DNA from: Pyrenophora tritici-repentis
Lineage: Eukaryota > Ascomycota > Dothideomycetes > Pleosporales > Pleosporaceae
Length of the DNA: 64,000 bases
Direction of reading: 5' to 3'
Assembly (NCBI RefSeq): GCF_003171515.1
Contig: NC_089391.1
Span: 3,720,001-3,784,000 of the forward strand
Every line of letters starts with the position of its first letter. Within the stretch, counting starts at the first letter, position 1. Below the pieces are notes generated by a model. It had not been told where the DNA came from. It saw only the letters and a list, made by a program, of their open reading frames with translations, and made no database searches. Below, piece by piece: positions 1 to 64,000 of the stretch. Made by a program: the position numbers and the translations under genes.

Positions 1-117
1 TCACTCTGCGATGGCTGCCTAGAGTTACAGACCGCTATGATAGTTACATTTGAATGATAACGTGTTCCGACAGTGTCGTCAATCAACTATCTCCCCTTGC
101 CCTCTACTCCGGACTGT
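1..117. other. Gene-free window edge
   Basis: Downstream flank of the RING gene; no feature seen. Confidence 0.5.
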
Positions 118-1311
118 TCACGCCCCTAGCTCCCTGAACGCCACGTCCGTCTCCTCTAACCGCCAGATCAAGCCACTCCCTACGTCATTCCACATCAACA
201 GGAACATATAGTTGACTTGATTTGTAGCCAACCTCCTGTTCAGCTGCCTGATCAACTTGTCCTTCCAATCCTCGTCACTAAACTCAACATGATTGGCTTT
301 ATCGTGCTCATCGCTACCGCTATACACATCAAAGTATACCTCACTTGCCTGTGCTGCGAGGTCAACAGCTCGCATGATGTGCGTCTGCAACCTGGTACGA
401 TCTTCTAGCATCTCTGCCGTCGCGTTTGAGATTGTCGGGCGGCGTGGGCGGCGAGTGCAGATGTGTGCGCGACAATGTGGGCAGAGAGTACTATTATTAG
501 AGGTACTGTTGAGCCAGGCATCCATACAAGGTTTTCCGATGATGTGATCGCAGACATTTAGGCGAAATGCGGTATGCTTGGTGCCATCGTATTGAGCGAG
601 GCAGATGCAGCAGAGCACTGAATGATCTCTTTCTTGCGAAACTTCCTCTTTCCCTCGAAGACGCATCCGGTGTGATGGGACGACTTGACCGAAATCGTTG
701 ATGTCGTGGTCTGAACCAACATTCTCCATTTCGGTGTCATGCATTATTTCTTGGTTCAACATATCCAGTTGTGTAAGGGTCGTCAGCATCTGCAGTTTGA
801 ATAGGATTGCCAAATCATTGAACTCTTGCTCAACGTTTGGGTCTTCTTTCATCAGGTCGATTGGCTCTTCTTTGAGGACATCTAGCAAGACCGAATTTCG
901 GAGGCTCCTAATCCGATATTTGACTCCAGTCAATGTGCTCATGTTCGTCATCCCGCTTTTAGCCTCATCCACGCGCTTTCGGCATCGTAGAGTTGCGCGG
1001 TAGAAGTTATCATGGTCCCGGATAAACGTAGCGAGGTTTTCGGGAAGGTGAAAGAGAGTTATAAACTCTACATTTCGTAGTTGTTCTGCGTATGTCATGT
1101 CGTTACGATCAAGTTTGTCCAGAGCTTTCATAGTGCGTTCGGCATATACTCCATCGCGCTCATATTGGTGCTCAGAAATCTTCTGCTCGAAGACAGTACG
1201 AAGGCGATCGACTATGCCCACAGGGATATGTATTTTCTGCATATTGGTATCGATTGATGCGGACTTGTATGGCTCTTCGGACGGATTGCTGGGTTGAAAT
1301 AGGATTGACAT
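118..1311 (-). CDS. RING-finger protein, probable E3 ubiquitin ligase
   Basis: Single-exon frame of 397 residues when started at the ATG at 1311; an upstream in-frame ATG at 1470 would add 53 residues that look like translated leader. A RING-type zinc finger lies at about residues 234-280: a CxxC pair, then C-x-H, a lone C and a final CPHC pair. The usual fifth ligand (H-x2-[H/C]) is a glycine (DHIIGKPC), a variant often met in fungal RING proteins. The N-terminal 230 residues have no recognised domain and are rich in charged helical sequence. RING proteins recruit ubiquitin-conjugating enzymes; the substrate is unknown. It could also be a non-catalytic RING adaptor. Domain call is secure, function inferred. 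Confidence 0.75.
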   Translation of the reverse strand: MSILFQPSNPSEEPYKSASIDTNMQKIHIPVGIVDRLRTVFEQKISEHQYERDGVYAERTMKALDKLDRNDMTYAEQLRNVEFITLFHLPENLATFIRDHDNFYRATLRCRKRVDEAKSGMTNMSTLTGVKYRIRSLRNSVLLDVLKEEPIDLMKEDPNVEQEFNDLAILFKLQMLTTLTQLDMLNQEIMHDTEMENVGSDHDINDFGQVVPSHRMRLRGKEEVSQERDHSVLCCICLAQYDGTKHTAFRLNVCDHIIGKPCMDAWLNSTSNNSTLCPHCRAHICTRRPRRPTISNATAEMLEDRTRLQTHIMRAVDLAAQASEVYFDVYSGSDEHDKANHVEFSDEDWKDKLIRQLNRRLATNQVNYMFLLMWNDVGSGLIWRLEETDVAFRELGA

Positions 1312-1867
1312 GATGACTGCAATGCTTCGTGTCGAGCTAAGTGACCATGTTGGAGTAGATCCGAGGAGGTCAAGTAAAGGCAGCCTACGTAAAAGTGGCA
1401 TAATTTTTGATGCGCAGCGGTGATCCGACCAACTATGACCGGTATAAGGTGACAGAAGGAGAGTTGTCATTGAAAATTACCCAGAATAAATACTTTAAGT
1501 AACTAAGGGTTCTGAATGTGACCGCGCAAACACAAAAAGGTGTCCCATGGTACAGGGTACAGGGTACGAGTAAGGGTTCTCCTCGACCTCGAATTTGCAG
1601 CGTCGATGTAATTTTCTAAAGTCTTTTAAATGTGGTAGTTTTGTGTGCATCGGGTCGACTGTACCGTGGTACCAGAGTCGCTACCCTATTTTGAGCAGGA
1701 CACTGGACGAAAGCAACAGCAGAAATTATTCAAGCACATACTGATCTGATTGAAGACTCTAGTTTGGCGGCTCGGCTTTGTACGGGCCAAATCTGCCAGT
1801 GTACAACTTTTGCCGATAAGCAATACGGGACGTATTCGCCTCTACGGTACCTCTGACAATATCATGG
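1312..1867. other. Intergenic: RING gene upstream region and 3' flank of the next gene
   Basis: Holds the putative leader of the RING gene and a small tandem repeat of GGTACAG near 1550-1572. No other feature is visible. Confidence 0.5.
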
Positions 1868-3097
1868 CTACGCAAAGCTACCCAAGAGTGAATCTACATC
1901 CACCTTCTTGTTAGCGCGAAGCTTCTTTTTCTTTCCATCTCCATCCCTTCTCTCATCCTGGTATGTGTTGCTCAGAGGGCGCTTGCTTACTTGACCAGGC
2001 ATATGTTCAGGCTCCCGAAAGAACCATTTAATACTACTCGATAAAGTAGGCCCGTTCATGGCATCATAGATCATGGCTAGTGACCTGTAGGCATTTTTTT
2101 CGTGTGGCTCTTTTGAGAGAGTGAGGGAGAGATCGTATAGTTGTCGCGTCTTGATGGCGTCTCCAATCTCGCGGTCATCCCAGATAGCCGAAGGGCTACT
2201 TTTCACGCACAGGATGCTAGAGAGATCTATGTCAACAGAGCACCGGATGTCTCGATATCTTGCTGCTTACTCTTGCGGAGACTTGGTAGACCAATCCATC
2301 CAACCCTCTATGGTGTCAGGGCCCCTATTGTGATCATATATACCAACGAGGTTGAGAGCTTTAAAAGAAGCGATGTGCTTGAGCAAAGAGTCTCTCTGGA
2401 TCCCACGGGGGCTATAGAAAAAAAGTACGCGTAGCTTCTGGAAAGCACCACTTTCATGTACAATGCGTCCCCAGTCACGAATTGGATCGACGTAAGTACC
2501 AGCTACTCTCTCAACCCTTAGTGCGAGAACAGCAAGTGAATTGATCTTGGTGAGGGCTGCCAGGTCTTCGATTATCAGATCATGGCACCGGATTGAAAGA
2601 AAAGTCAACATGCTGACATCGAGCCTGGATAAGCGATCCACTATAGAGGGAAGCTGTCGGGACGCAAATGACATAGAATGAACATCCACTTCGTGGAAAC
2701 GAAACGTAGCATGTTGTTTAATGTCGTTGGGATATACGCCGTGAAAGAGGCTCCATGTTTTAAAAGTGAGGGTATCACTGTATTCGTCAGTCAAGCATCA
2801 AGTGGAGTTTCTGATACAATCTTCTACTTACTTGGATGTCACATGATCGTAAAGCCGACGAGCATACGTCCATGTAAGCCATTGGAGTGCCTCTGGCTCC
2901 ATGTCGTCTATATTCCATATACAAGCACGCAGTACCATTGACTGAAGAGTGGGGCATCTTTGGCCTTTATTCCGAAATTCCGCAGGATTTATTCTTTTAC
3001 CTCGACATTGGCTCGCCCATGTCTTTCTCATTGTTCGAACACTGTCAGACGTCGTCTCTCTGTAGACTAGACCAGAGGAAGGATCAAAGCTCGACAT
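1868..3097 (-). CDS. Orphan fungal protein, F-box/LRR-like, unknown function
   Basis: Three-exon model: 3097-2832, 2777-2271 and 2216-1868, with two 54-bp introns (GTAAGT...CAG and GTAAGC...TAG) that both keep frame, giving 373 residues. An earlier ATG at 3229 is possible (417 residues). Leucine-spaced segments in the middle (for example MLTFLSIRCHDLIIEDL and LAVLALRVERV) resemble degenerate leucine-rich repeats. The C-terminus carries a basic stretch (GKKKKLRANKK) followed by DVDSLLGSFA, a pattern I associate with large lineage-expanded families of orphan proteins in pleosporalean fungi. No F-box is visible at the N-terminus. The function is not known and none is assigned. Confidence 0.6.
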
Positions 3098-3650
3098 GCT
3101 TGCATCTAGGCTTGAGACTGAAAGAATAATCCGGTACCAGATTAAAGGTACACCTGGGTGGTATAAAATACTTGACAGTGTGGGTAAGCGTGTCTGGCGA
3201 CTACACTGGCCTGTACACTGGCATGTCAAGTATCTTATGATATGACACCCGGGTGGTTGGGCTCAAAGTGACGCGTACGCCGGAAGGTCAGCGCGTCGGC
3301 GACGGACCCACAATTATCACGACGCTAATTCGTCAGTCATGTCACCTTCGACCTTGTCTAGCACCACATAGGACGTGACAGCCAGTGAGTATACTCCCAA
3401 GATCCCAGTCCATCATAGCTGTTTCCCATGCTGTTGGTTCCGATAGCTAGTCAACAGCAGGGACGACATCGGGCGTTCACCTTGGGAGACAAGTCGCTAA
3501 CAAGCGTCGGCACTTGAAACTCCGCAAATCGGCCATGGATGATGTGATCAATACAAATCTTCTCTTAAAATCCTTGCCTTCAAGCCTACTAAAAGAAGGA
3601 ATTCACTTTGTGCTTCCCCGTATTCGCTCATTCTGGTAAAATCGCCTACG
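3098..3650. promoter_or_regulatory. Divergent upstream region
   Basis: About 550 bp separate the start of the orphan LRR-like gene on the minus strand from the homocysteine methyltransferase start on the plus strand. It should hold both promoters; no specific site was recognised. Confidence 0.4.
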
Positions 3651-4610
3651 ATGACTTTTACAGCCCCACCAAACAGATTATCCGCACACATCGTAAAGGG
3701 GTCTCCCCTAATCCTAGACGGCGCACTGGCGACCTATCTCGAGACCCTTGGAGCAGACATAAGCGGTGCACTATGGTCCGCCTCCATCCTCCTGGACCAA
3801 CCATCGTTGATCAAGCAAACACACCTCGACTATTACCGCGCAAACGCAAATGTCGCAATCACAGCATCGTACCAAGCATCCATTCCCGGGCTAGTCAAGC
3901 ATCTGCAACTGAACGAAAAGGAAGCCAAAGACGTGGTCAAAAAGAGTGTGGAACTCGCCCAAGAGGCTCGAGACCAATACATCACTGAATCGACTGCAAA
4001 AGTCGGAAACCAGCTGTTCATTGCAGGAAGCGTAGGCCCCTATGGTGCGTTTCTCGCAGATGGCTCGGAATACCGCGGCGACTACTCTATCCCCAAAGAG
4101 GAGATGAAAGACTTCCACAGAGGACGCATTCAAGCTCTAGTAGAAGCCGGTGTAGATATCCTTGCCTGCGAGACAATACCATCAAAAGCAGAAACTGAGG
4201 CCATAATCGACCTCTTAACCACGGAATTTGCTTCGACAGAAGCCTGGTTTGGCTTCACCCTCCGAGACAGCGAGCATATCAGCGACGGGACGTCTCTGGC
4301 TGAGATCGCTGCATTATTCGATAACGTACAGCAAGTTGTTGCTCTAGGGTTCAACTGTGTGCCTGATGACCTCTCAGTGGCTGCACTCAAGACATTAAAA
4401 CCGCTAGTGAAGCGGGGGACGCTAGTTGTGTATCCTAATTCTGGGGAGCAATGGAACGCGCAAGCGAGAGAATGGGAAGGAAAGAGGACAGAGGGATCTA
4501 GTTTGGCTGAGAAGACGAGGGAATGGAGGGATGCTGGTGCGGGGCTGATTGGGGGGTGTTGTCGAACGACGCCAAAGGATATCGGAGTCATGAAGCAGGC
4601 TTTGGAATAG
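3651..4610 (+). CDS. Homocysteine S-methyltransferase
   Basis: Intron-less frame of 319 residues, the usual length for the family. It transfers a methyl group from S-methylmethionine (or S-adenosylmethionine) to homocysteine, making methionine, in the cytosol. The family zinc site is visible: Cys236 in GFNC and the Cys303-Cys304 pair in GGCCRTTP; the N-terminal DGALATYLE motif (Asp23) matches the conserved DGG-type substrate loop, here with Ala. Yeast homologues are MHT1 and SAM4; bacterial ones are MmuM. Which methyl donor is preferred cannot be told from sequence. It lies convergent with MED11. Confidence 0.93.
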   Translation: MTFTAPPNRLSAHIVKGSPLILDGALATYLETLGADISGALWSASILLDQPSLIKQTHLDYYRANANVAITASYQASIPGLVKHLQLNEKEAKDVVKKSVELAQEARDQYITESTAKVGNQLFIAGSVGPYGAFLADGSEYRGDYSIPKEEMKDFHRGRIQALVEAGVDILACETIPSKAETEAIIDLLTTEFASTEAWFGFTLRDSEHISDGTSLAEIAALFDNVQQVVALGFNCVPDDLSVAALKTLKPLVKRGTLVVYPNSGEQWNAQAREWEGKRTEGSSLAEKTREWRDAGAGLIGGCCRTTPKDIGVMKQALE

Positions 4611-4999
4611 GATGGATGATACATAAAGGGATAGAGTGACTTTGGTTGGAGAAAGGTGATGTACTTGACGGAAACCGCATTAGACATGACTGTATTGGTG
4701 CTGAATTCTATATACACCACCTTTTGTGGATGGGCTGGCCTGTTCAGCATCTGGGAGGGTGTTGAGAAGTCAGGTTTGCGACAGAGTATTCACAAAAAGT
4801 GTCCTGCAATGAACAGTCTGACTGCTTGCTCCATGGCGCCTGCTCCCGGCAGTTTGTCAAACCCTGAACCAACTGCGTCATAGTGATGCTTGATGTAGCG
4901 CTCGCGGCGTGTTGTGTTATTTACCCTTAGACCTGGGCGCTTTTGGGCCTCAGGCCTTTCGTCGGCTGTGTACCTTGTTGTGCGCATCCTCCAATGATC
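4611..4999. other. Convergent intergenic region
   Basis: About 390 bp between the 3' ends of the homocysteine methyltransferase and MED11. Both 3' untranslated regions must lie here; no other feature is seen. Confidence 0.5.
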
Positions 5000-5608
5000 T
5001 CATCCGTCCACTACCATGTCCTCAGTAGCCGAAGCCTCCCGGGTCCGTTTCTGTAATTCCTCCAGTATTAACTTGGCCCGATCCAAGACGTCCTCAGCAC
5101 CGACCTGTCCTGAGCTCGCTCTCGCGTTCAGTACCCCAACATCAAACTCACCATAGCCTCCATTCTTCACATCCTTTTCCGGATCTACGACCTCTTCTTC
5201 ACGCTTGTCTTTCTGATTCTTGCCGACGGCAGTGAACTTTGGATGGCTCTTGGGTATGACCTTGTATCTCTCGAGAGCGTTGATTTGCTTTACCAGTTCA
5301 CTTCGTATCAATTCGCAGGACATTCCACAAAATATAGCGTTCAAGCGAAAGGCTTCTTTGCGTGCATCGAGGGTTCCGGGTTGACATTGCATGGCATCGT
5401 TCTGGAACGGGATAGGGTCGTTGGTGAGTTGGGACAGTGCGGTCGCAAAGTACTTTAGTAGTTTGGGGATTTGGTGGTTGATCTCGTTGAGGGTGTCGAT
5501 ATGTTCGGCGGCGACTTCGCGGTACGTCTTTGGCTCGTCGGACCTCTTCTCTGGAGCAGCGGTACCCTCAGATTGTTGCTGCTCGATTTGGGTTGCGTCG
5601 GTGGACAT
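5000..5608 (-). CDS. MED11: Mediator complex subunit 11
   Basis: Single-exon frame; the ATG at 5608 (MSTDATQIEQ) is chosen over one 12 codons upstream, giving 202 residues. The core AAEHIDTLNEINHQIPKLL followed by an Ala/Leu-rich helix and, after a short loop, a second helical region (EAFRLNAIFCGMSCELIRSEL) matches fungal Med11, a helical subunit of the Mediator head module that pairs with Med22 and contacts TFIIH. The tail is low-complexity and charged. Acts in the nucleus in RNA polymerase II initiation. Assignment rests on the helix pattern and size; moderately sure. Confidence 0.75.
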   Translation of the reverse strand: MSTDATQIEQQQSEGTAAPEKRSDEPKTYREVAAEHIDTLNEINHQIPKLLKYFATALSQLTNDPIPFQNDAMQCQPGTLDARKEAFRLNAIFCGMSCELIRSELVKQINALERYKVIPKSHPKFTAVGKNQKDKREEEVVDPEKDVKNGGYGEFDVGVLNARASSGQVGAEDVLDRAKLILEELQKRTREASATEDMVVDG

Positions 5609-6079
5609 GGTGGGGTGTTTGGGTATGGGGGATATGAGCGACAAACGGAATTGGAATTTGATTCAATGGCAAATGGGCATAGGAGTGGTATATAAGACCC
5701 TGCGACAATAGCGCAATTATAAGAAAGTTACGCGACAAAGGTTCGACTCCACCTCTTGCAACGATCAAGCAAGGGCTGGGAAAGCTTGAGCTCCGTACGT
5801 AGGCGCACCGCCACATCTTGGCGGGCCGCGCGATTGAGGCCTCACCTCCGACCTCCACTCCGCAACACCGCAAGCCTCGTGCATGACCTCGGACGCGACC
5901 TACCTGTTCATACCTATTATTCACGTGTCGCGAGACTCTAAATACCACGTACGACTTATAATCAATCATCCAAGTATAGATTCGGCCCTCCATGGGCATT
6001 GCGACCGCCCGGTAACCGTAAGACGTGAAGGAACAGCTCCGCGGCTGCATTATAGAAGAAGGGAAAGAGCTTCATCGCA
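5609..6079. promoter_or_regulatory. Bidirectional promoter region, MED11 / TAF5
   Basis: The two start codons face away from each other with 471 bp between them, so both promoters must sit here. No clear TATA box is seen on either side. A GGTTCGACTCC string near 5738 resembles a tRNA T-arm but has no matching arms. Confidence 0.5.
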
Positions 6080-8679
6080 ATGTCGGGGCCCCCGCAAGGG
6101 CCCGGGCCTGTGAGGGCCATGAGCGTAGGGAATGGTCCGCCCAGTGCTGGCTTACCACCACACAGCGCGATGCCTCCGCAAGGCGGTCCACCACCACCAG
6201 GTTCTTCTGGACCGCAATCGCAGCAGAATTTGAACCAAATAGTAGGTGGACATCTCTCATATACTTCTTCCTTTTGTTGTCAGTTTGGCTGCACCCGCGC
6301 TTGTGTAAACCTGAGTACTGTGCGTTGTCTCAGCGGATTATATTGGTACAAACGCCAGATTTTGTTTGCCATTCACCTCCATCTTTCACTGCCCGGGTAA
6401 AGCCCCGGAGCCCTTAGCCTTGGATGCCCCGCCTGGCCTTGGGGTCACTCTTATAAATTGTCATAATTTTGGGCTCAACCTGCTCGCATACAGCAACTGC
6501 TCACAAATCTGCGCGCTCTTCACTACATATCAGCGGCAGCGCGTCCGGACAGCTGAACACGAGTCAATTGAGCGGACAGGCTTTGCTAACCAATATGCAG
6601 GTACTTGAATATCTCTCCAAGAAGGGCTATGTCCGCACCGAAGCGATGCTCCGCAAGGAGTCCGAACCGCAAACCAACGGTCAGCCTCTGACAGCGCAGA
6701 GTACCGAAGCTGGCGGCGCGAAGTACACGAAGGCGTTTGAGCTTCTGCGCAAATACACCGAGGACAATTTGGACTTGTACAGGCCGGAGCTACGTAAGCT
6801 ACTATGGCCTGTCTTCGTCTACTCGTTCTTGGACTTGGTTCGCGACTTCTACACAAAGGATGCAGAGACGTTCTTTACGGCCTATCACGGCTTGTTCGAG
6901 CGGGACCACGACGAGGACGTCAAGACACTTCGTCAGGTGCGGCTACAAGCTCACTTACAGGAGAGTCGCATAGCGAAGCTGTACCTCGACAACAAGTATC
7001 GTATAACGCTGACAACTATGCCATTCTTTAACCTAGTTCAATTCCTTGAATCCAAGCACTTTGACGGAGGTTCGACAATCATTGACGTCATTCGGGAGCA
7101 CCTGAACATCGTCACAGTTGACCGAACTGCAACTGCGGAGAAAAGCATCGCAGCCATTCTTGCTAGCGGACATGGCGAAGACGAGCTTCCGGCAGAAGAC
7201 GAAGGCATTCCAGGCCACGCTCCCGGTCATCCGCTCACCACGCGCCACGATCCTGACGCCGACGCAGCGCGCATTAGGCTGCAATTGGGGGCATACCCAC
7301 AAGAGCAAGAGCTACAAGACGACGTTCGAGCTGCTCTGCAGGACGAGGACGCTAAGTCCGCGCCAAGACCAGGTCAGCTGAGTTTGGTAGAGGAATTTGA
7401 GCAACGTATTAAACGTGAGCCCACAGAGGACGGTCCGTCGCGTGAGTTTGTTCCTCTGCCACCCTCGCTTGCTCGCGACGTCTCCATGGAAGTTCAAAAG
7501 ATCATTGAACACCGTGATCGCTACAAGATGGAAGGCAGAACTGGCGGTGTTGGTCCCGCCGTCAGCGTTACCATGTACACCTTTCACAACACGTACGACA
7601 GGTAAGAGCTCACTTTGTATCACTTCCACGCCCATGGCTAACATTGCGATAGCATCAACTGCATAGACTTTTCAGGCGACAATCAGCTTGTAGCTGCTGG
7701 TATGAATGAGTCTTACATTCGTGTTTGGTCCATGGACGGCAGTCCTCTGACCTCCCCCAACGACACTGCCAACACCCAACCTTCATCTTCTCGGCGCTTA
7801 GTCGGTCACTCTGGTCCTGTAACTGCAGTCGCATTCTCTCCGTCGACTGCAAACCCTGATCCCAACGGACCTCCGACCAACTCGGAATGTCTGCTGTCCT
7901 GCTCGGAAGATAAGACTGTCCGACTATGGTCACTGGACACATACACTTGTCTTGTCGCCTACCGCGGCCATGATAATCCGGTATGGGACGTTCAGTGGGG
8001 ACCCTATGGGCATTACTTCCTCACTGGCTCGAACGACCGCACTGCACGTCTTTGGTCAACCGATCATATTGAGCCTCTGCGCATCTACGTCGGCCATGAC
8101 AATGACGTCGATTGTGTCACTTTCCATCCAAACAACCTCTACATCTTCACAGGCTCTTGCGACCGCACAGTACGCATGTGGCATATTGCCGGTGGCAACT
8201 GTCTGCGCCTGTTCACCGGTCACACTGGCAATGTCACAGCCATATCATGTTCTCCCGACGGTAAGACACTTGCGTCCGCCGACGATGCGGGCAACATCAT
8301 ACTGTGGACACTCGACACTGGCAGACGGAAGAAGCGCATGCGTGGACACGGCAAGGGTGGTATCTGGTCGCTTTCCTGGAGCGTCGAGTCCAGTGTCCTA
8401 GTCTCTGCTGGAGCGGACAAGACAGTACGCGTTTGGGATGTGCTGCAGGAGCCCAGCGAGAAGGCTACTGATGGTGTGGCTGCGAAGGCGGATGGTGCCA
8501 TGACCACCAAAGGTGCAAGCGGAACGACGGTGACAGGAAAGAAGACCAGTAAGGAGACTGGTGTCTCGGCAGATCAGATCAGTGTGTTCCCAACAAAGGA
8601 GAGCCCCGTGTACAAGGTGCAGTTCACTCGAATGAACTTGGTCCTTGCTGGTGGTGCATATCTCCCGACTCGGCCTTAG
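6080..8679 (+). CDS. TAF5: TFIID subunit TAF5 (WD40 repeat)
   Basis: Three exons: 6080-6241, 6601-7601, 7653-8679; 729 residues. Intron 1 is unusually long (359 bp) but ends in CTAAC...CAG and joins NLNQI to VLEYLSKKGY, the normal TAF5 LisH start; intron 2 is 51 bp. Residues 1-50 are Pro/Gly/Gln-rich. A LisH motif (about 55-80) and the helical TAF5 N-terminal domain (about 100-230, AFELLRKYTEDNLDLYRPEL) follow, then an acidic linker and a WD40 propeller from about 390 (RGHDNPVWDVQWGP, GSNDRTARLWS, GSCDRTVRMWH, SAGADKTVRVWD). It scaffolds TFIID and, in many fungi, SAGA. A Lys/Ser/Thr-rich insertion sits before the last blade. Confidence 0.93.
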
Positions 8680-9423
8680 ATGGCAGCATAGCGCTGGGTG
8701 TTTGGAGTTTTTAGTTGTGAACTGGGCGTTCGAGTGTAAAAGCATAATGAGCCATAGTATACCCACATTAATGCACATCACCATTACTGCCATGGAGAAT
8801 TGCTCAATGAGGTTTCAGTTACGGACCGCGACTGCTGTGGTGATGCATGGCTAATTATAACAAGCAGTTGCTCACTGCAGATCCGTGCAATGATCAGGCC
8901 AGTACTACACTGAGGAAGGTCTTGATTTAGTTTTAGGAAGGTATGTTCACTGCGTGCGTTCCTGCGTTGTCGATCGTATGTACAAAAAATGTTGACCCGA
9001 GTCGGGATGAAGGAACTCTCACACGCAGCAGTGCCATTTCCCAATCTGATGCAGCGACTGCACTTTGCATTTCCTATCTTCGCTATGTGACGTATTCCAA
9101 TTTCATATTGCCGTGCGCTAGCCCCGCACTGTCTCTGTTGACCAGTGACGCTTGCGGTATGTTTCTGATACGGGACCGCGCCTTCCCCAACTCCTGCCCT
9201 CATCTTGCAACGATCACCCACACCTTGGCGCCTGGCCTCCGATAAAAGCCGTCTGCCGGTGTTTATAATCCTCCTCTTCTCACTCCAACCTCCTACACTC
9301 GTTTACCTCACTCCATCCGCCCCAGCATCGGCCTAGATTCTTTGGTCTCGCTATCTTTGCCATCAAGAACACTCTTTAATCTTCTCACCTACTACCACCA
9401 GCACTGTCATCTTGTCGCTAGCC
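8680..9423. promoter_or_regulatory. Intergenic, upstream of the GPI-anchored protein
   Basis: 744 bp without a convincing gene. A TATA-like GATAAAAG at 9241-9248 precedes a pyrimidine-rich stretch (9265-9420) typical of strong fungal promoters and leaders, just upstream of the wall-protein start. Confidence 0.5.
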
Positions 9424-12396
9424 ATGAAGGTGTCTCAGCTTGTCGCCCTCTTCGGAGGTACTGCCCTTGCAGTCCAGCCTCTGGCAGGTCCTCGTAAGTC
9501 AACCCTTCACCAGAGTTCCCGTTCGATCCCACTCTCTTGTCGCTCCTTCCAACTCTCCAAACCCCGCAATTGACCCAGCATCACTGACATGTCGAAAGTG
9601 GCCCCTCGAGCCTATACCGACACCACCTCCTTGGTTGTCATGATCACGTCCACGCATCTGGTCTCCGAGATCTGCACGGATATCGCAAGCTGTCCTCCTT
9701 ATACTACCAAAGCTCAGACATCGGTTGTCTTTGTCACTGCTACGACCACTATATGCCTAGTGTCCTCGATTCCCCACGGATACCCAGCACCCCCTCCTCC
9801 TCCCTCGGTTGCAAGCTCGGGCTACTCCACTGACCCGGCGTTCGTCTCTGTCAGTGTCATCACAGGCTCTTCCATAACCCCCGGTAGCTCTGAGTATCCA
9901 AGCGGCGGCTTTCCCCCTCAGACGAGTGCTCTGTCGACTGTTGTTCCCTCTTCAAACGAATATGACACCCCGTCTATCACAGTCCCGACTGTTCCGAGCT
10001 CTTCTGGTCCTGTGGCTACCGCACCTTCGAGTGCTCCTGCTTCCAACGAATATGGTGCTTCTTCATTGAGTTCAAGCCTCGTTATCGTGACATCTTCAGC
10101 CACTCCATCAGTTCCGGTCATTATCACCGTGTCGTCTGGAGCCATACCAACAGGCTCGAGCAGTGTCGTTGTGGTTCCTTCAGACAGCACTGCCACCGAT
10201 GCAACCAGCGCCTCTATCCCCGTCTCGTCGGCCGTACCAAGCTTTGTTGTTTCTTCAAGTGGATATGTTGTCCCTCCTACGAGCTCGGTGGTCCCATCAT
10301 CCACAAACCCGGGTTCTCTTCCATCAGCTAGTTCAGCGGCTCCCTCCAACTCGTACACCGCATCTGTTCCACCTGCCATCTCGGTCACCGCATCGATCAG
10401 CCAGACAGACGCTGTACCTACCACCCAGGTGACCCCTTCAGCGGGCCCCAGCCCCGGAAGCTCTTCGATTCAGTACGGTACCTCTCCAGGCAGCCCAACG
10501 GTGCCTTCGCAGAGCAACTCAGACTCGATCTCTACTGCTAGCTCCGCTACTTCCCCAAATACGACACCAGGATATGTACCTTCTGCCTCGGTCACGCTCT
10601 TGAGCAGCAGTGCGCAATCTATGCCCGTGTCTCTCACAATGTCATCTCCTGGAACTAGCCTTGCTGGTCCATCTTCAAGTGGCTATATGACTCCCACTGT
10701 TAGCTCTATCGGTCTGTCTTCAAGTGGCTATACCACTCCTATTGGTAGCTCAGTTGCGTCTTCGAGCCTCAATACGAACACCATGCCAATTTCTTTCACA
10801 GACTCGTCGACAGCAGGGCCATCATCAAGCGGGAACGCTCCGTCTTCTGGTTCTCCGGCTACCTCATTGGGCCCAATCGAATCCGCTTCAAGCGGGTATG
10901 CCACACCATCGGGTAGCTCGGCCGCACCATCAAGCTCTCGTTCCGAGGCTCTCCCTGTATCTTCAGCAACTCCCTCTGTCGGGTCTTCGTCGAGTGGATA
11001 TCCGTCCATGCCTACTGTCTCGGGTACTTCAACTAGGTCCAACACTGACGCTGTGTCTGTCTCTCTCACTCCCTCTGCCGGGCCTTCATCGAGCGGATAC
11101 CCATCCATACCCGGTGTCTCAGCTACTACAGCTAGCTCCAACACCGAAGCTGTGTCCATCTCTCTGTCTTCATCGACTCCCTCTGCTGGGCCTTCATCAA
11201 GCGAATACGCATCTATGCCCGGTACCTCAGGTATTTCAACTAGCTCTAACACCGATGCTGTGTCTGCTTCTCTGACCTCAGCGACCCCCCCTGTTGGGCC
11301 TTCATCGAGCGGATCCCCTTCAATTTCTGGTGGTTCAAGCACTCCTAGCAATACCCTCACGGATACTGTACCCACTTCTTTGTCGTCAACAGGCTCTTTC
11401 GTTGGGTCTTCGTACAGTGGTGGCTCAGACACTCGCAGCAGCACCCAAACAGATACTGTGCCCACTTCCTTGTCTTCAGTAAGCGTTTCTGTTGGTCTTT
11501 CATCCGGCAGTGGTTCAGCCACCATCAGCAGCACTCAAACCGACACTGTGCCTACTTCATTGATTTCGACAGGTCTTTCCATCAGGCCTTCACCCAGCGG
11601 TGGTTCGGTTACTGGCAGCAGCACCGAAACTGACACTATACCCACTTCTCTTTATTCGGTCAGCGGTTCTGTCGGGTCTTCTTCGAGCGTCGATTCAACT
11701 ATTATCAGCGGCACTCAAACGGGCACTATACTCACCTCACTGTCCTCCGGTGGTGTTTCAGCAACTATCAGCAACACCCAAACGGATACTGTACCCACTT
11801 CCCTCCCCTCGGCAAATGGTTCTATTGGGGCTTCATCCAGCTTTTACACTGTCCCTTCTGGCAGCTCGATCGCACCGTCAAGCACTTACTCGGGCGGTGT
11901 ACCACAAGCTCCCAACGCAACCAGCTCCCAAGGTATAACATCCAACACACGCCCAGTTTTAACCTCTGCGACATCAGGCTACCTCAGCCCGTCGGTTCCA
12001 GCGGTTTCCAACATTACTGTACCGGAGAGCACCATGAACATCACCAGCTATCAGACGCAAACCTTCACATCTTATGTCACTGCGCCTCCTTCCGCCGGTG
12101 GGCCTAGCAACACGACCAGTACTGATACCGAGGGTATTTCAACAAGTGTCCCGTCGAGCGTTTCTGCAGTTCCTTCCGGGTCTGGGTAAGTCTTTGACTA
12201 GTATTTGAAAAATCATTGCACACTCACTAACTCATCATACAGTCCAGTATACCCATCTACCACCGCCAACGATTCGATCGTCAGCCCCTCACCCAGTTAC
12301 GTCGAGGTTCCTGTCAACACTGGCCATGTCATTGGTGCAGGAAAGAGCTCTCTTGCAGCTATCGTTGTCGCCCTCGCTTTCGCACACTTCGCATAA
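9424..12396 (+). CDS. Ser/Thr-rich GPI-anchored cell-wall protein (mucin-like)
   Basis: Three exons: 9424-9493, 9599-12185, 12243-12396; 936 residues. Exon 1 encodes a signal peptide (MKVSQLVALFGGTALA). A short conserved-looking head with two Cys (EICTDIASCPPYTT) follows, then over 700 residues of Ser/Thr/Pro/Val/Gly-rich sequence made of degenerate tandem repeats, likely heavily O-glycosylated. Exon 3 ends in a hydrophobic stretch (SLAAIVVALAFAHFA) preceded by small residues (GAGKSS), a typical GPI-attachment signal. Expected at the cell surface, as structural wall mucin or adhesin. No enzymatic domain is seen. Exact repeat number may vary between strains. Confidence 0.85.
10980..11830 (+). 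repeat. Degenerate coding tandem repeats in the wall protein
   Basis: Two families run in tandem. From about 10,980 to 11,340 units of roughly 35 residues recur (SSSGYPS.P.VS...SNT.AVS). From 11,353 to about 11,820 units of 90 bp (30 residues) recur around TQTDTVPTSL, with one unit shortened. Period was measured by hand on one unit pair. Confidence 0.75.
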
Positions 12397-12801
12397 GTCG
12401 TTCAACAGTTTTCCCCGCACGGTTTCGCATTTTACCCAACGAAGACACTGTTGCTGTGGTGGGTTAGCTTGATGAGACATTCTTGCTTTGCCTATCACGC
12501 CTAGCATTGAGCATGTCGGCTCTGCACACATAGTTAGACAATGGTTTTATGGCAAGGGGTGGTGGTATGATCTTTCTAGGGAGTGTCCTCTAGCTAGGCA
12601 GGTTTTCATCACATGTACTACCAGTTAACATTGCCGGTATCAGACTAGCATGTAATATACAGCACCTTTTATTACGGCCGTCAACAGCGTATTGATTGCA
12701 TCGTGATGTCTTCCCATGATCTATATTGGAGGAAAGGCTGCTGAAATATACATGTGTAGAGCTGTATTAGACTTATAGTATCATCATCATGAGTCTTGTT
12801 G
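12397..12801. other. Convergent intergenic region
   Basis: About 400 bp between the 3' ends of the wall protein and the tubulin cofactor gene; only 3' flanks are seen. Confidence 0.5.
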
Positions 12802-13919
12802 TCACCGCACACCAACGGCCTTGAGGATATCATGCAAGCCCACATCATCACCACTATGTACTTTGTCTCTCCAGACCTCATCAGCAACACGCTCGCCTTT
12901 GGGAAGGATGGTGAAATGTGGACTTGGTTCCGCCTTGAGCCACTTGAAGTCATCAATCTGATCCCACTGATTGTCCGACTGGGCCATATCCGGTGTCATC
13001 TACGCAACATTAGTACCTTGATTGAAGCAAAGCCAACATCTCCTTTGAATATCCACGAAAAAAAAGGAAAACTTACATAAACCCCAGGCAAAGGCGCAAA
13101 CCTCAACCCATCACAGTCTTCAAAGATAGGCCGACTCGAACTATGCAAATAGACATCCACATTCTTACTCCCATGCATACGAAACTGCCGACACGCCGTC
13201 ACTATCACACTATCCGAGACATCTGTTATGTGTATTGCGCCAGCGACCTGGCCGCATATTATGAGCGAGTGGGATATTTCGCGGAGGTACAGGGCGGCGA
13301 AGGGGGTGGTGCCGTTTTGTGTGGCGGGCGAGAGGTCGACGATGCACTTGGTTAGGTGGGAGAGGGTTGGTGAGGAGGTGGTGTGTTCCGAGGAGGCGTT
13401 GGAGGAGGGGGGTGGCAGTGTGATACGGGTGGAGGATTTATGAGAGAGCGTTGAAGGTTGTTCTGGGACTGCAATCGGCGTAGTCGTAGTCGTAGTATCC
13501 TGCTCGTCCGTTGTCTTCTGAGTAACATGAGCTGCTGGCTCTGCGACCGCAGCATCTTTCTTCCGATTCTTGAAGCTGAATTTCTTGGGGGGAGAAAAAG
13601 TATTCCGGATATTCTGCAACTGTTCAGATAGCGATTTTATCGTTTCGCTATACGTCCGCTGGTCGTACCCTGGCAGATAACTCGACGCGTCTTTTACATC
13701 GTGTGAGAGGCGGTCGATGCCTGCGAGACACGCGTCGATTGCTTCGGTGCGGGTGGCGCTTGCGGGTGGGGTGGAGGGGAGGGAGGATATCTGCGCGCTG
13801 AGGTCTGTGGTGGTGTTAGTTATGTTTGTTTGCGAATGTTTCGGGATAGGTGGAAACGGACCTGCGACATCTTTCTGGAATTGGCGGTAGAAGTCTTCTT
13901 TTAGATTTGTGGTGGTCAT
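12802..13919 (-). CDS. Tubulin-binding cofactor C
   Basis: Two exons: 13919-13077 and 12999-12802, joined across a 77-bp phase-0 intron (GTAAGT...TAG); 346 residues. The N-terminus is helical and matches the TBCC spectrin-like domain (FYRQFQ...; IDRLSHDVKDASSYLPGYDQ). A Thr/Ser/Pro-rich linker follows. The C-terminal TBCC/C-CAP beta-helix (about 190-345) includes HSLIICGQVAGAIHITDVSDS, CRQFRMHGSKNVDVYLHSSS and RPIFEDCDGLRFAPLP, ending with QWDQIDDFKWLK. The cofactor acts with cofactors D and E to release folded alpha/beta tubulin and stimulates GTP hydrolysis by tubulin. The arginine finger expected in the QxR stretch is present (CRQFRMH). Yeast homologue is CIN2. Confidence 0.9.
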
Positions 13920-14660
13920 TTCTTTGTCGTGTTGGGGGCGTGTATTATGCCTAGTTTAGGGCTGAGGGAGACGTCGCGAGGGCGCACGCGTTGGGTTGTG
14001 AGGTATGGTGGGGAGAACGTGGCGGTGATCGCATGGCTGCGTAGGTTAGGTATGTCGCGGCGCTTGAACTTGCTAAGATGGCATTTATGGATTGATCTTG
14101 GGAAGGAATGTCTATATACATGTGCTTCACAGCGAAGGTACATGTATCGAGACAATCCGAGGCAACGACATCATCGCGCTGGTGGGATGCAAGCTACCCC
14201 GCGTTTTCGCCAATGGCGTCGCATGCGCGTCTTGGTGGGAAAGGTCAAGGCGTACAACCATCATTATCAGCTGGATCAAGAGTTCATTAAGATTCAGTCT
14301 ATGCGCCTAGTTGCATGGGATGCGGCTCTTCTTTCTTGAATAGCTGTGTATGCATAGCCGGATGGTCTGATGCAGGTAGCAACTACAGATAGCATGTGAT
14401 TCAACTTGTATAAAACCAAGACCAACCCAGATGCAGAGAGAGATTGCCTATTAGGGACGTTGGTTCTATGTCCCTCTTATGCCGACTGACCCTGCAATTG
14501 CTTTCGAGAATGGCTGCAAAAGCTCCGTCGGCGAACTCTGGAGTGATTGAAAGGTTTCTGGACACGGTTCAATTGTTTGGGATATTTACACAGATGTAGC
14601 CCGTGTGCTTCCGATCGGGTATTTCATGTTGCGAACTCGTAGGAAAGTGTATATGTATGT
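13920..14660. other. Intergenic region
   Basis: About 740 bp upstream of the tubulin cofactor gene and downstream of the complex I gene; short frames here look random. No RNA gene recognised. Confidence 0.4.
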
Positions 14661-15403
14661 TTATGCTGCCTCTTGGGCTGCCTTGACATCGATGCCGTAC
14701 TTTTCCAACAATCGCTGCCGCCTCCTCTCTTCCCAGCCAGGGCCATAAATTCCTAGTACAGTCAGTGCCAATTGCATGGATCCGTGGATAGTCGATATAC
14801 CTCGGCCTTCACCCAGTTGTTCCAGAGTCTCAGACAATGGCCGTCTGCGCACTTTCTTCAACTCTTCCCTACGTTCAACCTCGCCATCATCATCGACCTG
14901 GTCGCGAATGTCTCCTACGCCTCGAATTCCACCAACGTAGTTGAATGTGGCCATGCCGGTAGCGAACAAAGCACCGGCACCGAGCATGTAGGGAAGGCTT
15001 CGTCCTGGAATTGGTTAGTGGCATGCCGGACCTCCAGATAATGGCACATACGGAAAATGCCAGTAGTGGCACCAGCGGCGAAACCAGCCATGGCCTCATT
15101 GTAGGTATCATCCTTTCGGCGCAAGTTGGCGGCCGCGTCCTTTGTGAATTGATATGCGACTCCCGCGGTGCCTGTACACCAATTAGCTCAGTCCAATGCC
15201 AGAGCGCAGAAACCCATCAGGTACGGACCAAAGACGGCGATAAGGTGTCCCGAATGGGTGAGGACGCCCATGGCTCCGACATTCTGCTTTCGTAGCGTGT
15301 TCTGGACACCGGCTATGAGGGCACCGATGACTGTGGTTTGCGTTCCCGTGAGGACGGTGTTATGGATAGCATCCCGCGGGTGGTATGTCGCGTGTTCGGC
15401 CAT
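14661..15403 (-). CDS. Mitochondrial complex I subunit NDUFA11 / B14.7-like
   Basis: Four exons: 15403-15229, 15171-15052, 15004-14801, 14752-14661; 196 residues. Introns are 57, 47 and 48 bp; the first uses a weak donor (GTCCGT). The product has the Tim17/Tim22/Tim23-type four-helix fold pattern, with GGxxxG-like glycine runs (IGALIAGVQNT, EAMAGFAAGATTGIF, MLGAGALFATGMATFNYVGG). The ending GEGRGIYGPGWEERRRQRLLEKYGI is characteristic of fungal 21.3-kDa complex I subunit. It is an accessory membrane-arm subunit of NADH:ubiquinone oxidoreductase in the inner mitochondrial membrane. Intron 3 could be read through in frame, but removing it restores the family motif. A TIM22-type translocase is less likely given the C-terminal tail. 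Confidence 0.87.
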
Positions 15404-15909
15404 GACGGGCGGAATTGGGCGTCGGAATTGCCTTGTCGTGAGCTCTCTAGACGTTGGTGAAGTCGGGGTGCGGGAACAGGCGCCAGACCCATCAGCGCAA
15501 GCGGCTTGGCGGTCAGGGCGGCGGCGCGGGCGGCGGGCACTGCATCATCATCGCCATGGACAAGGCTGCACTGTTGTCACATTGACTGCCAGCAGAAAGT
15601 GTCCGCCCTCGCCGCTCCTACATTTGCGGTTTGGTGTTTCGGTTGTGCACAGCAAAGGGCCATGCACGTGCCCACTACCTGCACTGTGCTTTCTGTAATT
15701 CAGCAGTCGTAGTCATAGTGGTCCTGCTGGCTTGCTAGGCAGTTGCCGTCTACTATGGTTGCTCTGTAAACACATCAATCACACCCTTTGTTCTCCTCTC
15801 TGGACGTCATCCAACCCATCTCGTCCCGTGTACTGTGCTCCCATACCATTCCCTCTCCGGTCGTCTATAATCAGCGCCACACTGTTGCTTCCCCAGGCGC
15901 ACAGCAGCA
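15404..15909. promoter_or_regulatory. Divergent promoter region, NDUFA11 / UBP2
   Basis: 506 bp between two outward-facing starts. Rich in CCG/GCC runs on the complex I side and pyrimidine-rich on the UBP2 side. No defined site recognised. Confidence 0.45.
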
Positions 15910-18900
15910 ATGGCCCCCGGTACTGTGCCCATAGGCATGCTGGCTCCACGCATGCTAACCAAGCACCACAGGCAAGACAGCCCCACGGCTACTCCAAGAT
16001 CTCTTCACATACGACCCGCGACACGAGGAACGCGCTGGCCGCAACCTGTTGACGAGTGCGCCGCCGCAACATGACACACAGGCACCAGCCGTCCCTGCCG
16101 TACCCTACAGGAACTGCCGACACAACTTGCTCGTCAAGCAAGAGCAGTCGCTTGGTCTTGCCCCAGACGGCGAGTTAGGCCTGGAATCTGCCTACCGTAT
16201 TGCTTCATACTGTTCAACTTGTCGCTGGCATGTCGACGTGCTTGTCCAGCACCAATCTGGCACTGCCAATATAAAATCTTGTGGAAAGGGCAATCAAGAA
16301 TATGCTTTGCACCATTTCCTCTACCATGGCGAAGACGATTCGAACGGCAGCGACAGGCTCGACGCCCAGCTACGACCACGCACCTACACCTTCCGCTGCT
16401 CCGCCCCAGAATGCGCCGTCGAAGTTCGGATAAGCCTGAGGCCGCCTCGCTTCTCCGACCAGGACATTGATACCCTGACAAACCAGGCCCAGTTGAGGAG
16501 GCGATTGGAGGCGGCGAAGCGCATTGCTGGCGACCGAGCCGACACAGTCATGGCACGTAGGGTTGATGGCCCTGACTATCTCAACACATACCTGCAGGAT
16601 TCCCTCAACCCAACCAAGGGCAAAGCACGGATACCCTTGCTGAACAAGAAATTTCTCAAGACGTTTGGTAGGGACTGCGACTTGATTCTCAAGCGTTTGG
16701 GGTTCGAAAACCGTCAAGAAGAAGACGAAGACGGCACCCTTGTTGAAGTCTGGTACCTCCCTAAGCCGGAGGAGCCCGCCACCACGGGGACAACACTACG
16801 CGAAACTATCGAGGATGCTCGCTATGAACTTAACTCCATCATACTTGACATTCCTCAGAGTGAACGTGTGAACTGCAGACACCAACCGTTTGATTGTAAT
16901 CCAGCAAGACCCTATCTTGAACAGGCACTAGCATGCGCAGATTGTATGTTCACGTTTGACCGGCCTGTTACACCTGTGGAAACTGACAATTGCAGATGCC
17001 AAGGCTCAGGGACGGGAGACACGCAACACAAACCACGAAGAGGATCATCCGTACGCACCCCGCTTCACTTTACCTCTCTCTCTCACTAGTCTTTGTGCTG
17101 ACATTGGGTAGCTACTACGCTAGTCTAGGTGCAGTTGGTGACTTTGACGACGCCTTGATTCTCTTCGCCTTCTCCCGACAATGTGCTTTGGACATTGAAA
17201 ACAAGAGTTACTATTTTGAATGCTTACAGGATCTGGCAGCTGGTCGCAAAAGTGAGGTGCTTGGCATGCAGGTTGCTATGCTGGCCTCGAAGGGAGTTAC
17301 TACTAAACGGGAGACAGAGCGCGCATACCAGTATTTCGGTATCGACCCGACCCACGCAGGCGTCATTAGCGACGACCACATTATAGGCTGCTTTAGATCA
17401 AGGCTATCAGATATTAGCCTTATACAGGCCGAGGAGGCGAGAAAGCAACTGCGAGTTCTAGGCGATGTGCGCGATAGTGACAGGATACGAGCCGAAGCGT
17501 CTGGTTCCATCGAAACATACGAGCAAGCCATGGCATGGTTCGAGCTCGAGCACGGCGCGGCTGACGACTTTGTCCAGACCATGTATTCGTTAAAGGTACT
17601 ATGGACTCGAGACCCTGTATGAATTTGGTTGTCTTGGCACGAGCACTAACATCCTACATAGACTCAAGATAACCCTGCAGAGGTGGAAACTGCGCAAAAG
17701 GCATTGCGTGTGATAGCAGAGCATCGGCAGAGCGAACGACTACGCAATTTCCTCAAGTTCGGGACCATCAGCGAGCCTGAGATGGATCTAGGCGACGCAT
17801 ATGCTGCCTTCAACGTAGCTGACAGGAGCGTGGCGCTCGATCCAGCCGTTTTGGAGTCCGTGCTCAGCACCTACGACATCGGTTCGAATGAAAGGGAAAG
17901 GATGGAGAGAGCTTGTGCCCTCATCCAACAAGATCAGTCTCAGAGGTTTGATAACCAACCGTCGAACTCTAGCATGCCAGTGATGCGGCGTAACAACTAT
18001 CCTCTTGAGACGTGGCCAGTGGGTCTTCGCAATATCGGCAACACATGCTACCTCAACAGTGTACTTCAGTTCCTCTTCACCATCAAGCCACTAAGAGAAC
18101 TCATTCTTAACTGTGAGCATCACATGCAAGACATCTCACCAGAAGCTCTAAAGGACAAGAAAGTCGGTCGCATCGCTGTCACAGCGGAGAGGGTGGTGAC
18201 AGCGCAAAAATGTAAGTACACTTCCAGCCTCGGTTATTCGAGTACTGACCTTTTCGAGTCGTCCGCGAACTGCGAAGTTTGTTCGAGCGTATGATCACCG
18301 CCTCCACCGACACAGTACAGCCTGCAATAGACATTGCTTCTCTAGCACTTTGCAAATCAGACAATCCCGAGGAATCAGTACAATCACCGCAAGCAGATGC
18401 TACAAAGGGCACAGCCCTAGGTACCATTGATGGAGCGGCAGTCTACGGCCCCATGCTACCACCTGCTGCTGAGCTATTCACACCTGCTGATGTTCCTGCG
18501 GGTTCTCTTATCAGCGTTGATGACACCAGCCCGGCCGACTCGGATATGAAGGACGGCGATGCAGAGCCCATCACTCCTGCAGACTCAGTCATGGACGACG
18601 ATACCACTGCGCGGGACCATGATTCAACGAAACAGTCGAAACCAGATGATAGTGATATGCCTGCTCCACCGACCCGGCCCCCGCCGGTTCCACCACGAGC
18701 GGACCCCAAGCCAGCCATCAAACCAGCTGTACCGTCCAGCACTAAGATCGGCAGGATTGAGGAGAGCGCTCGACAGCAAGATGCGGCCGAAGTAATGGCC
18801 AACATATTTGATCTCATACGTTGCGCAATTACGGGCGACACCATCCTACGGGAAGGCGAGCAAGGAGATGCTATCAAGGACCTGTTCTTTGGAGAAGTCA

Positions 18901-19937
18901 CGACGGTCATGGAGAAACCAGGAGGAACAGAGAAAGCCCATGAATTCCGAGATCATTTCCTTGTCGCTACTGGTCGGCGCGATCGCTCACTCTACGCTAC
19001 ACTAGACGAAGATTTTGGCCTGAGCGAGATAGAGGGCGGTGGCGGTTCGAGATATGACTATGTCGAGCGCCCCGCACCCATCCAGATCATCAACGTGAAG
19101 CGATTGCAGTTCGAAAAAGGCGAGGCTATATATGACCGTTCTCACGTCGGTCTCGAAAAGGTCATGTATCTCGACCGGTATCTTGCACAGACGCCTACCC
19201 TAAGCGAGGATCAGTTGCTAGACCTTCGTAAGACGCAATGGGCAAAGCAAAAGCAACTACGGGGGCTTGAGGCGAAGAGGACAAAGCTTCAGACAACGGG
19301 ACTCGAGGGCATGAATCTCCCCGAGTGTCTTGAGGCCACTAGCGACTATATTAACAGCCTGATGACAGAAAAATCAGAAGAACAAAGTCACGAGGCAGCA
19401 ACATTAATCTCTCTCCCGACACCACCTCCCGAACTATCCGACACCCTCCAGAACAGCGCTGTGGACCTTGCCATCGAACTCTCCGGCATCGACGCCCAAA
19501 TCAGCAGCCTAGAATCAGAGATCGACAACGTCTTCCGCGATTGCAACTCTGTCCCTTACCGTCTCCACGCCATCTTCACGCACCGTGGCGACGTCAAGGG
19601 CGGCCACTACTGGATCTACATTTACGACTTCCAGAGCAACGAATGGCGCAGCTACAACGACGAGAGCGTGGAAAAAGTGGTAGACGAAGGCGAAGTACTA
19701 AACAAGGAGGACAAGATCCGCCCCAAAGTCAGCGCTGGCGTCGTCTACGTAAGGGCCGATCTAGCGGAACAGTACACACAGGCCGTATGCAGGAAACCCG
19801 AGCGCACCGACCATGAAGAACCCAAGCCAGATATCGAAATGCAGGATTTCCTCGTTGATTCAGATGACGAGATGCCGGCTTTGGAACCTGTGGATATGGC
19901 CAACATTCCGGTCATTGAAGGCGTGGAGAAGGCGTAA
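15910..19937 (+). CDS. UBP2: Ubiquitin carboxyl-terminal hydrolase, UBP2 family
   Basis: Six exons: 15910-15919, 15972-16943, 16996-17050, 17112-17595, 17662-18211, 18259-19937; introns 47-66 bp, all frame-keeping; 1249 residues, close to yeast Ubp2. The first coding exon is only 10 nt (MAP plus one base). The long N-terminal region has the UBP2-specific opening ([26 protein letters not shown]) and two Cys-rich patches. The catalytic Cys box [14 protein letters not shown] places Cys at about 636; the His box [15 protein letters not shown] is near 1139. An acidic Pro-rich insertion splits the catalytic domain. Yeast Ubp2 trims K63-linked chains with Rsp5/Rup1; the same role is inferred here. 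Confidence 0.92.
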
Positions 19938-20374
19938 GCCCTTTTTCTTTTTGAGCGCTACCTGCCCCCATCCCCTTGATACCTTTTTTTGATCTTGTTA
20001 GCTGGCGCTAATGTGGTATGTGAGGGCTTAGCTCCTGCCTTGTGGCCACGATGCACGTTGGGGAGAAGAGGAGTGGCTCGGGTATGGAGTCGCCACCTAA
20101 GAGGAACAAGGGCGTTGAGTGAACGGTGGGTGCGGACTTTGGTGTCGGTTGTATTGGTACTGGCATTAGTAGGATAGAGTAGGAAGGGTATTGCATAGCC
20201 AAGGGGTCCTATCGCTATAGACTTTAACCTTGAGCATAATGGACTGGTTTCCTTCTTTTCTTGTGTTGACAACGGATAGTGAAGAACACAGTGGGGCATG
20301 GCGTATATAATGATGGCAGTAAATAGTGTATTATGACTGAGTAGCTAGCTAATCTTCCACTCCGCAATTGCACT
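19938..20374. other. Convergent intergenic region
   Basis: About 440 bp between the 3' ends of UBP2 and RBA50; nothing further seen. Confidence 0.5.
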
Positions 20375-21862
20375 TTACACGGCATTTGTCTTCCTTCCAC
20401 CTCCCCTCTGCCAATTCCATAGCGCTTCCTGAGCATATGTGCGTGCTGTAAGATGACCACGCTCCTTATTCGCTTCTTCTGTCAAAGTCTCAATTACCCT
20501 TCCCTCTTTAACGCACTGCCAGAGTCCTTCTGAAATGGCGGCACCCACATCGTCCTCAACCCACTCTCCTTCCTCGTCATCGTCCTGCACGTCTGGATTC
20601 TTCGCAATGCGCACTGGCCCGTCAGTGTTCTTCTTCGGGCTCTCAGCACCGTATTGCCCCTTGCCCAGTCTGTACAGAATCCTGCCCAGAGTCTGATACG
20701 CGATACATCGCTGGCTTGCGACTTTACTCCTCGCCGTCACTGCCAGCTCCGGTATTGTGTAGCCCGCTGCCTCTGGGGCTTCAGCGTGATGATGTAAGCC
20801 CCTGTCGGTCGGTATACTGCGCGCTACGCTCGGGGGAAGCAGGTTGCCTGAAAAGTCGAAACGGAGCTCGGCGGGGTTCAGGGCGGTTTGCGAGGGGTGG
20901 TATGGAGATTTTGTGTCGGAAGGGTCGATGGGCTCCATCCAGGAGAGCGTCGACGGGTCATAGGGGAGCAAGGGAAAGTATTTCTCGTGTAGCGTTTTGA
21001 GGAAGGCAGGGTCGCCGGGGTCGAGAGAAGGAGGTTGTGGAGGTTGAGGGAAGTGGATGGAGTCTGTGGGTTGTTCGTCGGGGACAGATGGCGATGTGGT
21101 GGTTGCTTCTGCTTCGGGATGATTTGTAGGTATGGAAGGAACGACTGCGGGTTCTTGTGTTGGTGCTGGTGCTGGTGCTGGTGCTGATGGTGCTACGTCT
21201 TCTGGTTCTGTGGCTGCAAAGGAAACTTTCTTTGTACTCGGCGCCTTGGTTTGCGGTTCTAGCTCGGCTTGGTCAGTCACAGGTGGTGGTACCTCTGCTG
21301 CAGGTACCGGTTCTGGTGGCACAGAGTCCCAGTCGCGCTCATTGCTCCCGTCGTCGATGTTCGACCGCAAGAGCAACTTCTGCAGCAACACCGGATTGAG
21401 ACTTGACAGAAGATCTTGTCGCTCTTGTTCAATCTCTGCATCGGACATGGCAGCCAATGTCCGCCTATTCTCCTCGTCTATTGCTCTCCTTTCCTCATCG
21501 CGGTCAACACCAAACGCGCTCCGTGGCTTCGTTTGTGGTTGTGGCGCATCTTGTGCCTTGGGAGGCGCTTTTGGCGGGGCGGCAGCGGCAGCAGCAGCTT
21601 GCTGTTCTTTTGCTGCGCGCTGTTGCTTGAAAGCCGATACTTTCGGCACGCGTTTCTTGTGTGCCGGAAACCCGTTTACATTTGGCTTAGGTGAGGGCGC
21701 GACGGGAGGGTTAGCTAGAGATGAATCGCGCTCTTGAATGTCGCCGACAAAGGAGGGGAACACGGGCATGGGAGACGCATGCTGTTGTTCTTCATGGTCC
21801 AGCTTCTCGACTGCGCCGGTATCGAAGTTTAGGTTTACGCGCTCTCCTCTTTGGAACTCCAT
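20375..21862 (-). CDS. RBA50: RNA polymerase II assembly factor, RBA50 / RPAP1-like
   Basis: Single exon, 495 residues. The N-terminus is basic and Ala/Gln-rich (KRVPKVSAFKQQRAAKEQ). An RPAP1 N-domain is seen at about residues 125-165 (EENRRTLAAMSDAEIEQER, LLSSLNPVLLQKLLLR), a long Pro/Ala-rich acidic linker follows, and an RPAP1 C-domain lies at about 330-400 (AELRFDFSGNLLPP, HHHAEAPEAAGYTIPEL, SQRCIAYQTLGRILYRLG). Family members bind RNA polymerase II subunits and help assemble and import the enzyme. Fungal proteins are short like this one, lacking the large helical tail of metazoan RPAP1. Confidence 0.88.
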   Translation of the reverse strand: MEFQRGERVNLNFDTGAVEKLDHEEQQHASPMPVFPSFVGDIQERDSSLANPPVAPSPKPNVNGFPAHKKRVPKVSAFKQQRAAKEQQAAAAAAAPPKAPPKAQDAPQPQTKPRSAFGVDRDEERRAIDEENRRTLAAMSDAEIEQERQDLLSSLNPVLLQKLLLRSNIDDGSNERDWDSVPPEPVPAAEVPPPVTDQAELEPQTKAPSTKKVSFAATEPEDVAPSAPAPAPAPTQEPAVVPSIPTNHPEAEATTTSPSVPDEQPTDSIHFPQPPQPPSLDPGDPAFLKTLHEKYFPLLPYDPSTLSWMEPIDPSDTKSPYHPSQTALNPAELRFDFSGNLLPPSVARSIPTDRGLHHHAEAPEAAGYTIPELAVTARSKVASQRCIAYQTLGRILYRLGKGQYGAESPKKNTDGPVRIAKNPDVQDDDEEGEWVEDDVGAAISEGLWQCVKEGRVIETLTEEANKERGHLTARTYAQEALWNWQRGGGRKTNAV

Positions 21863-22456
21863 GGTGGTTTGTGTGTGGCGTCGAGAACTTGTAGATGCTC
21901 ACTCTCAAAACTTTGGAGGGACATCGCGACCGACCCTTGCATGCGGGGCCGCTAGCAATGACGGAGGCGCTAGTCTTCTTTGGGTTATGGGCTATGTACA
22001 ATCTCTATGTATCCACCATGGCTTCAACGGCTCTATCGATGTCGTCAACTTTTTTTTTGACTTATTTTGACTCGAATTTCTATGTACAGAATAGTGCTTA
22101 TTAGTTATCAGGGGACCTCCACTGTGTTAAACTCGGTCCATGTTCCCTCCGATCAATATCACATGCTTCGTGAATGAGAGCTGTCTATGTACGAACGTAT
22201 GACAACTTAGATGAACTATCACCGTGTTTCGTTCCTGAAGCCTAGAACCCCTCGAAAACATTCGATTACTCGCGTACCACCCCACCAAACGTACCTCCAA
22301 TGCCACAAAACGCAGGTCCACTAGTCCAGTCCCCAAGTACTACCATACCATTATCTGACATGCAACCACCAGCGCCCCAAACACGTACCATGTAAGATGC
22401 ACTCCGTTCTTTCAACAAAAAACATCAGAACACAAACCATGCACATTTCTTTCCAT

Positions 22457-22488
22457 CACCTCACCTCACCTCACCTCACCTCACCTCA
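22457..22488. repeat. CACCT pentanucleotide microsatellite
   Basis: Six perfect tandem CACCT units and a partial seventh. Confidence 0.9.
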
Positions 22489-23345
22489 CACCTTTCTCTC
22501 CTGTCAAAGGTCATACAAATATGGCATATCGCGGCAAGACGAATATTACAAAAGTTATGAATAAAATTATGCGCCCTGCTCCATAGAAGATGAGCGAGGG
22601 CTGGGTGCTACATGCTCATCTGACCTCCCCCTGCCAGCTGAATGTAAGCAGGGCATATCCTGTACTACCTACCCCATTCATGCACGTAGTTCAAGACACA
22701 ACACCCCTTTCGCCTATCCCCGATCATCTCACCTCCAACCGCAATAACCATTCAACCCCCTTGATCAAACCAGCCATGCCGTCATACAAAAACGAGCGGA
22801 TAGGTGGCAATAAGATTACCTTTTTTTTTCTCTCCCAAGCAAACGGCTTCAGCCCCGTTAGCTCGGTACCACATAGTTAAAGTACATGTTCTTAACTTGG
22901 GGTAGCACACACACAGAAAGACACACAGACTTGCTTCCCCGCACGGTTTGGCTAGCGCAACTGCTACTGCTACCGCGACACCAAGGGGCGCGAGGCCTAA
23001 CTTTGGGCCCAGAACATGGAAACGTGGTACTGGGTCTCAGGGCGCGTGTTTAGGGCATGCAGATAAAGTCGCGTGATCGCCAGAGCGCGCTTGTTTGCGA
23101 CGCGCAGGGCGGTGTTTAACGGGTACTGGTTTCCGGGATCCAGGGGGTTGGGGCATCGTGATGGCGGGGGTGCGGGAACGGGATAGGAAATGTTCTACGT
23201 ATGGATGTTTGCTGGGTGGCAAAATCAAGAGCAGAGGAGAAAAAATAAAGATTAAAATAATTGCTTGACGAGGGGTGGTTTGTCCGACGAGAGCGCAAGT
23301 AGCTAAAGAGGTACCAGATCAACGACTGATTGACTGGCACTCCGG

Positions 23346-23363
23346 ATATATATATATATATAT
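23346..23363. repeat. AT dinucleotide repeat
   Basis: Nine AT units in a row. Confidence 0.9.
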
Positions 23364-23517
23364 TCATCAAACTAGAAGATTCTGCAGTCCATTGCAATCA
23401 ATGTGATGGAGTGAAAAAGAGCTTCCGGTAATTACAATAACGATGCACCGATATCGTGATTCCACCTAACCCATCCCACATGTCGTAAAAGTCTCTTGGA
23501 CCAGACACTTTCCGCCC

Positions 23518-25420
23518 TTAGACGGACTCGTGCTTGGCAGCAACGTTCTCCACGGGGATCTCGATGTGCTTCTCTGCGAGGTTCATCTCGCCGGCAAAGG
23601 TGCTGTGGGGTTTCCACTTGCGAGAAGTGCGGGGAGTGCTCTCCTCCAACATCTTGTCGACTTGCTCGAGAGTGAGGCCCTTGGTCTCGGGAACGAAGAA
23701 GTAGGCGAAGAGGACTAGGGAGCTGTTAGTCTGGTGTTTTGAAATGGGCGTCGGTGTTTCGAGAGGACTTACAGGAGATGCAGCAGAGGGAACCCCACAG
23801 GAAGAAGACGTTGGATCCGAGACGAGCAGAGTCGGGACGGTCGGCAACAAGGTAGGGAGTAATGATACCGATGATGCAGTTCCAGAACCACTATTTGAAG
23901 TCAGTATTCATTACTTGAATTGTTCGACAATGGCGGTACTTACGTTGCTAGCAGTGGAAAGACCAACACCGCGGGATCGGATGGTGAGAGGGAAGATTTC
24001 ACCAATGACAATCCAGGCGCAAGGTCCCCAGGTGGTGGCGAAGACGGAAATGTTCAAGCAAATGAATGCGATCATGGCCTTGGTAGCGTTGGGGTTGGCG
24101 GGATGGTCGACAGTGTTCCTGCCAGCGGTGGCTCCGATAGCACCGACGATGTACTGCATGACAACCATACCGGCGGCACCGAAGATGAGGAGAGGACGAC
24201 GTCCAATCTTCTCAACCATGACGAACGAGGCGGGGGTAGAGAGCACGTTGACGAGGGTAGTGACGAGGGAGATCAAGAAGGGGTCGCTGATCGAACCGAG
24301 CTGCTGGAAGAAGACGGGGCCGAAGTAGAAGATGAAGTTAATACCAGTCAACTGCTGCATAGCCTGCATGAAGATACCGAGAGTAGTACGGCGAGCGTTG
24401 GAAGAAGGCTTCATGATGCTGCCCTCGAAGCAGGCCATCCAGGAGCCAAGGTAGCTGGTCTGGGGAAGAACGGACATCTCGTACTCGTGGTTGGCAATAA
24501 TTTCAGCAAGTTCATCCTGAATGTATTCGGAGTCGAGGGGTTGGCCACGGACACGGCCAAGGGCGGAAGCAGCCTTGTCGAGCTTTCCCTTCTTGACCCA
24601 GTAACGGGGGGACTCTGGCAGAAGAGCGAGACCAACAGCGAGGATAACAGCCCACAAGAACTGGACGGCGATCGGAATACGGTAGGATCCGGTATCACGA
24701 CGGTTCTGGGTAGCGTAGACAACGCAGTTGGCGAGCAAGATACCGATGGTAATGCAGAATTGGTATCCTGCCAAAGTCAGTGTATGAATCGAATATACTG
24801 AGGAAAGTACTTACCAGCAACAACAGCACCACGGACCTTCTTGGGCGCGATCTCGGACATGTACAGAATAACGATGGAGGATATGAAACCAACACCGAAA
24901 CCAGCAATGAGACGACCAGCAACCATGACACCAAGACCGGTAGAGGCAGTCTCGAGAATACCACCAATAATGAAGATACCGCAACCCATGATAATAGTGA
25001 TACGACGTCCGATAAAGTCAGCAATATCACCAGCCATGATGGCACCAAAGAAAGTACTAGCCTATGTTAGAACTGTGGAACATGGTACAGCAGATACTCA
25101 ACATACCCAGCGGAGAGGATAGATGTAACAAGGGATTGTTGCCATGGTGCGATAGTGAAGGTAGATTTGCGGTAGTCGGTGATCTGAATGTCCAAGTGGT
25201 CGACGCCGGGGAACTTGACGTCGGGGTATTCGGCTCCAGTGTATTGCTTGATAAAGTAGTCCATGTTAAGGACACCACCCATCCAGCCGGTATCATATCC
25301 GAAGAAGATACCACCAAAGGCTGCAAAAGCAACAATCAGGTAGGCACGGACGGTAACGGGGGCTTCGACGCGGTTGACATCGGTCGTGCCGGTGACGGCA
25401 ACGACACCACCTCCTGGCAT
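23518..25420 (-). CDS. MFS hexose transporter (sugar porter family)
   Basis: Five exons: 25420-25107, 25056-24815, 24767-23944, 23890-23773, 23714-23518; introns 47-58 bp; 564 residues. Twelve hydrophobic segments in two halves. Sugar-porter signatures are present: GGIFFGYDTGWMGG in helix 1, DFIGRR after helix 2, GRLIAGFGVGF, LPESPRYWVKKGK before the central loop, QQLTGINFIFYFGP in helix 7, EKIGRRPLL, and VPETKGLTLEQVD after helix 12. Closest in style to fungal high-affinity glucose transporters; the exact sugar cannot be fixed by reading. Plasma membrane. Upstream lies a long gene-free region that may contain nutrient-responsive control sites. Confidence 0.92.
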
Positions 25421-28400
25421 GATTGCGGTTGTTGTTGTGCTTTTGTTTTGGGCGTAACGAGTTGAGGAGGCTCTTCGCACTAGAAGAGGAATCCCGCGCA
25501 GCGTTTGAGAGAAGAGAAGCTGGGGATGTCTGGAAAGCACGATCAGCGGTGGGATTCCCGAGCTTTTAATATCGGATCCTAAGCAACAGTGATACTGCAG
25601 CACAGTGCGCTTGTGGCTTGCGCGATGGTAACATTGCAATTAGCAGCCTAGGCCTACCCGGGCTACTGCTCCGCATCCTACAGTTCTGGAAGGATGACTA
25701 CCACTCCCCATGGGCCGCTCGCGCCAGCCCGCCACCAGTGTAAGTGAGCATATCTGCATGTACGATTGGCACGCGGCTGAGTCGACCTGTCATAGAGAGT
25801 GAGGTATGCTGTCGTGGTTACTACGCGTCAAGAGGTCTGAGTAACCCCAGGGTGTCTATGCATCTGTTCTAGATAGCCGGGTATATCGCTCAATCTGGCA
25901 GTACAACAGTTGGTCCGGGATACGGCTGGGGGGAGGCGTGGAAACCTGGGGCGCCAAGCTCACCCAAGCAACCCATAGAGCCAGTCCTAGTTGGCGAGAC
26001 CTGCAGATTTTTCCTGTAAGATCCTTGCAGGCTCTCCGAGGCTGTCGTGCTTGGGCGAATGAACGAGATACGAGGTTCGCGTGGATGGGCGCTAAGTGAC
26101 GCCTCTCCAGCCAAGACTGCTTGATGCGCCGTTTGTTTGGGGTTTTGGGAGTCTTTGGTTCGCGGCGCATCACGCTGACTGCCATGAGAAGCAACACATG
26201 ATCATACATGTCCAATTACCTTTGTTCTGGACATGGCGAATGTTTGTCGGCGGCGAGGCCACTGCGCGCCAACGCATGGTCGTTTACTCTTTGTCAAGCG
26301 GGGACATGAGATATCTCGCTTGCCAGGACTGGGCCCGTTGATGTTGAATGATTTCAGTAGGCCGTTGTGCACCGCTTCGGTATGGAAATGGCATGGTAAG
26401 CGTGTAGGCCGCCTTAAGCTCCATCCCTTGCGGTGGGTCGAGCACATGTCCCAGGATATTTGCATGCAGCTATTGATTGGACCATCTAGGGAAATGGAAT
26501 GGAAGCGGGAGGTCGCCAATTGAGTACGGCTTTCCCGAGGGTTGGTGTGCCCCGTACAGCACATGCCTGGCTTACCGCTTATAGGCCCAAACGCGGAACA
26601 TCAAGATTAGCTGAGGGACGGAAAGGGATTGTGAGTGACCACCCTGTTGCTGTTCCCCGAACGGTGTTGAACCAACGAATTGTGCGTCGGTAAGCACACT
26701 GGTGGCACCTTTTGACTTGTCGTCACGTTTCCCTTTTGCTAGCCACAGCCGTGCGGCGCATCCGGAGAACCTTGTTTTCAGGCAAGCAGCCACGCCCCCA
26801 GAGGTCGGCGCGACAGCAGACGAATAAGCAAACCAAGAGGTTGGTCGCCTTCATATGCGTGTCACCGGATCTCGTCCCTAAACTAACTGACTCTGGGGTG
26901 GCACCCCGCCCTCGAAGTCGAAGACGAGCGGCAGAACAAGGCTACTCTGCGACGCTCGTGACGGTCGCGCCCAACGGTGGAGTATGGAGAAGATGGTGCT
27001 GCAAGCCACTAGCGCCATGAAACTTCATTGAATTTGCCGCCTGGTGGCCGTGGGGCCAGCGACGAGTCCGGGGTGGGCTGATTCCGACTGGACATGTGAG
27101 GGTGGAGCGAGAGCTAACGGCAATATCACGGTCTCGGGTCTCGACGACGGCGCGCTGTGCCGGACAGGAGCGCATACGTACCGTACAGTGGGCTGCGGGC
27201 ACATCTCCAAGCGCGCAGGACAGTGCACTTCCGTCCCGCACGTGGTTGTGGTGTAGGGTACCAGCCTGCTCGCAAGTGCAACTGTCATTGCCCCAGCTTC
27301 TTGTCGCATGTCGTCAGGTGTCCACCAAAATCCACAAACTCACTCCACGGGGACTCCAGCCAAACGTCTGGAATTGCTCGTGCGCCGAGCCTGTCGTAGC
27401 GTCTGGTAGCATGCTTTAGTGCCGCGTTCCTGCTACCATGATTCAGTGTCTCAGGCCCATCTTCCAAACACAGAAGCCGGTAGGGTTGTCGAAACTTGAG
27501 TGAGCCCCACCCGTCTTCGGATCAAAATTGGGAAGACTTTTTTTTGAAATTCTCAGGCGCAGAAGATGCGCAGCGACTCAGCCGCGCGTGGGTCCAAGTT
27601 GTGAAGTGGCATTGTAGGCGCCTGGGTGTATTGCTAGACCGCGCCGCAGAAGAGTTATGCGGCGTGCATTACATCACGAGATATCGCAACAAACCGGAGG
27701 AAGCGCCGTTAGTAACTCGGTCCGGCATATGTGCCAAGCGCTCCGATCACACTCGTGTCTGCCGTATCAGCCTCAGTTCTAAACAAAGACTGCTGCATGT
27801 CGACAGAGGTGAAGAAATTCGATAGACCTCGGGCCTAGGAGGGGCAGAGCCTCGAACAAGGTCCAGTTATCCACACTCCACATCGGGGCTCCACATTGCC
27901 AACTCCAGTCTCCAGTTTTCTGTCTCCATCATTTCGGCAGTGTTGATGTTCAGGGTCGCTGGAGGTCTGTGACTCAAGTCGGCAGTGGGTTTTCCATGTC
28001 GCTGAATCAGCGACATGGACGATACGAGGTCCCCCACTCTTGGACGCCGACGGTACGACCAGTAACGATGCCATGCCCATGTCTACGGGCGACCGTGGCC
28101 GCGGTATTTGGCATCCCTGGATCCCGCGCAGCCTACCTAGCTCTGGGCCGGATCGACCGTACTTTGTCAACGCTCTTGAACGGATACACAAGCTCACGAC
28201 TTGGTGCAGTACTATATATTTCGACAAGTCCAATTTCGTAATATCCCGTTTCCTGTCGGGCCCAGCGTGCGAATTACTACTATTACACCATTGAACCTAG
28301 CCTATATCTGAGCAAACCGTCGGCAGATCAAGAGTGTGCTGGTACCACCGAAGAGACTCCGAACCCCGTGTTTGTTTGGTACCGCGAACATTAGCCCTTG

Positions 28401-29590
28401 GACGAGACCTTCTATATCCTTCGTGCCTGGGACTGAACATGCAGAATCGGTGCAGCACACCAGTACAGGATCCGAGAGAAGCGCTGTTAATCATGGCGCT
28501 TAACTAGACCATCGTTGCCACCAGTGCTATGCTAGTTTTCCCCGCGTTTGCAAGTAGCTTGTACTTGGGTATCTTTGATTGCGACGAATCCATACGGTGA
28601 ATGAACCGGGTTCGGGCTCGGACAGGTTTCCGCCTGATTTTGTTCGCACATACGGCATTTGAATAGTCGGTGGACCATGTGCTGCAAGCCTTATCTGTCT
28701 GTAGGCACGAAAAGAAAGCCAAATGACTTTAAAACATTATCACGACACACATTTAGGAAGCTAAAACGCTGCCAGGCTATCCTGGCTTTTCGGTACCAAC
28801 TAGCTTACCGACTACCCAGCTGCTCAGCTACGTGTAAGCATATCTGCTTGGTTTCGCACCAGCTGGTGGTAGTGGTATATACAAGATGTGTAAGTACATC
28901 TTCCAGCTAGCGAGGATTGTTGTTAGCAGGTCCAACAAAGGTATACGTGAGTTTTGCATCAGTAACAACATCATCGTCCAGATAGACTATCTAGTTATCA
29001 AGGACTCTGGGACCCTCCAGTTTCCGCATCCCTTGTTATCATAGCCCACGAAAGCATTAAATATGATGAAATACTACGTCAATACTGGTAGCCGTCCCAA
29101 TAGAATTGAGCAAAGAAATCTATCTATCCTGCGTTGATCACAGCAGCAACCCTACGGTTTCACTTGGTAACGAGTACATCAAGAGCTACAGATGTCGCAA
29201 GCGTCTCACGTACACGCTATTCCCAAAAGTGAAGTGAGTTGAGGATATTAGCGACAGAAGTTTCCGCCTGTAGAATAAAGAGTAGCTTGTATCAATCTTG
29301 TAAAGCCACAAACAATAGACATATGGAGGAAGTGACCACTGCCTTGCACAAACGCAGGACATATTGTTAATCTGAGCTACGTCATGGAGAAATTCCCGTG
29401 GAGCTTCCCCGGAAATTAGGTGAAGGTGAGCTAGATGGATAGAGTGCGCTTTCACCTTGACACTCACACTCACATCTCACCACCTTTAGCGTCGCGCACT
29501 GACCATGAGCGGATATATCTCGTGAGCTCCAACCTCCGATCTACCTCACCTCCACGCTTTACAGCAACGCCCGACGCTGTCTACGAAGTC
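25421..29590. other. 4.2-kb gene-free stretch
   Basis: No protein family is recognisable on either strand, base composition is not strongly AT-rich, and frames are short. It includes the hexose-transporter promoter at its left end and one strong palindrome (listed). Non-coding RNA or very degraded genes cannot be ruled out. Confidence 0.45.
27994..28018. repeat. Perfect 12-bp inverted repeat with one-base centre
   Basis: CCATGTCGCTGA, one A, then TCAGCGACATGG. May be a dimeric protein-binding site or a tight hairpin; no gene is adjacent. Confidence 0.8.
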
Positions 29591-30412
29591 ATGAGGCCGC
29601 CAAAACCCATTCAAGCTAGCAAGTCTGTCATGACATTGCCCAAACTCATTCGAGCTATCAAGTCTAGCATGGCGAAGTGAGATAACACCAGGCGATATGT
29701 ATTATGGTCTTGAAGCTAACATGCACCCAAAAGCTATGTATCCACTGCGATGGTTACCTTACGCGTAGGTAAGGACCTCGAAAAGAAAGATTTCATGGTT
29801 CACGGATCCTTTCTTACGAAACGCTCCGAATTCTTTCGACGTGCCTTGAACGGTAGCTGGAAGGAGGCTGAGACGCGCATCATTAATCTACCCGACGACG
29901 AACCTGAAATTGTCGCCCTGTATGTCAACTTTGTCTATACAGGCCAACTTTCGACTGCACCCGAGATCGGAAACAAGAACAACAACAACCAAGATTCAAT
30001 TGGTCTCACAAAATACGAGTTTCTTGATTATATCCATGATGCATACGACACTCTGTTCAGCATATTCATCTTCGCTGAAAAGATCCAGGATATCAAGACA
30101 AAGAACGCTATAGTGGTAGCTGTTTTATGCTTATTGAAAACAAAGGGTCCAGAGGATACCTTGACGGTACCATAGATTAAGACGGCCAACCTCATATACG
30201 GAGGTACACCTTCCAATAGTCCAGTCAAACAGTTTCTTGTCAAGATATAGGCCTGTCTCGACCTAAAGTCCATATTTTCCAAAGTACCTTTGATGAACAA
30301 GGACTTCGAAAAAGACCTCGTCCAGTCTATCTCAAAGAACTACATAGTAGCAGGATTCAAAATATCTGCGAAGGATGGGCTCAAGGCATACTTGGAGAAA
30401 GAGGAGACGTAG
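29591..30412 (+). pseudogene. BTB/POZ domain protein, disrupted by two stops
   Basis: Exon 29591-29676 joins exon 29734 onward across a 57-bp intron with branch site GCTAAC. The joined frame reads a BTB/POZ domain (YVSTAMVTLRVGKD, FMVHGSFLTKRSEFFRRAL, GSWKEAETRIINLPDDEPE, ALYVNFVYTGQLST) of the kind found in large fungal families. The frame hits TAG at 30173, continues with coding-like sequence (TANLIYGGTPSNSPVKQFLV), hits a second TAG at 30248, and runs to a final TAG at 30410-30412. Read as one gene it is a pseudogene; alternatively the first stop defines a shortened protein of about 175 residues that still keeps most of the BTB fold. Confidence 0.7.
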
Positions 30413-32228
30413 TCACCAATGCGACAGTGGCTATTCTCTCTCAAGCTTCGAAAGAGCAAAGCTATCTCTTTGACCGCGTAACGCACCCACGCGTCACAAG
30501 TCCGTTTTGTTCATGCAGAAGATCAGTGAGCGGGGAGTGGACAGGGTCTTAAAAATTGGCATACTTTGGGGAGTGATTTGAGTCTCTTACGGCTTTACAT
30601 CACGCTTAATGGGCATTACATGAATCTTGGGGGACTCTCTCACATAATCAGATAAACAGTCACAGAAATCATAGTATTTAGTGTCTATGTACAAGCTGCT
30701 CAGAGCGGCATCAAAGTGACCTTCCTTCTTATCTCGTGACAATCACACCTATCACATCCAAGATGATTGAGCTAACTACCTACTCTTCCCCATGTGGACA
30801 ACATGTCAGTCACTAACACTCAGAATTCACGTAGCCCTTCCACTAGGGTGACATACTACTGTCAGCAGTCAGTACCAGGACTGACTTACTGCCCAATCCA
30901 ACCCTCCTACCTACTTTCTTAGAACTCTTGGCTATGCAGACTCTCCTTTACACATGAAGCACATATGTTCAACTTAGCACTTTACCCACCTGCACCTCTA
31001 ATAATTTATTATTGAACTGGGAGTTGCTACGGAAAGGTATGCCGACTACCTATTTGTGACTCATATATCATCACTGCACCCTTGGCTACCAGGCCTCAAA
31101 AACTCCGAACACCTATGCCATCAAGTCCCGCACACTCACTCAACTCCCCATAACACTATTGTTATTACTTCGTCACGCATGTGTCGGTATCACTATTCAC
31201 GGTCGTGCAGTAAGCATCTCAAAAACAAACTACCAAATTGGAGCATTGATAGAGACCGGCAAATATCGAAACCTAGTTGTTCGATACGTACCACTCACTA
31301 CAAACCCTCCTCACCGCATAGCAAGTGAGTTGTCGACACCAGTGAGCGGTGTAGAAAGAAAAAGAAAAGAAAAGAGTTTCAAGTCCACCAAGGTCCACGG
31401 CACCTACAAATGGGAATCCCAGATGCCGAGAAATCCACAACTTAACACACCACCAGAAAAATAACGACGCAGGGAATACAACCCCATCACCATCTCTCCG
31501 AACCTTTTGCTTTGCGGACCTCCGATCTCATTGTGGTGTGCGGAGTTCCGGACCGCCCTTCATACACAAACAACAGCAACGGACGGCGGCACCGGAAGCG
31601 CCGGAAATATCAGCACCCAATTTTTCAAAATCTGCCAAGCGAGGCAGGGTCTACCGTACCGCCGTACCTAAGATAACCATCGTTATCGCGGCTGACCCAC
31701 CCGCCCAAGCATGCCCCACAGAACACATCACCTGACCCGCAACCTCGACGCGTGTCTCACCGAATCAAAACAACGCGTTCAGCGGGCAAAGAACCCACAC
31801 TTTTCGTCAGAAACTGTCAGAAAGAAAAACAATAGACGAGCAAAGTTTGAACGATCGGGTTGAAGATTTATTTTCCATTGATTGCGCTTTGCAAGACGAT
31901 AGCATCACGTCGTAGACTAAGATAGATGTAGACAGCTAGCCCACCTCCCACAAACGCCAGAATATACGCGCGCGCGCGCTTTGTGGAGGGAGAGAGAGAG
32001 CGATGGAAACGAAAAAAACAACAATGACAGACAGACAGTAGAACTTTCCGCTGAGCGCACACGCAAAGGCGCCTTGAACGCCTAGCCCCAACATGATATA
32101 CCCAAGAGAGACGAAAACAGCGCGTGCCTTATCCTTTCCCATATCTACCCATGGTTTAAACCCCCCTACCCCGTTTGATCCGCCCGTGGACGAAGCTTGT
32201 GAGACAAAAGGAAACCGTGAAGAAAGTG
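30413..32228. other. Gene-free stretch upstream of the histone H1 3' end
   Basis: 1.8 kb. Contains the likely H1 3' untranslated region and a short CG run at 31967-31979. No gene recognised. Confidence 0.45.
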
Positions 32229-33584
32229 TCAGCGCACTGTAGTGGCAAGGAAAGAAGATGGACAGAGAACGAAGAAGAGAGACTTCAGGCAAGAGAGGTC
32301 GCTCATGCCTTGGCCTTTGGTGTGGCCTTCTTGGGGGGTAGCCTTCTTCTTGGGGGTCGTGGCCTTCTTCACTGCCGGGGCGGCCTTCTTTGCTGCGGGT
32401 GCCTTCTTGGTGGCCTTGGCTGCCTTGGGTGAGGCGGTGGCGGGTGCCTTGGTTTTGGTGACGCGACCAGACTTAGTCTTGCCGAGGACTCGCGAAACCT
32501 CTTCCTCGACAGCGGGTGCTGAGGTGGCAGCGGCCTTGCGAGGTTTGCTGGCGTTGGCCTTGGGTTTAGCAGCAGGGGCAGCCTTGGTGGTAGTGGTGGC
32601 AGCGGCAGCAGTGACCTTCTTGGGACGTCCAACGGCCTTCTTGGGAGCAGCAGCAGCCTTGGTGGTAGTGGCAGCCTTAGCCTTCTGTGAAGCGAGTCAG
32701 TAAGAGCATGATACGGGAGAAGGATTACACATACGGTGGCGGTGGCCTTCTTAGCAGCAGGGGCCTTCTTCTCAGTCGTCTTCTTCTCAACGGTCTTCTT
32801 TTCGGTGGTCTTCTTCTCAGCCTTGGGCTCAGCCTTCTTGGTAGTGGCGGCAGCAGCAGGCTTGGCCTCCTTCTTTGCAAGCTTCACTGGTCCAGAGGTG
32901 CCTATGCGACGCGTTAGTCATGATCACGTTGGCTGGTTACACGCGTAAAAGGAGGTAGGTGGGGGTCATGTGTTTGACATGAGAGTAGGCAGGAAGGAGG
33001 GAAAATGCTTACCCTTGGGACGTGCAAAGTCACCCTTCTCCTCACCAGAGGTGATGGCGCGGTTGACGTGACTGCGGAAGGCAGCATCGCTAAGGTTGCC
33101 GATGTTGTTGTTGGCCTGGATGTACTTCTGGATTGCTTGACGGCTGTTGGCGCAAAGTCAGCGAGAGCTCTCGGACACATGGGGAGGGAAGCATGACGCG
33201 AAACACAACGCGAAGCTCAAAAACAGCTTAAGATGGGATTGACTAACCTGGATCCATTGCGCTCCTTAAGCTGTATGATGCATAGAGCACGTCAGTAATC
33301 AAGTCCACAAGAGTAGGCGGTCAGGTGTTGGTTGGGGTTGCGCGTTGCGCCGGGTCGACGCGACGCCGCATAACATGCATTGCGACACCAAGGATAGACT
33401 CACGTTGACGATAGCGTCCTTTACCATTTCTACAGAACAAAGTCAGTACTGATATGCGACCAGGATGCAACTGAAGCGCAGTCCATGCGACAACGTTGGG
33501 GTACATACCGATGTAGGAGCCATGGGCGGGCGCGGTGGGAGCGGCCTTTGCCTTGGAGGGGGTGGAGGTCTTCTTGGGAGGCAT
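32229..33584 (-). CDS. Linker histone H1 (apparent C-terminal frameshift)
   Basis: Six exons: 33584-33509, 33429-33404, 33270-33248, 33143-33013, 32901-32735, 32684 onward; introns 50-133 bp, including two tiny exons of 26 and 23 nt. The globular winged-helix domain reads SYIEMVKDAIVNLKERNGSS, RQAIQKYIQANNNIG and FRSHVNRAITSGEEKGDF, followed by a long Lys/Ala/Pro tail with AAPKK, GRPKK and TPKKK motifs. It binds nucleosome linker DNA. As printed, a run of six C (minus strand; 32338-32333) shifts the frame, replacing the expected basic ending (stop near 32303) with about 35 uncharged residues ending at 32229 (292 residues). With five C the protein would be 267 residues. Yeast homologue HHO1. 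Confidence 0.88.
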
Positions 33585-35755
33585 TTTTGCTGAAGTTGGA
33601 TTGGATGGTATAATAGACGAGATACTGAAGCTTCGAATGAGGGTTTAAACGTCGAAATCGATTGGGAGAATGGTGGTTGCGGGAAGTCGAATCTTGGAGT
33701 TGGGGCCATCCGCGAGTGAGGGGCATGTACGTTTTATAGGGCGCTCGTCCTCGAGAGCCGCCAACAGATCACACAACTCAAAAGACGCTAGTCATCCACT
33801 CCCATTCTAGATGCGCGTTTGATCTGTTGTTAGGCTAAGGGCGCTCACTGACTCTGGGCGCGGTGCGGCTGCTGTAAGTTCATTTTGTTGGGGGGTTCCC
33901 GAGCCTGCTGTTCGGAAGCGCACGCGTTCACCCCCAGCTTCGTCCCTCTACGTCCTGTTCAAATTCTCATGATGCTCCCGGCCTATCCCCAGCGTGTGTC
34001 AGATGTCTCGCAGTAGGCAGCACTTGCCTAGGGCTTTTATTCGCCCCATTATCGATAGTAACTGACTAGCCAAAGTCTGCCTATTTTCAAGATCTCATAG
34101 GGGGCTTTTGTGCGCTTTGAGGAGCTCTCGCTCAAAGCACATGCCTCGATGACTTGTACACCAACGCGCCTCAGATGGCTCTTGCGCCTCTCCTTTTTCA
34201 TATTCGAATTCATGTTCATAATACCAATGTTATGAGACCTCCGAATGTTTGCTTGAACCAATGTTCCAGGCTTGTTTTGGAGTTTTGCGCGTCGCCCCTC
34301 GCTGACCTTCGTGGTGTTTCGCTTGCGCCTCAGCGCTTTTCCTTCAACTTGCAACAACGCATTCGAAAAAGCAAACCAAGTACGGAAATACCATCTTCGA
34401 GTATTGCGCAACACTTTCTATACAGTTTGCCGTCTTTCTTTGTTGCTGCCCGCACGCAATCGTGTTGATTCAGCGGTGTCCCGCCGGATCAGGGCGGGGA
34501 TGATCACGCGCTCCGAATACGCAAACAAGTCGCCCTTCCAATCCCATCATGATGGAAGGATATGATTCTCAAATTACCAGGAGGCAAAGATTCCTTTCCT
34601 TATTTCCTTATAGCCGCGCTTTTTTCTTATTGTACAACCATATCAAAATGTCGCGCGCGTTGAGCGAGCGCGTAGCTGTGTTGCGACCCTTGGCTGGATG
34701 ACGTTGCATAGCTCAACACAAACACGCAGCCTTCAACTCTTGAAACGAAGAGGTGTCAGTGCCTTATGCCATTGGACTTTTAGGAGAGCATATGCAAGTG
34801 AATTGTTACGCAAAACATGAGCCGAATCAAGTCCCTCCATCTGCTGCGACGCGCCTGAGATGTGAGGATTATTGGAGGACCTCCAGAAGACACGCACTAA
34901 GACGGACACACCAAATGACAGCACCCGAATACCGACCGCATGCCATGAGCTCTCGTTGCAGAAATACCATTTGCGCTATATCTCGCAACCATTATTTGGT
35001 TATGTTTTACAGTTTAGACACGCCAATATTGTGGCACCTAAGAGTATACGTCAAACATAAGGTTACCTCCTTAATTGTTCAACCATGCAAGAAGAGTCCA
35101 CCACTTCCGTCTGACATTTGATGTTTAATTCAATAAGCTTCCTGTGGGTGATCCACAGTTGGCTCCTGGACCCCTAGTACGGATGAAGCAACGCCAATTC
35201 TATCTCTGGTAAGCCACCAAGGAAATGTAAGCACTAGATCCACCGCTACCACCGCACGTTTCCCTCATCCGATGCACATCAGGGTAAGATGATAACTAAG
35301 CAACGAGTACGTCCAGCATACCAATAGAGTGGTGAAGTCTTCTGCACTGTCCATTGGTTCCACAGCATCCACAGTCAGTGCTCAGGGTTGGTACGTGGCG
35401 TACAGGAAACCTATTGTTAATACGACCAACTATTACAGCACCACGTATCTGTAGTTTTCGTTGAGTTGTGACGGAGTGTTTTGCTTATGGTGAAACATCA
35501 CGGTGTTCTTATTCGCAAGTTCGAAGTTGCGAAAATGGGAGGATTATCGAATGGAACCGGCATTTAGTACCGAAGCGTACACATCACAACCACGATGAGA
35601 CATTCAAAGCAAGTAAAGAGTATTCTAGGTAAAGGTTGATTCGTCTATAAGCTGTATTTACAATAGGGTTCAGCAACTGCCCATATATACAAGGAGAACT
35701 CCATCGTCTAAAATCTACAATCGATCACTGTCTGAGGTCCTAAGCCATGATACGC
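33585..35755. other. Gene-free stretch including the H1 promoter
   Basis: 2.2 kb between histone H1 (starting leftward) and the 3' end of the secreted protein. Short frames on both strands look random. No RNA gene recognised. Confidence 0.45.
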
Positions 35756-36346
35756 TTAGAAAGAGTAGTGGCAGCGGAGGTCCTCGGGCTTCTTGACGGC
35801 GAGACCACTGAAGGGAATGCAGTCCTTCTGGCCAGCGGGGTCAAAGTTACCACCGAGCCAGACGGCGTAGCCACCACCAACAGCGTTGGGACAAGCCTGG
35901 AAGTTAAGCTGGTCCTTGAAGATGTCGTTGGTAGTGTAGGTGAGAATGCTGTCCTTGGTGATGGACCAGCCGTCGTATTGAGCGTACTTGGGACCGGGCT
36001 GAGCTCCAGTGGTGAAGCCGATGGCGCCTTGGGCCATGCCGGAGCGGTCGACGTAGACAGACTGGTATGGGGCCTCGGTGAAGAGGTTGAGGGTGCCGTT
36101 CTGGCCGAGCTGGAAGGTAGCGTAGTTGTGCTCGTCGCCGCAGTTGGTCTCGTTCTGCTTAGGAGCGTTGATGTAGAGTCGGCTGTTGGCGGCTTGCATG
36201 TTGCCGAACTGGATGGGGGTGCCAGTGCGAAGGCTCATGACGTGGAAGGTGTCGCCGGGGCTGATCTTCTCGAACTGAGTGGCCTGGGGAAGAGCAGAGA
36301 CCATGGTGGCGGCAGTAGCAGCAATGGCGGTGGTGGTGAACTTCAT
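35756..36346 (-). CDS. Small secreted cell-wall protein, PhiA-like
   Basis: Single exon, 196 residues. Signal peptide MKFTTTAIAATAATMVSALP, with cleavage likely after the Ala/Pro stretch. The mature chain has four Cys (NCGDEH, ACPNAV, DCIPF, RCHYSF) and the layout FHVMSLRTGTPIQFGNMQA near the front and ACPN...YAVWLGG...DCIPFSGLAV near the end. This resembles the fungal PhiA / IgE-binding surface protein family (Aspergillus PhiA is needed for phialide development). Expected in the wall or medium. Sequence similarity was judged from memory of the pattern, so the family call is moderate; secretion is well supported. Could act as a surface protein in host contact, but nothing shows this. Confidence 0.7.
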   Translation of the reverse strand: MKFTTTAIAATAATMVSALPQATQFEKISPGDTFHVMSLRTGTPIQFGNMQAANSRLYINAPKQNETNCGDEHNYATFQLGQNGTLNLFTEAPYQSVYVDRSGMAQGAIGFTTGAQPGPKYAQYDGWSITKDSILTYTTNDIFKDQLNFQACPNAVGGGYAVWLGGNFDPAGQKDCIPFSGLAVKKPEDLRCHYSF

Positions 36347-36475
36347 GTTTGCGGTTGGAGGATTTGGTTGTTGGTTTGGTGGTGAAGGTATTAAATTGAT
36401 GGATTAGATTGTAGTAGTGATTGTGTGATGGTGGTTGAGTTGGATGATGAGTATTAGATGGCAGACTGTCCAGCT

Positions 36476-36483
36476 CTTATATA
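36476..36483 (-). promoter_or_regulatory. TATA box of the PhiA-like gene
   Basis: TATATAAG on the minus strand, 130 bp upstream of the start codon, followed by a leader rich in CACCA/CAACC repeats, as in highly expressed fungal genes. Confidence 0.6.
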
Positions 36484-39400
36484 CACAGCAGTCCTGTGCC
36501 CACATCACCCTCCCTACATACATGACCAGCACAGATGAGGCTATTCCCCTCGGCTTTGCCGCTTAATGCAACGAGATGAAGTCACATCAGGTCCGAACAC
36601 GAGCAATGGCCCATAGAAAATCCGTGTCTCCCCATGTTTTCGTCCTTAGGAAACGAACCGCGCCACAGCCGGTGCAAACAATCCAGGGTCATGCTGTGCC
36701 GTCCCCCCGAATTCCTGTACTTGCGCATGAAAGTCGAATCAAAAGCATGGATAGCGATGATGCGGTGGCGATCCGAAAAGGGCCGAAGAGCGGGCGTCAA
36801 GCCAAAACGGGCTAGAGAACTGCCAGTTGTGGTCGGCCGAGCCCTCCGGCAGGCCCCTATTGGTTCGCTCGAGGTCGGCAAAGGCGTCCCAGAATAGATT
36901 TCGATACATGAAAGATGGGTTCCTTGAGCAATATTGTTCTGGCATGGACGCTATGCACAACACTTGCTGTCATTTCTCGTGTTTTGGCAGTCATGGACGT
37001 GGGGCGGCGAAGAAGAAAGGAATAACGTAACGATGCCGCTTCGGCAACTGGAATGCCGTTTACCCCTTCAATCTCTTCATCACACTGACTAGACAACACG
37101 ACAACGCTTCCAAGGAAGCTCCAAAATTGTCTAACAAAAACGTTGGATACCAGCCTTGTGCGTATGCCGAGCACACTCGCGCTCAACGCGCTGGCGCAAC
37201 GCTACCGATACCCGTCCAGCCTAGAAGCCTGAAAACAGCTCACGCGACTATACTGTCCGTCACTATTATTGTGCATCTAGCCTCTCCTTGAAATCCGAAA
37301 TGCTACGTAGTAAAAATATCCGGATGAACCTCGGTCCATCAGTGCAATCAACTAAGGGGGGGGACTGATCCATGTCTCGTCCGTCTATACCTTGTATTGC
37401 TCGCCCACAACCTCGGGAGTGCCCCAGAAACACATCTGCCTAGTCAGTCTGCATGAGCGGTGTGGTGATGTATTAGCTTTGGCTCAGCCACAATTAACGA
37501 CTTTTTCCGAACGTGAAGGTCATGAAAGTCGATGTTTCTCTCAGTACTATTTTCGTCGCAAAGGTATCCCTCCGCGTCGTTCCTTTTCTCTGCCCCTGTG
37601 CGCACAGCTGTTACCCACCACTTCGGAAATGTCAATATCTGTAGAGTGGATCTATGCAATCAACGTGCGACAGTTTTGCTCGTATAACGTCGATCGTCAA
37701 TCGCTTTCTACATACAGACAACCGTTACTGGCCAAGGAAGAAGCAATGTACTTGGAATACGCAAGGCACCGTCAGTGTGTGCAATCAACTCTGGGGTCTT
37801 TCTGATTATTGTGTGGAGCGTTGCATTCGTTGCGCTCGTATCCCCAACAATCCGAGTAAGGAGACAGCTCACACAACTTGTCATACGATACTCGTATACA
37901 TACAGTAATAGTGGAGACACGCTTTCGAGTGAGTTGGCATGTGTACAGAGGCTCGAGCTAAAGAGTGGAAGCGTGACGTCGTCGTCGGGCGGAAGAAGAG
38001 TCTACATAGCGTGATTCATAGGAACTCACAGCTGGTTGACATCGGCTTAAAAATTTGAGAGCAAGAGTGGAAAACCTACATGCGATCGACGAAAGTTTCT
38101 TGTGACTTCTGTCTTGGCCAATGTTGATCATGACGACAGCCCAGTCAAGGTGGACCACCTAATTATCAATGATGTAAATGTCACTGGATACTGTGATGGC
38201 GCTGGGCGGGTGACGGGCAGTGGTTTCGTGGTGGTCTTCTCCTCGTTGTGTTCTCCTTGTGTTGTCCTTTGGCCTCTTCATCACATCCAACGCTTCTCCC
38301 ACATCAATTCTATAGCTCATGCAACTCCGAAATGTGGATCGAAGACAAACGGGTTACAAACGGTCTATGGGTGCGTGAGTTGACGTGCATACCGAGGATG
38401 AGCATATAGGCCCTTCAAAGAGATAAGTGTATTCTGTTTGGTTCTTGAAACCGCAATGTGACTAAAGGTGAGGATGTACGAGCGAAGATTGGGAGGCTGC
38501 TGTGGATATTCACATTGAATCATTCCAGGTTATCCAAGATAGGGTCCAAGTCAGTTGGGATGAACGGAGATATCTGATCGTGATGAGCGCAATAAAGACA
38601 GACTTCACTTGTGATAACACATAGGCTGAGGTGGTGTGAGATGAAGATTCTGTTTCTTCGAATCGAATCTTCTGTGCCAGCGGTCAAAATTACTCTCGTG
38701 AAGATGGTGTGCCGGTAGCGTGGTCCACTTGCCGGGGAGGCTTACCGTTTTGTACTTTTCAGGCTTAGCCTCCAACTTAGCGCCCACCCGTCGACACTGT
38801 AGGAAGGAATTTCCGCCGCAACCTCCACTTTGAGCGGCCGCATTTCCCTTGACGCTGCCAGCCTGAAAAGACGTTTACCCAAATAGACCAACGCACAGCG
38901 CGGAACGACGCGAACCTAGTGCTGTGGGATCCGGGGTAGCGCTGACAGCCTCGTGCGTGTTTCTGGGGTTTCCAGACACTACATATGTTCACCGCGGCCG
39001 TTGAAGATGCAGGAACGTTCGTATGACGTCCATGTGAGGGGTAAGGGGTTCCAGGGCCAATACTAGTCTCGCTGAAGCAGATCTGAACGGAACAATCTCA
39101 TGACATCTGGGAACAAGAAGAGATATTCATCAAGTGTTCACTTCTGAATCTCACGATCTGTAGTTGGAAGCTCGGCCAGTCTCGGACGCGAGGGTCCACA
39201 GAAACTTCGATCAAATTCTCGCAATCAGTGTGTCGGTCAACAACGTGTCGTGCACGCACACACCGAGGCCAGCTTTTAAGACACGAGGTGTGGAATCTGG
39301 AGAATCACAGAATACAATTTACTATCACATTAAAGCCTGCGAAAAAATATCGTTGATTACATATTTTTCTATTTTCCAAAAATCACATTCATTCCAGCGT

Positions 39401-39641
39401 TCCTCTACCAGAATCGGACGTGCGCACAACGGCAGTGATAGCCCTGACGCTAGTTGGAGAATAAGTACATGCCGTGGGTCCACCGGACAAGAGTTGATGC
39501 GTAGTCAAGCGAACCTCTGGACCTATAAGTAAGAAAGTTGCCGATCCTGTTCTTTTCTTTCACAGTTATCTGGGTCGCAGCCCCAACGAACATTGCACGA
39601 CATTGCCCTTATACCCAGGAGTGATAAGACAGACCCACATC
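36484..39641. other. 3.1-kb gene-free stretch
   Basis: Upstream of both the PhiA-like gene and the second sugar transporter. Frames up to about 137 codons (37392-37805 plus) show no domain or codon pattern I recognise. Confidence 0.4.
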
Positions 39642-41546
39642 ATGGGCGAACAAGACTCAGTTCAGATTTCTCCCGATGAGCAACAAGAGACGATGACGCA
39701 ATACTCCAGTAAGCAAGGGTTGGTGACTAGGGAACCATACGGGCCATCAGGTATGCATTTTCCATCTGCGAGCAAGATTCGCGATACGGAAAGATTCCCA
39801 ATGACTGACTCCACACAACAGGCTTCCGCGGTCTCTTCACAAACCCTTATGTGGCCATGTGTGCGGCGTTCGCTACCATTGGTGGCCTTCTCTTCGGATA
39901 CGACCAGGGTGTCATATCAGTAACTCTCGTTATGGACCAATTCCTCGCACGCTTCCCACGTGTCTCGACCGAGGCATCAGGAGCAGGGTTTTGGAAAGGC
40001 TTGATGACAGCTATGCTAGAATTGGGTGCCCTGATTGGCGCACTCTTTGCGGGTTGGCTTGCAGACAAGTTATCTAGGAAATATTCCATCGTTGTTGCAG
40101 TCGGAGTCTTTACCGTTGGCAGTATATTGCAGACTGCGGCAATGGAATATGCGATGCTGACTGTTGGGAGACTAATCGGAGGTATGGGTATTGGAGCGTG
40201 AGTCAAACATCTGGTCATATGTATCTAGGGGTTACTAACAGTACCTAGGCTTGCAGCTATCGCTCCACTCTACATCTCTGAGATTGCACCTCCTGAGATT
40301 CGAGGCGCTCTACTCGTCCTACAGGAGCTGAGTATCGTGCTCGGTATTGTGATCGCCTTCTGGACAACCTACGGTACTCGATACATGGCGGGTGAATGGT
40401 CTTGGCGCCTCCCTTTCCTAATTCAAATGTTGCCTGGTCTCATATTGGGCGCTGGCGTCGTGTTCTTGCCATTCTCTCCTCGTTGGCTCTGCAGCAAAGG
40501 TCGAGATGAAGAAGCCCTTGTCGTCTTGGGTAAACTTCGCAAACTACCCACCGATGACCCGCGTATCTTCCAGGAATGGTGCGAAATTCGCGCCGAAGTC
40601 ACCTTCAACCACGAAGTCAATGTTGAGAGACATCCCGACTTGCAAACACCTACGCGTATGAACGGTTTCAAACTGGAGGTACAATCTTGGCTGGACTGCT
40701 TTAGACATGGATGCTGGAAGCGGACTGTTGTTGGTGTTGGCCTCATGTTCTTCCAGCAATTCGTTGGTATGTACATTCAGGAGTACCAGATGATGGTAAT
40801 ACTGACAAAGCTGTAGGTATAAATGCGCTCATCTACTACTCACCATCTCTCTTCAAGACGCTAGGCCAAGACTATGAGATGCAGCTCCTACTTTCCGGAA
40901 TCATCAATTGCATGCAACTCTTCGGTGTCGTTACGAGCTTATGGACTATGGATCGTTTCGGACGTCGACCTTTGCTCCTGATTGGCGCTGGGCTCATGTT
41001 CATCTGTCATCTCATCATCGCCGTCTTGGTAGGCAAGTTTGGGGATCGGTGGACCGACTATGCAGCCGAAGGCTGGGTCGCAGTTGCTTTCCTCTTCTTC
41101 TACATGTTCAGCTTCGGTGCCACCTGGGGCCCAGTCCCGTGGTCGATGCCCGCGGAAATCTTCCCGTCGTCTTTGCGAGCCAAAGGCGTTGCGCTTTCTA
41201 CGTGTTCGAACTGGCTGAACAACTTCATTATTGTAAGTCACCTTGTTCCAAGAGTCTGTGCAACGTTCGGAAAAGCTCAGTGACTAATACGTGCTTCCAG
41301 GGCCTCATTACTCCCCCTCTTGTACAAAACACGGGCTACGGAGCTTACACATTCTTCGTCGTCTTCTGTCTTCTCGCTTTTATTTTCACCTTCTTTATTG
41401 TCCCAGAGACGTCGGGGAAAACGCTGGAGGAGATGGACAGCGTTTTCAAAGATGTCAGCAGTGAGGCAGAAGAGCGGCAAAAGGCGCGCATCATGCACGA
41501 CATTGTTGAGGGAAAGAGAGACGACATTACGATTGCAAAGCCTTAG
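39642..41546 (+). CDS. MFS sugar transporter (sugar porter family)
   Basis: Five exons: 39642-39750, 39822-40197, 40249-40766, 40817-41232, 41301-41546; introns 50-71 bp; 554 residues. Sugar-porter motifs: GGLLFGYDQGVISV in helix 1, LADKLSRK in loop 2-3 (the usual GRR is SRK here), GRLIGGMGIGAL, PFSPRWLCSKGR, FFQQFVGINALIYYSP in helix 7, DRFGRRPLL and VPETSGKTLEEMD. A charged N-terminal tail of about 45 residues precedes helix 1. Different subfamily from the transporter at 23.5-25.4 kb, nearer to the broad hexose/pentose uptake group. Substrate not assignable by reading. Plasma membrane. Confidence 0.92.
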
Positions 41547-42273
41547 AGCACATGGAGTATCGCACATGTATTTAACGAGCTATTACCTATACGCTAAGAG
41601 ATTTTCACGATCATATCACTAATCATAACGCACTCTGCCCTTTACGACGACACTCAGATATCTTCACATGTTCGATTGATCACAGCAAGAGACATACAAC
41701 GCTAGCCCAGCCAACCCTACCCTCGTCTTTGCAAAAAAAATTCCGCGGAAATCTCAGCCCTCGATTCGAAATACCGCATTAAAAGATTGCGGCATGGTGC
41801 ACGTTACACGCGCCTTCTCCCCGGCATGCGCACCGCGCACGACACGCCCTAGAACAGTTTGTTGACCGGAACGTGAGCACTGATGCGCCTTTGAATGGTC
41901 CGATGTAACGCAACAAGGTGGTGACGCGGCTTGTGTGACGTTTGACAGTGGTGTTGAGAGTGGCTAATCTGCACCTTGGCGTTTTACTGCGTCAAGTGGC
42001 CGGGGACCACATGGGGGGTAGGGCGAGGGGCTTTGAGTCACGCCAGGCAAGAATATATGCTTTAACTAGCGGGACTTGTAAAGCCGAAGAATGTCGAATG
42101 ATTCTTGGCTTCGCCATTATAAACTCGATCACCAGATACGTACAACCATGGTTACTTTGAAGGGATGCACACTCAGAAGTAGTTATCTCAGATAACTTAT
42201 CTGTCGATAAGAATTGATCTAATTGACCATGAATGAGACCTTCATTTTTTTTACCAAAGAAACGTGACTTTTG
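41547..42273. other. Convergent intergenic region
   Basis: About 730 bp between the transporter and AnmK-like 3' ends. Contains an imperfect AGATAACTTATCT-like palindrome near 42188-42200. No gene recognised. Confidence 0.45.
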
Positions 42274-43757
42274 TCAGGACAACTCCATTACACTTACTCC
42301 GCGCATCCCACCCCTTGACGTTAACCCAAGATTTTGAAACCCCAACTCCATATTCCCTGAAATCTCGACATGTCTTGCTATACAGCGCGGTTTACCATTG
42401 CCGAAATTTTGCAATCGACTTGAAAGGTTTCCCCAACCCATGCCCTGTACGACTCTCCCCAACACTACGTCTTCTCCTACTTGTATCGGGGGCCACGATA
42501 AAGCCACAGAAGAGCGTATTGGTACTCCAAGTACTGCTTCAAGCGCAAGGTGCGCATAGCATACAGCCTCATTCGCATCGCCCGGTATGCCGATATCGTC
42601 TAGAGGCTTTGTGATGACGCTCTCGGGAAGCTCTGCTTCGAGGTAGTCGATAATGTTGGTATTGCGTGCACTCGGGCCGCTGATGAAGAGTTCTTCTACG
42701 GTCTGGTGTTCAGAGAAGCCAAGCGCGAGTAATCTGCAGTACTGTCTGAGCATGTTCTCGGCTGTTATGCGTGTGATGGTGGCGATGATATCTGCCCTAG
42801 ATAATTTCAGGGAGAGACACGTATCGATCAGTCGTTGGGCTTCGTGGTCGCCAAACATCTCTCTAGCTATTCTTGGAGAAGGTAGACTGGTTGAGTAGTC
42901 GTTATATGCGAGAAACTGTTTCACTACAGCCTGGTTGACCATTCCGCGCATCCCCAACTTGCCATTGTTGTCTTCGTGACAGTTGTTCGAAGTACAATAC
43001 CTCACAGCGTAGTTGACTAACAGGCTCCCAGGACCACAGTCGCGCCAGTATGTTTTCCAAGGACTCCCGTCGGTCCAGGGAGGGATGAAGCTGCAATTCA
43101 CTAGCTCGCCGATGGCGAGACAGGCGCGGAACTTGAAGGGGTGTCTCAAGAATATCCTATTGACAAATGCCACTGGAGAAACGTGGGGCTTAACGTAGCT
43201 AGTCTCAATGACTGCGAAATCGAAGACAGTGGTGACACCCGTATTGGCGGTGACGTCGACATTCCATCCCAATGTGTGCATGTTCAGGTCGTCTGACTCG
43301 GGCATAGCTACCCGTCTTAAACCTGACATGTGGGTGCCGATCAGGTCTATAGAATCGATCTGCACACCATAGTTGTGGCAAAATGTCTTGATCCCATTGG
43401 AGAACATGCACCCCAGTAGTGTGTTGACGTGGGCCACCACCGTAGGGTTGCACTCGACCTCGCGAAGAGAGGCAAGGATCTGGTTTCGGACGATGGAGGA
43501 AGTAGGTACCGAGCCGTACTGTGGTGGTCAGCCGACTATACGATGCCAGTATCAGTATTACACACTTGAACGAGTTCCAGGCGGAGCGCGGCGCGTGGAG
43601 AGGCCTGTCGATACCGAACCAACGCACAGTCGAGCTGGATCAGGCCACTTCCACTACAGACACCCAGGACGTGGATGTCCAATGCATCTCGAATGCTCTC
43701 CCTGGTCCTCTTCGTATTGCTTTGTGGGCTGGTATAGCTCGTCGTTGAGTCGCGCAT
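42274..43757 (-). CDS. Anhydro-N-acetylmuramic acid kinase (AnmK) family protein
   Basis: Two exons: 43757-43566 and 43518-42274 joined across a 47-bp phase-0 intron; 478 residues. Family landmarks: LDIHVLGVCSGSGLIQLDCALVRY (start of the ATPase-fold kinase domain), IDSIDLIGTH, FDFAVIETSY, and DCGPGSLLVNYAV followed by GKLGMRGMVNQAVVKQFL, matching the DTGPGN and GK-G-V motifs. In bacteria AnmK phosphorylates and opens anhydro-MurNAc during peptidoglycan recycling. Fungi lack peptidoglycan, so the substrate here is unknown. The glycine motif normally GTSMDGID reads GSGLIQLD, so the MDG triplet is lost and activity is doubtful. Family membership is fairly sure; function is not. Confidence 0.8.
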
Positions 43758-45139
43758 GCTGGATCTGATTGCTACTCAAACATGAAAGAAACATGAGCGC
43801 CGCAGCTGGAGAATCGAATAGCCATCCAGTGGCTTCTATCTGGGCAGTGTCAGACGTCTTTCGGGAAAGCGCCCCATACGGAAGATGTGCGTAGGAACAA
43901 CGTATGATGAACATCATCGCAAATGAGGGGCACTTCTTGCCGATAGGTGCAGGCCTGAACGTCGACGCCGCCAAAATATCGCTTTGGTTCGCGATTAGAC
44001 GCCGGCTTTGCAATACTTCGAGACGATATACGCGAAGGGGGTTTGCTCGGAGAACTCACCCGGCCAGCAGAAATGACGTGGCTCCTTCTTAGCTTCCCGT
44101 CTTAGATCTGACGTCCTTGAGACAGCTTCTACCGCTCTGACAAGCCGAATGCATACGAAATTGTTGTAAGAGGCGACACTTTCCCCGCACGCGAACGATT
44201 CGTCACAGGTAGGTGTACAAGAACGATGCACAGAGTCAAGTCGAGTGTGCTTGAGTCGTGGCACTCCGAGGCCAGTTGGCCAAGATGAAACTGTAATCAA
44301 GTGCATTTGCTTCGACGCGACTATACAAGCCACCAGGAACAGTATAGAAGATGTGGATATACCAAAACAGGAAACGTCTAACGGTTTCGGTACCCACTAG
44401 CACTCCAACGTGTGGTTCAAGCGTCTCATAGGTTGTCATTGGTGCTAGAAGCTCAAGTTGTTGAGGGGCCTAGATGCCGATGAGACGGTATCGAGCATCA
44501 TCGATCAGGTTCCAATAATATTCGATCAACCATAGGCAAGATCAACGACATGGCAAACATCAACAGTAGTGTACCCTACGCCTAGCTCCGGTGACCCAGA
44601 GTATTCCCGTCTTATTTCTATGGCAGATTGTACGTCTTTGATCACCAGAAGTCCGAGCTGAGGTAGTAGTAGTAGTAGTAGTAGTATCCATTAACGTCCT
44701 TTTTCAGTCAGAGACTATGTAGGACGGTGGCCTAGGGCCGTTTGACTAGTTTTTTCCCTCTATACCCGTAGGATTTCGTTTCTTTGGTCGAGTTTGACTA
44801 TGGGGGTTTGGGTTTTTTGCTTCTATACAGGAAAGAGAGAGAGACCTTGTAATAGACACCCGTTTATCTCCACCTTTGTGACCAATCCCTTTGCTATAAT
44901 AACCCCGTGCTCCTAAGACTGAAAAAAACCTCGTAGGGGAAAAAGTCATGGGACCTTGAACGTTTGTTGTATATAGCGGCAGTTGCGGCATATTTTCGTC
45001 TCGGCGGTACTTTGTGGCTCGGTTGTACGGCGGCGGCTAGCGTTAAGCGTGCGGGGTATTGGTGAAAAACTTTCCAGGTTTCGAAAGGAGCCGTTCGATG
45101 TTTTTTGGTAAAGCTAGAATAATAGAATTATTATAGCGG
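43758..45139. other. Gene-free stretch with a microsatellite
   Basis: 1.4 kb upstream of the AnmK-like gene. No protein recognised; contains the GTA repeat listed separately. Confidence 0.4.
44663..44686. repeat. GTA trinucleotide microsatellite
   Basis: Eight GTA units in tandem. Confidence 0.9.
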
Positions 45140-45223
45140 TGAGGGGAGAAGGATTCGAACCTTCAACCTCTGCGAGCAAGCTAGCAGAAGCAACCAGGCG
45201 CACTACCACTGCGCCATCCCCCC
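45140..45223 (-). tRNA. tRNA-like gene, anticodon unresolved
   Basis: 84 nt on the minus strand. Acceptor arm GGGGGGA/TCCCCTC pairs over 7 bp with one G-T, followed by discriminator A; D arm GCGC...GCGC with loop AGTGGTAGT; T arm GAAGG TTCGAAT CCTTC, perfect. The 33 nt between D and T arms fit a long-variable-arm tRNA or one with a 10-nt intron, but no standard seven-base anticodon loop with U33 can be drawn. Best pairing is CTGGT/GCTAG around TGCTTCT. A/B-box promoter sequences (TGGCGCAGTGG, GGTTCGAATCC) are intact. Could be a diverged or pseudo-tRNA. Confidence 0.6.
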
Positions 45224-45825
45224 TCCGAGCTGAGGTGTTGGGTCGCGGTCGGCACGATTCGCCGAATATCTCATGCCGTAAATGTATGTGGTATCTCGCA
45301 CATTACCACCGAGACGGGTGCTGAGAGTCTGGTCGACATCTAATGAGGATGCAGCGTACCGCCTTATTATCAAGGTTTCACGCGCAATCGCCCCTGGGCG
45401 CACCGAAGCACCCTTCCGTCTTGTACCCTTTTTGTGAATCCGGTATGGGAATAATAACTGTATTTCATATACCTTGAATGCCATGGAACACTTACATTTG
45501 TTCGAGGTACCAAGCACGTACACCATCATTTCTTCAGGTGAGTACCTGTGACTTCGTCCATTGATACATCGAACTCGTATCGCATCAAGTCTTACACTAG
45601 AGCTACAAATGACCGAATTTCGATATTGTGAGATCGGCAGGATGAGATATACTTGTCTACTGATATTTGTAGCTTTGCTTTGGCTTGTGCTACACCACAT
45701 CACCGTGGATCGGCCCGTTTTTGGTAGATCGATACATCCTCAAAGTGTTGGAATTTTTGGCTAGTACACCAAATTAAGCTCTCTGCGGAAATTTTGTCTC
45801 AGACGGAAGTTTTCATTGTATATTG
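45224..45825. other. Intergenic region
   Basis: 600 bp between the tRNA-like locus and the 3' end of the transcription factor. A 166-codon minus frame (45203-45703) overlaps the tRNA and has no recognised domain. Confidence 0.45.
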
Positions 45826-47920
45826 CTAAGTTGGTGAAGCCGGAGTGGCTGACACACCCCATTCATCTTTGACTGCGTTGATGATCCAGGTTGTTGGCCA
45901 GACGTGGTTCTTCTCAAAGTTGGTGAGAATCTCAACCACTTGACCCCTCTCTTTCGGGTCCAAAACAAGCGGTCCCCAGATGAAGATGGTATGACAGACG
46001 GTGATCGCCAGGGGCACAGTCTCCGGTGAGCTTTTGCTGGCTCCACATATGGCTCGTGCATGTGATAAAATTTGATGCTGCCTGAGTTAATTCTTGTTCC
46101 AGGAGGGAGGCACCAAAGCTGGAGTTCTTACGTCGGTCGGCGATAAACTGCTGACATTCCGGATGGCGAACTTCGGGCCCGGTTTGTAACGTAACAGCAT
46201 GATACAAGCGAAGTTGTAAAAGCCAAATGAGACGACTAATAGCACTGTTAGTTCTGGATTGAAATCACATGTTTTTTGATTTTTTTTACCATGCCAGTCG
46301 GCCGTAAACCATATGTCGGGAAAGGAGGACTGATTGTCAACAGGGCCTTCGAAAATGGCATTGAACCCTTGTGGCCTATCTTGTAACCATTTCTGAACAA
46401 GGTCCCATAGTTCTTGCCATCGTTGCGGTCTATGAGCTCTCTCGTTCGGATATTCGTTGCCATCAAAGCAAAAATTGACGACACGGGCAAGATTCCATGT
46501 CATCTGGTTGGCCCACGCCGTCTCTAACCTTAAACGGGCCAATGGATGCGCATCGCGCATTTGGCCTGGGCTTGGGTGCAACTTCAGTGAGAAGTCAATG
46601 TCAGGAGGCTGCTGGTTAATGGTAGCATTATAAAGGCATTGGCGGACATAGACCCAGAAAGCAGCCTCGCGCAAAGTGGGTGCCGAGGGATCTACAAAAT
46701 GATGTCCCTGAGAGGAACGGATGATTGCTGAGCAGCCTGCAAGGTGTTGTTCATCATCTGACCCAGTGCTGGACGGGACTAGAATTAGGGGTCAGATTAG
46801 CGAACCACAGAATAAAGCGGATAGAAATTTACCATTGAGCTGTTCGAAGAAGCGTAATATGACGATGGCGCATAAAAGAGTCTCGTCCTGGCTAGCGGCG
46901 TCTTCGTTAAGTCGTTCAATGAGCAGGGCTATGCAGCGCTCATACGCTGCTTCCGCCGTCGTGCCCTCCCTGCAGTGACGGGCAGCAAAAGAAAGGACAG
47001 CATGGCATAGTACTGGGCAGTGTTTGACCTTTTCCGGCACTCCCAGTGTGAACTGACGGGTTGCGTCGGTGCAGTCAAGCCAGCGGCCAAGATGCTCCGT
47101 GTAGTGATGTACTAGCAGGGCCTCTGCATGGGTCAGAGGAGTGGGCTGTGACGAGTAAGCTCTCGTGCCCTCTGGCATGGCATCTGGTCTATGTGTGCTT
47201 TCAGAGGGACGCGAGTGTGCCTCGTGCTGCATGCTCCCCCGGCTATGCGACGGCAGCGAACTCTCTGGTAAGCCTTCCGGGTTGTGCGACTGCAGCAAAC
47301 TAGCCACCGACACACCACCCGACGTACTCTTTGGTCTTTGGACATAGTAGGGCGAAGGCGGCGACAGCGTCGCCGACGGGGAAGAGACGCTGGCCTGGCC
47401 TTCTGACAAACCGTCGGCCCGACTGTTTTTCCGTATTCTCGGTGAATTGTCCCGGCTGCGGCCTCCCTCGCTCGCACGTTCGGCACGAACCATGTCATGT
47501 CCTCTCTCGACACTATTGACATCATCCACATCCATCACGTCTCCCTTGGCATCGTTTTCCTCGTCGGTGCCGCCCGTGGCAGATTTAATCGATGAGGGTC
47601 CATCAGGCCGGTAATCCTTGAACTTGGTATGGGGCTCTTCCCATTGGCAAGGGCGGTTCTTCTTGCCACAGGCCTTGCATACGGGGCGAGTTTCGTCACC
47701 TGGCTCGAATGTCAGTGTGGAAGGGAGGACCAAGATAGGTAAGTATCGATACGCACACTTGACGCGCCGCACTCGACATGTAAGGCTATGTACATATCAG
47801 CCGATTTTTGTCGTCACAACCTGGATGGATCCACTCACCAGCCGCTCCGAGAGCGGAATTTACTGTATCATGTCAGCACATGCGAAGCCCTTTGAGTTTG
47901 GATCCCGGAATTCACCCCAT
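45826..47920 (-). CDS. Zn2Cys6 fungal-specific transcription factor
   Basis: Seven exons: 47920-47916, 47862-47839, 47785-47757, 47699-46833, 46778-46290, 46244-46132, 46077-45826; introns 45-57 bp, all frame-keeping; 592 residues. The binuclear zinc cluster is at residues 10-37 (C10, C13, C20, C27, C30, C37; GCLTCRVRRVKCDETRPVC) and is split over four exons; the first coding exon is 5 nt. A Ser/Pro-rich acidic region follows, then a fungal transcription-factor middle homology region (HYTEHLGRWLDCTD, CHAVLSFAARHC, ETLLCAIVILRFFEQLN) and the tail (RAICGASKSSPETVPLAIT). Resembles ARCA-like C6 factors. Target genes are unknown. Confidence 0.88.
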
Positions 47921-48345
47921 GCGTGAGGATTCGAACTAAAATTCGAATCGAATTGTGCCTATTCGCGCTGTAAGTGAGATGGACTGAACCATTCGCCTCG
48001 AGATGGTTTCGCCCGGTGATAGCGGCCGTCACGAATCGAGAAGGGGTGGCTAATCATACCACGACCACGTACTTCTCGTCTTAGGGCCAGCTACCGGTTC
48101 GCCTGCTTCTTCTTTCTGCGCGTGGAGACTACCAAACAAGTGGCATTTGGTTTGGCAATGCCTTTTGATTATCTTGATAGAGGCCAAAGAGCGCATCAAC
48201 AGGACTTTTGGAACCGAGGCAGGTGTGAGCTAGAGATCCAAGATTTCTACCGATTCGACGTCTGGTAGTCTTCTTAGTATGATCTTGATAGCATTAGTCA
48301 TTTGCCAGACTTTGTGCCCCTACCACTGACGTGCTGAAAGGAAGC
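47921..48345. other. Upstream region of the transcription factor
   Basis: 425 bp; presumed promoter and leader, no defined site recognised. Confidence 0.4.
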
Positions 48346-48674
48346 TGAACCTATAACTTACTGCAGTTGACGACGTTTTGATGCACGGCACGTCCGTGGG
48401 GCAGCTCTCGATCGAGGTGCAACGTAACCTTGTCGGCGGTTAGGCCATACGTACTGTGTAGACAGCAATCTGCAATGTCCATGCTGGCCACGATTGATGC
48501 TATCAGGTGCGGGTGCTCCTTAACGGTGTCATTTACCCGCTTGAGCTCGGTCATCCTTGCTAGGTGAAGGTGGCCACGGAAAAAGATCCCGTAGCCAGTC
48601 ACAGCTGACAGAGAGCCAGACGCTCGGATCCTAAACGGCTCCAATTCTCTGACCAAGGTGGATACCAGATGCAC
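48346..48674 (-). other. Possible exon of an uncharacterised gene
   Basis: A minus-strand frame with protein-like composition (LARMTELKRVNDTVKEH, IVASMDIADCCLHSTYG) runs to a good donor site (GTAAGT) at about 48361. No continuing exon, start or family could be fixed. It may be a remnant gene. Confidence 0.25.
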
Positions 48675-49136
48675 GCTACGTGCTTTACTTCCAGGCTGTG
48701 TGCGCCGGGCTAGTTCGCCTAAATGATCCCGTGCTCCCGTTCCAGAGTTCCACCAGACGCGTCGGTGAAATACACCAACAAAAGGCCGGAAGTCCTTCTA
48801 GTCCGAATAGACTAATTCGTATCGAGAAAACAACATGACTATAACTTGATCTCTCCAAGAGGAACAAAGCCAATACGGACGTCCTATTCGCTCTGGCCGT
48901 GCTCTGCCGACATGTATATGAAGCCATGAAATGGAATGTGACTATTGCCAAAGCAGGTCGCCCTTTGGTATAGAGACGTAAGGATGACCTACGTCCCTGG
49001 AATTCCATTGCCAAGAGGTGCTCAGATCATGATCTGTGTACGTGGGTTTCGCTCCGTCGTCACCCGTTTATCGTCGATACCTACTGTACTTGATATGTCG
49101 TCGTCCACCCATGGCGCTTATAAACACCATCGCTAC

Positions 49137-49913
49137 TCACAGTCTCTCCATAGCCGATACTTTTTGTATCCTCAGCCCGCTAGCCCCCGTAGTCGGATCT
49201 CCACTCATCGATGCCCATGGTTTCCGAGCAGCGCCGCCGTAGACGAGCGGTTCCTCATAGCTAAGGGATGAGTCGAGCGCGCAGACCATCTCCGTATCCT
49301 TCACAGCAGTAGCGGGCGCCAGTATATCCGTATCGGGCCGTAGCTGACCGAATACGTGTTGCATCCGGACTCCAACATCTACTCGCATCATGCACGGGTG
49401 GCTGCAGCTCTTCGCAGGAACGTCCGCTCGACGGTCAATTCGAGATGTGTCCCATGGCAATTTGGGTCCGCCTAGTCGCTCACCTCCGAGCTCTTTCAAC
49501 AACGTATATCAATCCCCAGCCTCTTTTACGCGCTTGCATAATGCACTCGTTCCGTTGAATGTCTCTACGCTCTCATGGACAATGTGATGGCCAGGGGCGT
49601 TGGAGTAATCCCGCCGGGTGTTGATCGGGACCTCGAATGTAGAACGAGACAAGGAACAAATGGAAAAGGATGGGAGCTGTAATGACAAATTGCTCACAAT
49701 CGTACTGTCGACAGTGTCAGGAATGACCTATACCACGATGGGTTTCCATCCCAAGGCGTGCTTTGCCACGTACCGATAATCTGCCCCATACTCCAGGCCG
49801 CATACATCGCCTTTGTCACTTGCATGTCGTCGACCATGACCGGCAAACTCTCGCGGATACGATAAACGGAAAAAGTTGCTGAGGGACACGGTAGGAAGAG
49901 CAGAGGAAGACAT
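49137..49913 (-). other. Possible degraded or unrecognised gene
   Basis: Three minus-strand frames follow each other in the same reading frame (49913-49728, 49697-49509, 49502-49137), separated by single stop codons, with some protein-like character (MSSSALPTVSLSNFF; PINTRRDYSNAPGHHIVH; KLPWDTSRIDRRADVP). They may be exons or a pseudogene. No domain recognised. Confidence 0.25.
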
Positions 49914-50703
49914 ACCTAGTCGAGGCTCGATTACGTTACACGTCTACGTCAAGTCCTTGCAGCACCCCGATGACACGGAAAGACGACTACACACACCGGT
50001 GCAGTGGGATCGGATTCTCTCTGTCAGATCGGCTTTAAGCGAAAGCACATCGACAACAACGGTATTCCGCATTCAACCGGCCTTGCACCATCGACCGATC
50101 CGCGTATTGATACCGAAAATGTCACATTCAACACTCGGAATACGACAAACTATAGCAGGGAATGCCAAGCGAAATTGGTCAAACAAATGTTTGCTCCGCG
50201 GAGACTGTAGACCAAATGTCTTTGGCCGGTCGCTGCCAGGCGCTACCTGGGTAAGTACTACCCAGCGGCTGCTTCCTCCGCACTGCTTGTACCAGGTTCC
50301 GGGGCGTCGGAAGAGCTCCAGGAGGTAGGTCTGTGATAAGATAAATGTAGGTAAAGTCAACGTCAGTCCATGCCATCCATGCACGAAGAGGGCTGCCCAA
50401 GTAAGTAGAGATCGAGAGCGTCTATAATGTGTAGGTAAGCTCTAGCAAGACAAAGGTCGCATGTTCCAGCAAAACTGGACCGTATATTTCTATGATGGGT
50501 GTCTAGGCAGCGCGTTAACTTGTCCGTGGGAGGTACGTACCTGTGTTACTCAGTGGGGTGTCGGTCGAGTCATTGAAAACATCATACTAGCAGCGCTCAC
50601 GCTTCGCAGTAGAGCCAGGGGGACAGGTATATATGGGTGCGAGCTGACTGTAAGCTCGGTTGCCATACCTAGAACGTGTTCGACTATATATTGACTGGGT
50701 AGT
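49914..50703. other. Intergenic flank left of the hAT element
   Basis: 790 bp with no recognisable gene. Confidence 0.45.
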
Positions 50704-50711
50704 AGTACTCC
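50704..50711. repeat. Left target-site duplication of the hAT element
   Basis: AGTACTCC, repeated exactly at 53783-53790 on the other side of the element. Confidence 0.9.
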
Positions 50712-50834
50712 CAGTGATCGGAATGGTCTGGTCTGACTTGGTCTTGGTCTGGTCTAGACCGCCAAGACTTGGTCTGGTCTGGCGATTTTTTGAGACCGTG
50801 GTCGGACCGGTCTAGATGATCGGACCGGTCCGGC

Positions 50835-50843
50835 TATAAATAG
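50835..50843 (+). promoter_or_regulatory. TATA box of the transposase gene
   Basis: TATAAATAG, 131 bp upstream of the transposase start and just inside the subterminal repeats. Confidence 0.6.
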
Positions 50844-51700
50844 GTCCACGTGACTAGATCTTAGACTAATCTAGCCAGAAAATTTAGCACAATATGAGTC
50901 ATTAAGATCAAGGTAAGTCTTCTACTTACATAGAACAATCAAGTCCTTAACAACCTACTTATATACTATTGTTATGGAGCCTTCAACACCAACCTCACCG
51001 TCCCCATCGAATATTATAAGACTAGATTTAACGTCTCTTACTCCATCTCCTATCCCCACGTCATCACCCACCCCTATACTATCACCCACTCCTATTCAAT
51101 ATCACGAATCTCCAGATGAGTTCGTGCAGGGCGGTATCACGTACGTGAAACGTGCAATAATTGCAAGGAAGGATTTCCGTCAAGGTACATCACACATCTG
51201 GAAGTACGGACTCCAATACATTCGAGATAGCGATAAGAAAGAGGTGTATTACTGCCATGAGTGCAGGGTTGGGAAGAGCAAGCAAGAGTTGTTTGTCATC
51301 AATGGCACTTCTAGGATCCGGAATCACCTGGAACAGAAGCACCAGATTGATCCCCAGAGTGGCATCAAGCGAAAGGGTTCTGTACGGAAGTCTATAATCG
51401 ACCAGCAAAAGGATGGGGCTGCTTCCAGCATCTTTTTCTGGAAGGAGTCAGTAGAGAAGTTTAAAGAGCTTCTAATTCGTTGGATTGTGTACTGCCATAT
51501 CGCCTTCTTTCAATTAGAGAACCAGTACTTTCGTGAACTACTCCTCTTTTTAAATCCGGCACTACTCAACCACCTCCCGAAGGCTGCGAAGACTATCCGA
51601 AGCTGGGTAATGAATGCATTCATATCGAAGAAGCAACAGCTTAGGGAGGACCTACACCATTCACGGAGTAGGATCTCTATCTCCTTTGATCTCTGGACTT

Positions 51701-51862
51701 TAGACTCCGCAACAATCAATTCAATCCGGTCACTCTCCTAGACCCACTTACCTATCTAGGTAGGGCTTAAACTCCTATAGGTAACTACTAGGCTTAAAGC
51801 GGTAATCAATCAATCCAATCTGAACCTTCTAGGACCCACTTAATTGATTGTTGCGGACTGTG
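51701..51862 (+). mobile_element. Nested 162-bp hAT-like MITE, copy 1
   Basis: Begins TAGACTCCGCAACAATCAAT and ends ATTGATTGTTGCGGACTGTG; the ends are inverted repeats over CCGCAACAATCAATT. Flanked by an exact 8-bp duplication CTGGACTT (51693-51700 and 51863-51870) within the codons for FDLWTS of the transposase. No coding capacity. Its ends differ from those of the host hAT element, so it was probably moved by another hAT transposase. Confidence 0.93.
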
Positions 51863-53186
51863 CTGGACTTCACCAAACCCTTACGCTATCCTAGGCGTCG
51901 TCGCTATGTGGATTGATACTACCGGCATGCGACGTGTTACCGCTTTAGGTATGCGACGTATATACGGCGAACATACTGGAGAGAATCTTGGATCGGTGGT
52001 CCTTGAATTGCTGGAAGAATACGACATTAGCGGAGATCAGATTGGATACTTTATGCTGGATAATGCCTCGGCAAATGATACCGCTGTTGAGTTTATACTC
52101 AAGGATCTCTGCCCATGGATGAAGTCAAAACAACGTCGTCATCGCCGGCTGCGTTGCTTGGGCCATGTCATCAACCTCTGTTGCCAGGCGTTCCTTATGG
52201 GGCGAAACTGTGAGAAGTATCTTGCGAAGCTGGAGAAGCATCATCAACGTGGCGACTATACGAAGGTGGAAGAGCTCTGGAAGAAGTTCGGATGTTTGGG
52301 TCGTCTTCACAACCTGGTGCGATACATCAGGCTTACTCCACAACGGCGTGAGGAGTTTGCTACAATTATTATCGGCGGAGATCTTTCGCAATTCGACGGG
52401 CTTGAGCTTATCCAGAACAACTCGACCCGCTGGAACTCATGGTTTTATTCGATTACACGTGCATTAAATGTTCGAGAACGTTTAGAGCTCTTCTCGGCTC
52501 GTCATGTACCTGGAAAGGGCTCCGTAGGGATCGCGAACTTTAAGCTTGATGGACAGCACTGGTTTGAGCTTGAAAAGATTGAACTCGCTCTCAAAGACTT
52601 CTATGCTGCAACTTTGCTTTCTGAAGGTAAGAAGACGTCACTTGCGGACTGGTTTTCAACTTTGGACTGCCTTCTCCGGGAGATAAGCGAGACGAAGGAT
52701 CACTACCACGACATCCACACTGAGGACGATAACAACTTTACATGGAAGTACCTTCAAGGCTGCGCTGATGCTGCTTGGTTAAAGTGCGTTGAGTACTATA
52801 ACAATCAGCAGCTGAATTGGCAAAATCGATTCCCTGAAGATACTGACCTTCCACCGGCATATTATGCGGCTCAAATCCTTGATCCATATCGCAAGTGGGG
52901 ATGGTTCAGGCAAGAGTGGGTTCTTCATGGCGACGAAGAGAAGAAGAGGTGGTTTGAAAACGCACAATTAGCGGTGAAGCATCTCTGGGAGACAGAGTAT
53001 AAGGGAAGGTACCCTGTCGAGATGCTGCCACCACCAGCCAGGAAGGAGAGAGATCCTGACCCAGCATTTGATCGCCAGCGGGAACATAAGCGCATTCGAA
53101 TAGACGCTCCAGTTTCTACAACTGATTTGTATGAACAATACATCTCTACTGACCGGCTTCATAACGAAGAGGCAGGTTGCAATGAG

Positions 53187-53348
53187 CACAGTCCGCAACA
53201 ATCAATTAAGTGGGTCCTAGAAGGTTCAGATTGGATTGATTGATTACCGCTTTAAGCCTAGTAGTTACCTATAGGAGTTTAAGCCCTACCTAGATAGGTA
53301 AGTGGGTCTAGGAGAGTGACCGGATTGAATTGATTGTTGCGGAGTCTA
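53187..53348 (-). mobile_element. Nested 162-bp hAT-like MITE, copy 2 (opposite orientation)
   Basis: The reverse complement reads the same as copy 1 over all 162 bp in my base-by-base comparison. Flanked by an exact 8-bp duplication GCAATGAG (53179-53186 and 53349-53356). Without the insertion the transposase frame continues from EEAGCNE into AIAYWLSRYDSQ. Confidence 0.93.
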
Positions 53349-53782
53349 GCAATGAGGCTATTGCGTACTGGCTATCTCGCTACGACTCCCAACGAGATCT
53401 CGCTCGCTTCGCTCTAGACATGTTTGCGATCTCGCCTATGTCGGATGAATGCGAACGTCTTTTTAGTAGCGCGAAGCTTACTATCGTCGATCGCCGTGGT
53501 AGGCTGAAGGCAGATATTATAGAAGCGTGCGAGTGTCTCCGGGCCTGGTATGGAAAGCCCCAAGCTGAGGGGAACAGCGATATCGAGGATAGTGAGAACG
53601 AAGACGACTAGATTGACAGTCAGTAGTAAAACACATTTCCTCGGCTTCCTTCTTTGCTTCAGCCTCATTCTTGGCGGTCTTGTTGGTCGGACCGGTCTGG
53701 TCGGACCGGTCCTTATGTAAGCACCTGGTCTGGTCTGGTCTGTACCCTCAGACCAGACCAGACCAGACCATTCCGATCACTG

Positions 53783-54590
53783 AGTACTCCTGGCCCTGCA
53801 AACAGAGACCACCTACTTTCTGCACTTTTCATTTGGCTTTCCCGTCGTCCCATCCACGACACTCAATCAGGGCATGGTCTGGACCACACCTGCGCGCCTG
53901 AGCCGACCAAATTTGATGCCTATGATCACAGGTTTGATCATATCGTGATCTCATGCCACCCACTCTATCTCAACCCGTAAACGAGATATTTTTAAACCAC
54001 AACAATCAAGATTTCCCACCCACTCGAGTGTGTGGTAGTCAATGCATCCCCTGCACCTATGCTCGTCCAAACTCTAAAGGACGTTAGAACCAGCAAACTA
54101 GACAAGTTCACAACACAGACCGTGGCTCCACAACTGTGGTAATACTTATGCCAATGTAATCATGATGCTGGACGATGGGATCATGTGCACCCGGGACGGC
54201 ATCACTGATATTCACCAATTGATGTCATGGAATTTTCTGTGCTGACCACGAATAGACTCTTGACATCAATCGATCTGATGATTGAACTTTCGTGAGATTT
54301 CCACGTTGCGATTTGGGTGGTTTGATCAGTGGACGAAACAACGCGTTCGTAACATCTAGATCCATCTGACGTACGTGGCTGGCCTGTTCCATAATGTTTC
54401 CCATGTCGTATACACAAAGACCAAAGTAGTTTTACAACTCCAACGTCATCAAAAACAGCAGGAAATATGTCGGTAGAATTCATGTCATGAAAAGCACACA
54501 AACTCCCACGCATGCATGCTAGCGTCATTCCATATGATACACGTTATGCTACACCTATTCAGCCATGATTTCTCCCTCTCTCCATTGTTT
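53783..54590. other. Right target-site duplication and gene-free flank
   Basis: Begins with the AGTACTCC duplicate. The remaining 800 bp show no gene; the right part is the mL49 3' flank. Confidence 0.5.
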
Positions 54591-55363
54591 CTAAAAACCC
54601 CTTGCGGTTAGAAATTCTTCAACCTCCCTCTTGCAATGACCCTTGATCTGGACGTGACTCGTCAAGTGATTAATCGTAACCTCTTCGCCTTTGTTACCTA
54701 AGAAATCCTTCACCTCGTCCCTCAGTGCGACCAGATCGCCCGCGACCTTCCGTATGATGGTCAAGCGCAGGTTGCCGCCGCGCTTTGTGTCTGTGTAGAC
54801 TGGCAGGTGCTTGTTGATTGATCTCGATATATGGTATGCGGGCGGTGGTAGGACCAGCTCGGATGTCTGTGATATATTTTGTCTTTTGGGTAGACTTTTC
54901 TTCCGCTGTTGGGTTGTATCGGCTACTTTGTCGAACGCGTCCAAGGGTCTAGGTGTAACGTTGTCGGCCTGTGCTGGCTTGTCTTGCGATGAACGCTTGT
55001 TTGGTTTGTTGTCGGCGCGAGGGTGTTTGGAGGGTAGTATGTGCTTTTGCTCTGGGGACTGCGCGCTGTCGCCTTCGGTGAGGGATTCTGCTGCTGCTAG
55101 GTCGGCGGCCCGCTGGGCTTCTCGCGGCGTCCGTGGCTGTCTGGGCGATGCATTTGGTGGGAGAGAGGACTGCTTGACAGAATTGACATTTGGTGGGAAT
55201 TCTAAAGTACGTCAATCACTATACGTAACATGTCAAATGGCACTAGATTACCTCTACTTTGCCGTGATGTTACCGTCGAGAATCGGAAGTGATGGCAACA
55301 TGCGACTGCTCTTGGAGTGGCCAATGGCCTCAACAGAGGGACCACAGACTGTAACCGAGTCAT
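54591..55363 (-). CDS. Mitochondrial large ribosomal subunit protein mL49 (Img2)
   Basis: Two exons: 55363-55252 and 55201-54591, joined across a 50-bp intron (GTAATC...TAG); 240 residues. The start ATG at 55363 opens a classic mitochondrial targeting sequence (MTRLQSVVPLLRPLATPRA, Arg/Leu-rich, no acidic residues). A Ser/Pro/Lys-rich linker follows. The C-terminal Img2 domain (about 155-240) shows YHISRSINKHLPVYTDTKRGG, LRLTIIRKVAGD, LRDEVKDFLG and TSHVQIKGHCKREVEEFL. mL49 is a structural protein of the mitochondrial large subunit. In-frame sequence upstream of the chosen ATG exists but overlaps the shared promoter with eIF3e. Confidence 0.88.
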
Positions 55364-55652
55364 TGCGATACAAAAAGAAGCCAGCAAACGTCCTAAACAG
55401 CAGACACGACGTTTATAGAATCGCGATGCAGACAACGAGGATGCCCGCTGCTGCAATGGTTTGCGGCTCAACACCAGAAGTTTAGCGTACAGGGGTCCTC
55501 GCTTGCGCACAGTCGTTTTTCATTCACCAACCCCACCACGGCCGTCGCCGACAACGAATTTCGCGCCCGGCCTGCCATCCTCACCCACCACGCCGCCTTT
55601 GTTGCACCCACACCCCGCAGCTGCGACGGAAACTCTGCGACAAATACCCAAC
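55364..55652. promoter_or_regulatory. Bidirectional promoter region, mL49 / eIF3e
   Basis: Only 289 bp separate the two outward-facing start codons, linking a mitochondrial ribosomal protein gene with a cytosolic translation-initiation gene. The eIF3e side has a CCACCACGG/CACCCACAC-rich leader. No defined site recognised. Confidence 0.5.
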
Positions 55653-57067
55653 ATGGCCGACGCTGCGACAAACATCGCCGAGCAATACTCGCTCCTCCCC
55701 AAGCTTATGCCCAACCTCGACCGTCACCTCGTCTACCCGCTCCTCAACTTCTCCAGCGATGAAGAAGCCGACCAGACCCCGGAGCAGAAGAAACTCCTTC
55801 TCGAACTCCTCAAGCCCACAAACATGACGGATTTCGTCGGACAGCTACACCAGGAAGTCCACGGACTCGACGACATGTCTGACGAGTTCAAGCAGAAGCG
55901 CGAGGCTGTACTGCAAAAGCGCGACCAGCTTGAGGAGGCCACTAGCAAGATCAGCGGACTGCTCGACGACGAGAATGTTGTTACGAACCTTAGGAGTGAC
56001 AAGCAGCAGAACTTGGCTTACTTGAAGGAGAGCCATGGCGTCGAGATGGAGATGGTCAACCAATTGTTGGAGTTTGGTCAGTTCCAGTACTCATGTGGTG
56101 TCTACCCACATGCTGCTGAGCTGCTCTATCGTTTCAGGGTTCTTGTATGTGTCTCGAGAGAATAGCAGTGTTGGAATTCAGGTCGCTAACATGCCCGTAC
56201 AGACCACAGACGGTGACAAGGAGCGCGAAGCCACCTGGGGAAAGCTCGCCTGCGAGATCCTTTCCGTCAACTGGGATTCCGCCATAGAGGAGATCAACAA
56301 GCTCAAGGAGATCATCGACACACGCCTCTTCAACAACCCACTCGCACAACTCCAGCACCGCACCTGGTTGATCCACTGGTCGCTGTTCCCCCTTTTCAAC
56401 CACGAAACCTCGCGCGAAGCCCTCACCGACATGTTCTTCTCGCCCGCCTACATCAACACCATCCAGACAAACTGCCCATGGATCCTGCGCTACCTGGCCG
56501 CCGCCGTCATCACCGCCCGCAACCGTGGCAGGAACTCGAACCAGTACCAGAAGCAGCTCAAGGACCTGATCAGGATTGTACGGCAAGAGGGCTACGAGTA
56601 CAGCGACCCAGTCACCGACTTCATCAAGGCCCTGTACATCGACTTTGACTTTGAGGAGGCACAGAAGAAGCTCAGCGAAACAGAGGAAATTCTCAAGAAC
56701 GACTTCTTCTTGTTGGGTGCAGCAGACCAATTCGTCGACGCCGCGAGACATCTCATCTCGGAGAGCTACTGCAAGATCCACCAGAGGATCGACATCAAGT
56801 GAGTCATTGCCAGACGAGACATAACATATTGCAGTACTGACATTGTTAACCAGGGATCTCTCCACCCGCCTCGGCCTCTCGCAAGACGAGGGTGAGAAGT
56901 GGATTGTTAACCTCATCCGCGACACACGCGTAGACGCAAAGATCGATTACCAAGCCGGCACAGTCGTTATGAACCACCCACCACAATCCGTCTACCAACA
57001 AGTCATCGAGCGGACAAAGGGCGGCTTCTTCAGGACTCAGGTCTTGAGTGCTGCCGTCGCGAAATGA
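55653..57067 (+). CDS. Translation initiation factor eIF3 subunit E (INT6)
   Basis: Three exons: 55653-56144, 56203-56798, 56854-57067; introns 58 and 55 bp; 433 residues, as usual for the family. The start follows the family N-terminus ([26 protein letters not shown]). A helical region follows ([55 protein letters not shown]). The C-terminal PCI domain includes [39 protein letters not shown] and [18 protein letters not shown]. eIF3e is part of the eIF3 octameric core that binds the 40S subunit and recruits mRNA. The alternating gene spacing suggests a shared promoter with mL49. Confidence 0.95.
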
Positions 57068-57569
57068 GCGTAGGAAGTTTACGTCTTTTGGGCGCGCTGA
57101 GTGAAGAGGCGTATAAATCTGCCGCTTCTGGGGAGGTTTTATATTCACACACACACACGATGGATGATGAGGGATGGACATGAGCGGGAAAAAGTATGGC
57201 TTCTGCGCTTTTTGGGCTTTACACGGTCGGCGTGGGAAAGGCGGGAAAGGGGGCTCACGCATTTATTTGCATCGGGACTGGCGTCTTATTCATGGCTCTT
57301 TTTCCACAAAGCAAAAGAAGAGCTCGCTACAGCGCAAAAAGGCGGCTGCTTTTTTGATATAGAAGATGTGAATCTGTATTGTTCATGAATCAATACTCAA
57401 ACAAAGTGTATTTTGTGTGTCCCCCGGGAGGAGAATAGACGTGGTATCAAATGCAAGAAAATTGACAATTCGACATATTTATATAATCTACACTCGAACT
57501 TTCCATCCACTACCAACAGTTTTATCAGCAATCCTCTTTTTCTTCAAACCTCTTCTCCCATCCACTCAA
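57068..57569. other. Convergent intergenic region
   Basis: 500 bp between eIF3e and CWH43 3' ends; includes a short CA run near 57127-57140. Nothing else seen. Confidence 0.5.
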
Positions 57570-60500
57570 TCAAGCATAGTACCTAGGTTCGTCGAAGACA
57601 TGGTACCTGTGTCCCCGAACACCCTGACCCTTGAACAAATCAGGGAACCTAAGACCAGGAGGAACCTGATTCTCATGCACCATATCATTCCCATTCTCTG
57701 GTTCGCCAACAACGAACTTGCCGACCTAGTATTTTTATTAGTATATACCCGAGGAAATGTTGAATAGGGGATCATGACGACGTACCTGCAACTCTGTATC
57801 TGTAATAGTATGTCTCGATACCCTGGCGTATCCACTCCTCTTCAATCCCTTGTAGAGAATGTATTCGCACCACCTATCCCAATCCGTAGGGTCGATATCC
57901 TTCATTCCGCTCTTCTCACCAACATAAGTGTTGTAGTTGCCCTCGCCGGGCTTGATGACGAGGTAGGAGAGAAGAATGGCAGGGCGAGGCGTGGCCTTCA
58001 TGCGTTCGGCTAGATACTCCGACTGCAAGCGACGGTCCTCTGGGTCCTCTTCTTGGCCCGAGTGGAAGACAAAGATGTCGATCATTTCACCGTAGGCGTC
58101 AATGGTGGCTTCAATGGCAGGGGCTAGCTCGCCAACGGGAGAGGGGAGGAGGTGGTGTGTGCTGTTTACAATGGGGAACTTGGAAAGCAGAGCCGAGCCC
58201 CATGTGTGCTTGTTGGGACCTGGGCCGTAGTCGACGTACATGCCTAGATCCTCGGCGAGGAATTGGGTTGTGTCGCGGTTGCCCATGATGATACGCTGGA
58301 GGTCGCTTTCTAGCAACCCAATGACGTCGACTTCCAGTTCCTTGATCAGATCACGCATGCGGTGCTCGGATGACCACATGTCGTTGTCGAGAGAGAAGTG
58401 AATCGTCCAGATACCAGCTGTGATGGATTTGGTTTCGGGGTGGTAGGGTTTGTAGTCGTACGATGGGAAGCGTAGGTATGCTACGGCGATAGCAACAAGC
58501 TCCAGAGCGCTGAGGATATAGAGATAGTAGGAACGCTGTCTGTTAGCAGCTGCAGTGACAACGGCTTTACCCTTGTAGCTCTTGAGTACTGGTGGTTGGG
58601 CGGAGACGCTGAAGATACCAGCACCAATCTGAAGCATCATGCTCGTCATGACCCAGTCTGTGCGTTCGCGAACAAGAGGACCACCGGGAACGAAGGCATA
58701 GGCTACGACCCAGACGTGGAAGAGCACCGTAAAGTTGTAGACCAAGAAAGCAAGACCGAATGTTCGACCTGGTGCATGGCGGGCTGCGTGGCTTATAAGG
58801 ACAGGTGCTGCTGCCATGGTGTAGACAGCTATTACGAGGGCGCCATAGTATCCAGTCCAGTGGCTCGTCGTTGTCAAAACGGCAGCGCCAATCGATCCTA
58901 CGCCGTAGAAAGCCCACGACCGCGAAAGGTTTGGTGCGAACATTCCAATCATCACGCCCAAGCCCATGGCCATCAACGTCACACTACCATGAGGAACGGC
59001 CAGCGGTCCACGAACTGGGTAGCCCTCCCAGACCCAAGAGATCATGGTGCTTGAATCCGAGAGTAGCGAGTGCATGGAGAAGAGTACACCGGCAAGACCG
59101 AAGCTTGCAAAGATGGAGGATCCCTTGGTAGGGCCTTGAGCCGGGATATCAGACCCAGCGCCAGCAGTTGACCTTGTAGATATGAGCATGGCAATCACAG
59201 CCAATACAACACCAGTCTTGTTCCATCCACCGTTTGGCTCGTGCATAATCGGCCAAATGGGATTGTTTGTCCAGAACGCGAACTTTGCAATGCTAGAGGC
59301 TATTAGACCAATAGAGAAAGCCGAGATGCGAGCCTCAAGACGGTGCGGCTGTGACCGTTCTGCGAAGAAAGTGGCAGACCATGCAAGGCAGGACATGGAT
59401 AGACCGAATCCAACGGCGAAGAGACGGTTGACAGGTGTCTTTGCGAGGAAAGCGAGAAGACCAGAAAGCGATAGCAGGTGGAAGAACCATGGGTAGCGAG
59501 TAGCAAGGAAGCGGACAGGCTTGATGCCGAGGAAAAACGGAGAGACGGTACACATGACCAGGGCTTCATAACCGGAAATGCCCATGTGCCAGAGAGGGAA
59601 GTCTGCATATGGTCAGCACGGGTCCTCCATAGTATGAGCAGAAAACGTACACCAGACGCATACGCCGAGTGATGTCAACATGGACCAAAATACAAACTGC
59701 GATTGTTAGGACTGTATATCACGGGTGTCGGTCCAACTCACTCCGTTGTACACATCTGCAGCCGTATAGATAAGTCCAAACCAAGAAAATGCACCGGAAA
59801 AGGTAGCGCTCATCTCCTTGTTCTTCCTAGTAGGGGGTCAGAGCCTCGCTTGATTGCCTAGAATCGAGCACTTACTCTAGGACGGCGTCGGACGTTGGCT
59901 TGGAGCCCGCACTACAAGAAGAGAGGATCAGAGAGTGGTCGTAATATTATAGATTTGTGGTGGGGTGTCTATCTATTTCGGAAGTCGTGGAACGTACACG
60001 CGAGATACACCTCGTACATCTTTTACAACCACCTCGAGGTGTTGGAACTCGAACATGGTGATGGCATCAAAGCCTACGTCGAGCAAGACCAGTGCCCATT
60101 CGAAGAAAGCGTAGATGGTGTAGGCTGCATTTTTTAGCATGTATAATCCACAAGACGTGATCAGACGTACCTCCTGCAACACGGTGTACCTTGTGCTGAA
60201 TGAAAAAGTATATCAATGGCACGAGTGTGCCAAAGAAACTGCCAGCAAGAGTCTTGCGGTACTTGAGTGCAGTGGGGTTCTTGGGACTCAGAGCAATGCA
60301 GCCAATGGTCCATGGTAGTGTGGCAACTAGGTAGGATATCATGAAAATATCATGCCAGTCGTGATCATCGGTAGAGGTCACGTATGTCCATCCTCCGCAG
60401 GTCAAAGTCCGAAAGATACCAACACCAGCGACAAACTTGGGAAGAGACGAGTTCGGACGACGGGTCAGGGCATACCAAAGGCCGACCAATGCGAATCGAG

Positions 60501-60906
60501 GGCCTGCGTGGCTTAGTATGGTTCTCCATCAGTCATTGTATGTCGCGTACCAGATGTAAGGGCAATGAAGAGCATGAAGACGGAACGTTCGGGATAGCGG
60601 TCGCCAATGGTCGCCGACACAGAGGGGAACCACTCATCCGGGTAGCCCTGCATTCATCGTCAGTTCTATTCGTCCGTCTGATAAGTACGGGTACTAACAT
60701 AAAACTCATTTTCTACAATCTTATGGTAATGAAGACCTCTATGCATGTTTAGTCGCGCCGTGGGGTAGGATCAGACAGTAATGCGCGTACATTCCGACGA
60801 CTAGGGCTCCAACAAAGGCACCTGCAGTTACAATAAGCTTGGTGATATTGCAGCTTGATATCTTGACATACAGTAGGCCATTGCGGTATGCGAATAGGCT
60901 ATCCAT
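57570..60906 (-). CDS. CWH43: CWH43: GPI-anchor lipid remodelling membrane protein
   Basis: Ten exons: 60906-60791, 60738-60699, 60647-60551, 60503-60171, 60124-59998, 59911-59876, 59826-59742, 59696-59651, 59602-57786, 57725-57570; introns 45-86 bp; 950 residues, near the 953 of yeast Cwh43. The N-terminal PGAP2-like (Frag1/DRAM/Sfk1) part shows [21 protein letters not shown] (split), [10 protein letters not shown] and [15 protein letters not shown]; the middle has about 12 more hydrophobic helices. The C-terminal part is an exonuclease/endonuclease/phosphatase-like domain ([44 protein letters not shown]). It puts ceramide into GPI anchors in ER/Golgi membranes, so it may serve the GPI protein at 9.4 kb. 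Start choice is moderately sure. Confidence 0.9.
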
Positions 60907-61267
60907 CTTCCATTGAACTACATCTTGTGAGCATGCGGAGCTCTCGGGGGTGACGGCTAGCTGCGCGTACCGTTGCGATCGTGTCACCGTCCTTATCTTT
61001 GACCATGTTGAAGCAATTGAGTCGTCCCTCAGCAATCTTCGTACATTGGGAAAGAGAAAAAAGCAAAAGAGCGTGGAGAATGGAAGACCAGTTGTCCAAA
61101 CGCGGAAGCCTCCTGAAGTTGTTGCGTAAGGCCAGGGATCGCGCTCCGTAGGCCAAGACGCTATGAGCAGGATCATGAACCTGGGAACTTAGGCGAACAA
61201 CTTTTCTGGGGCGGACAACTTTTCTGATTCCTGTCTACAACTTCCCCAGCAACCACACACAGCAAAC
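60907..61267. promoter_or_regulatory. Divergent promoter region, CWH43 / UTP6
   Basis: 361 bp between the two start codons. A frame continues upstream of the CWH43 start on the minus strand but carries no family similarity. No defined site recognised. Confidence 0.45.
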
Positions 61268-62662
61268 ATGGCCGGCCCAAGTGACAAGGCGCGCTTCTAC
61301 CTTGAGCAGTCGGCGACGGAGCTGAACGAGCTTGAGCGCAAGAAAATCTTCACACGAGTAAGCGCAGCAGACACTTGGCGCAACAGCGTCAATACTGACC
61401 AGGCCGTCTAGGAAGAGATCAGCTCCATTGCAAAGAAGCGCTCCGATTTCGAGCATATAATCAATGCCCGCGGTTCACATCCTGAAGACTACATGCGATA
61501 TATCGAATTCGAGAAAAACGTCGACGCTCTCCGCCGCAAACGCATAAAGCGCCTGGGTGCTCGATACAAGGGCCATGGACAGCGGACGATATATTTTCTC
61601 TACAATCGCGCGACGAGGAAATTCTCGGGCGACCTCACACTATGGATGCAGTATATCGACTTTGCACGCAAGGACAAGGCATACAAGAGGCTGAACGACA
61701 TCTTCACTTCCGTCGCTCGCCTTCACCCCACCAAGCCAGACATCTGGATCATCGCCGCAAATTACTTCATGGAGACCCAGGCGGACATTACGAATGCGCG
61801 AAGCTACATGCAGCGTGGCCTGCGCTTCTGCAAGAACTCGGAAACCATGTGGGTGGAATACGCCAAACTGGAGACCATTTACGTTGGCAAGATTGCAGGC
61901 CGGAGGAAGATTCTTGGTCTAGATGTTGACCGTACGAAAAAGGCAGAAACGGATGAGGATGGCGACGAGGATATGATTAGGCTTCCAACGGTGACGGCAG
62001 AGGACGTGAACCCTAGCTTGAAGCAAAACGACGGTGTAGATGAGGTTGCGCTGCAGAACCTGGCTTCTGCTCCAGTCCTCACAGGCGCTATTCCGCTGGC
62101 TATTTTTGATGCAGCCATGAAGCAGTTCCAGGGCAAGCCCAGGATGGCCGAGAGACTCTTCGACATGTTTGCCGAGTTTGAACAGCTCTCATGCATACCC
62201 CATATTTTGCAGCACGTGCTTGATTACCTACAAGAGCATTACCCGCACGCTATCGAGACAGACATCTGCAGGTTCCGCATGCAACTTTTCGGCTGCAACG
62301 CTACCGGCGCAGAATTGGCCGCCGCATTAAGCCAGGCCTTGGACCTGATAAGCGCTACCGTTCAGCAGCATCCCAATGAGAAGACCAGGGTCTCCGAAGT
62401 CGCTGTTCGCCATCTGTTATCTCTACATCGGTTACTTGCGGATGCCGATCCGGGCTTGCACAAGGCATGGCGTGCAGCCCTGCGGAAACACGTGCGAGGA
62501 ATGGAGCATGGTGAAGGAAGCGGTGATGAAATTGCTAGCGTGGTCGAATCATTACGGAATCAGGGCAAGAAGCATGAGGCGGATATGCTGGCTCGGACAG
62601 GTATCAAATACTGGGCTGCGAATGAAGGGCTGCAAAAATTTGTCTCCGCGACGGAAAGGTGA
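61268..62662 (+). CDS. UTP6: U3 snoRNP / small-subunit processome protein UTP6
   Basis: Two exons: 61268-61357 and 61412-62662 across a 54-bp phase-0 intron; 446 residues. The N-terminus matches Utp6 (ARFYLEQSATELNELERKKIF; EISSIAKKRSDFEHIINARG). Half-a-TPR repeats follow: DYMRYIEFEKNVDALRRKR, ATRKFSGDLTLWMQYIDFAR, HPTKPDIWIIAANYFME and RSYMQRGLRFCKNSETMW. The C-terminal half has more helical repeats (LPLAIFDAAMKQF type, then AERLFDMFAEFEQL). Utp6 belongs to the UtpB complex that assembles on the 5' ETS of pre-rRNA in the nucleolus. Well conserved; confident. Confidence 0.94.
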
Positions 62663-62870
62663 AGGATTCAAGGGGCGTCTGGTCAGCGGACAGATTATAC
62701 CAAGCATACCCTGCATCAAGTACTGTCCTATCTCTTATCGGGCTATGGCCATGAGCTACACCGCTGCGGCTATATTCGCTCTATCGTGAGATGAGTGCTA
62801 CTGTCGAACCACGTCACCTGCGCGTGCGGGCGAGCAATACTACAGACGGCATGCTTCCCCGCAGACCGCT
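62663..62870. other. Convergent intergenic region
   Basis: About 210 bp between UTP6 and the release-factor gene; nothing else seen. Confidence 0.5.
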
Positions 62871-63599
62871 TCAATCATCACCCCGGCTTCGCCTCGAGGT
62901 TTTCTTAGCGCTCTGCTGCTTCTTGTGCTTCAAGCGGCGCTCGTTATCAAACTGCTGTCTAGACAGGCTTATCAGCTTTCGGGCCGTCGGAGACGGGGCG
63001 AGAGCAAAGTTCGTATGTACTACGTACAAAAGTTTGACACGCCGTGCCTGCTCCGCAGACGTCTCGGAAGGCACAGCGCGCTGTGCCGCCTCGGCAATGG
63101 CCTGGTAGAGACGCTTGTAGCAGCTCTGTGCATTGTCGCTCTGCTTGCGACTATCGTCGGCCTGGACGATGAAGGTGTTTGATTTTGCAGCTACATAGCG
63201 CGAACGTCGGATGTCGCTGTGGAGAGCGACAGGCACATGGCGCAGAAGGGTGTCCAGCGGCACTTTGAGGGTGGCTTTGGAATTGACTCTTTGAGCACAC
63301 TGGGTTTAGCGGCGCCGTTGACGCAGAGGAGTAGTTCAAAGTTGGTCATACTTATTTACGTTTTGACCACCGGGCCCGGAAGATCTGCTAAAGCTCAATT
63401 CGCCAATGCTCTGAAGAGGGATCGCCTCCGCATGCAGCTCCGCGAGCCACTTGCGTGCAGCTTGGAGCTCGTCGTCGCTTGCACTGCCGCCGGTGCTGCT
63501 CGATGATGAGTGAGTGTGTCGCACTGCAGGCACAGATCCCCTCGCGGTCACGAGCGGGGCCTGGCTCAGGAGGCGGGTGCGCAGCAAAGCGAGCAGCAT
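62871..63599 (-). CDS. Mitochondrial GGQ-domain release factor, ICT1/Pth4-like
   Basis: Three exons: 63599-63352, 63288-63028 and 62958-62871; introns 63 and 69 bp; 198 residues. The first 30 residues look like a mitochondrial targeting sequence (MLLALLRTRLLSQAPLVTAR). The catalytic GGQ (residues 77-79) sits in SFSRSSGPGGQNVNKVNSK, followed by the class I release-factor domain (LRHVPVALHSDIRRSRYVAAK) and a basic tail (RRLKHKKQQSAKKTSRR) typical of ICT1/ArfB enzymes that rescue stalled ribosomes by peptidyl-tRNA hydrolysis. The 69-bp second intron is a multiple of three and stop-free, so it could be retained (221 residues). Yeast Pth4 is the likely homologue. Confidence 0.87.
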
Positions 63600-64000
63600 T
63601 CAATCAATACAGTACTAGCGGTGCAAATTTGGTGCGCTGCACTTTGTCAAGATGAAATCATGCAGCAACGGTGAAAGGTGTAGACTAGAGCCAGAAGGTG
63701 CGCGAAAGTCAGTGTCACCCATGTCTGCGGCGGCTAGGAGAAACACTAGCAAGAACCATGTCACGTGTGCGAAGCTTGTCCCAGCCAAAGTGAGATTCCA
63801 GGCTCTCTTTCGGAGCCTACAGGGCCGAGTCCAGTCACTGCTGTCTGCTGTCTGCTGTCTGCTGCACAACTTCTTCCTGAGCTCGCCGTCTTCACCAATC
63901 CTCTTGCTCTTACCACTTTTGCAGGCCTGCATATCGCTTCCGTGCCTGTGGACGCGGCCTGCTAGAATTCGACGGTTGCGCGCCTCTGCCACATCTTCTA
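63600..64000. other. Window edge, upstream of the release-factor gene
   Basis: 400 bp with no recognised gene. A TGTCTGC heptamer is repeated about three times at 63838-63864. Confidence 0.45.

Follow-up and report, generated by a model that had tools for sequence, protein, structure and literature searches.

Short, gene-less transposable elements that are amplified by full-length relatives and occur as near-identical copies are known from plants, as in mPing/Ping and Ac/Ds. mPing belongs to PIF/Harbinger and makes 3-bp duplications, and Ds is a hAT element, but of plants. Terminal inverted repeats in the hAT superfamily are short and begin with C/TAG, and the usual form of the hAT target is nTnnnnAn. 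Pyrenophora tritici-repentis, the species studied here, is the cause of wheat tan spot.

As far as the accessible part of the report on its reference isolate goes, MITEs make up about 1% of the repetitive sequence and most of them belong to one highly conserved family with >200 members; the same part describes repeats that were amplified recently, a hAT element whose copies are nearly identical, and RIP that, if it occurs at all, is inefficient (Manning 2013, PMC3538342). For isolate M4, the accessible part of a later report gives few repeat families with signs of RIP (Moolhuijzen 2018, PMC5913888).

We analysed a window of 64,000 nucleotides of P. tritici-repentis (assembly GCF_003171515.1, contig NC_089391.1, positions 3,720,001 to 3,784,000), in which a 162-bp MITE lies twice within one hAT element, the host. 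Like mPing and Ds, this MITE is short, gene-less and present as near-identical copies, with a full-length relative that is only a candidate here; unlike mPing, it is of hAT type and shows 8-bp duplications. Another hAT-type element, ToxhAT, is present in the same species; in the accessible parts of its descriptions it differs in its length of 14 kb, its 74-bp ends, its cargo of genes and in that no target duplication was found for it (McDonald 2019, PMC6737239; Gourlie 2022, PMC9594970).

The MITE family of Manning 2013 (PMC3538342) resembles the 162-bp family in species, high conservation, high copy number and genome-wide distribution. This likeness is one of descriptions, which in the accessible part of that paper come without sequence, length, ends, duplication or partner, and the published family could be the 162-bp family or its 128-bp relative (223 copies). 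Among the matches listed from the open-licence literature, no name for the 162-bp family was found and only Manning 2013 was judged directly relevant to a MITE family of P. tritici-repentis, while a text search of the same literature for a 15-base piece of the MITE end gave no match. Within their accessible parts, the word MITE is absent from the main texts of Moolhuijzen 2018 (PMC5913888) and Gourlie 2022 (PMC9594970). That the repeats of this species are recent and include an abundant MITE was known before; what is added here is the exact family with its copy number, a probable partner and the nested order of insertions.

Two 162-bp inserts in a host hAT element

The first-pass annotation, made from the letters of the window, had claimed that the same 162-bp element occurs twice, in opposite orientation, within one hAT transposase frame, and that each copy has its own perfect 8-bp target duplication. 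Both claims are borne out at the positions given in Table 1. The two copies do not differ at any letter, copy 2 being the exact reverse complement of copy 1, the inverted arms of the window that span them are 164 nt long with 100% identity, and both duplications were read directly. The unit shows the features of a MITE: it is short, has inverted ends, is present in uniform copies throughout the genome and has no long reading frame, its length alone leaving room for at most 54 codons. It contains a 16-base perfect inner inverted repeat and, as a single strand, folds better than 200 of 200 shuffles (z -4.76). Its left end, TAGAC, fits the C/TAG consensus of hAT ends, whereas its right end, CACAG, does not.

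Table 1. Features of the host hAT element in the window and insertion sites of the 158-bp MITE in other host copies
Feature	Position	Strand	Basis
Host hAT element	50712..53782	+	inverted ends, own 8-bp duplication, two inner sites with 98 exact-flank matches each
Host inverted ends CAGTGATCGGAATGGTCTGG	50712-50744 / 53750-53782		33 nt, 91% complementary
Host's own 8-bp duplication AGTACTCC	50704-50711 and 53783-53790		
Host hAT transposase reading frame, interrupted twice	50974..53611	+	window ORFs 50974-51741, 51906-53243, 53330-53611
162-bp MITE copy 1, ends TAGACTCCGCAACAATCAATT ... AATTGATTGTTGCGGACTGTG	51701..51862	+	434 exact genome copies
162-bp MITE copy 2	53187..53348	-	exact reverse complement of copy 1
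Target duplication CTGGACTT, left of copy 1	51693..51700	.	direct reading
Target duplication CTGGACTT, right of copy 1	51863..51870	.	direct reading
Target duplication GCAATGAG, left of copy 2	53179..53186	.	direct reading
Target duplication GCAATGAG, right of copy 2	53349..53356	.	direct reading
158-bp MITE sites	window-equivalent 52190-52198		L029, L034, L040 read; L039, L044, L048 by length
158-bp MITE site in L036, L043	window-equivalent 52261-52268		

Once both inserts and their duplicates are subtracted, the host is 2731 bp long, and the C-terminal ORF piece of its frame matches Pfam Dimer_Tnp_hAT (E 5.7e-8). Its interrupted frame extends over 2638 bases; removal of two inserts of 162 bases and two duplicates of 8 bases leaves 2298 bases, that is 765 codons and a stop, in agreement with the frame of about 765 codons that had been proposed from the window. 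Natural copies of the host support the same restoration. Among 20 copies that lack these inserts, 17 are open from the same ATG across both empty sites for 742 codons, a figure that runs to the end of the fetched stretch, about 70 bases before the stop; the other three stop earlier, after 378 (L016), 700 (L021) and 362 codons (L029). From 101 candidates, 40 copies were scored, all at 100% over the first 989 bp of the element, and the 20 were the first of these, so that young copies are favoured in this sample. Among 17 further copies, selected for extra sequence or an insert, 16 show the start and an early stop, and L032 likewise stops early, at codon 236. Both ends were found in 16 host copies: ten have matching 8-bp duplications and six do not (L034, L036, L037, L038, L042 and L043), and some host copies are therefore rearranged.

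Genome-wide distribution of the 162-bp family

A genome-wide count of the unit and a comparison of the divergence of its copies had been suggested together with the first-pass annotation, and both were carried out. The exact 162-mer occurs 434 times in the 40.9-Mb, 41-contig assembly (the two strands contributing 211 and 223), against 0 occurrences in the same 40.9 Mb for a control consisting of the 162-mer pattern read backwards, which excludes chance. When up to 3 mismatches were allowed, 442 copies were found, eight of which differ by one to three bases, and the mean divergence among the 442 is 0.00011 to 0.00034 changes per base. The central 40-mer, also with up to 3 mismatches, occurs 450 times, a count that does not capture copies with indels in that part or with a divergence above about 7%; compared with the 442 full-length copies, this indicates few shortened ones. 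A very recent and uniform burst is the most probable reading, in which a single source sequence would have given rise to the MITE copies at about 450 places. From this uniformity we infer that the family may be active, and movement may be continuing.

The sequence around the exact element was available for 69 occurrences in fetched DNA, which represent 63 distinct contexts and are a non-random sample of the 434, with 39 contexts taken in list order from contig 1 and seven in the host hAT family. The 8-bp duplication is perfect in 57 contexts, has one mismatch in two and 3-6 mismatches in four. These data bear on a reading in which the copies are older than they look and have been kept identical by gene conversion. 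Identity within one genome cannot by itself separate conversion from a burst. Nevertheless, 434 of the 442 dispersed copies are exact and most contexts keep their own perfect duplication, so that conversion would have to stop exactly at the ends of the element; furthermore, the long hAT families beside the MITEs are also near identical, in line with a general recent burst. We therefore regard conversion as very unlikely and retain the recent burst.

Any preference of the 162-bp MITE for a target motif is at most weak in the 57 sites with a perfect duplication. The form nTnnnnAn fits nine of them, against 3.6 expected with equal base use (binomial P 0.009), and the first target base is C or G in 45. 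The spacing of copies was studied in the first 100 of the 434 listed ones (59 on contig 1 and 41 on contig 2). Seven neighbouring pairs lie within 2 kb, compared with a mean of 1.3 for uniform positions (0 of 2000 trials had as many) and of 3.7 for positions jittered up to 20 kb (125 of 2000). At limits of 400 and 1000 bases the numbers of pairs are 2 and 3, reached in 59 and 53 of 2000 uniform and in 365 and 554 of 2000 jittered trials. Local hopping is not established by these counts, and the clustering may be regional.

Empty sites and order of the insertions

Each of the two insertion sites was searched with one pattern fitting both its empty and its filled state. Both patterns gave 98 host matches, which have exact flanks only and do not all pair up between the sites. 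Site 1 (51693-51700) is filled in two of the 98 matches and empty in 96, and site 2 (53179-53186) is filled in the window copy and empty in the other 97. The first-pass annotation had reasoned that, if all hAT copies carried both inserts at the same place, these would be old and amplified with their host; the empty sites show the opposite.

Such a reading, with both inserts old and their identity due to copying of the host, draws on the site-1 insert, which is common to two host copies, and on another 162-bp insert common to three (L040, L044 and L048). It is refuted as the main explanation and barely credible in that role, given how often both sites are empty; in addition, just seven of the 63 MITE contexts are in the host family, even though host copies were fetched on purpose, and 57 of the 63 have a perfect duplication. 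It is valid only for shared inserts such as the one at site 1.

The second host copy with a filled site 1 is L031 (contig 1, near 164.5 kb), in which site 2 is empty and the host duplication is CTTGGAAC instead of AGTACTCC. The site-1 insertion therefore came first and travelled with its host to a new place; the hit at site 2 followed, in the window copy. The two hits had been proposed to be independent and very recent, and this holds with the refinement that they differ in age. Since a host with a broken frame should be unable to produce a full transposase itself, the broken copies were presumably mobilised by the transposase of intact ones. The same pattern is seen in L040, L044 and L048, which have their common 162-bp MITE at one place within three different host duplications; they also have an insert of 157-158 bp at another place, read in L040 as the 158-bp MITE. 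Altogether, seven distinct 162-bp MITE insertions were read in the host family, two of them in L032, which is a second doubly hit host copy with the MITE duplications TCTCTATC and GCCACCAC.

A candidate partner of 3195 bp

The host hAT was rejected as the MITE's own partner, as its ends (CAGTGATCGGAATGG) do not match those of the MITE. A pattern consisting of the MITE end followed by a different next base led to L009/L030, a decayed hAT element with the end CAGACTCCGCAACAATCAATT. Directly beside the decayed hAT, L030 shows at about 4650-6400 open frames that by eye resemble a Fot1/pogo-type transposase. Used as query, the L030 transposase fragment brought up related hAT genes across the whole genome, with 610 candidates of which 103 were scored as matches. 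An open frame of 843-844 codons, with 75-76% identity, is present in 24 of the 103 scored rows; in L052 it gives 837 residues from the first methionine, and the encoded transposase matches Dimer_Tnp_hAT (E 6.9e-18). Ten of 14 fetched copies of this family show its ends (CAGACTCCGCAACAATCAATCC or one variant / CAGACTCCGCAACAATCAAATC) together with an 8-bp duplication, and the remaining four have no such structure within the fetched stretch. Seven of the ten are 3195 bp long and the others 3194, 3193 and 3159 bp. In pairwise comparisons of the seven 3195-bp copies, the differences amount to 0-3 bases in 15 of 21 pairs and to 16-18 in the other six, all involving L063. L051 and L059, both among the ten, have the same duplication, so that a single insertion may have been copied together with the DNA around it.

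The left end of the MITE matches the 3' end of the 3195-bp element in 24 of 25 bases, and at its right end 15 of 15 inner bases match. The likeness extends inwards: about 27 bases in the inner right part of the MITE align, with small gaps, to the 5' sub-terminal region of the partner. The distance of this match from the end differs between the two elements, and 0 of 500 shuffles were as good in this, the best of ten comparisons. In the other three comparisons with the 3195-bp element 3, 6 and 62 of 500 shuffles were as good, in four with an 859-codon hAT family 106 to 241, and in two between the 162-bp and a 128-bp MITE 11 and 31. The assignment of the MITE to the hAT type, made from the window, is supported by these ends, common to an element that encodes a hAT transposase, and by the perfect 8-bp duplication in 57 of the 63 contexts. 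The outermost bases are TAGAC (left) and CACAG (right) in the MITE and CAGAC in the partner, and a single pattern, in which the CACAG form continued differently, had 0 sites in the genome. A long match between the MITE centre and the 3195-bp element was looked for and none was found; together with the differing outermost bases, this means that the MITE is not a simple deletion of present partner copies. By its sequence, it may consist of two ends of a 3195-bp-type element with another centre between them.

Two further related hAT families have many open frames, mostly of about 1000 codons (68% identity) in one and of 859 codons (62%) in the other. The 859-codon family was rejected as partner on the one copy read (L073), whose ends, CAGACTTGTCATTAAGC, differ and which shows no inner match beyond chance. 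For the family of about 1000 codons, the ends were not found in the one copy read. This family, or a relative that has become rare, for which the decayed L030 is an example, might have supplied the transposase that moves the MITE in place of the 3195-bp family. The right terminal five bases of the MITE, which differ from those of the 3195-bp family, would agree with such an origin, and L030, with the same end, also fits the left end of the MITE at 24 of 25 bases. Against it, among the families examined only the 3195-bp one combines near-identical copies, an open frame and fitting ends, and it matches the MITE inside the ends as well; another transposase therefore seems unlikely.

We consider it probable that the 162-bp unit is a recently spread non-autonomous hAT MITE that came from, or is moved by, the 3195-bp hAT family, the host hAT being only a landing site. 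The two ends of this family, which is still present with its 843-codon frame, or those of a close relative would have given rise to the MITE. The transposase of the 3195-bp family may recognise the common ends and the sub-terminal repeats of the GATTGATT type, and would excise the MITE, whose reinsertion would create an 8-bp duplication. The host in the window belongs to a different hAT family, also recently amplified, of which one copy was struck at site 1, moved with its insert, presumably on the transposase of intact copies, and was struck again at site 2 in the window.

Related MITEs and other inserts

A 128-bp MITE with ends CAGACTCCGCAACAATCAATC is present in the same genome in 223 copies within 3 mismatches, and its 8-bp duplication, GTCGAGAT, was read in L036. 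It has a terminal repeat and an 11-base inner motif in common with the 162-bp MITE; it differs in its centre, in having CAGAC at both ends and in copy number (223 against 442 within 3 mismatches). A tentative and rather doubtful idea is that the unequal ends (TAGAC/CACAG in place of CAGAC) let the 162-bp MITE out-amplify its symmetric sister in a fungus with reportedly weak RIP; the altered end may be a better substrate, and the burst may continue. A fungal MITE burst becomes readable here almost like an experiment, with one exact sequence in 434 places, and the same genome offers a candidate partner with open-frame copies and about 98 host copies as empty-site controls; the order of insertion and the movement of the host can be read from the window case. 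The rate at which a MITE spreads where RIP is weak, and whether the end sequence decides which MITE wins, become tractable questions.

In L068, the 162-bp MITE sits within a 128-bp-type MITE (duplication CAATCAAT). A further short MITE, beginning CAGAGTCCGC, is represented by four elements (L065, L066/L067, L070 and L071). Other host copies contain a different MITE of 158 bp (CAGAGATGTCAACAAGC...) with long inverted arms, at the sites given in Table 1. L036 and L043 are neighbouring inverted host copies with this MITE at the same site and its core in opposite orientation.

Three other inserts were observed in the host family. At window-equivalent 52863, L037 shows a 548-bp insert that starts with GGGGGGATGGCGCAGTGG, ends with ACATACATACATACA and has a duplication of about 14 bases; it is SINE-like by eye, and ARAGORN found no tRNA in L037. 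A 152-bp insert (GTAACGGTTTGG...CACCGTTACA) at window-equivalent 52489 was read in L035 and recognised by position and length in L041, L042 and L049. These four host copies are 98.6-99.7% identical to the window host, not 100%, and perhaps represent an older host subfamily. Finally, L038 contains a 256-bp insert (TGTAAGGGGC...GCCTGTTACA) at window-equivalent 52026, and the same host copy also has a 162-bp MITE.
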